Notes: generated from the sequence alone by a model not told the origin. DNA of 36,075 nt from an uncultured bacterium (GCA_905235605.1 CAJOMF010000016.1:1-36075), one strand, 5' to 3'; positions 1 to 36,075 are shown, counted from the stretch's first letter. Numbers and translations are program-made.

Positions 1-26
1 GAATTCGGAAAAACGGGAGAAACGGC

Positions 27-155
27 ATGACAGCTCATGCTGCGATAAAAAACACCTTTTTTGAGGATTTTTTTGTCCAGAAATGCTTGACCATTATAGA
101 TCATTGCGGTTGCGATTGTGACGATTATTGTGAGCATTGTTCTTGTGATGATTAA
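27..155 (+). CDS. Putative RiPP precursor peptide A (42 aa, Cys/Asp-rich tail)
   Basis: This short frame runs from ATG at 27 to TAA at 153-155 and encodes 42 residues. A GGGAGA Shine-Dalgarno at 15-20 sits six bases before the ATG. The N-terminal half is ordinary and partly hydrophobic (MTAHAAIKNTFFEDFFVQK). The C-terminal half is dominated by Cys and Asp, ending HCGCDCDDYCEHCSCDD, with seven Cys in the last 17 residues. It ends 15 bases before the first radical SAM gene, so it is most likely a leader-core precursor for that enzyme. The leader does not resemble that of the five related peptides downstream, although the CGCD module does. No database family is recognised. Alternatives are a metal-binding peptide or a chance frame; the SD, composition and position argue against chance. 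Confidence 0.7.
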   Translation: MTAHAAIKNTFFEDFFVQKCLTIIDHCGCDCDDYCEHCSCDD

Positions 156-170
156 TTAAGGGGCTAAAAA

Positions 171-1451
171 ATGAAATACAGAAATATTGGGAATGATATT
201 TTTTTGTTGGAGTCACATTGTAAAAATACAAACATAGTTTATGCGCCTTTAAAGAAGAAAATGTTTTATACGAAGGATGTTTCGGTCGATGAATTGGAAA
301 AATCATTCAACAATCTTGATGACAAAACGGAATTGGGTAAGAGAATCAAAGATTTTGTTGCTTCTCCTAATGCAAAAATATCAAAACACCCCGGATTCGG
401 TGTAAGAAAGGATCATGCTGTATTCTTGTTGACTGAAGCCTGTAATCTTGCCTGTGTTTATTGCTATGCATCAGAACAGCATTCGACTGATACTTTAACA
501 AAAGAAAAACTAAAAAATACAATTGATTTCGTTTTGAATAGTGATTCTAAGAGAAAACATTTTTCCTTTATTGGTGGTGGTGAACCTTGTGTAAAATGGG
601 ATTTGTTGGTTTGGGCAGTTGAATATATAAGAGAAAAACAAGGAAATACAAAAGTAAGCATAGGGGTAACAAGTAACACGACTTTATTGAATGAAGAACG
701 GGTAAAATGGCTTGCGAAAAACAGAGTTCATGTTGGTTGTTCTTTTGATATATTGCCGGAAATTCAGGATGCTCAGCGTCCTTATGCATCAGGCAAAGGA
801 AGTTTCGCCGATGTGAAAAAATCAATAGGTTTGTTGGCAAAAAATAAAGTCGGGTTTGGTTTTAGAAGCACAATTACGCATTTGGCCGTAGAAAAAATGC
901 CTGAAATGGTTGAATATGTTGCAGAAAATTATCCTCAAATAAAACAAATTCATTTCGAGCATGTTTCGGCTCATGGTTTGACTTGGGATAATTATTACAA
1001 AGATTTCATGACATATTTCTTTAAGGCAAAGAAAGTCGCTGCGGCAAAAAATATTTATTTAAAAAATTCGACTATAACTTCTGTTAAGACTCTCAGAAAT
1101 CGTTTTTGCGGTGGAGAATTTTGTGTTACATCAACAGGAGATATTGTTTCGTGTCACAGAGTTTCCAATGATAAGGCGGCTGCTTTTGAAAGATTTAAAT
1201 ACGGTGTAGTAAATGAAGAAGGCGTTTTTGTAGATGAAGATAGAGCAAAGGCGGTCAATGCTCTATATGAGAAAAAAAGACTTGAACAGTGTGAGTCTTG
1301 TTTCGCAAAATATCATTGTGCAAGTCAGTGCAACAATAACAAACTGACATACTCAGAAGAAGATTTTTCGGAATTGTGCAATTTTACAAAAGAAATGATT
1401 CTCAGAGAATTAGAAGACAAATCCAATCTTGAGGAAAATAATGACTTTTAG
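171..1451 (+). CDS. Radical SAM/SPASM peptide maturase 1
   Basis: The protein has 426 residues. The radical SAM cluster-binding motif is Cys91-x3-Cys95-x2-Cys98, inside EACNLACVYCYA. A GGGEP segment at 135-139 is typical of SAM contact in this family. The C-terminal SPASM region carries Cys313, 318, 328, 374, 377, 383, 387 and 403, including a CxxCx5CxxxC run, enough for two auxiliary iron-sulfur clusters. About 85 residues precede the radical SAM core and could hold a peptide-recognition region, but no RRE fold can be asserted by eye. Enzymes of this type install thioether or carbon-carbon crosslinks in ribosomal peptides. Precursor-like genes lie immediately before (27-155) and after (from 1464). 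The start is supported by an AAGGGG motif about ten bases upstream. The exact reaction is unknown. Confidence 0.9.
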   Translation: MKYRNIGNDIFLLESHCKNTNIVYAPLKKKMFYTKDVSVDELEKSFNNLDDKTELGKRIKDFVASPNAKISKHPGFGVRKDHAVFLLTEACNLACVYCYASEQHSTDTLTKEKLKNTIDFVLNSDSKRKHFSFIGGGEPCVKWDLLVWAVEYIREKQGNTKVSIGVTSNTTLLNEERVKWLAKNRVHVGCSFDILPEIQDAQRPYASGKGSFADVKKSIGLLAKNKVGFGFRSTITHLAVEKMPEMVEYVAENYPQIKQIHFEHVSAHGLTWDNYYKDFMTYFFKAKKVAAAKNIYLKNSTITSVKTLRNRFCGGEFCVTSTGDIVSCHRVSNDKAAAFERFKYGVVNEEGVFVDEDRAKAVNALYEKKRLEQCESCFAKYHCASQCNNNKLTYSEEDFSELCNFTKEMILRELEDKSNLEENNDF

Positions 1452-1463
1452 AGGAGAAAGACA

Positions 1464-1619
1464 ATGACAATTTCAGAAATTATTGAGTTGGAAACAACGA
1501 GTGTAACTCATTTAGAATGTGGAGAATGTCCGGATTGCCCATGTGAACCGGATGATTGTCCGTGTGAGTACGCCGACTGTCCAGACTGGCACAAAGATGT
1601 GTGTGGACGAGATAGGTGA
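1464..1619 (+). CDS. Putative RiPP precursor peptide B (51 aa, eight Cys)
   Basis: ATG at 1464 follows a GAGGAGAAAG Shine-Dalgarno, only 12 bases after the stop of maturase 1. The leader MTISEIIELETTSVTHLE has no Cys. The core then begins CGECPDCPCEPDDCPCEY and ends in GRDR, with eight Cys (19, 22, 25, 27, 32, 34, 39, 47) separated by Pro, Asp and Glu. The sharp boundary between a Cys-free leader and a Cys-rich core is the hallmark of a crosslinked RiPP precursor. The first 27 bases are almost identical to the starts of the genes at 1655, 2142 and 2405. The product is probably a substrate of one or both flanking radical SAM enzymes. The chemical product is unknown. Confidence 0.75.
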   Translation: MTISEIIELETTSVTHLECGECPDCPCEPDDCPCEYADCPDWHKDVCGRDR

Positions 1620-1654
1620 TAAGTTCTGTATCTATGAATTTTTAAAGAGTGAAC

Positions 1655-1915
1655 ATGATTGTTTCAGAAATTATTGAGTTGAAAATTATAAATTTAACTA
1701 GCAATTTAGCATGCGGTTGTGATGAATCTTGTTGGACTGAATTCAACTGTGATTCAGAGTGTGAGTGTGACGATCCTGATGAACCCTGTTGGACTGAATG
1801 CAACTGTGATTTAGAGTGCGAGTGCGATGATCCTGATGAACCTTGTTGGTGCGATGATCCAAAGTGTTGTGATGATTTTAGGTGCTACAATGGACAATAT
1901 AACACCAATCGTTGA
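1655..1915 (+). CDS. Putative RiPP precursor peptide C (86 aa, duplicated core)
   Basis: ATG at 1655 is preferred because MIVSEIIEL then aligns exactly with the MTISEIIEL leaders of its neighbours; an in-frame GTG at 1649 would only add two residues. The upstream AAAGAG is a weaker ribosome site than those of its siblings. The leader runs to about residue 19. The core contains two tandem 19-residue units, CWTEFNCDSECECDDPDEP and CWTECNCDLECECDDPDEP, followed by a partial third beginning CWCDDPKCC. The core has 17 Cys and many Asp/Glu. The repetition suggests that one crosslinked module is made several times, or that unequal crossing-over expanded the core. The likely maturases are the two radical SAM proteins of this locus. 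Confidence 0.75.
   Translation: MIVSEIIELKIINLTSNLACGCDESCWTEFNCDSECECDDPDEPCWTECNCDLECECDDPDEPCWCDDPKCCDDFRCYNGQYNTNR
1730..1843 (+). repeat. Two tandem 57-bp core units in precursor C
   Basis: Bases 1730-1786 and 1787-1843 are adjacent in-frame direct repeats of 57 bases, differing at only a few positions. Each encodes a 19-residue Cys/Asp module that begins Cys-Trp-Thr-Glu and ends Asp-Pro-Asp-Glu-Pro. A further CW start follows at 1844 but diverges after four residues. Confidence 0.85.
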
Positions 1916-1989
1916 GTCTGAGATGGGAGCAGAGAAGACGATTGAGAGGAGATTTTTAATTCTTTTAACTGAATTCAAGGAGGTAAGAG

Positions 1990-2124
1990 ATGACAATTTC
2001 GGAAGTTATTGAGATGGATACTGTTTTCAAAAATGAAGCATCACTTTATCATGGATCTGTTTGTCCTGAAGAGGATGTAGATCCCAATGACGAATGTGGT
2101 CCTAATTGGGAGTGTACGGATTAA
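1990..2124 (+). CDS. Putative RiPP precursor peptide D (44 aa, three Cys)
   Basis: A perfect AAGGAGG ribosome site at 1977-1983 lies six bases before ATG 1990. The leader MTISEVIEMDTV is a variant of the family leader. The core is poorer in Cys than its siblings (Cys25, 36, 42) but rich in Asp, Glu, Pro and Asn, with the segment DVDPNDECGPNWECTD. The DPNDEC motif recurs in the peptide at 2405. The shared leader, strong ribosome site and position make it a member of the same precursor family. It may receive fewer crosslinks or be a diverged paralogue. Confidence 0.7.
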   Translation: MTISEVIEMDTVFKNEASLYHGSVCPEEDVDPNDECGPNWECTD

Positions 2125-2141
2125 TTTAGGAGGAATGAACA

Positions 2142-2384
2142 ATGACAATTTCAGAAATTATTGAGTTGGGAACAGTAGATGTAACCAACAATTCGGCGTG
2201 TTGGTTCGAAGGGTGCGGTTGTGACGAGGCATGTGGTTGTGATGATCCGGAGAAAGATAATGATCCGCCTACAGAAAATCCTTTAGATAGTGTATGTAAT
2301 GATGACCCTGATGACTGTGGTTGTGACAATGATGATACGAATTGCGGCTGTGAAGATGATTGTGGCTGTGATGATGGTAATTAA
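2142..2384 (+). CDS. Putative RiPP precursor peptide E (80 aa, five Cys-Gly-Cys motifs)
   Basis: ATG at 2142 follows a TAGGAGG ribosome site. The leader MTISEIIELGTVDVTNNSA is followed by a core with 12 Cys (20, 25, 27, 31, 33, 52, 59, 61, 68, 70, 74, 76). Five Cys-Gly-Cys motifs occur, mostly followed by Asp, in two blocks separated by an acidic spacer containing PPTENPLDS. That spacer resembles the end of the peptide at 2405 (APTESPLS). Cys-Asp-dense cores are known from ranthipeptides, where a radical SAM/SPASM enzyme links Cys sulfur to an acidic residue; that reaction is inferred here. A metallothionein-like metal-binding role is the main alternative. Confidence 0.75.
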   Translation: MTISEIIELGTVDVTNNSACWFEGCGCDEACGCDDPEKDNDPPTENPLDSVCNDDPDDCGCDNDDTNCGCEDDCGCDDGN

Positions 2385-2404
2385 ATTTTTAAGGGAGAAA
2401 AGTG

Positions 2405-2548
2405 ATGACGATTTCAGAAATTATTGAGTTGGAAACAACAGAATTTGACAGCAATGTTTTTGTAAGCAGTTGCGAAAATTGTTCGGATAATGATCCAGAT
2501 CCGAATGACGAGTGTTATGATGCACCAACAGAATCACCTTTGAGCTGA
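2405..2548 (+). CDS. Putative RiPP precursor peptide F (47 aa, three Cys)
   Basis: ATG at 2405 follows AAGGGAGAAAAGTG, a usable ribosome site. The leader MTISEIIELETTEFDSNVF is nearly identical to that of peptide B. The core has Cys23, Cys26 and Cys37 in a very acidic context, including NDPDPNDECYDAPTESPLS. It shares DPNDEC with the peptide at 1990 and PTExPL with the peptide at 2142, so it looks like a mosaic of sibling modules. No function is assigned beyond candidate substrate of the local maturases. Confidence 0.7.
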   Translation: MTISEIIELETTEFDSNVFVSSCENCSDNDPDPNDECYDAPTESPLS

Positions 2549-2589
2549 TTTGAAGAAATTTTAGTAGATTTTTAGTAATGGAGAGAAAG

Positions 2590-2739
2590 ATGACTAATGT
2601 AAATTATGATGTTGATTTGTTAAACTCTATTGTAGCAAATGAGTCCACAACTTCACAAGTATTGGAACTGGAACTTAAAGCATGTGATTGCACAAGCTGT
2701 TCTGGTTGCTCTGGCTATAGATCAGGAAAGGATATCTAA
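2590..2739 (+). CDS. Putative RiPP precursor peptide G (49 aa, CxCxxCxxC core)
   Basis: ATG at 2590 follows GGAGAG at 2580-2585. The first 31 residues (from MTNVNYDVDLLNSIVANEST) contain no Cys. Then four Cys come in nine residues, CDCTSCSGC, followed by SGYRSGKDI. The leader differs from the MTISEIIEL family and the core is Ser/Gly-rich rather than Asp-rich. It is the last small gene before maturase 2, so it may be that enzyme's dedicated substrate, as the peptide at 27 may be for maturase 1. That pairing is an inference from gene order only. Confidence 0.65.
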   Translation: MTNVNYDVDLLNSIVANESTTSQVLELELKACDCTSCSGCSGYRSGKDI

Positions 2740-2817
2740 AATTTAAATCGTAAAATTTCTAAGTCTGCGATTGAATCATTCATTGTTGAATAATTTCAAT
2801 ATCTTAGGAAAATGATT

Positions 2818-3945
2818 ATGTCGGAAGATCACAAAAACCGAAAAAGAACTTGTATGCTGATTATCACACATTCTTGTAATTTGAATTGTGTATATTGCTA
2901 CGAAAAATATAAGGATGAGCGATCCATGTCTTTTGAACTGGCGAAAGAAATAATCAGAAAAGAGTTCGAGTTTGTAAAAAAATCATCTGATTACGATGAG
3001 ATAGAATTCGAATTATTCGGAGGAGAACCTTTTGTAAAATTCGAGTTGATGAAACAAATAATGGAATGGACTTGGTCGCAGAAATGGGAGATTCCATATT
3101 ATTTTTTTGCTACTACAAACGGAACTTTGATTACAGAAGAGGTTAAACAATGGCTTGTGAAACATAGTGAAGCTTTTGTAGCAGGAATAAGTTACGACGG
3201 TGCAAATGATTCTCAAGATTCAAACAGAAGCAATAGTGCGACTAAAGTTGATTTGGACTTCTTTCTCAAAACATATCCGCGACAAAAGATAAAAATGACA
3301 ATTTCTCCGGAATCGGTAAAAAATTTAGCTGCTGATGTTCTGTATTTAACAGAAAAAGGTGCGAGAATTTCGGCAAATTGTGGTTCAGGTCAGGTGTGGT
3401 CAGAGGAAAATAAAAATGAATTTCGTAAGCAGTTGATGATTTTGGCAGATTATTATTTGAAAAATCCTGAAATTGAACCAGTTTCTATTTTTGAAAGAAA
3501 ATTTCGTAATGTTGTGGCAAAGTTGGAAGCTAAATGGAAGTGGTGCGGAAGCGGCACGATGATGACTGCTTATGATGTCGATGGAAAAAATTATCCTTGT
3601 CAACTTTTTACCCCGCTTGTTTTGGGTGACGATAATGCCGCAGATTTACACAAAAAAATGGATTTCTCTGACAGAAAAATTAATGGTGATCCAATTTGTG
3701 TGGAATGCTCACTTTTTAATATCTGTCCTACTTGTCTTGGTTTCAATTACCGAGACACAGGCAACATTGCGACACGTGGAAAGACAATGTGTGAACTTTT
3801 CAGAATCCAGACATCGGTGCTTGCTTACTACACGCAGGAACTTCTGCGCAAAAAGAAAGAAGCAGGCATTCCGTTTGATAACGAAGACCGGCTTGACGCA
3901 AAAGGGCTTTTATTTTTGAAAGATAATCCGTCGAAAGAAAAATAA
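2818..3945 (+). CDS. Radical SAM/SPASM peptide maturase 2
   Basis: The gene encodes 375 residues from ATG 2818. An in-frame ATG at 2812 is possible, but the upstream AGGA is better spaced for 2818. The radical SAM motif is Cys20-x3-Cys24-x2-Cys27 within HSCNLNCVYCY. GGEPF at 68-72 and TTNGT near residue 100 are typical of the family. The SPASM region has Cys243, 261, 294, 297, 303, 306 and 325, the usual auxiliary cluster pattern. The Cys motif begins only 20 residues from the start, so this enzyme lacks the N-terminal extension of maturase 1 and has no room for a fused recognition domain. It follows seven candidate precursor genes. It may act on different peptides, or make a second modification on the same ones. 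Confidence 0.88.
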   Translation: MSEDHKNRKRTCMLIITHSCNLNCVYCYEKYKDERSMSFELAKEIIRKEFEFVKKSSDYDEIEFELFGGEPFVKFELMKQIMEWTWSQKWEIPYYFFATTNGTLITEEVKQWLVKHSEAFVAGISYDGANDSQDSNRSNSATKVDLDFFLKTYPRQKIKMTISPESVKNLAADVLYLTEKGARISANCGSGQVWSEENKNEFRKQLMILADYYLKNPEIEPVSIFERKFRNVVAKLEAKWKWCGSGTMMTAYDVDGKNYPCQLFTPLVLGDDNAADLHKKMDFSDRKINGDPICVECSLFNICPTCLGFNYRDTGNIATRGKTMCELFRIQTSVLAYYTQELLRKKKEAGIPFDNEDRLDAKGLLFLKDNPSKEK

Positions 3946-4018
3946 AAAGCAGAGTGGTCGCCAAAAAATCCCAAATACTTCAAAAAATTATTGATTCTCT
4001 CTTTCAAAAAGTTATAGG

Positions 4019-4037
4019 AAAAAAGTCGGCCTTTTTT
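4019..4037 (+). terminator. Weak A/T-rich hairpin after maturase 2
   Basis: AAAAAAG and CTTTTTT form a 7-bp stem around TCGGC, with the T run inside the 3' arm. It lies 74 bases past the maturase 2 stop, in a 215-base gap with no gene. It could end the RiPP operon, but the stem has only one G-C pair. Confidence 0.3.
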
Positions 4038-4160
4038 GGGTGGGGTATTTGGAGTTTCTGTTTTTTTAGAAAATAAGATATAAATAGCAGGTTTTAGGGT
4101 TTAAAGTTAACGAATTATTATGGTTTATAGATGCGATTATGCGGTAAAACGGAGGTCGGT

Positions 4161-4859
4161 ATGAAAAAAATTATGGTCGTTTTTGTTCTGACGGCACTTG
4201 TGTGCTGTGCTGTCGTTGTCAAAAAACATGTGGATGATCTGCGCGAAAGCGAAGCTCGGTGCAGATATGAACGAGAGGCAGAGCTGGCGGACGATGCCGC
4301 ATTTAAGCAGGCTGCAAGCACATTTAAAATTGCAGAGTTGGAAAAATATCTGAAGGATTTTCCGGCCGGCAAGCATGTCGTGGATGCTACGGAGATGATC
4401 CGGGAGCTTAAGGATGAGGAGGCAAAGGAACTTGTTTGGTCGGAACGCTTTTCCAAAGCCGGGACTTGGGCCGCGGCCGTGAGTTACTGCGGTAATCTGA
4501 ATGAGGGCGGCCACAACGACTGGAGACTTCCAACTATCGATGAGCTTAGGACTCTTATCAAAAATTGTTCCAAGACGGAAAGAGGCGGAAGCTGCAAAGT
4601 CAGTGAAAAAAACGCTTGTCTTGCTGACAACTGTTTTTCTCAGGATTGTTATTGCGGTGAAAACGAAGAGAACGGGCATTACAGCAAGTTAGGCGACGGA
4701 GATGGTGTCTGGCTTTGGTCTTCGTCAAGCAATTCCGATGATCCTGAAAGATTCTGGTATGTAAGTTTTGCCCGTGGGATGGTTGGCTCTTTAGTAAAAG
4801 AAGGTTACGAGGGCGACGATGATTCTGTCCGCTGTGTCAGAATCCATAAAAAATATTAA
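4161..4859 (+). CDS. Membrane-anchored DUF1566 (Lcl_C) domain protein
   Basis: The protein has 232 residues from ATG 4161, chosen because GGAGG lies just upstream and the protein then opens with Lys-Lys and a hydrophobic segment (MVVFVLTALVCCAVVV) that is a signal anchor or signal peptide. Residues of about 30-85 are charged and helical, with a segment YLKDFPAGKHVVDATEM like those linking TPR-type repeats. The C-terminal half matches DUF1566/Lcl_C: WAAAVSYCGNLNEGG, NDWRLPTIDELRTLI, a WLWSSS element and a final RCVR. Six or more Cys suggest disulfides outside the cytoplasm. The role of the family is unknown; it is related in fold to C-type-lectin/FGE domains. The next gene follows after ten bases and may be co-transcribed. 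Confidence 0.75.
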   Translation: MKKIMVVFVLTALVCCAVVVKKHVDDLRESEARCRYEREAELADDAAFKQAASTFKIAELEKYLKDFPAGKHVVDATEMIRELKDEEAKELVWSERFSKAGTWAAAVSYCGNLNEGGHNDWRLPTIDELRTLIKNCSKTERGGSCKVSEKNACLADNCFSQDCYCGENEENGHYSKLGDGDGVWLWSSSSNSDDPERFWYVSFARGMVGSLVKEGYEGDDDSVRCVRIHKKY

Positions 4860-4869
4860 GGAGACAGCA

Positions 4870-5520
4870 ATGTTGTTGAGAGATCAGAAGAATAATGTCA
4901 TTTACTACGAGTCCTCTGAAAAACTAGAGGCTCCATGGATCAATAAAAAATCAACAAGGCATACCTTTGTCGATGGTAAAGGCGAGGTAGAACTGAAAAA
5001 ATCGGTGACGAAAATCGGATATCTTGCCTTCGCCAGCCAAGGCGATATGACTTCGCTGATTATACCAGACTGCATAACGGAAATAGAATATAGTGCCTTT
5101 AGCGACTGTTGCGGTATGAAAAAACTGGTAATCGGTAATTCAGTAAAAAAAATCGGATCGGGAGCATTCGAGTTCTGTTTGTCCCTGGAAGATCTTACAA
5201 TCGGCACTTCTGTGGAGATAATTGAAGATAATGCCTTTTTTGACTGTATGAGTCTGAAATCGTTGGTTATTCCGTCCTCTGTAAACGAAATAGGCTGGCG
5301 CGCATTCGCGGACTGCGGATCTCTTGAGTCTGTAATTATCCCTGATTCAGTAAAGAAAATCGGAGAATATGCTTTTGAAGGTTGTAATTCTCTACAATCG
5401 CTTGTCATGCCTGATTATGTGGAGGAGATAGGCGTCGGAGTGTTTGACGGTTGCGATAAACTTCCAGAGGAAACAAAGGTGATGATTCGTGAGATGGAAG
5501 AGCGGAATTTAAGGTCATGA
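4870..5520 (+). CDS. BspA-like leucine-rich repeat (LRR_5) protein
   Basis: The protein has 216 residues. ATG 4870 is preferred over an upstream in-frame ATG at 4819, since AAGGAGA at 4858-4864 is correctly spaced and 4819 lies inside the previous gene. From about residue 45 to 200 there are six to seven repeats of about 23 residues with the form 'SVxxIGxxAFxxCxSLxxLxIP', typical of LRR_5 (BspA/TpLRR). These form a curved solenoid used in protein binding. There is no signal peptide, membrane segment or anchor, so it is predicted to be cytoplasmic or released by another route. Its partner is unknown. It follows the DUF1566 gene closely and probably shares a transcript. Confidence 0.8.
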   Translation: MLLRDQKNNVIYYESSEKLEAPWINKKSTRHTFVDGKGEVELKKSVTKIGYLAFASQGDMTSLIIPDCITEIEYSAFSDCCGMKKLVIGNSVKKIGSGAFEFCLSLEDLTIGTSVEIIEDNAFFDCMSLKSLVIPSSVNEIGWRAFADCGSLESVIIPDSVKKIGEYAFEGCNSLQSLVMPDYVEEIGVGVFDGCDKLPEETKVMIREMEERNLRS

Positions 5521-5521
5521 T

Positions 5522-5675
5522 ATGAAAAAGTTTTTGTTTAGTTCGTAAAGGCGCAGCAATCGCACTTGCATTCACGGGTTTCACCGGATTCGTTGCGGTC
5601 GTCAACTTTCTGCAAAATCACAAAATTTACAGCTTTAAACGGCGGATAACTCACACAAAATCAGCCGGAACTTAA
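5522..5675 (+). pseudogene. Possible frame-shifted remnant of a small membrane protein
   Basis: ATG at 5522 opens MKKFLFSS and stops at 5546-5548. In a neighbouring frame the DNA continues without a stop to TAA at 5673-5675 and reads KGAAIALAFTGFTGFVAVVN, then FLQNHKIYSF and a basic tail, a plausible transmembrane segment with no start codon of its own. A start fused to a hydrophobic segment by one frameshift suggests a decayed short membrane protein. The evidence is composition only. Confidence 0.3.
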
Positions 5676-5698
5676 AACAGAGACAGTTTTGTGCTACA

Positions 5699-5745
5699 AA
5701 ATTTGGGATAATCCGCAGTCGCATTTAATATTATCCCATAAATTT
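5699..5745. repeat. Inverted repeat resembling the ISL3 ends in this window
   Basis: AAATTTGGGATAAT (5699-5712) and ATTATCCCATAAATTT (5730-5745) form an imperfect inverted repeat around a 17-base loop. The TGGGATAAT arm also occurs in both ends of the insertion sequence at 18648-20180. It could be a hairpin after the LRR gene, an operator, or a relic of a related element. Confidence 0.5.
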
Positions 5746-5834
5746 GAGTATCAATCCTGTTTTTTACTCTTTGACTTGCATTACTTTTTCAAATTCCGCA
5801 ATTTCTGTTCAAGTTCGGATTTCTCTGTAAGCTC

Positions 5835-5862
5835 TTGCATTTTTTTCAAAAATCCTTAAAAT
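5835..5862 (+). promoter_or_regulatory. Candidate sigma-70 promoter of lysS
   Basis: TTGCAT (5835-5840) and TAAAAT (5857-5862) are separated by 16 bases, 38 bases before the lysS ATG. The same 16-base spacing recurs in other candidate promoters of this window. Confidence 0.45.
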
Positions 5863-5900
5863 GCCGCGGCTTTTTTAGAGCAGTCTTAATGGAGGAAAAA

Positions 5901-7433
5901 ATGGCTGAAAACAAAGCTCAGGAACAGAAAACGGTTCCGCAGATGGACGAAAACGAGATCATCGCCCGCAAAAAAGAGAAAGTAAATACACTGAGAGCTG
6001 AAGGGATCCATCCTTATGCGAACACTTTCGCTCCCGATTCCACTGTTGAAAAGGTAATCGAATACTGCAAGACACAGACCAAAGAAGAGCTTGAGCAGAC
6101 TGGAAAGCCGCTTGAATTCGCAGTTGCAGGCAGGATCATGTTCCTGCGCATCATGGGAAAACTTGCTTTTGCAAACCTCAAGGACGAGACAGGTTCGATA
6201 CAGATACTTTTTGCGAAAGATTTTCTTGGTGAAGATTTTGCGAAATTCAAAAAGGCGTTCGATGTCGGCGATATCGTCTGGGTAAAAGGCGAAGTTTTTG
6301 TCACGAGAACGGGCGAATACTCGATTTTGGCTCACAAAACAGAGCTCCTCACCAAAAATATCAGACCGCTTCCCGAGAAATTTCACGGACTTACCGATAA
6401 AGAGCTCCGCTACAGGCAGCGTTATCTTGACCTCATCATGAATGACGATGTCAGAGAGACTTTCAAAAAGAGAGTGAAAATCATCAATTTCCTCAGAAAC
6501 TACATGAACAACGCAGGTTTCATGGAAGTCGAAACTCCGATGATGCACCCGTTGGTAAGCGGCGCGGCTGCGAAACCTTTCATCACGCATCACAATGCGC
6601 TCGATATCCCGCTTTACATGAGGATCGCGCCTGAGTGTTACCTCAAAAGGCTTTTGGTCGGCGGACTCGGCAAAGTTTACGAGATCAACCGCAGCTTCAG
6701 AAACGAGGGAATGGACCTCAAGCACAACCCTGAATTCACGATGATGGAATTCTACTGGCCGTATGCGACCTACGAAGACCAGATCCGCTTCACGCAGGAA
6801 ATGATCAGCAAACTCTGCGTCGAGATCAACGGAACGACCGAAATCGAATACGACGGAATGAAGATCGATTTCAAAACGCCGTGGAACAGAATGACAGTCG
6901 AAGAAAGTATAGTAAAATCAGGCGTCTGCACCGAAGAAGACCTCAAAGATAGAGAGAAACTCATTGAGATCGGTGTCAAAAACGGCCTCGACAAAGCAAC
7001 GCTTGAAGGAATGTCACGCTACAAGATCATCATGGAATTCTTTGACAACTTCGTCGAAGAGCACCTGATCCAGCCGACATTCATCACAAAATATCCGACC
7101 GAAGTGAGCCCGCTTGCACGCAGAAACGACGAAAACCCCGAATATACCGACAGATTCGAGCTTTTTGTCGCAGGAAGAGAGCTTTCCAACGCGTTCAGCG
7201 AACTCAACGACCCGAAACAGCAGTATGACTCGTTCGCGGCTCAGGTCGAAGCTAAAAAAGCAGGCGACGACGAGACCATCGACATGGACAGCGACTACAT
7301 CCGCGCTCTCGAATACGGAATGCCGCCGGCAGCAGGACAGGGCATCGGCATCGACAGACTTGTAATGCTCATGACCAATTCGCCGAGCATCCGCGATGTC
7401 ATACTTTTCCCCACAATGAAACCGGAAAAATAA
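5901..7433 (+). CDS. lysS: Lysyl-tRNA synthetase, class II
   Basis: This enzyme charges tRNA-Lys with lysine using ATP in the cytoplasm. It has 510 residues, the usual length for bacterial class II LysRS. ATG 5901 is used because GGAGG lies at 5891-5895; the frame extends upstream but reads as non-coding. An N-terminal OB-fold tRNA-binding domain (about 70-170) precedes the catalytic core. Motif 1 is around FMEVETPMMHPLVSGAAAKP, motif 2 around NRSFRNEGMDLKHNPEF, and motif 3 is GQGIGIDRLVMLM at about 479-491. The first 30 residues are charged, with many Glu, Lys and Gln. It is a stand-alone gene, convergent with the EF-G-like gene. Confidence 0.97.
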   Translation: MAENKAQEQKTVPQMDENEIIARKKEKVNTLRAEGIHPYANTFAPDSTVEKVIEYCKTQTKEELEQTGKPLEFAVAGRIMFLRIMGKLAFANLKDETGSIQILFAKDFLGEDFAKFKKAFDVGDIVWVKGEVFVTRTGEYSILAHKTELLTKNIRPLPEKFHGLTDKELRYRQRYLDLIMNDDVRETFKKRVKIINFLRNYMNNAGFMEVETPMMHPLVSGAAAKPFITHHNALDIPLYMRIAPECYLKRLLVGGLGKVYEINRSFRNEGMDLKHNPEFTMMEFYWPYATYEDQIRFTQEMISKLCVEINGTTEIEYDGMKIDFKTPWNRMTVEESIVKSGVCTEEDLKDREKLIEIGVKNGLDKATLEGMSRYKIIMEFFDNFVEEHLIQPTFITKYPTEVSPLARRNDENPEYTDRFELFVAGRELSNAFSELNDPKQQYDSFAAQVEAKKAGDDETIDMDSDYIRALEYGMPPAAGQGIGIDRLVMLMTNSPSIRDVILFPTMKPEK

Positions 7434-7463
7434 TCAGAAATTCCCACAATTTATTCATTTTTT

Positions 7464-7571
7464 GCGCCGCCAGAATATATCGTAATATCGTAATTACGTA
7501 ATCTCGTGATCCCGAAAGGCGGCGCGATGATTCTAGAGAAAATCGGCGGCGGTCGTTATTCTTGCCGCCGC
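7464..7571. repeat. G+C-rich inverted repeats between lysS and the EF-G gene
   Basis: GCGCCGCC (7464-7471) pairs with GGCGGCGC (7518-7525) across 46 bases, and GCGGCGG (7546-7552) pairs with CCGCCGC (7565-7571) across 12 bases. Neither has a T run on the plus side, so they are not typical lysS terminators, but they may stabilise or stop the convergent transcripts. Confidence 0.45.
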
Positions 7572-7576
7572 AAAAT

Positions 7577-7608
7577 AAAAAAATCCCCTCGCCACAATGG
7601 AGAGGGGA
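7577..7608 (-). terminator. Rho-independent terminator of the EF-G-like gene
   Basis: Read on the minus strand, TCCCCTC and GAGGGGA form a 7-bp G+C-rich stem around an 11-base loop, followed by seven T. It starts about 25 bases after the stop codon of the EF-G-like gene. Confidence 0.85.
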
Positions 7609-7632
7609 ATAAAAAGGGGTGAGGTTTAAAGA

Positions 7633-9702
7633 CTATTCTTCTTTGTTGTCTTTGTTTGCTTCGTATTCGTCGATGATCTTCTTCTGGATGTCAGCGGGAA
7701 CCTGTTCGTAGTGGTCGTATTTGATGGTGTAGGTTCCGCGGCCGTTTGTCATCGAACGGAGCTGAGTTGAATATCCGTGAACTTCTTTGAGAGGAACGAG
7801 CGCTTTGATGACGGTGAGTCTGCCTTCGCTCTCCATGCCCTGCGGTTTGCCGCGGCGGCTGGAGATATCGCCCATTATCGAACCTGCGAATTCTTCCGGA
7901 ACGGTGATCTTGATCTCGTAAATGGGTTCAAGGATTATCGGATTAGCTCTCTTGACGGCGTCTTTGAAAGCCATCTGAGCAGCCTTTTTGAACGCGACTT
8001 CCTTACTGTCAACGGGGTGTTCCTTACCGTCGTTGAGTGTTACTTTGCAGTTGATGAATTTGCAGCCCGAAAGAACGCCTTCAGCGAGGACTTCGCGGAT
8101 ACCTTTTTCAACTGCGGGGATGAATCTGCCGGAGATTACGCCGCCGACGATAGCATCAACGAATTCGAATTCGCTTTCGCTGTTCGGTTCGAGAACGATG
8201 TTGACTTCCGCAAATTCGCCCGATCCGCCCGACTGTTTTTTGTGGCGGTAACGTGCTTCAGCTTTTCCTTTGATCGTTTCTCTGTAAGGAATTCTCGGTT
8301 CAAGTATTTTGACGTCAAGTCCGAACTGGTTCTTGATTTTCTTTGCCAGAACTTCAAGGTGAAGTTCGCCGAGACCGTCGACGAAAAGCTGTTTGAGTTC
8401 GGGATCGTTGACCATTCTGAATGATGCGTCTTCGATCTGCATCTTTTTGATTGCAGCAGCGACTTTATCGGTATCTTCCTTCGAAGCACCTGCGAATGCG
8501 CCGCGGACGATCGCTTCAGGCCATTCGATAAGCGGGAACGGATAAACTTCAGCAGCTTTGTTGTCGGAGAACTGGTCGCCGGTTTTGCTGTTTTTAAGTT
8601 TAACGGTTACTGCAATCTGACCTGCAACAACGTTTTTAACCGGGAAACGGTCTTTTCCTCTTGTGTAGAAAAGCTGACCGAATTTTTCAGCCGATGCCGA
8701 AGACATGTTGTAAACGTCTGCGCCTTCGTAGAGACTGCCCTGAAGAAGTTTTAACGCGTAGACTTCGCCGAACTGCGGGATCGAGTTGACTTTGAAGATG
8801 ATACCTTTCGTTACGGAATCGTCGTTCGTGTCGATTTCGCCTTCGCCGAACTGCATGATTTTTCCTTCCGGTGACGGGAAGAAGTCAACGACGGAGTCAA
8901 GAACTATGTCAACGCCGATGCCTTTGTTCGGTGCGCCGAAGAATACCGGATAGATCGTTCCGTTCGAGAAAGCTTTGTGGAGACCGGTGTTGATTTCTTC
9001 TTCCGAAAGCGAACCTTCGTCGAAGTATTTGGTCATAAGCTCTTCGTCGCTCTCTGCAACTGCTTCCATGAGCTTTTCCTTGAGTTCTGCGACTTTGTCT
9101 GCGAACTGAGCCGGGATATCGCTCTCAGATGCTCTTTTGCCGTTAGCGTATTTAACGAGTTTGCCTTTGAAAATGTCGATGATCGAATCAGCGTTCTGGC
9201 CGGTTGCAGCCGGATAGGTGATCGGAGCGAGCGAAATTTCGAGTTCTTTCGCGATGCTGTTGAAAGCCGATTCAAGGTTTATGTTGTCACGGTCTACTTC
9301 GTTGATGAAGAAAGCGATCGATTTTCCGAGTCTTTTCGCAAGTTTGAAAGCCTTTTCGGTACCAGCGTCGATGCCGGTCGAGCCTTCAACGGTAAGAAGA
9401 GCCGCTTCGCAGAAAGGCATTGAAGCTGCAAGTTCGCCGGCGAAATCGAAGTATCCGGGAGTATCGATGAAAGTGATCAGATTCTGCTTGTATTCCACAG
9501 CGTTGATCGATGCGGAGATCGAAATTCCTCTGTTCTTCTCCTCTTCGGTGAAGTCGGAAACGGTGTTGCCGTCAGCAACGGTTCCCTGTCTGTTGATAGC
9601 ACCTGCATTGAAAAGCAGCGATTCGACGAGAGTCGTTTTTCCCGATGTGCCGTGTCCAGCGACACAGACGTTGCGTAAAGAGCTTTTGTTGAAATCAGCC
9701 AT
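7633..9702 (-). CDS. fusA: Elongation factor G-like translational GTPase (EF-G-2 type)
   Basis: The protein has 689 residues, full length for the EF-G family, with GTPase, beta-barrel and C-terminal EF-G domains III-V. The start is supported by GGAGG just upstream. The P-loop is GHGTSGKTTL (16-25), unlike the AHIDAGKTTT of canonical EF-G. The G3 motif reads DTPGYFDF (80-87), with Tyr in place of the usual His, and the G4 motif reads NEVD (134-137) in place of NKxD. These changes match the EF-G-2 paralogue clade rather than the main translocase. EF-G moves tRNA and mRNA through the ribosome or helps recycle it; the role of EF-G-2 members is less clear. No rpsL, rpsG or tuf lies beside it, which also fits a paralogue. 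Confidence 0.9.
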   Translation of the reverse strand: MADFNKSSLRNVCVAGHGTSGKTTLVESLLFNAGAINRQGTVADGNTVSDFTEEEKNRGISISASINAVEYKQNLITFIDTPGYFDFAGELAASMPFCEAALLTVEGSTGIDAGTEKAFKLAKRLGKSIAFFINEVDRDNINLESAFNSIAKELEISLAPITYPAATGQNADSIIDIFKGKLVKYANGKRASESDIPAQFADKVAELKEKLMEAVAESDEELMTKYFDEGSLSEEEINTGLHKAFSNGTIYPVFFGAPNKGIGVDIVLDSVVDFFPSPEGKIMQFGEGEIDTNDDSVTKGIIFKVNSIPQFGEVYALKLLQGSLYEGADVYNMSSASAEKFGQLFYTRGKDRFPVKNVVAGQIAVTVKLKNSKTGDQFSDNKAAEVYPFPLIEWPEAIVRGAFAGASKEDTDKVAAAIKKMQIEDASFRMVNDPELKQLFVDGLGELHLEVLAKKIKNQFGLDVKILEPRIPYRETIKGKAEARYRHKKQSGGSGEFAEVNIVLEPNSESEFEFVDAIVGGVISGRFIPAVEKGIREVLAEGVLSGCKFINCKVTLNDGKEHPVDSKEVAFKKAAQMAFKDAVKRANPIILEPIYEIKITVPEEFAGSIMGDISSRRGKPQGMESEGRLTVIKALVPLKEVHGYSTQLRSMTNGRGTYTIKYDHYEQVPADIQKKIIDEYEANKDNKEE

Positions 9703-9863
9703 CTGTTCCTCCTATATTGGCTAAAAAAATAACAATTATCAGCTGTTAAGTCATTCCCGATGCCGGAAAACGCGAAGTCGGCATAGAAAGTCCGCTAAAA
9801 GCGCGAAATATTACTCTTTTTTTGATTTATTGCAATTATTTTTTTATTTTAAGGTGTAAAGAG

Positions 9864-9922
9864 AGATGTTTCGCTCGGCTCAACATGACGGCATCTGTCA
9901 TTCTGAGCGTAGCGAAGAATCT
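9864..9922. repeat. REP-like imperfect 26-bp inverted repeat hairpin
   Basis: Bases 9864-9889 and 9897-9922 are inverted copies of the same 26-base unit, GTCAT..TGAGC..AGCGAA..ATCT, with six mismatches and a 7-base loop. Its end overlaps the stop codon of the AAA+/Fis gene. It lies in the gap 9703-9920, which otherwise contains only a second small hairpin (ATGCCG/CGGCAT at 9760-9784). It may act as a transcription stop or mRNA stabiliser. Confidence 0.7.
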
Positions 9923-10655
9923 ACAAGTTTTTCAGTTTCAGTTTTTTGATTTTCTGAGTCAGAGTGTTGCGGTGGATGCTTAGAAAATCCGCAGTTTTCG
10001 AAATGGAGCCGCCGCAGTATTTCAGCGCCTCTTCGATGAAAACTCCTTCGACCGAATCAATGAAAAGCTGGTATATCCTGCCGGCGTTCGAATCTTTGCC
10101 GAGATCGTCGAAAAGGTTGCTGATCTTTGCTCTGAGGATCTCGGTAGCGCTGTAATTCGAGAGGATCTTTCCGATGTTTTCGTATGGGAGAAATTTGTAG
10201 CCGTTTTCCGTTCCGACGACCCGTTTGAGCTCCTGGATGTTGAACGGCCACCAGTAGGATGAAAGCAGGTGGAGCGCATCCTTTTCATACCAGCGCGTTG
10301 ATTCGACGCCGCTTTCCTGGATGAAGTATTCGATCAGTTCAGTCAAGTCGGTTTTCCGTTCCCGAAGCGGCAGCAGCCAGAGTGAAGCGGTGAATTTTTC
10401 GGCACGCATATCGAAAAGAATGCGGTTTTCGGTTATGAAAACAAGGCCGTTTTTTCTGAAATCCTCGATTTTTTTGACGCGGATGATGTTTTTTTCGGCT
10501 TCGTCCTTACCGATTTTCGATGCGATAAGCCCTGCCAGAAAGCCTTTGCCTGTGCCCGGTTCGCCGCCGATGAGATAAGTTGCGCCTACTTCTGCATTGC
10601 GCAGCATTTTGCGCATTTCTTTTGCGGTTTCGCTTTGTCCAAGAATTTTCTTCAC
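9921..10655 (-). CDS. AAA+ ATPase with Fis-type HTH (atypical NtrC-like regulator)
   Basis: The protein has 244 residues. It resembles a shortened sigma-54 activator. Walker A is GEPGTGKG (31-38), LWLLPLRERKTDL matches the 'LPPLRER' box, and WPFNIQELKRVV matches 'WPGNVRELxNV'. The C-terminus EALKYCGGSISKTADFLSIH plus RNTLTQKIKKLKL is a Fis-family DNA-binding helix-turn-helix. The GAFTGA loop that contacts sigma-54 is absent, and the region that should hold it and Walker B is greatly shortened. It therefore probably does not activate sigma-54; it may bind DNA as a repressor or architectural protein. Its start overlaps the stop of the dihydrouridine synthase gene by four bases (ATGA), so the two are translationally coupled. 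Confidence 0.75.
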   Translation of the reverse strand: MKKILGQSETAKEMRKMLRNAEVGATYLIGGEPGTGKGFLAGLIASKIGKDEAEKNIIRVKKIEDFRKNGLVFITENRILFDMRAEKFTASLWLLPLRERKTDLTELIEYFIQESGVESTRWYEKDALHLLSSYWWPFNIQELKRVVGTENGYKFLPYENIGKILSNYSATEILRAKISNLFDDLGKDSNAGRIYQLFIDSVEGVFIEEALKYCGGSISKTADFLSIHRNTLTQKIKKLKLKNL

Positions 10656-11563
10656 AGCTTTATTTTGAAAAAATCGTTAATAATTTCAATAACTTTTTTT
10701 ATATCATTGTCGAGGTCGAAAATTGATTTCCTGAACTCGGCGCTTCCGTGGAATCCCGAAGAATACCACGAAGCGTGCCGTCTGATCATCGTGTGGGCGG
10801 TTTTCGTGTCGAGGTCGAGATAGTATCTGAAATGCTTTGCCATCATATTCTTTTTTTCTTCGTCGCTCACCGTTTCCCCTTTGAGTTCGCGGAAGATCCA
10901 CGGCTTTCCGAGTGCGCCGCGCCCGACCATGACTCCGGCGATCTTTGTTCCACTGAACCGGTTCAGGTCGCTCTTCTCTCTGATGTCGCCTGAATGAAAT
11001 ACAGGGATCGGAAGTTTTTCGGCAAGTTTGATCGAAACATCGAAATCGCATGTCCCGACTGTGAACATATCGGTCCTGAGACGCGGATGGATGGTGAGAA
11101 AGTCGGCTCCGTTATCGACTGCTTCGGCTGCGCAGCGTTCGTAATTCGGAGTTTTAAACCCTTTTCTTATCTTGACTGAAAGCGGAAGATCGGTGACTTT
11201 TCTCAGAGTTTTCACGATCTTTCCGAGCCTTTCGGGATCATCCATGAGAGCCGAACCGGCGCGTGCCGCAACTACTTTTCTAACCGGACACCCTGCGTTT
11301 ATGTCGATCCCGGCAGGTTTTACCAGTTCAAGAATTTTTTCGGCAGCCTCTTTCATGACCTCGGGATCACCGCCGAAAAACTGCAGAAAAGTCTTAAGTT
11401 CCGATTCATCGATTTCTGAAAGAGAGATCGTTTTTCTGTTGCGCAGAGTGACTGCTTTTGCAGAGATCATCTCGCTGAAACAGCCGTCCGCACAGCCTTC
11501 GTAGCACAAAAGTCTGAATTCCTTCGAAGTTATTTCCGCGAGAGGGGCAAGATATATTTCCAA
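10652..11563 (-). CDS. dus: tRNA-dihydrouridine synthase (Dus family)
   Basis: This flavoenzyme reduces specific uridines in tRNA to dihydrouridine with FMN and NAD(P)H. The preferred start is TTG at 11563, giving 303 residues that open MEIYLAPLAEITSKEFR, the normal Dus N-terminus, with AAGGCGGTG just upstream. An ATG at 11656 would add 31 residues that look non-coding and would run into the promoter region of the divergent kinase gene. The catalytic Cys is Cys92 in INAGCPVRKV. The FMN-phosphate region is VMVGRGALGKPWIF. The Dus subfamily (A, B or C) cannot be fixed by eye. The gene is immediately upstream of, and overlaps, the AAA+/Fis-domain gene, recalling the dusB-fis operon of enteric bacteria. 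Confidence 0.92.
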   Translation of the reverse strand: MEIYLAPLAEITSKEFRLLCYEGCADGCFSEMISAKAVTLRNRKTISLSEIDESELKTFLQFFGGDPEVMKEAAEKILELVKPAGIDINAGCPVRKVVAARAGSALMDDPERLGKIVKTLRKVTDLPLSVKIRKGFKTPNYERCAAEAVDNGADFLTIHPRLRTDMFTVGTCDFDVSIKLAEKLPIPVFHSGDIREKSDLNRFSGTKIAGVMVGRGALGKPWIFRELKGETVSDEEKKNMMAKHFRYYLDLDTKTAHTMIRRHASWYSSGFHGSAEFRKSIFDLDNDIKKVIEIINDFFKIKL

Positions 11564-11692
11564 AATGCACCGCCTTAAAGAGTTGCACAAAAAACTGTGC
11601 TTTATAGCATAAAATCGGATTGCTGCAAATCCGCGTGGATTTTCCCGAAAAAACAACTATAATACTCTGTTTTTTTGTTTTCGGAGTGCGAA

Positions 11693-13501
11693 ATGTGGCT
11701 GAATATAAGAAAAAATTACGATAAAGAGCTGCTGGATAAATTCGACATCAGCAACGATGTCAACAACACAAAAATGGCGATGGGTATTCTGCTTGCCCTG
11801 ATCATCATAAATATTCCGCTTCTAGTGCTTGATATATACCGTTATATTTACTTAAGGGAACTTTTTTCGCAGTTCGGATATTTGGAGATCACTGTGGTGC
11901 ATATTGTTTCCTGCCTGATCTTTCCGCTGCTCTGGATCTTTGGGAGGAACAGAACTTCGAAGCGGGAACTGCCCTGTGAAAGCGGTTTTTACCGCTGTTT
12001 TTGGAGAGTCGTTGTTATTTTTGCCTATCTTTACGCTCTTGCGACAGGGGCGCCGTGTCTTGTTCTCTACAGAAACCTTACGACTTTATTTGTGTCAACG
12101 CTCGTTATTGCTTCGTCGATGCGGGTCAGACACATCGAATTCATCATCTCTGTAGTTCTTCTCTGTATAGCAGATCTTATTTCGATCAGAGTTTTTGTCC
12201 CCGGCATAGAGGAAATTTTTGCCGGAATAATTTCAGATGTGCTTTCTACGATCATTATTGCTGTTTTCGTAAATTATCTTGTCGGCGAAGAGGCTTTGAA
12301 ATCTTTCATCAACAAACTCAACTTCGAGAAAGAGCAGGGTGAAAAAATCGTCGAGCGGGAGGCAAACAAGGCAAAATCGGAGTTCTTGGCAAATATGAGC
12401 CACGAGATCAGAACACCTATAAACGGAATCTACGGGATGATCACCATGCTTGAAGAAAGCGGGCTTTCGGCAGAACAGCGCGACTATCTGAAATATGCGA
12501 AATCGAGTTGTGAGGTTCTGCTCAATATCGTAAACGATCTCTTTGATATGACGCTGATAAATGCCAATAAAATAGTGCTGGAGAACAAACCATATTCTCC
12601 GGAAGAGCTTGTCCGCGCATCCGTTGCCAATTTTGCACCGCAGATGAAAATGAAAAATCTTAAACTGGAAATAAATATCGATGAAAATCTGCCGAAATTT
12701 GCTGTGGGGGACAAAAACAGGATCATCCAGATCCTCAACAACCTGCTTTCGAACGCATGGAAGTTCACTTCAATAGGAACCATATCGGTCGACTGCCGTA
12801 AAATAGTAGAGGAAAAGTGCAAATTTATCCGTTTTGAGGTCAAGGATACCGGTATAGGGATACCTGATGACAAAATGGATTTTGTTTTCGGTCAGTTCTA
12901 TCAGCTTGATTCGACTCTGAAGAAGCAGTACCGCGGAGCTGGACTCGGACTTGCGATATGCAAAAGCCTGACTGACATTATGGGGGGAAGGATCGCTGTA
13001 AGGTCAAACAGGCCGGAACAGGGAACGACTTTCGCCTTTATGCTGCCGCTGGTTGAACCGGATAATAGCCTGGATAAAATCGAAACGCAGTACAATGCTC
13101 TTCCTAAAGACTTTCTCTCAGGAAAAAGTGTTCTCTGCGTTGAAGACAACGAGACAAACTTGAAATTCATAACGGCGATACTCGGCAAAAAAGGAGCAAA
13201 GCTGATGACATCGGCTGACGGCAGGGAGGCTCTCGACATAATGGAAAAGAACGATTTCGACATTGTTCTGCTTGATATCAGAATGCCGGTCATGGACGGG
13301 ATCGAGACGATCAAAAATATTAGGGAAGCCGAAAAGGTCAAAGGAGACTATACGCCTGTAATTGCTGTGACAACCTACACTCTGAAGAAAAACAAGGATG
13401 TGATCATGTCCAACGGCTTTGACGGATATTTGTCAAAACCATTTTCAGAAGAGGACTTGATGCTTGAAATTTATAACAATATCAACAAAAAACGGAGCTG
13501 A
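11693..13501 (+). CDS. Hybrid sensor histidine kinase/response regulator
   Basis: The protein has 602 residues from ATG 11693 (GGAG upstream). Residues of about 28-197 hold five or six hydrophobic segments with short loops and no large periplasmic domain, so the sensor is probably intramembrane. A helical linker (200-230) leads to the HisKA box [11 protein letters not shown] with His237. The ATPase domain shows an N-box ([12 protein letters not shown]), a G1 box (DTGIGIP), an F-box (FGQFYQLD) and a G2 box (GAGLGLAI). A C-terminal receiver domain has ED acidic residues, the phosphoryl-accepting Asp at about 528 in [11 protein letters not shown], and a conserved SKPF Lys. There is no output domain, so the phosphate must pass to another protein. 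It is first in a four-gene run; the next ATG follows its stop after two bases. Confidence 0.93.
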
Positions 13502-13503
13502 GA

Positions 13504-14574
13504 ATGAAAAAAACGATTCTTCTTCTTTTTATTCTTTTATCTTTTATGTTAACAGCCTGCGGTAGCGAAGACCATGAAGAGGCTGATTTAAACGACAGCG
13601 ATAACACTGAGGAACCTGACGATGCTATCCCTGATGCGGCAGTTGTTGACAACGGTAGGGAAACGCCGGATGAAGACGGCGTTCAGGAGCCTGAATCTTT
13701 CTGCTATTCCGGAGGAGCTCTTCTTTACGAGGGAGGTACTCAGTTCAAAGTCTGTCCCGGTGACAATGAAAAATTTCAGAAGCAGATCTGTAAAAACGGA
13801 AAATGGGTCGATGACGGCGGCTGTGTTGCCGGAAGCGTCGAGATCCCGGCTGGATCATTCAAAATGGGGTGCAATAAAGATATGGAAGGAAGCTGTTCTG
13901 AAGACACTGTTCCGATCCACGATGTGAGCCTTTCTGTCTATGTTATGGATAAATTCGAAGTTCCGGTAGAACTTTTCGAGCTTTGCATCGCAGAGAACGT
14001 CTGCACGAACGACAATGCCGACGAACCGCACTACCGCACTTCGTCAGAATCCGACCGGTGCAATATCGGAAAGCCGGACAGAAAAAACCATCCTGCAAAC
14101 TGCGTGACATGGCACGGTGCAAAGGCTTACTGTGAATGGCTCGGGAAACGTCTTCCGACCGAAGCAGAGTGGGAAAACGCCGCAAAATCGGGCAAAGTTC
14201 AGATATATCCTTGGGGAAATACCCCGGCTGCAAGCTGCGACAACACTGTAATGCTGGAAAACGCAGGAGGATGCGGTTCAAAAATAACATTGCCTATCGG
14301 TTCAAAGCCGTCAGGTGCTTCGGAACAAGGCATCTATGACCTCAGCGGAAATGTTGCCGAATACACGGGCGACTGGTACGAAAAAAAGTTCTATTCAACT
14401 GAAGAGGCGTCAAAAGCTGATACGCAGGGACCGGCTGAACCGGAAAAAGACAAATACAAAGTCATCCGCGGCGGTTCGTATATTTACGGCGAAAGCCACG
14501 CACGCTCATCTTACAGAGGTTCGGCAAAACTTGACGATCCCGCGATCGACTTCGGTTTCAGATGCGTGAAATGA
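13504..14574 (+). CDS. Lipoprotein with FGE-sulfatase (SUMF1-type) domain
   Basis: The protein has 356 residues. An N-terminal signal ends in the lipobox LTAC (Cys19), so the protein is predicted to be lipid-anchored. An acidic, low-complexity linker (about 20-65) resembles those of the other lipoproteins in this window. From about residue 110 it matches the formylglycine-generating-enzyme fold (PF03781): EIPAGSFKMG, WLGKRLPTEAEWENAAK, YPWGN, LSGNVAEYTGDWY, VIRGGSY and a terminal GFRCVK. Many members of this fold outside true FGEs are binding or structural proteins; no sulfatase is nearby, so enzyme activity is not claimed. It is two bases after the kinase gene, which suggests an outer-surface partner of that sensor. 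Confidence 0.85.
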   Translation: MKKTILLLFILLSFMLTACGSEDHEEADLNDSDNTEEPDDAIPDAAVVDNGRETPDEDGVQEPESFCYSGGALLYEGGTQFKVCPGDNEKFQKQICKNGKWVDDGGCVAGSVEIPAGSFKMGCNKDMEGSCSEDTVPIHDVSLSVYVMDKFEVPVELFELCIAENVCTNDNADEPHYRTSSESDRCNIGKPDRKNHPANCVTWHGAKAYCEWLGKRLPTEAEWENAAKSGKVQIYPWGNTPAASCDNTVMLENAGGCGSKITLPIGSKPSGASEQGIYDLSGNVAEYTGDWYEKKFYSTEEASKADTQGPAEPEKDKYKVIRGGSYIYGESHARSSYRGSAKLDDPAIDFGFRCVK

Positions 14575-14586
14575 TCGGAGTAAAAA

Positions 14587-16188
14587 ATGCAAAGTGAAAA
14601 ATTCCCGCTGGTTTTCGCAGGTCATGTCGATCACGGAAAAAGCACGATAATCGGCAGACTTCTGAGTGAAACCGGAAGCCTTCCCGAAGGAAAACTCGAA
14701 ACTATAAAAAATTACTGCAAACTCAATTCGCGTCCTTTCGAATACGCCTTTTTGATAGACGCGCTCAAAGACGAACAGTCGCAGGGGATCACGATCGATA
14801 CGGCGCGTGTTTTTTTCAGCACGAAAAAGCGTGATTTCGTAATAATCGATGCCCCCGGACACATCGAATTCCTGAAAAACATGGTCACCGGAGCAAGCAG
14901 GGCGGAAGCGGCAATCCTGGTCATTGCGGCAGACGAGGGGGTCCGCGAAAATTCAAGACGTCACGGATACATGCTCTCGATCCTCGGGATCAGGCAGATC
15001 GTCGTTTTAGTCAACAAAATGGATCTCGTTGGATACTCCGAGGATGTTTTCAGCAAAATTAAGGAGGAATACACTAAATTCCTTTCCGAAATAGGGATAT
15101 CTCCGCTCGGATTCGTTCCGGTAAGCGGGATAAACGGTGTCAACATCAGTTCCAAAAGCCCTGAAACGCCATGGTATGACGGAAAAACGCTCTATGAGTT
15201 CCTCGATGTTTTCAAGGCGAAGGAGCACAGCGCGAAACAGCCTTTCAGAATGTTCCTGCAGGATATTTACAGATTCACCGAAAGCGGCGACAACCGCAGG
15301 ATCTATGCTGGAACGGTAAGCAGCGGCACGTTGAAACAAGGCGATGAAGTGGTTTTTTACCCGTCAGGCAAAAGAAGCCGGATAGCAAAAATAGAAACAT
15401 TCCCTGAAAGTGACAAAACCTCGGTCGAAGCAGGGTTTACGGCAGGTTTTACACTGGAAGAGCAGATTTATGCGACACGCGGAGAACTCGTTGCAAAAGC
15501 CGGTGAGTCTGCTCCGATGAGTGCATCACGCTTCAGCGCAGCTGTATTCTGGCTTGGAAGCGAGCCTTTGAGGCGAAACCGCACATACTTCATCAAAATA
15601 GGAACCGCTCGGACGACACTCAGGCTTGTCGAAGTGACAAAACTTATCGACACCTCATCGCTTGAAAGCAAAACAGGTTCGGAAGTAGGGAAGTTCGAGG
15701 CTGCCGAGTGTATATTCGAAGCGGGTAAACCTATTGCTTTCGATCTCATCGGCGACAATCAGGAAACGGGAAGATTCGTAATCGTCGGAGACTACGAGAT
15801 AAGAGGCGGCGGAATAATACTCAAACCCTTATCCGATGCACCTTTGGCGGCAAAAATCGACGAGTCTGAAAGAGAGCGCAGATTCGGTCACAAAGCGGCA
15901 GTTATAACTGTTGACAGCGGGAATTTTGCAATAGAACTTGAAAAAAATCTTTTCGCACTCGGTGCATTTGTCTGTTATTTCCCCGATCTGGACATGTCGC
16001 GAAACCTGCATGAACTGGAGCTTTTAGCTAAGTCAGGAATGCTCATTATCGTTAAATCTGACCGTAATGATCCTGAAAACCTCAAAAACGGCAAAAACCT
16101 AGTATTGATGCACCTTTCAGAGGATAAAAACAGCTCAGTCGAAGCTGCAGTAAACGAACTCAGGGCTTCGGGAATTCTTTATCTTTAG
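14587..16188 (+). CDS. CysN-like GTPase with degenerate APS-kinase-like C-terminus
   Basis: The protein has 533 residues. G1 is GHVDHGKS (12-19), [12 protein letters not shown] is a typical switch I, G3 is DAPGH (88-92) and G4 is NKMD (143-146). The arrangement '[16 protein letters not shown]' and '[12 protein letters not shown]' is closest to CysN/NodQ, the GTPase subunit of ATP sulfurylase, followed by two beta-barrel domains. Residues from about 425 begin [15 protein letters not shown], like the start of the CysC APS-kinase domain. The kinase P-loop is replaced by VDSGN and only about 110 residues remain. No cysD partner or other sulfate gene is in the window. It may therefore have a different job from sulfate activation. 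It sits 12 bases after the FGE-lipoprotein gene and 16 before the PARG-like gene. Confidence 0.75.
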
Positions 16189-16204
16189 TTTCGGAGGTAA
16201 AAAA

Positions 16205-17047
16205 ATGGCGAATCCAAAAAACATATTCATTTTTGAAGACACCGTGAACCTTGTGCATAACACGAAACGCCTGCAGGAAGCGGTTGCCGCAAGCCTGAAA
16301 TCACAAAAATTCACCGCTGAGAACGATTCGGTGCCGGACGGACGTCTCATCCGTCGCTTTGAAGAGCCTGCCAAAATCATCGTGAGCAAAAAACGCACAT
16401 TCGAGGCAGCTTCTGCTTACGCAGGAAAGGGCGGCAGGGTGTGCGTGCTCAATTTCGCTTCAGCAACGAATCCCGGCGGCGGAGTGGTGAACGGTTCCAG
16501 CGCACAGGAAGAGGCTTTGTGCCGGGTTTCCACGCTCTATTTCACGCTTGATACAGACGAAAACCGGGAGCGCTTCTACAGGCCGCACAGAATAAGCCGT
16601 GACCCGATCCACAACGACGACATTATCTATACGCCGGACATTGTCGTGTTCAAAACGGACTCTTCTGCTCCGGAGCGCATGCCGGAAAGCGACTGGTTCA
16701 ACTGTGACGTGATCACCTGCGCCGCACCGAATCTGCGCGAAAATCCGGTTAACCGCTACAATTCCGGTGACGGAAGAGAAAGACTGCTGCTTTCTGATGA
16801 TGAACTTGCCAGCGTTCACAGAAAACGCGACCGTAGGATTTTTGATGTCGCCGTGCAGAATAAAGTCGATGTGCTTGTTCTTGGTGCATTTGGCTGCGGA
16901 GCCTTCAGAAACAGTCCGGCCGTAGTCGCCGATGTTATGCTTTCGCTCGCAAAAGAATACGAACACGCCTTCAAAACGATCGAATTCGCGGTATACTGCC
17001 CGCCGTTCGACGACACGAATTACAGAATTTTTTCAAAATTGTCGTAA
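16205..17047 (+). CDS. PARG-type macrodomain protein (TIGR02452 family)
   Basis: The protein has 280 residues, with a strong GGAGG ribosome site. It matches the microbial poly(ADP-ribose) glycohydrolase-like family. NPGGGVVNGSSAQEEALCR carries the signature Gly91-Gly92-Gly93 then Gln101-Glu102-Glu103, where the second Glu is the expected catalytic acid. VLGAFGCGAFRNSP and a terminal YCPPFDDTN are typical of the fold. Such enzymes remove ADP-ribose from proteins or nucleic acids. No ADP-ribosyltransferase is evident nearby. It is last in the kinase operon. Function is predicted from conserved residues only. Confidence 0.87.
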   Translation: MANPKNIFIFEDTVNLVHNTKRLQEAVAASLKSQKFTAENDSVPDGRLIRRFEEPAKIIVSKKRTFEAASAYAGKGGRVCVLNFASATNPGGGVVNGSSAQEEALCRVSTLYFTLDTDENRERFYRPHRISRDPIHNDDIIYTPDIVVFKTDSSAPERMPESDWFNCDVITCAAPNLRENPVNRYNSGDGRERLLLSDDELASVHRKRDRRIFDVAVQNKVDVLVLGAFGCGAFRNSPAVVADVMLSLAKEYEHAFKTIEFAVYCPPFDDTNYRIFSKLS

Positions 17048-17060
17048 CGGTGTCATGGTG

Positions 17061-17129
17061 TTTCGTCGTTAAGCCCATGTTTCCGTAGAATGAACGGACT
17101 CTTTCCATCGAGTTGTAGGAGTCGTCGAA
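17061..17129 (-). pseudogene. Relic fragment of gcvPB
   Basis: These 69 bases align without gaps to 22818-22886 inside gcvPB of this window, with ten mismatches. On the minus strand they still read FDDSYNSMERVRSFYGNMG, against FNDSDNSMGRVRSFYGNMG in the intact protein. No start, stop or further gcvPB sequence surrounds it. It fills part of the gap between the PARG-like gene and the next lipoprotein gene. Confidence 0.75.
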
Positions 17130-17152
17130 GACTCAATTTTTATCCAAAAACC

Positions 17153-17180
17153 TTGCCATTTTTCGTCCTTTCTTTATTAT
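17153..17180 (+). promoter_or_regulatory. Candidate promoter of the DUF1566 lipoprotein gene
   Basis: TTGCCA (17153-17158) and TATTAT (17175-17180) are 16 bases apart; an overlapping TATACT at 17178-17183 is an alternative -10. The ATG is at 17222. Confidence 0.45.
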
Positions 17181-17221
17181 ACTTTGCGTTGATTTTATGC
17201 ACTTTTCATTTCGAGGATTCC

Positions 17222-18493
17222 ATGAAAAAAATTATTATTTCCGGACTTTTTTGTTTGTTTCTTATGATTCTTGGCTGCGGAGACAGCGGCAATTCAGGAA
17301 AAACTGCCGATAACGGCAACGATTCAGGCAACGAAAATACAGATACGATGTCAGGTGAAAACAATGACAATGTAGATACAAATGATTCTGTGGATTCTAT
17401 TCCTGATGATAGTGATTCTGAACCAGACAACAGTAATTCTGAGCCTGATGATGGCAATCAATATCCATGTAATCCCAACCCGTGTAAAGATATTGATAAT
17501 TCCACTGGTAACTGCAAAACAAACAGCCTAACTTCAAACTACTATGTTTGTGAATGTAAAAACGGGTATGTTTTTGATGGGGCTTCTTGCATAAAGAACT
17601 CTTCAGACTTGCCTCTTTGCAGTCCTGAAAGTAAGACACCGTGTATTGATGCCGAAACAGCACTGATCTGGTCTGGAAAAACAGCAGAAAAAATGGAATG
17701 GGCCGATGCGGTGGATTATTGTAATAATCTGAGTGAAGGCGGTTATAACGATTATCGTCTTCCAAGTACAAAAGTATTGCAGACTCTTTTATTGAATTGT
17801 GATTTCGTTGAAAATGAATGGCATTGCCATGGTGGCGCAAAAACTGATGGTTCTTACAGTAAATTTGGTGAAATTGCCTTTCTGTGGTCAACATATATAT
17901 CCCAAGATTATGAAAAACATTATGGAATAGATTTTCTCGATGGATCACTAAAAAATAAAGATAGTGCCTATGCCCGTTGCGTAAGAAAAGATTTTCCGGA
18001 CTCTCGTGAGGCAAAATGTAGCGGACTTCCAGAAAATACGACTTGGATTTCAGATACTGTTACGCAAACTTGGGATTGGGACGATATGTGGACTCCGACA
18101 ACAGAGGGAAAATCTGGTGATGATAATGATAATGGAAATAAAAACGGATGCTTTTTTGAGTGTACTGATAAAAACTTTATTTTTTCTAACGGAACTTGTG
18201 TTCAAAGAAACATAAAAACAATCTGTAAATCAAATGTTGATTGTGAGAGAGCTTCTTACTGCGACATTGAAAACCCTGTTCAGGATGCTGAACTCGGAAC
18301 AATATATTACTGCCGAAAGAGACAAGTATGTTCCAGCCAGGCAGATTGTCCGATAACTTGGAAATGCAAAGAAGATGAAGGTTTCTGCATAACAAACACA
18401 GAAGCAGATGGAATTTTGTGCGAATCGAGTGATGACTGTACAGATCCAGCATACCCGATATGCAATCTGGCTTCAGGTGAATGTGTTTCTTAG
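17222..18493 (+). CDS. Lipoprotein with EGF-like, DUF1566 and Cys-rich C-terminal domains
   Basis: The protein has 423 residues. ATG 17222 follows GAGG and gives a signal with lipobox ILGC (Cys19); the frame is open further upstream but reads through the gcvPB relic. Residues of about 20-80 are a Ser/Asn/Asp/Glu-rich stalk with repeats of the type 'DSEPDNSNSEPD'. A short EGF-like unit follows (PCNPNPCKDID, then CECKNGYVFDGASC). Next comes a DUF1566 domain (LIWSGKTAEKMEWADAV, YNDYRLPSTKVLQTLL, FLWST, RCVRKDF), and then a C-terminal part with many paired Cys like Dickkopf-type repeats. It should be surface-exposed and disulfide-bonded. The architecture suggests binding or adhesion, but no ligand is known. 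Confidence 0.82.
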   Translation: MKKIIISGLFCLFLMILGCGDSGNSGKTADNGNDSGNENTDTMSGENNDNVDTNDSVDSIPDDSDSEPDNSNSEPDDGNQYPCNPNPCKDIDNSTGNCKTNSLTSNYYVCECKNGYVFDGASCIKNSSDLPLCSPESKTPCIDAETALIWSGKTAEKMEWADAVDYCNNLSEGGYNDYRLPSTKVLQTLLLNCDFVENEWHCHGGAKTDGSYSKFGEIAFLWSTYISQDYEKHYGIDFLDGSLKNKDSAYARCVRKDFPDSREAKCSGLPENTTWISDTVTQTWDWDDMWTPTTEGKSGDDNDNGNKNGCFFECTDKNFIFSNGTCVQRNIKTICKSNVDCERASYCDIENPVQDAELGTIYYCRKRQVCSSQADCPITWKCKEDEGFCITNTEADGILCESSDDCTDPAYPICNLASGECVS

Positions 18494-18647
18494 ACTTATT
18501 TGTCTATTTGAGAAATCTTTATTGGTCTTGAAAGCAATCCGTAAAATAACTGCTTGTTGAAAATAAAAAATACATTTTGAAGCAGAGAATTTTTAGATTT
18601 TAATTGCTAAATTCTAAGAAAATAAACAACTCCTTGTAAAATTTCAT

Positions 18648-18675
18648 GGTTCAGTCACATTTTATGTGGGATAAT
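18648..18675 (+). repeat. Left inverted repeat of the ISL3 element
   Basis: The 28-base end begins GGTTCAGTCA and ends ATGTGGGATAAT. It matches the complement of 20153-20180 at all but about four positions. Confidence 0.9.
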
Positions 18676-18767
18676 CAAAAAGCGTAAAGATTTCTGAAAT
18701 AAAATGGCAAAAAGAGGATTCATCCTTTAAGTTTAATTGGCACAAAAACTATAAGGAGAATCCCGAG

Positions 18768-20042
18768 ATGAGTTATAGCCAAAAGCAAAAAGAGAGTCAA
18801 GAAAGAGCCGTTCCCGTTGATTATTTGTATATTCCGTCAGGTCTTCAAGGGTTTCACAACGAAAGAACCATAATAAAAACAAGTGAAAACGGAGAATTGA
18901 CTTATTGTTTTTACGGATATGTTGATGTTTCCGATTCAGACCGGGTCTGTAAATGCGGCGGAACAATGCATATCCATGATCAATATGTAACAAGGCTGAA
19001 TCATTCGAATTTTGGCACAACTCCTACAGAGATAGTTCTGACAGTTCAGCGTTTTTTCTGTCCTAAATGCAGAAACACGCATATTCAGCACATAGCGTTC
19101 AAGGCAGCAACCCACTGGATTACCGTCCAGCTTCTGAGAGTTGTATGCGGTCTGCTTTCTTCGGGGACATATACACTCAGACAGATTTCCCGGATCACGG
19201 GTTTAGGCAAAAATGTCGTCAAGGCGATAGACAAGGAACGGCTGCTCGGGCTTCACACGACAGACAACGGAACAAGGCTCAAGAAACCGGAAAGACAGGC
19301 GAAATACCTTGCAATAGACGAGTTCAAGCTGCACAGAGGACATCAGTACGCCACACATATAATCGACCTCGAAACAGGGTATATCCTCTGGATTCAGAAA
19401 GGCAAAGGAAAGGATGTCGTCCACAATTTCATTGACCATGTCGGACTGAACTGGATGAAAGAGGTCGAGGCTGTAAGCTGTGATATGAACGCCGGTTTTC
19501 ACGCCGCGTTTCTGAAAAGATGTCCGCACCTTCGGATCGTGTTTGACTACTTCCATGTCATCAAGAATTTCAACGAGAAAGTTGTAAACGAAGTGCGAAA
19601 GGACGAGATGGAACGCCTTTACAAAGAGGGAAACACCGAAGCCGCCTCGAAGCTCAAACACAGCAGATATATTCTGGTTTCGAGCCGCGAAACACTTCAG
19701 AAAAAGGATGAAAAAGCCGAAAAAGAACAGGCTGTTAAGCAGAAAGAATTCCTTTTTAAGAAGAAAAAAAAGAAACTCAAAGGCGGCAACGAGGAAAAGT
19801 ACAACGCCCTTATAAAAGAAAATCAACTACTGCTCACAATCGACCTCATCAAGGAAAAACTGAAACTCGCCTACAAGCTGACTGATGAAACGGAAATGGA
19901 GGCTGAAATCACTGAAATCATTGATCTTTGCGAATCGGTTAAAAACAGACACTTTGACTGGTTTGCAAAGTTTTTAACCTCCCATTTCAAAGGCATCACA
20001 GCACACGCCGTTTACAACATCTCAAACGGCAAAATGGAGTGA
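18768..20042 (+). CDS. ISL3-family transposase, frame ended early by TGA
   Basis: The frame encodes 424 residues, with GGAG upstream of ATG 18768. The N-terminus has a zinc-finger-like set of Cys (CKCGG and CPKC) and the middle an HTH. The DDE catalytic domain shows YLAIDEFKLHRGHQYAT, VSCDMNAGFHAAF and FDYFHVIKNFNEKV. It ends SNGKME, where the ISL3 family normally continues 'SNGxxEGxNNKIKxxKRRAYG'. The TGA at 20040-20042 is followed in the same frame by 31 codons, INQKIKTLRRHAYGYND and onward to TGA 20136-20138. The expected C-terminus is therefore present but cut off just after the presumed catalytic Glu. This is either a nonsense mutation or stop-codon readthrough. Confidence 0.88.
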   Translation: MSYSQKQKESQERAVPVDYLYIPSGLQGFHNERTIIKTSENGELTYCFYGYVDVSDSDRVCKCGGTMHIHDQYVTRLNHSNFGTTPTEIVLTVQRFFCPKCRNTHIQHIAFKAATHWITVQLLRVVCGLLSSGTYTLRQISRITGLGKNVVKAIDKERLLGLHTTDNGTRLKKPERQAKYLAIDEFKLHRGHQYATHIIDLETGYILWIQKGKGKDVVHNFIDHVGLNWMKEVEAVSCDMNAGFHAAFLKRCPHLRIVFDYFHVIKNFNEKVVNEVRKDEMERLYKEGNTEAASKLKHSRYILVSSRETLQKKDEKAEKEQAVKQKEFLFKKKKKKLKGGNEEKYNALIKENQLLLTIDLIKEKLKLAYKLTDETEMEAEITEIIDLCESVKNRHFDWFAKFLTSHFKGITAHAVYNISNGKME

Positions 20043-20152
20043 ATCAATCAGAAAATCAAGACATTACGACGACACGCCTACGGCTATAACGACGATGATT
20101 ACTTTTTCTTAAAACTTATTGATATGAGCAGACTCTGAAATGATCAAATCCA

Positions 20153-20180
20153 ATTATCCCACATAAAAAATGACAGAGCC
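20153..20180 (-). repeat. Right inverted repeat of the ISL3 element
   Basis: This is the 28-base right end; read on the minus strand it begins GGCTCTGTCA and ends ATGTGGGATAAT. AATTTCAT follows directly. Confidence 0.9.
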
Positions 20181-20220
20181 AATTTCATTGAAAAGAAATG
20201 AGTCTCATTTTATAAAAATA

Positions 20221-20258
20221 TTGACACAATAGAATTTTGCCGTATTTTTTTTACGGCA
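20221..20258 (+). promoter_or_regulatory. Candidate promoter with overlapping palindrome, AAA/TOPRIM operon
   Basis: TTGACA (20221-20226) lies 16 bases before TATTTT (20243-20248). The -10 region falls inside the palindrome TGCCGTA (20238-20244), seven T, TACGGCA (20252-20258). A dyad over the -10 is a natural operator position. The operon ATG is at 20315. Confidence 0.5.
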
Positions 20259-20314
20259 CGAGATGTTCTGCTTAAAAATGTTGTTATTTAAGTTCTTATA
20301 AATAGGAGGTTTCG

Positions 20315-21448
20315 ATGCTTTCGAAATTTACTGTAAAAAATTTCAAGAATTTTGAGAAATCTTTTTGCATTGATTTCTCGCAGACAAAATCTTATGAGTT
20401 TTCAAAGGATTGTGTCAAGAACGGGATCGTAAAAACGGGACTTATTTATGGTCCGAACAGCATCGGCAAGTCGAATTTGGGTAAGGCAATCTTTGATATT
20501 GTTGGAACACTGACCGATAATCAAAAAGTTTTGGCATTTTACAAAACCTATCAAAATGCGTTTAAACCGAATGAACCTGCGGAATTCTGTTATGAATTTT
20601 GTTTTGGGGATTCCAAACTGGTTTATAGCTATAAAAAAGCAGTTTATGTATATATTTTGAATGAGGAATTATCCATAGATGGCAAAATAGTTCTTTCACG
20701 TCAAGGGGACACTTTTGACACTTCGCTCGAAGGGCTTGAAACCTTGAACCGCACTATTAATCCTATGATATCGGCTTTACGCTATATTCGGAAAAATGGG
20801 ATACTTTCAAATAATCCTCAAAATGCTGTAGTTCAGCAATTCTTTGATTTCGTAGATCGTATGCTGATGGTTCAAAATTTGAAAGAAAATTTATATCAAG
20901 GTTACTTTGTGGGAGAAAAACGAGTTGACGTAGAAATTTTACAGCAGAACAAATTGCTTGAACTTGAGGCTTTTTTAAATTCAGTTGAAGTTAGATGCAA
21001 ACTCATTTCATTAGAGGTTAACGGAGAAAAGAGAATATGTTTTGATTTTAACGGAAACGTTATTGATTTTTGGGCCAATGCTTCTACCGGAACAAAATCG
21101 TTAGTTCATTTTTACTTTTGGTATCTTGAAGCATTAAAGAGTGATGCGACAGCTCCATCTTTTATGTATCTTGATGAATTCGATGCGTTTTATCATGAAA
21201 AAACATCTGAAACTGTAGTAAAAATGCTTCGCAAACTGGATTGTCAGGTCATTTTGACAACACATGACACTACTTTATTGTCAAACGACTGCATACGCCC
21301 TGATTGTGCATTTAACATGACCGAAGAATATCGGAATACCGAAGAAGACAAAACATATGTTCTTGGTCCCTTGTCTTCTGTTGTAAAAAAAGATTTGCGT
21401 GAAGCGCATAATATTCCAAAAATGTTCAGGGCTAAGGCGTTCGGCTAA
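20315..21448 (+). CDS. AAA ATPase of a two-gene defence-like module (AAA15/RloA-like)
   Basis: The protein has 377 residues, with AGGAGG before ATG 20315. It is an SMC/ABC-type ATPase. The N-terminus MLSKFTVKNFKNFEK is typical of the AAA15/OLD group. Walker A is GPNSIGKS (46-53). A signature-like NASTGTKSLVHFYF, a Walker B MYLDEFDAFYH and an H-loop VILTTHDTTLL follow. The next gene starts on the last base of its stop codon (TAATG) and carries acidic motifs like a TOPRIM nuclease. ATPase-TOPRIM pairs of this layout include AbiL (RloA/RloB) and PARIS (AriA/AriB), where the ATPase senses phage and releases the toxic partner. This role is inferred. The A+T-rich codons differ from the housekeeping genes and suggest transfer. 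Confidence 0.8.
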   Translation: MLSKFTVKNFKNFEKSFCIDFSQTKSYEFSKDCVKNGIVKTGLIYGPNSIGKSNLGKAIFDIVGTLTDNQKVLAFYKTYQNAFKPNEPAEFCYEFCFGDSKLVYSYKKAVYVYILNEELSIDGKIVLSRQGDTFDTSLEGLETLNRTINPMISALRYIRKNGILSNNPQNAVVQQFFDFVDRMLMVQNLKENLYQGYFVGEKRVDVEILQQNKLLELEAFLNSVEVRCKLISLEVNGEKRICFDFNGNVIDFWANASTGTKSLVHFYFWYLEALKSDATAPSFMYLDEFDAFYHEKTSETVVKMLRKLDCQVILTTHDTTLLSNDCIRPDCAFNMTEEYRNTEEDKTYVLGPLSSVVKKDLREAHNIPKMFRAKAFG

Positions 21449-22221
21449 TGAATAGCAGCAAGATATTATTTATTATGGAAGGCAAAAAAGACGACCCGAA
21501 ATTGTTGAGGAGTCTTCTTGACGCATACAAAATTGTTTTGGACTATGGCAGTGATTCAAGCAATGTCATAGTTTCTTACACGAGTAGTATTTATTCCCTT
21601 TATAATGAATTGAAAAAACTAGATAATGGTAAAGACGAATTGGCGGATTTGTTTCCTATTGTGCAAAAGAAAGACAAATCTCTTGATTGTTATTCTCGTG
21701 ACGAATTTTCGGCAATATATCTCTTTTTTGATTTGGATATTCACAAACGGGATGAAAAAAAAGCCAGCATGCAATTGGGGAAAATGGTCGAAACTTTTAA
21801 CAATGAAACTGAAAACGGAAAATTATTCATAAGTTATCCTATGGTCGAAACAGCAAAAATATGCGATAAAAAAGAAGGATTATTTAAGGAAGACAGAAAA
21901 ATCTTTCCTCTGGAAAATTGCGAGAAAGGCGGCTTTAAACAATTTGCACACAATCACACAAGGTCTGCGGTAAAAACAGATTCTTTGAATGACTGGAATG
22001 TCATATGCAAGGAAAATTACCGTAAAGCAAACTGGATTCTGACTGGTTGTTGCTCCATTCCGGACATACCTTATTTGAAGAAAATGGAACAGGAAGACAT
22101 TTTGGACAAAGAACTTGAATTTGTAAAGAATAGCAACAGTGTCGCCACATTGAGTGCTTACCCGATGTGGCTAAAAGACCAATTGGACACTGAAACAATT
22201 GAAGAACTTTTTTATAAGTAA
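21448..22221 (+). CDS. TOPRIM/RloB-like partner of the AAA ATPase
   Basis: The protein has 257 residues, overlapping the ATPase gene by one base. The N-terminus KILFIMEGKKDDPKLL has the Glu expected of a TOPRIM-like start. AIYLFFDLDIHKRDE gives a DxD pair, and FISYPMVETAKICD resembles the 'P-x-x-E' element of RloB-type proteins. These are the acidic residues that would bind metal for nucleic-acid cleavage. The rest is not recognised. The coupled ATPase gene and the neighbouring IS element fit a mobile anti-phage abortive-infection module. Assignment to a named family needs profile comparison; an uncharacterised nuclease is the safest description. Confidence 0.65.
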   Translation: MNSSKILFIMEGKKDDPKLLRSLLDAYKIVLDYGSDSSNVIVSYTSSIYSLYNELKKLDNGKDELADLFPIVQKKDKSLDCYSRDEFSAIYLFFDLDIHKRDEKKASMQLGKMVETFNNETENGKLFISYPMVETAKICDKKEGLFKEDRKIFPLENCEKGGFKQFAHNHTRSAVKTDSLNDWNVICKENYRKANWILTGCCSIPDIPYLKKMEQEDILDKELEFVKNSNSVATLSAYPMWLKDQLDTETIEELFYK

Positions 22222-22364
22222 TTTTTCTCGCTTTTTATACCTCAAAATAGCGGAATTTAACTTTAACAATATCAATTCGGAAACAAGAATTTCAAAATAA
22301 ATGCTTAAAGATATTCAAGAATTTGATCCTATGGTAACTTTTACGAATGAATTTTTTCAGAATC

Positions 22365-23834
22365 CTATTCCCCTCTCTGCCACTTGAGCACGGGTTTTCT
22401 TGCCGCGAGTGTTTCATCCGGGCGGCTGACTGCTGTGTTCAGCGGAGCGTTGAGGATGTTTTCAGGGTTGGTTTTAGCTGTTTCGGCGATGTCGATCATG
22501 GCTTCGATGAACTCGTCAAGGGTCTCTTTGCTTTCGCTTTCGGTCGGCTCGATCATGAGTGCGCCGTGAACGATGAGCGGGAAGTAGACTGTCGGCGGAT
22601 GGTAGCCGCGGTCGATGAGTGCTTTCGCGATATCCATCGTGGTGATGTGGTTCGGCATTTCGGAATCGTCGAAAACGACTTCGTGGAGCGTGTCTGATTT
22701 GTATTTGAGGTGGTAGTAGTCACGAAGGCACGCTTTGATGTAGTTCGCGTTGAGAACTGCGTTTTTCGCGGTTTCGCCGAGGTGTTCCTTGCCGTATTCA
22801 AGGATATAGATGAACGCTTTGAGCGTTACGCCCATGTTTCCGTAGAATGAGCGGACTCTTCCCATCGAATTGTCGGAATCGTTGAAGGTATAAAGTCCGT
22901 CTTTGAGGACTACGAACGGATTCGGAAGGAATTCGACGAGTTTTTCGCATACGCCGACTGGGCCTGCTCCTGGGCCGCCGCCGCCGTGAGGAGTCGAGAA
23001 GGTCTTGTGCAGGTTGTAGTGGAGGACGTCGATTCCCATGTCTCCGGGTCTTGCAACACCGAGAAGTGCGTTCATGTTCGCGCCGTCGCCGTAAACAAGG
23101 CCGCCTGCATCGTGGACCATCTTCGTGATCGCGAGGATGTCGCTTTCGAAAACGCCGAGCGTGTTCGGGTTGGTGAGCATGATACCTGCAACTTCATCTG
23201 TGAGGAGCGATTTGAGCGTTTCAAGGTTGACCTTTCCGTGCTCGTCGCTCTGAAGGACTACGACTTCAAATCCGTTGAGAGCGCAGCTTGCGGGGTTCGT
23301 GCCGTGTGCGCTGTCGGGGATGATTATTTTTTTGCGTTTCTTGTCGCCGATTTTGTCGAAATAGCTTCTGATGATGCCGATTCCGGTGTATTCACCGTGA
23401 GCGCCTGCCGAAGGATTGAGCGTGCAGGCCGCGAATCCGCCGATTTCAGCGAGCATTCTCTGCATTTCGAACATAATCTTGAGAGTTCCCTGCGCGTAAG
23501 GTGCCGGAGTTTCGGGGTGAAGTTCCGTGAACTGCGGGTTGCGGACAAGTTTCTCGTTGATCTTCGGGTTATACTTCATCGTGCAGCTGCCGAGCGGATA
23601 GAAACCGTGGTCAAGGCTGTAGTTGTAAGTCGAAAGTCTCGTGTAGTGGCGGACGACATCGACTTCGCTGAGTTCCGGAAGGTCGAGATCAGTTCTGCGG
23701 AGCTCTGCCGGAAGTATGTTTTCAGCACCTTTGAGGTCTTCTTCGGGAAGCGAATATCCGCGTCTTCCTTCGCGGCTTCTTTCAAAAATGACCGATTCTT
23801 TAAGTTTGAGGTCTTTCATTCCGGGGTAACTCAT
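22365..23834 (-). CDS. gcvPB: Glycine dehydrogenase (decarboxylating) subunit 2
   Basis: This is the PLP-binding half of the split P-protein, 489 residues. With GcvPA it decarboxylates glycine and passes the aminomethyl group to lipoyl-GcvH. The PLP lysine is Lys277 in NLHKTFSTPHGGGGPG. YGDGANMNALLG and NPSAGAHGEYTG are conserved family segments. Its start overlaps the gcvPA stop by four bases, so the subunits are translationally coupled in equal amounts. It is the last gene of the minus-strand gcv operon. A relic of its region 22818-22886 is found at 17061-17129. Confidence 0.97.
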   Translation of the reverse strand: MSYPGMKDLKLKESVIFERSREGRRGYSLPEEDLKGAENILPAELRRTDLDLPELSEVDVVRHYTRLSTYNYSLDHGFYPLGSCTMKYNPKINEKLVRNPQFTELHPETPAPYAQGTLKIMFEMQRMLAEIGGFAACTLNPSAGAHGEYTGIGIIRSYFDKIGDKKRKKIIIPDSAHGTNPASCALNGFEVVVLQSDEHGKVNLETLKSLLTDEVAGIMLTNPNTLGVFESDILAITKMVHDAGGLVYGDGANMNALLGVARPGDMGIDVLHYNLHKTFSTPHGGGGPGAGPVGVCEKLVEFLPNPFVVLKDGLYTFNDSDNSMGRVRSFYGNMGVTLKAFIYILEYGKEHLGETAKNAVLNANYIKACLRDYYHLKYKSDTLHEVVFDDSEMPNHITTMDIAKALIDRGYHPPTVYFPLIVHGALMIEPTESESKETLDEFIEAMIDIAETAKTNPENILNAPLNTAVSRPDETLAARKPVLKWQRGE

Positions 23835-25189
23835 TTTGCACCTCCTGTAACTTCTTTGAGTGCCGCAACGAACTTGTCAAGCTCTTCGTAGCTGTGGATC
23901 TCCGTCGTGTTGACGATGACCGCGTTTTCAAGTTCGGGGTAGTATTTTTTCGCGTGGATTCCGCCGAGGATCCCCTTTTCCGCAAGTGCTTTGAGTACGC
24001 AGCATGCGCATCCCGGTGTGAGTATCGTGAATTCGTTGTAGTTGCTTCCTTTGAAAGCGACTTTGCACGGAGTCTCCTTCTCGATCTTGTTCTTGAGGTA
24101 ATCCGCACGTTTGAGGTTCATGAGAGCGACTTCCTTCATTCCTTCTTTTCCCATCGTAGCGAGGTAAATCGAAGCTGCCGTCGCCATAAGTCCCTGGTTG
24201 GAGCAGATGTTCGAGGTCGCCTTTTCGCGTTTGATGTGCTGTTCACGTGCCGAAAGGGTGAGAACGAAGCAGCGGTTGCCGTTCTTGTCGACCGTCTGGC
24301 CGATAAGTCTGCCGGGCATCTTTCTCATGTATTTTTCCTTGCAGGTGAAAAGACCTACGCCGGGACCGCCGAAGTTTACCGGAATGCCGAGTGCCTGACC
24401 GTCGCCGACAGCGATATCAGCGTCGATGTCGCCGGGTGCTGCAAGGATCCCGAGAGCCGTCGTTTCGGTGATTACCGGAATGAGCAGAGCGCCTTTTTCA
24501 TGCGTTACTGCCGAGATCCTGCGGATGTTTTCGATCATGCCGAAGTAGTTCGGATACTGGAAAACTACGCAGATGGTGTCTTCATCGATCTTTTCGAGTT
24601 CTTTTTCTGCAACGCAGCCCGTAGCGGCATCCATTTCAAGAAGTTCGATCGAATCTACGACAAATCCTGTGTATGTCCTGACCGTCTGGATGTACTGCGG
24701 ATTTACTGTTGAAGCGATGAGGACTTTGTGTCTTTTCGTCTGGATCTTGTGCGACATGAGGACTGCTTCAGCCGCAGCTGTTGCGCCGTCGTACATCGAA
24801 GCGTTCGCGACATCCATTTTGAAAAGGTTCGCGATCATCGTCTGGAATTCAAAGATCGCCTGCAGCGTTCCCTGGCTTACTTCGGGCTGATAGGGAGTGT
24901 AGGACGTGTAGAACTCGCTTCTCGAGATCATCTGGTCGACGAGAGCGGGGCAGTGGTGTTTGTAACAGCCGCCGCCGAGGAATGAAAGCATGTTCGCGCC
25001 CGAATTTTTCTTTCCGAGCTCGTCCATCATCTTTTCAAGTTCGGGTTCGCTTTTTGCAGAGGGGATGTTCAGCTCTTTTTTGAGGAGAACGTTCTGCGGA
25101 AGCGGTGAAAAGAGATCATCGACCGACTTTACGCCGATTTTATCGAGCATCTCTTTTCTCTCTTTATCCGTTATCGGAAGGTATCTCAT
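23831..25189 (-). CDS. gcvPA: Glycine dehydrogenase (decarboxylating) subunit 1
   Basis: The protein has 452 residues, the normal length of the N-terminal half of split P-protein. RYLPITDKERKEML and SFLGGGCYKHHCPA are characteristic of GcvPA, and TPYQPEVSQGTLQAIFEFQT is strongly conserved. This subunit lacks the PLP lysine and completes the active site with GcvPB. AGAGG precedes the ATG. A hairpin terminator at 25213-25241 separates it from gcvH, so its expression probably depends on readthrough or a second promoter. Confidence 0.97.
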   Translation of the reverse strand: MRYLPITDKERKEMLDKIGVKSVDDLFSPLPQNVLLKKELNIPSAKSEPELEKMMDELGKKNSGANMLSFLGGGCYKHHCPALVDQMISRSEFYTSYTPYQPEVSQGTLQAIFEFQTMIANLFKMDVANASMYDGATAAAEAVLMSHKIQTKRHKVLIASTVNPQYIQTVRTYTGFVVDSIELLEMDAATGCVAEKELEKIDEDTICVVFQYPNYFGMIENIRRISAVTHEKGALLIPVITETTALGILAAPGDIDADIAVGDGQALGIPVNFGGPGVGLFTCKEKYMRKMPGRLIGQTVDKNGNRCFVLTLSAREQHIKREKATSNICSNQGLMATAASIYLATMGKEGMKEVALMNLKRADYLKNKIEKETPCKVAFKGSNYNEFTILTPGCACCVLKALAEKGILGGIHAKKYYPELENAVIVNTTEIHSYEELDKFVAALKEVTGGAK

Positions 25190-25212
25190 TTTTTACCTCT
25201 CAAGTGTTTAAT

Positions 25213-25241
25213 AAAAAAAGGGGAACGAAAAACGCTCCCCC
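25213..25241 (-). terminator. Hairpin with T run between gcvH and gcvPA
   Basis: On the minus strand GGGGAGCG and CGTTCCCC pair, with one G-T wobble, around five T and are followed by seven T. It starts 25 bases after the gcvH stop and ends about 24 bases before the gcvPA ATG. It should reduce gcvPA-gcvPB expression relative to gcvT-gcvH. Confidence 0.8.
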
Positions 25242-25265
25242 GACATTCAAAAAGTCCTGAAACCC

Positions 25266-25667
25266 TTAGTCTTCCTGAGTTGCAAGGAATTCTTCGTATT
25301 CTTCAGCGGTCATAAGCGAGCTGAAATCTTCGTCGTTCTCAGCTTCTACTTCATAAAGCCAGCCGTCGCCGTAGCAGTCGCTGCTTACAGTTTCGGGGCT
25401 GTCTTCAAGCATGTCGTTTACTGCGGTGACTGTTCCGGTGATCTGGTTGCAGATGTCTTCGGAGCTTTTTACAGTCTCGATCGTGCAGTCAACGCCGTCT
25501 TTGTCGATAACGGTTTCGGTTTCCGGAAGTTCAACATAGGTGATGTCGCCGGCATGCTGTGCAGCGAAATCGGTGATACCGAGGCGGTATCTTTTGTTGC
25601 CGAGATCCATAACCCATTCGTGTGTTCTCGAATACCTGAGTTCGGAAGGAATGTTGTAGTTTGCCAT
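25266..25667 (-). CDS. gcvH: Glycine cleavage system H protein
   Basis: The protein has 133 residues and is a lipoyl carrier that shuttles the aminomethyl group between P, T and L proteins. The lipoylated lysine is Lys67 in CTIETVKSSED. RTHEWVM near the start and GDGWLYEVE near the end are family landmarks. GAGGAG lies upstream of the ATG. The C-terminus is unusually acidic. It follows gcvT by about 30 bases. The L protein is not in the window. Confidence 0.96.
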   Translation of the reverse strand: MANYNIPSELRYSRTHEWVMDLGNKRYRLGITDFAAQHAGDITYVELPETETVIDKDGVDCTIETVKSSEDICNQITGTVTAVNDMLEDSPETVSSDCYGDGWLYEVEAENDEDFSSLMTAEEYEEFLATQED

Positions 25668-25697
25668 GATTTTCTCCTCAAAAAAAGTTATTAAAAG

Positions 25698-26807
25698 TTA
25701 TAACATTGAAGCCATTTTCTTTCTTGAAGTGCCCTTTACAAGCGGATTTGCCTTGACAAAAGCCTTGAAAGTCTTACCCTTTTCGTTCAGAAGCTCGATC
25801 TCTTCATCAATAGCAAGTTCCTTGTTGACTCTGATGAATCCTGCCGGGACCATTCCGAGCGAAACTGCCATGATTTCGGAGGTGAGAACGCCGATCTCTT
25901 CGCCTTTGTAGAGGACTTTCGAGTGGTCGCCCGGTTTTCTCTTTCCTTCGACTGTGACCGCATAAGCGAAGATCGTTCCTTTTGCAGCCATAAGCGGCTC
26001 TTTGCCGATGAAATCGTGCTCGTAGCTGATCGCGAATTCCCACGGAGTTCCCGCTGCAACTACGTCCGGACGTACTTCGTGACCCGAAAGCGGAAGACCT
26101 GCTTCAAGTCTGAGCGTGTCTCTTGCTCCGAGTCCTGCCGGCATGATCCCGTATTTTTCGCCTCTTGCAAGAAGAAGATCCCAAAGTTTTACGGTCTCTT
26201 TGATGTCGCAGTAGATCTCGAAACCGATCTCGCCCGTGTAGCCGGTTCTGCTGAGGAGGACTTTGATCCCGTCAAGGTCAACATTGTCAACGAAGCGGAA
26301 AAACTTGAGTCCTTCGATCGCCTCTCTTCCGGCGATGTCAGCGATAAGTTTCGGAGCGTTCGGGCCTTGAAGGTCAAGCTTGCATGTCTGCGCGCTGATA
26401 TTTTCAAGTTTCATGTCGGGAAGCGCGTTCTTTTTGAGCCATTCGAAGTCACTGTCCTGAGTTCCGGCATTGACGACGAGCATCCATTTTTCTTCGTTGA
26501 AACGGTAAACGATGCAGTCATCGATAACGCATCCTTTCTCGTTGAGCATGAAGTTGTACTGAGCCTGACCGTCTTCGATCGCTCTGACGTCGTTCGTAAG
26601 GATCTTCTGCCAGAAAGCGAAGGAATCCTTTCCCGTGATGATGTATTCACCCATGTGACAGATGTCAAAAAGACCGCAGTTTTCACGAGTTGCCTTGTGT
26701 TCTGCAGTCTGACCTGTCTTATACCACAGCGGCATGTCCCAGCCGCCGAATTCAGCCATTGTAGCGCCCATTGCTACATGTCTTTCAAATAACGGAGTCT
26801 TGTTCAT
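25698..26807 (-). CDS. gcvT: Glycine cleavage system T protein (aminomethyltransferase)
   Basis: The protein has 369 residues from ATG 26807, which is preceded by GAGAGGG; an upstream in-frame ATG at 26873 falls in the promoter. The enzyme releases ammonia from aminomethyl-lipoyl-GcvH and gives 5,10-methylene-tetrahydrofolate. MNKTPLFERHVAMGATM at the start, SRTGYTGEIGFEIYC in the middle and LGARDTLRLEAGLPLSGHE are typical folate-binding-fold landmarks. It is the first gene of gcvT-gcvH-gcvPA-gcvPB. No glycine riboswitch is visible in the 110 bases upstream. Confidence 0.97.
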   Translation of the reverse strand: MNKTPLFERHVAMGATMAEFGGWDMPLWYKTGQTAEHKATRENCGLFDICHMGEYIITGKDSFAFWQKILTNDVRAIEDGQAQYNFMLNEKGCVIDDCIVYRFNEEKWMLVVNAGTQDSDFEWLKKNALPDMKLENISAQTCKLDLQGPNAPKLIADIAGREAIEGLKFFRFVDNVDLDGIKVLLSRTGYTGEIGFEIYCDIKETVKLWDLLLARGEKYGIMPAGLGARDTLRLEAGLPLSGHEVRPDVVAAGTPWEFAISYEHDFIGKEPLMAAKGTIFAYAVTVEGKRKPGDHSKVLYKGEEIGVLTSEIMAVSLGMVPAGFIRVNKELAIDEEIELLNEKGKTFKAFVKANPLVKGTSRKKMASML

Positions 26808-26850
26808 AACACCCTCTCTTATTAAATTAAGGAAACAACAAAATCGCTTG

Positions 26851-26878
26851 TTTATAGTAAAAAAAATATCCAATGCAA
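26851..26878 (-). promoter_or_regulatory. Candidate promoter of the gcv operon
   Basis: On the minus strand TTGCAT (26878-26873) and TATAAA (26856-26851) are 16 bases apart. The -10 lies 43 bases before the gcvT ATG. Confidence 0.5.
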
Positions 26879-26917
26879 GGAAAATCTACAGCTTTTCGCC
26901 GAGTATTTTTCTTTTGC

Positions 26918-27913
26918 TTATTTTGCCGTCTGAACAAAGAATGACGGAATTTCGCGGTTTACGGTCGCTCTGATTTTTACGGCGTCTTCAGGAGTCAGTT
27001 TTTTGACGAAAACAGTGAGTACTGCTTCAAGCGATCCGTCTGAAAAAATGATGTTAAGCTCGTAATTTTCAGTTTTTGCAGTCACAGCCTCTTTTTTCTG
27101 CAACTCAGTGTAATTTAAGGATATTTTGTATGTACCGTGGTCACTTTCACTGTCTGTCAGATACTCGGTTTTCGGGATTCTGATCCCTTTCAGCCCTTTT
27201 CCCTTAAGTGAAACGCTGCTCGGGGCGAAAAAAGGTTCTTCAGTTTTGTCGGATTTGATGCCGATAAGTTCAAAGAGTTCTTTTTGCTCGTACGGGAGCT
27301 GGTTTTCAGTTATTATTCTGAGCTCGAAAGAGTCGTCTTTCCCGATACTAAGAGAAAAAAACTCACGCAGAGGGAAAACTTTTTCCCAGTTTCCGTTTGA
27401 GTAGACAAATTCGGGATGGATCACTTTTCCGAGGTGGTTCGTGAAGATCCCGTCTTCGCTTTTTGTCAGGATCTGACCGGTCGTGTCGCTGTTTTCCCCG
27501 AATTTTGCGGTCGAATCATAGAAAAGCATCGTTTCGGCAGTTTCGATGTGTTTCCAGTTTTCGGGAATCGAAACGGGCGCACTATTCTTTTTTGCGGTAA
27601 AAACTTTTTTTGAAGGATGAAAAGTGACCGAGCGCGAGCAGAGTTTTTTGTTTCTGAAAAAAAATTCTATGCCGTCAAGCGGGTTTGAGCAGTCAAGCTC
27701 CTCGACAATAACAATATTTCTTTCTTCAATGATTTTAATACTTTCTTCCGAAATGCAGTTGCCGTATTTTTTCAGATACTGCCTACGGACAGAAATATCG
27801 TCAGGATGAAGTACAATCGACTTATATAACTCTTCGGCTGTTTCGAATCTTGACTGGCAAACAGGATTTTCTGCTGAAACTGCGAGAAATAACGCGAATA
27901 AAAACGAAAACAC
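26918..27913 (-). CDS. Secreted protein of unknown function
   Basis: The protein has 331 residues and begins with GTG, which overlaps the rplS stop by one base (TAGTG), so it is coupled to rplS. The N-terminus FSFLFALFLAVSAENPVC is a signal peptide with a likely cut after VSA, so the protein should be periplasmic or outer-surface. Four Cys fall in the first 100 mature residues. The rest contains many beta-prone stretches and charged residues, without a motif that I recognise. It is the last gene of the trmD-rplS operon. The link to translation genes is positional only. Confidence 0.75.
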   Translation of the reverse strand: MFSFLFALFLAVSAENPVCQSRFETAEELYKSIVLHPDDISVRRQYLKKYGNCISEESIKIIEERNIVIVEELDCSNPLDGIEFFFRNKKLCSRSVTFHPSKKVFTAKKNSAPVSIPENWKHIETAETMLFYDSTAKFGENSDTTGQILTKSEDGIFTNHLGKVIHPEFVYSNGNWEKVFPLREFFSLSIGKDDSFELRIITENQLPYEQKELFELIGIKSDKTEEPFFAPSSVSLKGKGLKGIRIPKTEYLTDSESDHGTYKISLNYTELQKKEAVTAKTENYELNIIFSDGSLEAVLTVFVKKLTPEDAVKIRATVNREIPSFFVQTAK

Positions 27914-28272
27914 TACCAGATGTTTTTCGGTTTGATTCTAGCTGCGTTGCCCTTACGAAGTCTCTGATAGTAAAGTTTGCTTCTGCGGACGAGACCTCTG
28001 TTTACGAGCTCTATCTTCTCGATCATCGGGGAGTGGAGCGGGAATATCTTCTCAACGCCGTAGCCGCCCGAGAACTTTCTGACTGTTATTGTGGTTCTGT
28101 TGTTGTCTCTGCCGTTTTTAATAGCGATGACATCGCCCTTGAAGATCTGGATACGAACTTTTTCACCTTCGATGATACGGGTGTGAACTTCGATTTTATC
28201 TCCCGGTTTTACATAGTAATGGTCAATTCTTTTCTGCTGATTTTCAAGTTTTTGAATAATGTTGGTTGTCAT
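27913..28272 (-). CDS. rplS: 50S ribosomal protein L19
   Basis: The protein has 119 residues from ATG 28272. An upstream in-frame ATG at 28287 is rejected because it lies inside the GGAGGAG ribosome site of this start. L19 sits at the 30S-50S interface. Landmarks are KPGDKIEVHTRIIEGEK, RIQIFKGDVIAI and GYGVEKIFPLHSPMIEKIEL, then RRSKLYYQRLRKG. It lies in the trmD operon but is separated from trmD by an RNA methyltransferase gene. Confidence 0.97.
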   Translation of the reverse strand: MTTNIIQKLENQQKRIDHYYVKPGDKIEVHTRIIEGEKVRIQIFKGDVIAIKNGRDNNRTTITVRKFSGGYGVEKIFPLHSPMIEKIELVNRGLVRRSKLYYQRLRKGNAARIKPKNIW

Positions 28273-28305
28273 TTTTAACTCCTCCAAAAATAACGCGGCG
28301 GCATA

Positions 28306-28854
28306 TTAGTCAGTTCTGCCCAGTCTGTCAATAAAAATCGACACCGCGCTTCTTACACTTAAGTGGTTATAGCCTGTTCCGAGGTCTATCGGCTCAAGCA
28401 AAAAATCCAATGAATTTAAAAAGTTATCTTCCATTCCGCCCGCTGTTCCGAATAGTATCAGAACGGGTTTGTTTTTTTCTTCTTTGAGCTCTTTTATCGT
28501 GATCGATTTTTCTTTTTTTCTAGCAGTCGTTCCGATCGTTACCGGTTTTGTTCCCCATTTTTCTTCGATCGCCTTTTTTGCTTCATCCAAACTCGGAACG
28601 ATCTTCATTACCTGAAGCGCTTTGAAGCGGTCAGGATTGTAAGTTTTTCCTTCTCCCGAAGTCCAGTGCGATGCGAGCTGAGTTGCGATCGAGCGCATTT
28701 TTTCATCGGGATGGATCACGAAATATCCGCCGAGATCGTAAGTCGCGCAGACTCTCGCAATGTCGTGCAGGTCAAGGTTGGTGATCGATGAAGTTATTGC
28801 CGCGCCGTTTCTTAAGACGGGGCTGTGGATAAGTCCGATATAAAAATTTTTCAT
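28306..28854 (-). CDS. SPOUT-type RNA methyltransferase (PF09936 family)
   Basis: The protein has 182 residues. The N-terminus MKNFYIGLIHSPVLRNGAAI and the later YDLGGYFVIHPDEKMRSIA are characteristic of the TM1570-type methyltransferase family. VLILFGTAGGMEDNFL plus YNHLSVRSAVSIFIDRLG form the knotted SAM-binding end. It uses S-adenosylmethionine to methylate an RNA; the target base is not known. Its ATG overlaps the trmD stop by four bases, and it sits between trmD and rplS, as in several deltaproteobacterial and thermophile genomes. Confidence 0.88.
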   Translation of the reverse strand: MKNFYIGLIHSPVLRNGAAITSSITNLDLHDIARVCATYDLGGYFVIHPDEKMRSIATQLASHWTSGEGKTYNPDRFKALQVMKIVPSLDEAKKAIEEKWGTKPVTIGTTARKKEKSITIKELKEEKNKPVLILFGTAGGMEDNFLNSLDFLLEPIDLGTGYNHLSVRSAVSIFIDRLGRTD

Positions 28855-29573
28855 TTCATTTCTTCCCAGAATTCAGGTGGAATTTTTGAAAGCAGATCGG
28901 GTCTGTTTTCGGCAGTTTTTGCCAGAGCGTTACGCAGTCTCCACGCTTCGATTTTGGCGTGGTTGCCGCCGGTCAAAACTTTCGGGATCGCCAGACCTCT
29001 GAAAACACGCGGCATCGTGTACTGGTCGTGCTCAAGTAAAGGCAACGAAAAAGACTCGTTTTTGAACGATTCTTCGTTCCCCAGAACGCCCGGAATCAGC
29101 CGCGTTACCGCATCGATCACCGAAAGTGCCGCCGGTTCGCCGCCTGTAAGAACGTAATCTCCGACAGAAAGTTCTACAGCGCCGGAAATTTCGATGAAAC
29201 GCTGGTCGATCCCCTCGTAGTGACCGCAGACGATGATCAGATGTTCGGCAGTTTCCGAAAATTCGACTGCTTTCTGCTGGTTGAAAAGTTTGCCTCTCGG
29301 TGACATAACGATCGTGATCGTTTTTTCGGTTTTCGGGAGTGCTTCCCACGCCGCGGTTATAACTTCAGGCTTCATTATGAGCCCGGCTCCGCCGCCGTAA
29401 GGTGAATCATCGACCTGACGTCTGTTTCCGAGCCCGAATTCGCGGATCTGGTGCAGATTGAGTTCGAGCGTGCCGTTCTCCAGTGCCCTTTTCATCATGC
29501 TGACAGAGAATGGTGACTCGAAAAATTCGGGAAAAAGTGTCAGAACATCAATTTTCAGGTGCTTCATTTTCAC
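28851..29573 (-). CDS. trmD: tRNA (guanine-N1)-methyltransferase
   Basis: The protein has 240 residues. It methylates G37 next to the anticodon of some tRNAs and prevents frameshifting. DSPYGGGAGLIMKPEV is the conserved substrate loop. IVCGHYEGIDQRFIE and SVGDYVLTGGEPAALSVIDA form the trefoil-knot SAM site. A second ATG two codons in is an alternative start. Its beginning overlaps the upstream lipoprotein gene by 26 bases, so it is probably coupled to that gene. The usual partners rpsP and rimM are missing. Confidence 0.97.
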   Translation of the reverse strand: MKMKHLKIDVLTLFPEFFESPFSVSMMKRALENGTLELNLHQIREFGLGNRRQVDDSPYGGGAGLIMKPEVITAAWEALPKTEKTITIVMSPRGKLFNQQKAVEFSETAEHLIIVCGHYEGIDQRFIEISGAVELSVGDYVLTGGEPAALSVIDAVTRLIPGVLGNEESFKNESFSLPLLEHDQYTMPRVFRGLAIPKVLTGGNHAKIEAWRLRNALAKTAENRPDLLSKIPPEFWEEMK

Positions 29574-31623
29574 TCTCTTCAGGCTGCTTTCCTTCTTTAA
29601 GTTTTTCCTCGGCTTTGCGCTTCAGTTCCTCTTCGATTTCTTCTTTTGTCATGAAGGGTTCTTTTTTTCTGCCGATAAGTATCTCGCCGCTTCCTGTCAT
29701 GCGGTTCAACTCGTCGAATTTTACTGTCTTACCCGAAAGGATTGAAGTGTAAGAAGTGTTTTTCAGAGTTTCGACGAAATTTCCCATATCGCTTTTCTGT
29801 GAAGCCGCGAGAGCCGTCGTAACCGTGTCGGTCACTTCTGCCGCAATTGTTTCGGCGAAGTAGAGAGCTCGGCTGTTATTATCTTTGAAAGCCTTGGATA
29901 TTTTTGAATATTTTTCATTTTTTTCAGTAGTGTCAGGTCTCGGCGAAAAAATTATCATGCCGTCGATAAGTTTATCGAGTTCTTCAATATTTTTCGTGCT
30001 GTTCATTATTTCGGAAGGGCCTAAAACGAGGATCTGCTGAATATCCCAGTCGTAGCCGTCTTTTCTCAGTTCCTGCTTTTTGAGAGTGACGGCGCGGTTC
30101 AGGTATTTCTGGAAGTATGCGAATTCGACATTGAGGTAGGGGAATGCCGGAAGAAGGCTGGCGGTCTGTTTCGGATCGGTGAGAACGACCAGAACTTCAA
30201 AGTTGCACTTGCCGGGGATCCTTTTTATGAAATTGTCAACTGCTCTGTTCATAATGGCTGCTGTTGTGAATTTTTCTTTGTTGCGCCACTTGAATGCGCG
30301 GATCGCTTCGTCGTAGTTATCCTGCTTGCCGACAACTTTTTCGACATCGTCCTTGTATGCTCTGTCTGCCGGAGAAATGTCAATAATATCCGTGACTTGA
30401 CCGCCTGCTTCCTCGATTTTCTTCCAGTATGTGTCGCGCAGCGCCCTGCCGTTTGCATCGTCAATATAGGCGATAGCGAATTTTGTTTTTTCCCTTTCGG
30501 AAACTGCGTATTTTACAAGGTTTTCGGCTTCCAGGTCTTTTGTCTGGCGCACATTGAAGAAGAGTGATCCCGGAACCGTGCCGAAAGGGATGTATGAAAT
30601 GACGGGAATCGAATATTCAGCTGATTTTTCTATGAAACTTTCAGCAAATTCAGGCGCAAAAAACGGTCCTGTTATGGCAAAACAGTTGATTTCTTTGGCT
30701 TTTTTCATCAACTTGTCAACGGTCTCAGCACTTTCGTATTCAATAAATTCGGGTTTTATTCCGCTTTTGTCGAACTTGGTCAGATGCCAGTTTATATAGG
30801 TTTTTATGACTTCGTTGTATTTGCTCCACTTGTCGTTTGAAGAGAGCGCGACGCAGACTTTTTTCCAGTCGGGAACGTAGCTTCCGTCGAATGCGACAAC
30901 TGCTACAGGCAGGCTTCCTTCAATATTTTCGCTGCTTTCAGGAGCGGTTTTGCTTTTTTCAGCTTCTGTTGTGATTTCTTCAATGCTTTCTGGCTGTTCT
31001 GCTTCGGCTGCCGGTTCTGAATTTCCGTTCAGCGCGTTGTTGAAACTGCGCCTGTTTTCCTCGCTCTCATTCAGCCATGCATCGAATTCCGGCTGAAGGT
31101 TTGCCTTTTTTGCATCGTCAAATTCGCTGTACCATCTTGCCGCAGCGTCGAACCTTTTTGAATAGAGATACGCAAAGAAAACGGTTTTTGAAGCTGCAAG
31201 TTTCGGCTCTTTTTCAAGTTTGAGATAAACCGAAAAAATCCATTTCAAGGCATCATTGTAATTTTTTTCGGCAAGCGCCGCATTTCCAGCCATGACGTGC
31301 GTTTTGTGAGTGAACGGAGCAACATCTTTGAGTTCTTCCAGCACTTTGAGCGCTTCGCCGTATTTTTTCTGGTTGTATAAAGCAGATGCGAGCATGAATT
31401 TTATCTGATTGGTCTGCCATTTCGCCCATTCAAAAGCGGAAAGCTCTTTTGAATAATTTTCCATCTCGGCAAAATCTTTCTCTGATTCCAAAGACTTATA
31501 TTTTGCTTCGACTTCTTCCCATTCCGGATTCGCCGGAGTTGCGTTCGTCTCGATGGTTGAGCAGCTTATTTGAAATGAAGCCGAAAAAACTATTAAAACA
31601 AGTGCCAAAAATCTGATTTTCAT
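29548..31623 (-). CDS. Large lipoprotein with helical repeats and periplasmic-binding fold (LpoA/LppC-like)
   Basis: The protein has 691 residues. A signal sequence ends FQISC, a plausible lipobox with Cys21. Residues of about 35-190 are TPR-like helices (ALYNQKKYGEALKVLEELKD, AGNAALAEKNYNDALKW). A Glu/Ser/Ala-rich linker (about 195-240) leads to a domain resembling a type I periplasmic binding protein, with AITGPFFAPEFAE, IPVISYIPFGTVPG and AIAYIDDANGRALRDTYW. The end is a charged Glu/Lys helix. TPR plus binding-protein lobes is the layout of LpoA, the outer-membrane activator of penicillin-binding proteins, so a cell-wall role is possible but not shown. It heads the operon that continues with trmD, with which it overlaps. 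Confidence 0.75.
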   Translation of the reverse strand: MKIRFLALVLIVFSASFQISCSTIETNATPANPEWEEVEAKYKSLESEKDFAEMENYSKELSAFEWAKWQTNQIKFMLASALYNQKKYGEALKVLEELKDVAPFTHKTHVMAGNAALAEKNYNDALKWIFSVYLKLEKEPKLAASKTVFFAYLYSKRFDAAARWYSEFDDAKKANLQPEFDAWLNESEENRRSFNNALNGNSEPAAEAEQPESIEEITTEAEKSKTAPESSENIEGSLPVAVVAFDGSYVPDWKKVCVALSSNDKWSKYNEVIKTYINWHLTKFDKSGIKPEFIEYESAETVDKLMKKAKEINCFAITGPFFAPEFAESFIEKSAEYSIPVISYIPFGTVPGSLFFNVRQTKDLEAENLVKYAVSEREKTKFAIAYIDDANGRALRDTYWKKIEEAGGQVTDIIDISPADRAYKDDVEKVVGKQDNYDEAIRAFKWRNKEKFTTAAIMNRAVDNFIKRIPGKCNFEVLVVLTDPKQTASLLPAFPYLNVEFAYFQKYLNRAVTLKKQELRKDGYDWDIQQILVLGPSEIMNSTKNIEELDKLIDGMIIFSPRPDTTEKNEKYSKISKAFKDNNSRALYFAETIAAEVTDTVTTALAASQKSDMGNFVETLKNTSYTSILSGKTVKFDELNRMTGSGEILIGRKKEPFMTKEEIEEELKRKAEEKLKEGKQPEESENEAPEN

Positions 31624-31808
31624 AAGTCACCTCACTTAAAAACGCGGTATTTTACGAAAAAAACGCAAATAATCAAGGGATTTTAGTTATTGCGTCGGCG
31701 CAAAGCAGTGTTTATAATTTATTGGACGGAAAATTTTTTGAGGATCCATTTTGGCATCTCAAACAAACCTCAGACTTTTTAAAGTTTCCGGGACAAATAG
31801 TACTTTTG

Positions 31809-31866
31809 CATAAAAAATATCGGGGAAAAGTAGCAAACTCCATAAAAAAATAGCGGGGAAAGATAG
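31809..31866 (+). repeat. Two direct repeats upstream of the AAA/DUF4143 gene
   Basis: Bases 31809-31833 and 31841-31866 both read CATAAAAAA(A)TA-CGGGGAAA-TAG with small differences, starting 32 bases apart. They lie in the 316-base gap 31624-31939, which has no gene. A looser match (CGGGACAAATAG) starts near 31794. They may be operator sites of the ATPase gene. Confidence 0.5.
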
Positions 31867-31939
31867 AAAATCGATTTGTTTATTTGCATTTTCCCTTGAT
31901 TTTATTATCTTTTCCATGTTTTTTAGTAAGGAGATCGTT

Positions 31940-33274
31940 ATGGACTATGTTTTTGAGCGGAAAATCTACGGGCAGATTCTTCAATGGAAGCAGGAAAATA
32001 ATGGCAAAAGTGCATTGCTCGTAGAGGGTGCAAGGCGAATAGGAAAATCCACTATTGTGGAGAGGTTCGCCAAGCGTGAGTACAAATCGTACATCCTGAT
32101 TGATTTCAACAAAGCCTCCGAGCGTGTGCTGCACTTATTCGATGATTTGATGGATCTGGACTATATTTTTCTATTCCTGCAAAGCATCTATCATACAACT
32201 TTGTATCAGCGTGAGTCGCTTATAATCTTTGATGAGGTGCAGAAATGTCCTATGGCCCGTCAAGCCGTTAAATATCTGGTGCAGGACGGCAGATATGACT
32301 ATATAGAAACAGGTTCTCTCATCAGTATTAAACAAAGCACGCAGGACATTACTATCCCAAGTGAGGAAGACAGAATAGAGATGTTCCCGATGGATTATGA
32401 AGAATTCCGCTGGGCTATGAATGACACCGCTACTATTCCGCTGTTACGCAAGCAGTTGGAAAAAGGTCAGTCTGTCGGGGAAGATCTCAACAGGCAGTAT
32501 ATGCGCGACCTGAGGCTGTATATGCTTGTCGGCGGTATGCCGCAGGCAGTAAGCGAGTACCTGAACACAAAGAACCTGCGGTCTGTGGATATGGTCAAGC
32601 GCAAGATATTGAAACTCTATTTCGACGATTTCCGCAAGATAGACAAAAACGGCAAGATCGGCAGATTGTATCAAGCCATCCCTACGATGCTTTCGCGAGG
32701 TGTCGGGCGTTTTTATCCGACTGCCGTCATTAAGGGAACTGGTGCGGACAAAATGGAGGATTTACTCATTGCTTTGGAGGACAGCAGGACAGTGAACATC
32801 GCCTGCCATACGACAGATCCCAATGTAGGCTTGCTGTTAAACGAGGACAGGAACCGTATGAAAATGTACATAGGCGATACCGGGCTGATGGTAACACTCG
32901 CTTTCTGGGATAAGAGTTTCACAGAAAATGTGCTGTACGATAAGCTGCTTGCCGACCGGTTGCCTGCCAATATGGGATATATTTATGAGAACCTTGCGGC
33001 ACAGATGTTGCGGAGCAGCGGGAATAACCTGTATTTCTATACTTGGGCAAAGGATGAACGGCATAATTATGAGGTGGATTTCCTTTTGTCGCGCGGTGCA
33101 AAGATATGTCCGATAGAGGTCAAGTCTGCAAGTTACAAGTCGCATGTTTCTCTTGATGCTTTCTGCGAGAAGTTCTCCTTACGAATAGATAAAAGATATG
33201 TAGTTTGCACAAAAGATTTACGGCACGATGGTGAAACGACCATTTTACCGGTTTATATGTTAGGGCTGATATGA
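31940..33274 (+). CDS. AAA ATPase with DUF4143 domain (AAA_14 family)
   Basis: The protein has 444 residues from ATG 31940, with AAGGAG upstream. Walker A is GARRIGKST (30-38), followed by a Walker B SLIIFDEVQKCP. The middle contains LYMLVGGMPQAVSEYL, standard for AAA_14/DUF4143 proteins. The C-terminal DUF4143 part ends NYEVDFLLSRGAKICPIEVK, a PD-(D/E)xK-like set of Asp and Glu-x-Lys. Proteins of this family are common in accessory DNA; their biological role is mostly unknown, and a nuclease or DNA-interacting function is inferred from the fold. It stands alone next to a Fic gene on the opposite strand. Confidence 0.88.
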   Translation: MDYVFERKIYGQILQWKQENNGKSALLVEGARRIGKSTIVERFAKREYKSYILIDFNKASERVLHLFDDLMDLDYIFLFLQSIYHTTLYQRESLIIFDEVQKCPMARQAVKYLVQDGRYDYIETGSLISIKQSTQDITIPSEEDRIEMFPMDYEEFRWAMNDTATIPLLRKQLEKGQSVGEDLNRQYMRDLRLYMLVGGMPQAVSEYLNTKNLRSVDMVKRKILKLYFDDFRKIDKNGKIGRLYQAIPTMLSRGVGRFYPTAVIKGTGADKMEDLLIALEDSRTVNIACHTTDPNVGLLLNEDRNRMKMYIGDTGLMVTLAFWDKSFTENVLYDKLLADRLPANMGYIYENLAAQMLRSSGNNLYFYTWAKDERHNYEVDFLLSRGAKICPIEVKSASYKSHVSLDAFCEKFSLRIDKRYVVCTKDLRHDGETTILPVYMLGLI

Positions 33275-33455
33275 ACAGCGAAAATACGGTTTTTGCGAAA
33301 GCTGAGCGACCCGCATGCAACGGCTTCTCGAAAACCTCTTGACAAATCAAGTTGTTGTTTTGCAGCTATTCACTTTTTAACTTTACATCTGGACACTTTT
33401 GACCATTTTTGTGTCCACTTTTTGAATAGCAAACAGGCTCACCAACCGGGAATCT

Positions 33456-33472
33456 GCGGGCGAGCCGCCCGC
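33456..33472. other. Perfect G+C-rich hairpin between convergent genes
   Basis: GCGGGCG and CGCCCGC pair perfectly around AGC. There is no T run on either side. It lies in the 210-base gap between the convergent AAA/DUF4143 and Fic genes, near the Fic stop, and may weakly end either transcript. Confidence 0.45.
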
Positions 33473-33484
33473 GCTCCGGCAGGA

Positions 33485-34627
33485 TTAAACGCCTTTTCTG
33501 AGGATTCCCAGATAATCTTCGTAAGAATAAATTCTTGATTTTCCAGATTTTGAGGTCTGTTTCAGGATTCCTTTTTCGCAGAAAAGTGAGATGTAATTCG
33601 CCACGGTGTTGTAGGAATAGTTAAGGGCTGCGGCGGTTTTCTTTGTTTCGATGATCGGATTCTGCTCAAGATAACGCAGGAATTCGAGTGATTTTTTTGC
33701 AGAGCGCTGAGTTTCGGCGAGGATTTTTTCATTTTTCCGGTGAAGTTCCGTCAGAAGATCGATGGTTTCAGTCGCGTCAGAAGCCGTTTCTGACACACCG
33801 CGGAGAAAAAATTTGATCCACTGCTCGTAATTGCCCGATTTTCTGATTTCAGCCATTCTGTCGTAGTATTCGATCCTGTTTGATTTCAGATAGTATGAAA
33901 GATAGAGAAGCGGGGAGGAAATCGCCTGATTCTGCATGAGAAAAAGGGTGATGAGAAGTCTTCCGATCCTGCCGTTGCCGTCAAGAAACGGGTGGATAGT
34001 CTCAAACTGATAGTGCAGAAGCGCCGCTTTGACGAAAATATCTATGTCATCTTCTTTATTCATGAATTTTTCAAAATCGGACATACATTCTTTCATGTCG
34101 CTTGGATTCGGCGGAATGTATCTGGCATTTTTCAAAGTGCTTCCTGCTCCTCCGATCCAGTTCTGCGAAACACGGAATTCGCCGGGAGTTTTGTCGCATC
34201 CGCGGACACTTTTCATAAGCACTGCGTGAGTTTCGCGTATCAGCCTGTTGCAAAGCGGAAGTTCCGCTAATCTCAGGGTCGAAAAATTTATTGCTTTTAC
34301 ATAATTTACGACATCGGAAATATCTGCGTTAACAAATTCATCTGCTTCGGGATTGAGCAGGTCGTCAAGAGTGCACTGCGTTCCTTCGATCTGCGATGAA
34401 AGAATAGCCTCTTTTCTTACATACATTAAAATAAAAAGGTCTTTATTGGGAACTCTGTCGGAAACGCTGTTCAAAACTGCTGTTTTTTCGTGTGCATCGG
34501 TAATAAGTGAAAGCATTTCCAAATCGATTTCGATCGCCGGAACCGGCGGCATCGGCTGCGGATAAAAAGAAAAATAGGCGCTTTCGCCGCTGAAATTCTT
34601 AACTGTTTTTCCTGCCCGGTTTTCCAT
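33485..34627 (-). CDS. Class II Fic-domain protein with C-terminal winged HTH
   Basis: The protein has 380 residues, with GGGAGGAG upstream. The Fic active site is HPFLDGNGRIGR from His212, complete for AMP transfer to a target protein. SSQIEG at 77-82 is the inhibitory helix motif (Ser-x3-Glu-Gly) that blocks ATP in class II Fic proteins, so activity is probably self-restrained. The C-terminus (about 315-375: TKKTAAALNYSYNTVANYIS, then FCEKGILKQTSKSGKSRIY) is a winged helix that could bind its own promoter. The direct repeats upstream are candidate sites. The target is unknown. Confidence 0.92.
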   Translation of the reverse strand: MENRAGKTVKNFSGESAYFSFYPQPMPPVPAIEIDLEMLSLITDAHEKTAVLNSVSDRVPNKDLFILMYVRKEAILSSQIEGTQCTLDDLLNPEADEFVNADISDVVNYVKAINFSTLRLAELPLCNRLIRETHAVLMKSVRGCDKTPGEFRVSQNWIGGAGSTLKNARYIPPNPSDMKECMSDFEKFMNKEDDIDIFVKAALLHYQFETIHPFLDGNGRIGRLLITLFLMQNQAISSPLLYLSYYLKSNRIEYYDRMAEIRKSGNYEQWIKFFLRGVSETASDATETIDLLTELHRKNEKILAETQRSAKKSLEFLRYLEQNPIIETKKTAAALNYSYNTVANYISLFCEKGILKQTSKSGKSRIYSYEDYLGILRKGV

Positions 34628-34642
34628 TTGAACTCCTCCCTG

Positions 34643-34751
34643 AGTTTTCCCGACGATTATATGTGAAAAATTTCAAAAATCAACGAAATTTTGAGTTTTC
34701 TAGGTAATTCTCGGATAGAAATTTCAAAAAATCGCAGAATTTTGAGTTTTC
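34643..34751 (-). repeat. Three direct repeats upstream of fic, about 50-bp period
   Basis: On the minus strand GAAAACTCA occurs at 34751, 34700 and 34650, that is with 51- and 50-base spacing. In the first two units the match extends through AAAATT and GATTTTTGAAATTT over about 32 bases; the third is short and ends in the fic ribosome site. They are candidate operator sites. Confidence 0.6.
34657..34684 (-). promoter_or_regulatory. Candidate fic promoter within the repeats
   Basis: On the minus strand TTGATT (near 34684-34679) precedes a perfect TATAAT (34662-34657) by about 16 bases. The -35 lies inside the second repeat unit, so a protein bound there would block transcription. Confidence 0.55.
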
Positions 34752-34786
34752 TTTTCGATTTTAGGCGACTCGACAAATTCTCATTC

Positions 34787-34814
34787 TTGCCAACCTTAAA
34801 ATAAAAAATATACT
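34787..34814 (+). promoter_or_regulatory. Candidate promoter of the IgGFc-binding-like lipoprotein
   Basis: TTGCCA (34787-34792) and TATACT (34809-34814) are 16 bases apart, 37 bases before the ATG at 34852. A GAGGTGG ribosome site follows. Confidence 0.5.
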
Positions 34815-34851
34815 CTGCCGGTGTTGTTTTGATGATTTCAGAGGTGGATCC

Positions 34852-36075
34852 ATGAAAAAGGTGCTTTTTTTAATGTTTGTTTTCGTTTCGGCGTTCTTTT
34901 TTGCGGCTTGTACGGCATCCGACGAGGATGAAGAAGAGCTCGTTGTTCCTGACGGCGACAGCGGCGAAGCGGTTTCTGACGGAGACGGTTCCGAAGCGAA
35001 CGATTCTGATAACGGAACGAGTTCAGATGCCGATAGTGTTGTTCCTGATGCTGATACAGATACCGACAGCGGCAACAGCCAGGAACAGCCGGATACTGAC
35101 ACGACGCCTGTTTCAACAAACTGTAATCCCGGAATGAAAGTTTGTGATGCGAGCGACCCGAACAGTGTTTTTCTGTGCAAGGATGACGGCTCGGGTGTGG
35201 AAACTCCGGCAGTTGAGAAGTGCGCTGAAGGTCTTGTATGTGCTTACGGAAAGTGCGAAACTCAGGCCTGTGCTTCGGCTGGAAGCAGCTATCTGGGGTG
35301 CGATTTCTACACGGCGAAACTCTACAACGGCAGAAAAACTGAAAAAATCACGAGCAAGGATTCTTTTTCGGTCGCTTTAGCAAATTCTCATCCGACGGAA
35401 ACTGCAACTATTGAATTTTTCAAGACTCTGGATGACGGATCGGAGACGAAAATCGAGAGTTTCGAATACTGCTACAAAGTTACGAAATCTTCAATTTTCG
35501 GCGAATACGACGACATGGAGTGCAAAAACTACGATTCATCGTTTGTAATCACGGTAAATCCGCAGGAAACGATAGTCGTTACCCCGAAAAAAGAGGACAG
35601 GATGCTTGTCGGAACTGCTGCGAGTTTCCTGAGTTACCACATAAAATCGGATCTTCCGATAATCGTTTACCAGTTCAATCCGTTCTACAACCTTCATTCG
35701 AACGACGCTTCGCTTGTCCTTCCGTCGACAAAGCTCGGTGCGGACTACATAATCGCAAGTTATCCCGATGAGACAGGAGTCGGCGGCGACGGTCCGGGCT
35801 ATTTCACGATAATCGGAGCCTACGAAATGCCGGTCGAGCTTGAGATCACGCCTACTGCGGATATCGCTGCAAGCGGTAAGATCCCGGGTACTTCGGCAGG
35901 TGTTCCGATGACAGTCGAAATTGCTCAGGGCGAAGTTCTGAATATCGTAACGACAAGTAACGGCGCCGACTTTACCGGAACAAAGATCGCGTGCAAAAAC
36001 CAGTATTCAAAATGCGCTCCGGTCGCTGTTTTCGGCGGTCACGGATGCGCCGACATCCCGAAAGACAGAGGCTAC
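34852..36075 (+). CDS. Lipoprotein with IgGFc-binding-like domain (partial, runs off window)
   Basis: The frame stays open from ATG 34852 to the window end, 408 codons, so the C-terminus is missing. The signal ends in the lipobox FAAC (Cys20). An Asp/Ser/Gly-rich stalk (about 21-88) follows, with 'DADTDTDSGNS'-type sequence. A Cys-rich part (about 90-145: CNPGMKVCDASDPN, CAEGLVCAYGKC) precedes a beta-rich domain. In that domain VYQFNPFYNLHSNDASLVLP, YIIASYPDE and PVAVFGGHGCADIP resemble the IgGFc-binding N-terminal domain family common in myxobacteria. It is predicted to be on the outer surface and to bind or adhere; no ligand is known. Confidence 0.85.
   Translation, partial: MKKVLFLMFVFVSAFFFAACTASDEDEEELVVPDGDSGEAVSDGDGSEANDSDNGTSSDADSVVPDADTDTDSGNSQEQPDTDTTPVSTNCNPGMKVCDASDPNSVFLCKDDGSGVETPAVEKCAEGLVCAYGKCETQACASAGSSYLGCDFYTAKLYNGRKTEKITSKDSFSVALANSHPTETATIEFFKTLDDGSETKIESFEYCYKVTKSSIFGEYDDMECKNYDSSFVITVNPQETIVVTPKKEDRMLVGTAASFLSYHIKSDLPIIVYQFNPFYNLHSNDASLVLPSTKLGADYIIASYPDETGVGGDGPGYFTIIGAYEMPVELEITPTADIAASGKIPGTSAGVPMTVEIAQGEVLNIVTTSNGADFTGTKIACKNQYSKCAPVAVFGGHGCADIPKDRGY

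Follow-up and report, generated by a model that had tools for sequence, protein, structure and literature searches.

Genes at the contig edge

The window, that is the whole stretch of DNA analysed here (36,075 nt), is an entire contig, and the gene run at 27-3945 therefore starts at the contig edge. This run lies on the plus strand and contains, besides a pair of complete radical SAM/SPASM genes, seven short open reading frames (ORFs) that have ribosome sites and are mostly Cys-dense; the intergenic gaps are 12-74 bp. The gene arrangement is confirmed to be real: both maturase genes, reported as complete in a preliminary description of this DNA, are intact ORFs with the CX3CX2C motif and the SPASM cysteines and match the Pfam Radical_SAM model above its cut-off. 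Counting the plus-strand ORFs at 1452-2811 that span 40 aa or more, have a good ribosome site, and encode three or more Cys gave five, compared with 0-2 in 300 dinucleotide-preserving shuffles. The genes fall into two modules, where module A consists of maturase 1 with five or six precursors and module B of one precursor with maturase 2. Since no terminator-like site was found on the plus strand in 1-5700, the two modules may share one transcript. No RNA family reached the gathering score in the whole window.

The five paralogous peptides of module A have in common the leader MTISEIIEL, which is shared also at the DNA level as a 53-nt repeat family (D1). They are precursor 1 (1464..1619; 51 aa, 8 Cys, AGGAG ribosome site), precursor 2 (1655..1915; 86 aa, 16 Cys), precursor 3 (1990..2124; 44 aa, 3 Cys, AGGAGG), precursor 4 (2142..2384; 80 aa, 12 Cys, AGGAGG), and precursor 5 (2405..2548; 47 aa, 3 Cys, GGGAG), all on the plus strand and matching the precursor profile with E values of 6e-15, 1e-22, 3e-15, 3.6e-24, and 2.8e-13, respectively. 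The core of precursor 2 contains an internal 57-bp tandem duplication and belongs to repeat family D6. Throughout this set the leader is kept and the core varies, and such a combination of conserved leader and variable core is typical of RiPP precursors. Cys accounts for 22% of the core residues, Asp for 24%, and Glu for 9%, acidic residues thus making up one third. The Cys-dense core noted earlier for all seven peptides applies to most of them, but the ORFs at 1990 and 2405 hold only three Cys each and the one at 2590 four.

A probable sixth precursor is the ORF at 27..155 (plus strand; 42 aa, 7 Cys, GGGAG site) with the Cys/Asp core CGCDCDDYCEHCSCDD, whose DNA resembles the core of precursor 4 (repeat families D3 and D14). 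It is counted only as probable because its N-terminus is unrelated to the MTISEIIEL leader, the module A precursor profile did not recover it, and its frame is open upstream to the contig edge, beyond which the true start may lie.

Maturase 1 (171..1451, plus strand; 426 aa; PF04055, 2e-16) belongs to the radical SAM/SPASM peptide maturases and is extended at its N-terminus. CteB is its best PDB match by sequence (2e-24) and also the top Foldseek match of its AlphaFold model (E 7e-17, TM 0.63, alignment over the whole length; mean pLDDT 76.8, residues 1-48 unreliable). The N-terminal 80 residues may form a putative leader-binding RRE; a Pfam search of this PqqD-like candidate region returned no match.

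Module B begins with a precursor at 2590..2739 (plus strand; 49 aa, 4 Cys, profile E 8.5e-17), whose leader MTNVNYDVDLLNS is absent from any profile and is common to precursors in two related genomes, G013 and G014. It is followed by maturase 2 (2812..3945, plus strand; 377 aa), a CXXX-repeat/PapB-like radical SAM/SPASM enzyme.

Separate occurrence of the two modules

Maturase 1 is present in 2 of 28 genomes of the same phylum, and its single ortholog (67% identity) was found in G003, a red deer metagenome-assembled genome of the same genus, where one precursor, MIISDLISLEEASASKNSNFCNVDWCDCMCDD.., lies directly upstream. Strong matches to the module A precursor profile among the 28 genomes are restricted to G000 and G003, both with maturase 1 adjacent, so the co-occurrence extends over two genomes only. 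The module B profile recovered the seven genomes that have the maturase 2 clade, the precursor being adjacent in each, and one further marginal match in G020 (E 0.008, with three internal stops). Both profiles were built from the sequences that they recover, and it is the absence of matches elsewhere that is informative. The preliminary description had taken the short genes for RiPP-like precursors of radical SAM/SPASM maturases, and the conservation and co-occurrence of peptides and maturases in other genomes, the kind of support it called for, bear this out.

In G003 module A stands on a contig without module B, and G013 and G014 carry module B and no maturase 1. As related genomes have either module alone, the two modules are separate and independent.

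Module A appears to be rare also on a wider scale. About 85,000 species were scanned with two short peptide patterns, which returned the ortholog of maturase 1 in G003 only, and a profile search of 386 genomes added a distant same-domain relative (G133) with no Cys-rich neighbour seen. The nearest annotated relatives are encoded on plasmids of Salmonella (NZ_CP022016) and Edwardsiella (NZ_CP116679), with 35% identity over 341 alignment columns. The possibility that maturase 1 came from a virus, phage, or plasmid was considered and rejected, there being no close relative in viral contigs or phages and at most 35% identity in plasmids.

The orthologs of maturase 2 in G013 and G014 (73%) are accompanied by one and three precursors, respectively, with the leader MSNVNYDVELLNSVVSS or a close form of it, and four more genomes have cousins at 42%, in every case with a CxxxC-repeat peptide downstream. 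In the module B precursor set 34 pairs of Cys four residues apart were counted against 8.4 expected, and one G014 precursor passes the TIGR04114 repeat cut-off (21.9 vs 20 bits). This pattern of Cys at every fourth residue is clear in the relatives but largely lost in the window precursor (CDCTSCSGCSGY). Since the relatives carry CxxxC-repeat cores, one of them reaching the TIGR04114 cut-off, module B is, judged by sequence, a divergent CXXX-repeat system, whose copy in the window has a reduced and irregular Cys core.

Family placement and probable chemistry

Both modules have the general makeup of radical SAM RiPP systems, in which short precursor genes adjoin the gene of a maturase that bears the CX3CX2C and SPASM motifs, and in both A and B precursor and maturase are co-conserved, the leader is kept, and the core is variable. 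The best NCBIfam models of both maturases include those of PapB and of nif11-type and SCIFF enzymes and, with maturase 2, TIGR04115, all far under their curated cut-offs; QhpD-type models are also among the best profiles. The best profile of maturase 1 is PapB (NF047865) with 138.7 bits and a cut-off of 340, and maturase 2 scores 134.5 bits with PapB and 133.6 with TIGR04115, where 350 is required; its orthologs reach 141.7 and 150.9 bits with the latter model and are under the cut-off as well. With SCIFF (TIGR03974, cut-off 425) the two enzymes score 96.8 and 86.8 bits, respectively. On these scores membership in the PapB, SCIFF, and TIGR04115 families was rejected. The earlier statement that the locus matches no nameable family stands for module A, which by its sequences fits none, and falls for module B as a divergent CXXX-repeat system. 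Literature searches brought up no account of modules of this kind, with several Cys/Asp precursors.

Several known systems come closest. Ranthipeptides are marked by a thioether between a Cys sulfur and a non-alpha carbon, and among them the PapA/PapB system (freyrasin) shares with the present modules a radical SAM/SPASM maturase and a core rich in Cys and Asp/Glu, and PapB is the best-scoring named profile for both maturases; unlike it, the modules score far under the cut-off, and module A has several precursors per enzyme and no excess of Cys-X3-[Asp/Glu] (18 acidic residues at +4 vs 17.4 expected), which is the freyrasin-like spacing. CteB is the SCIFF maturase forming thioethers, and besides coming nearest among solved structures in both sequence and fold it belongs to a similar small precursor and maturase module; however, the precursors of module A are multiple, Asp-rich, and unrelated to SCIFF. 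The CXXX-repeat systems (TIGR04114, TIGR04115, TIGR04117, TIGR04119) resemble module B, with TIGR04115 near the top for maturase 2 and CxxxC-repeat precursors in the related genomes, but differ in the low score of maturase 2 and in the irregular core of the window precursor. The plasmid clusters of Salmonella and Edwardsiella have the 35% maturase 1 relative beside a precursor-like ORF of 57-59 aa, although their core is CCRGGG..GGxW-like instead of Cys/Asp and they encode their own ABC exporter and S8 protease. Since these relatives sit in precursor/exporter/protease clusters, they support a probable peptide-maturase role for the wider maturase 1 group, with unrelated precursor cores.

As a separate observation, these plasmid loci (L033 4991-10389 and L034 4998-10398) represent an unnamed radical SAM peptide cluster made up of a ~245-aa unknown protein, maturase, precursor-like ORF, ABC exporter, and S8 protease, where the precursor-like ORF ends in a CCRGG.. 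Gly-rich tail and Trp.

Acceptor spacing was evaluated in the module A cores with the Cys kept in place and the tandem duplication reduced by one copy. Asp/Glu were in excess at +2 (p 0.012) and at +3 (p 0.005) from Cys, with a family-wise p of 0.02, which is suggestive only, being weak once the duplication is collapsed. PapB makes side-chain thioethers and accepts Cys-Xn-Asp substrates with n from 0 to 6 (PMC9413430), and because of this tolerance spacing alone cannot decide the chemistry. The cores of module A offer few aromatic, Thr, or Gly acceptors. CteB and QhpD make side-chain thioethers too. Because the top-scoring characterized relatives share this chemistry and the cores provide few other acceptors, formation of Cys-to-Asp/Glu side-chain thioethers by maturase 1 appears the likeliest.

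In the explanation that we favour overall, with a probability of about 0.6, the locus holds two adjacent minimal radical SAM RiPP modules, each of which would crosslink its own Cys-rich peptides via thioethers, with host-encoded processing and accessory products. The common leader MTISEIIEL.. would bring the five or six module A precursors to maturase 1, which, by radical chemistry with SAM and a pair of auxiliary Fe-S clusters, would link the sulfur of Cys with side-chain carbons of Asp/Glu residues in its vicinity, so that one enzyme would give rise to a set of crosslinked Cys/Asp-rich peptides. Maturase 2 would perform the same kind of chemistry on the CXXX-repeat-type precursor of module B, leader removal and export would be left to host proteins encoded elsewhere, and the products would serve as accessory factors against competitors or for signalling. 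Against this explanation count the scores of both maturases below the family cut-offs, the two of five module A precursors with just three Cys, and the RRE that has no Pfam match and falls partly in the low-confidence residues 1-48 of the model. A more specific proposal, put forward tentatively and with odds somewhat below even, is that module A would be a new ranthipeptide-like class, where one maturase converts five or six Cys/Asp-rich precursors to densely crosslinked acidic peptides with non-freyrasin Cys-to-acid spacing and no dedicated export.

With genes and pairing the same, maturase 1 might instead introduce alpha-carbon thioethers as in sactipeptides, C-C cyclophane links, or epimerization. 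The profile list does contain SPASM maturases of several kinds, and Foldseek also matched anaerobic sulfatase maturases, ChlB, SuiB, SkfB, and EpeE; however, it is established that the top named relatives, of the PapB, SCIFF/CteB, and QhpD type, make side-chain thioethers, and cores built of Cys and Asp/Glu with scarce aromatic, Thr, or Gly residues offer little to such reactions, so this alternative is considered unlikely, though the strongest of the competing ones. Decidedly improbable is that the peptides bind or store metal inside the cell and are merely stabilized or modified by the maturases: Cys and Asp often serve as ligands, CxC pairs show some enrichment (17 vs 10.8 expected, p 0.02), and an exporter or protease is not encoded, but adjacent CC is avoided, the loci read had no recognizable metal transporter or sensor next to the modules, and crosslinking would use up the ligands. 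Finally, the preliminary view, in which two maturases of one pathway would act together on seven precursors, has almost nothing to recommend it apart from the tight, terminator-free gene order on one strand, for the two leaders are unrelated and the occurrence of either module alone led to the rejection of a single seven-peptide, two-enzyme pathway.

Genomic setting and probable role

No transporter or protease gene was found in either module in any relative read, as had been remarked for the locus itself. Furthermore, none of the 28 phylum genomes gave a Peptidase_C39 match, compared with 8 of 14 control genomes. As the modules encode no transporter or protease, either the host would supply other proteins for leader removal and export or the products would act inside the cell.

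Module A of G003 and module B of G013 occupy the same stretch between a Radical_SAM_N2/DUF2344 radical SAM gene and rnfA, with toxin-antitoxin-type genes around the modules and copies of the rnfA 3' end repeated between cassettes. This setting points to exchangeable accessory genes and would fit a role of the peptides in competition or signalling, proposed here as the most likely one, although the setting by itself does not define their function.

The source of both modules is a gut bacterium, and the module A family is rare. In maturase 1 one enzyme would act on several natural substrates, which have the leader in common and differ widely in their cores of 3 to 16 Cys. Such a set is suited to testing how radical SAM maturases select the positions of Cys and acidic residues, and the enzyme might become a tool for crosslinking peptides. 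The presence of such a rare module in a lineage with no detected C39 peptide exporter also raises the question of how, or whether, the peptides leave the cell.

Several additional observations concern the surroundings. In G003 and G013 the copies of the rnfA 3' end, together with the following non-coding element, lie between the ToxN, maturase, and PIN cassettes (L024 6389-7660 and 10160-10250, with the rnfA 3' end itself at 10993-11069; L025 4945-5145 and 6006-6129), which looks like a cassette exchange site; no recombinase was seen at these cassettes. A degenerate copy of this repeat is located in the window at 5560-5643, on the right side of its block. Another shared element, of ~80-100 bp and immediately preceding the start codon, is common to module A of G003, module B of G014, and a lipoprotein-like gene of the window's genome with 75-84% identity (L024 9617-9842, L026 11082-11477, L111 6647-7108). 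Behind the G003 maturase 1 (L024 6604-8111) there are a 142-aa protein with no family and a ToxN/AbiQ-type toxin (Pfam ToxN, 8e-50). In the window module B is followed at 4131-5520 by a gene of the Lcl_C/FISUMP type and one of the BspA LRR type, as is the case in G014 and not in G013; the neighbours upstream of module B differ between the window and G014. Farther along the window an ISL3 transposase is encoded at 18768-20042, and PADLOC-DB matches to candidate defence families were obtained at 20315-22221 (PDC-M12A/B, 4e-126 and 4e-55) and 31916-33274 (PDC-S01, 9e-96).
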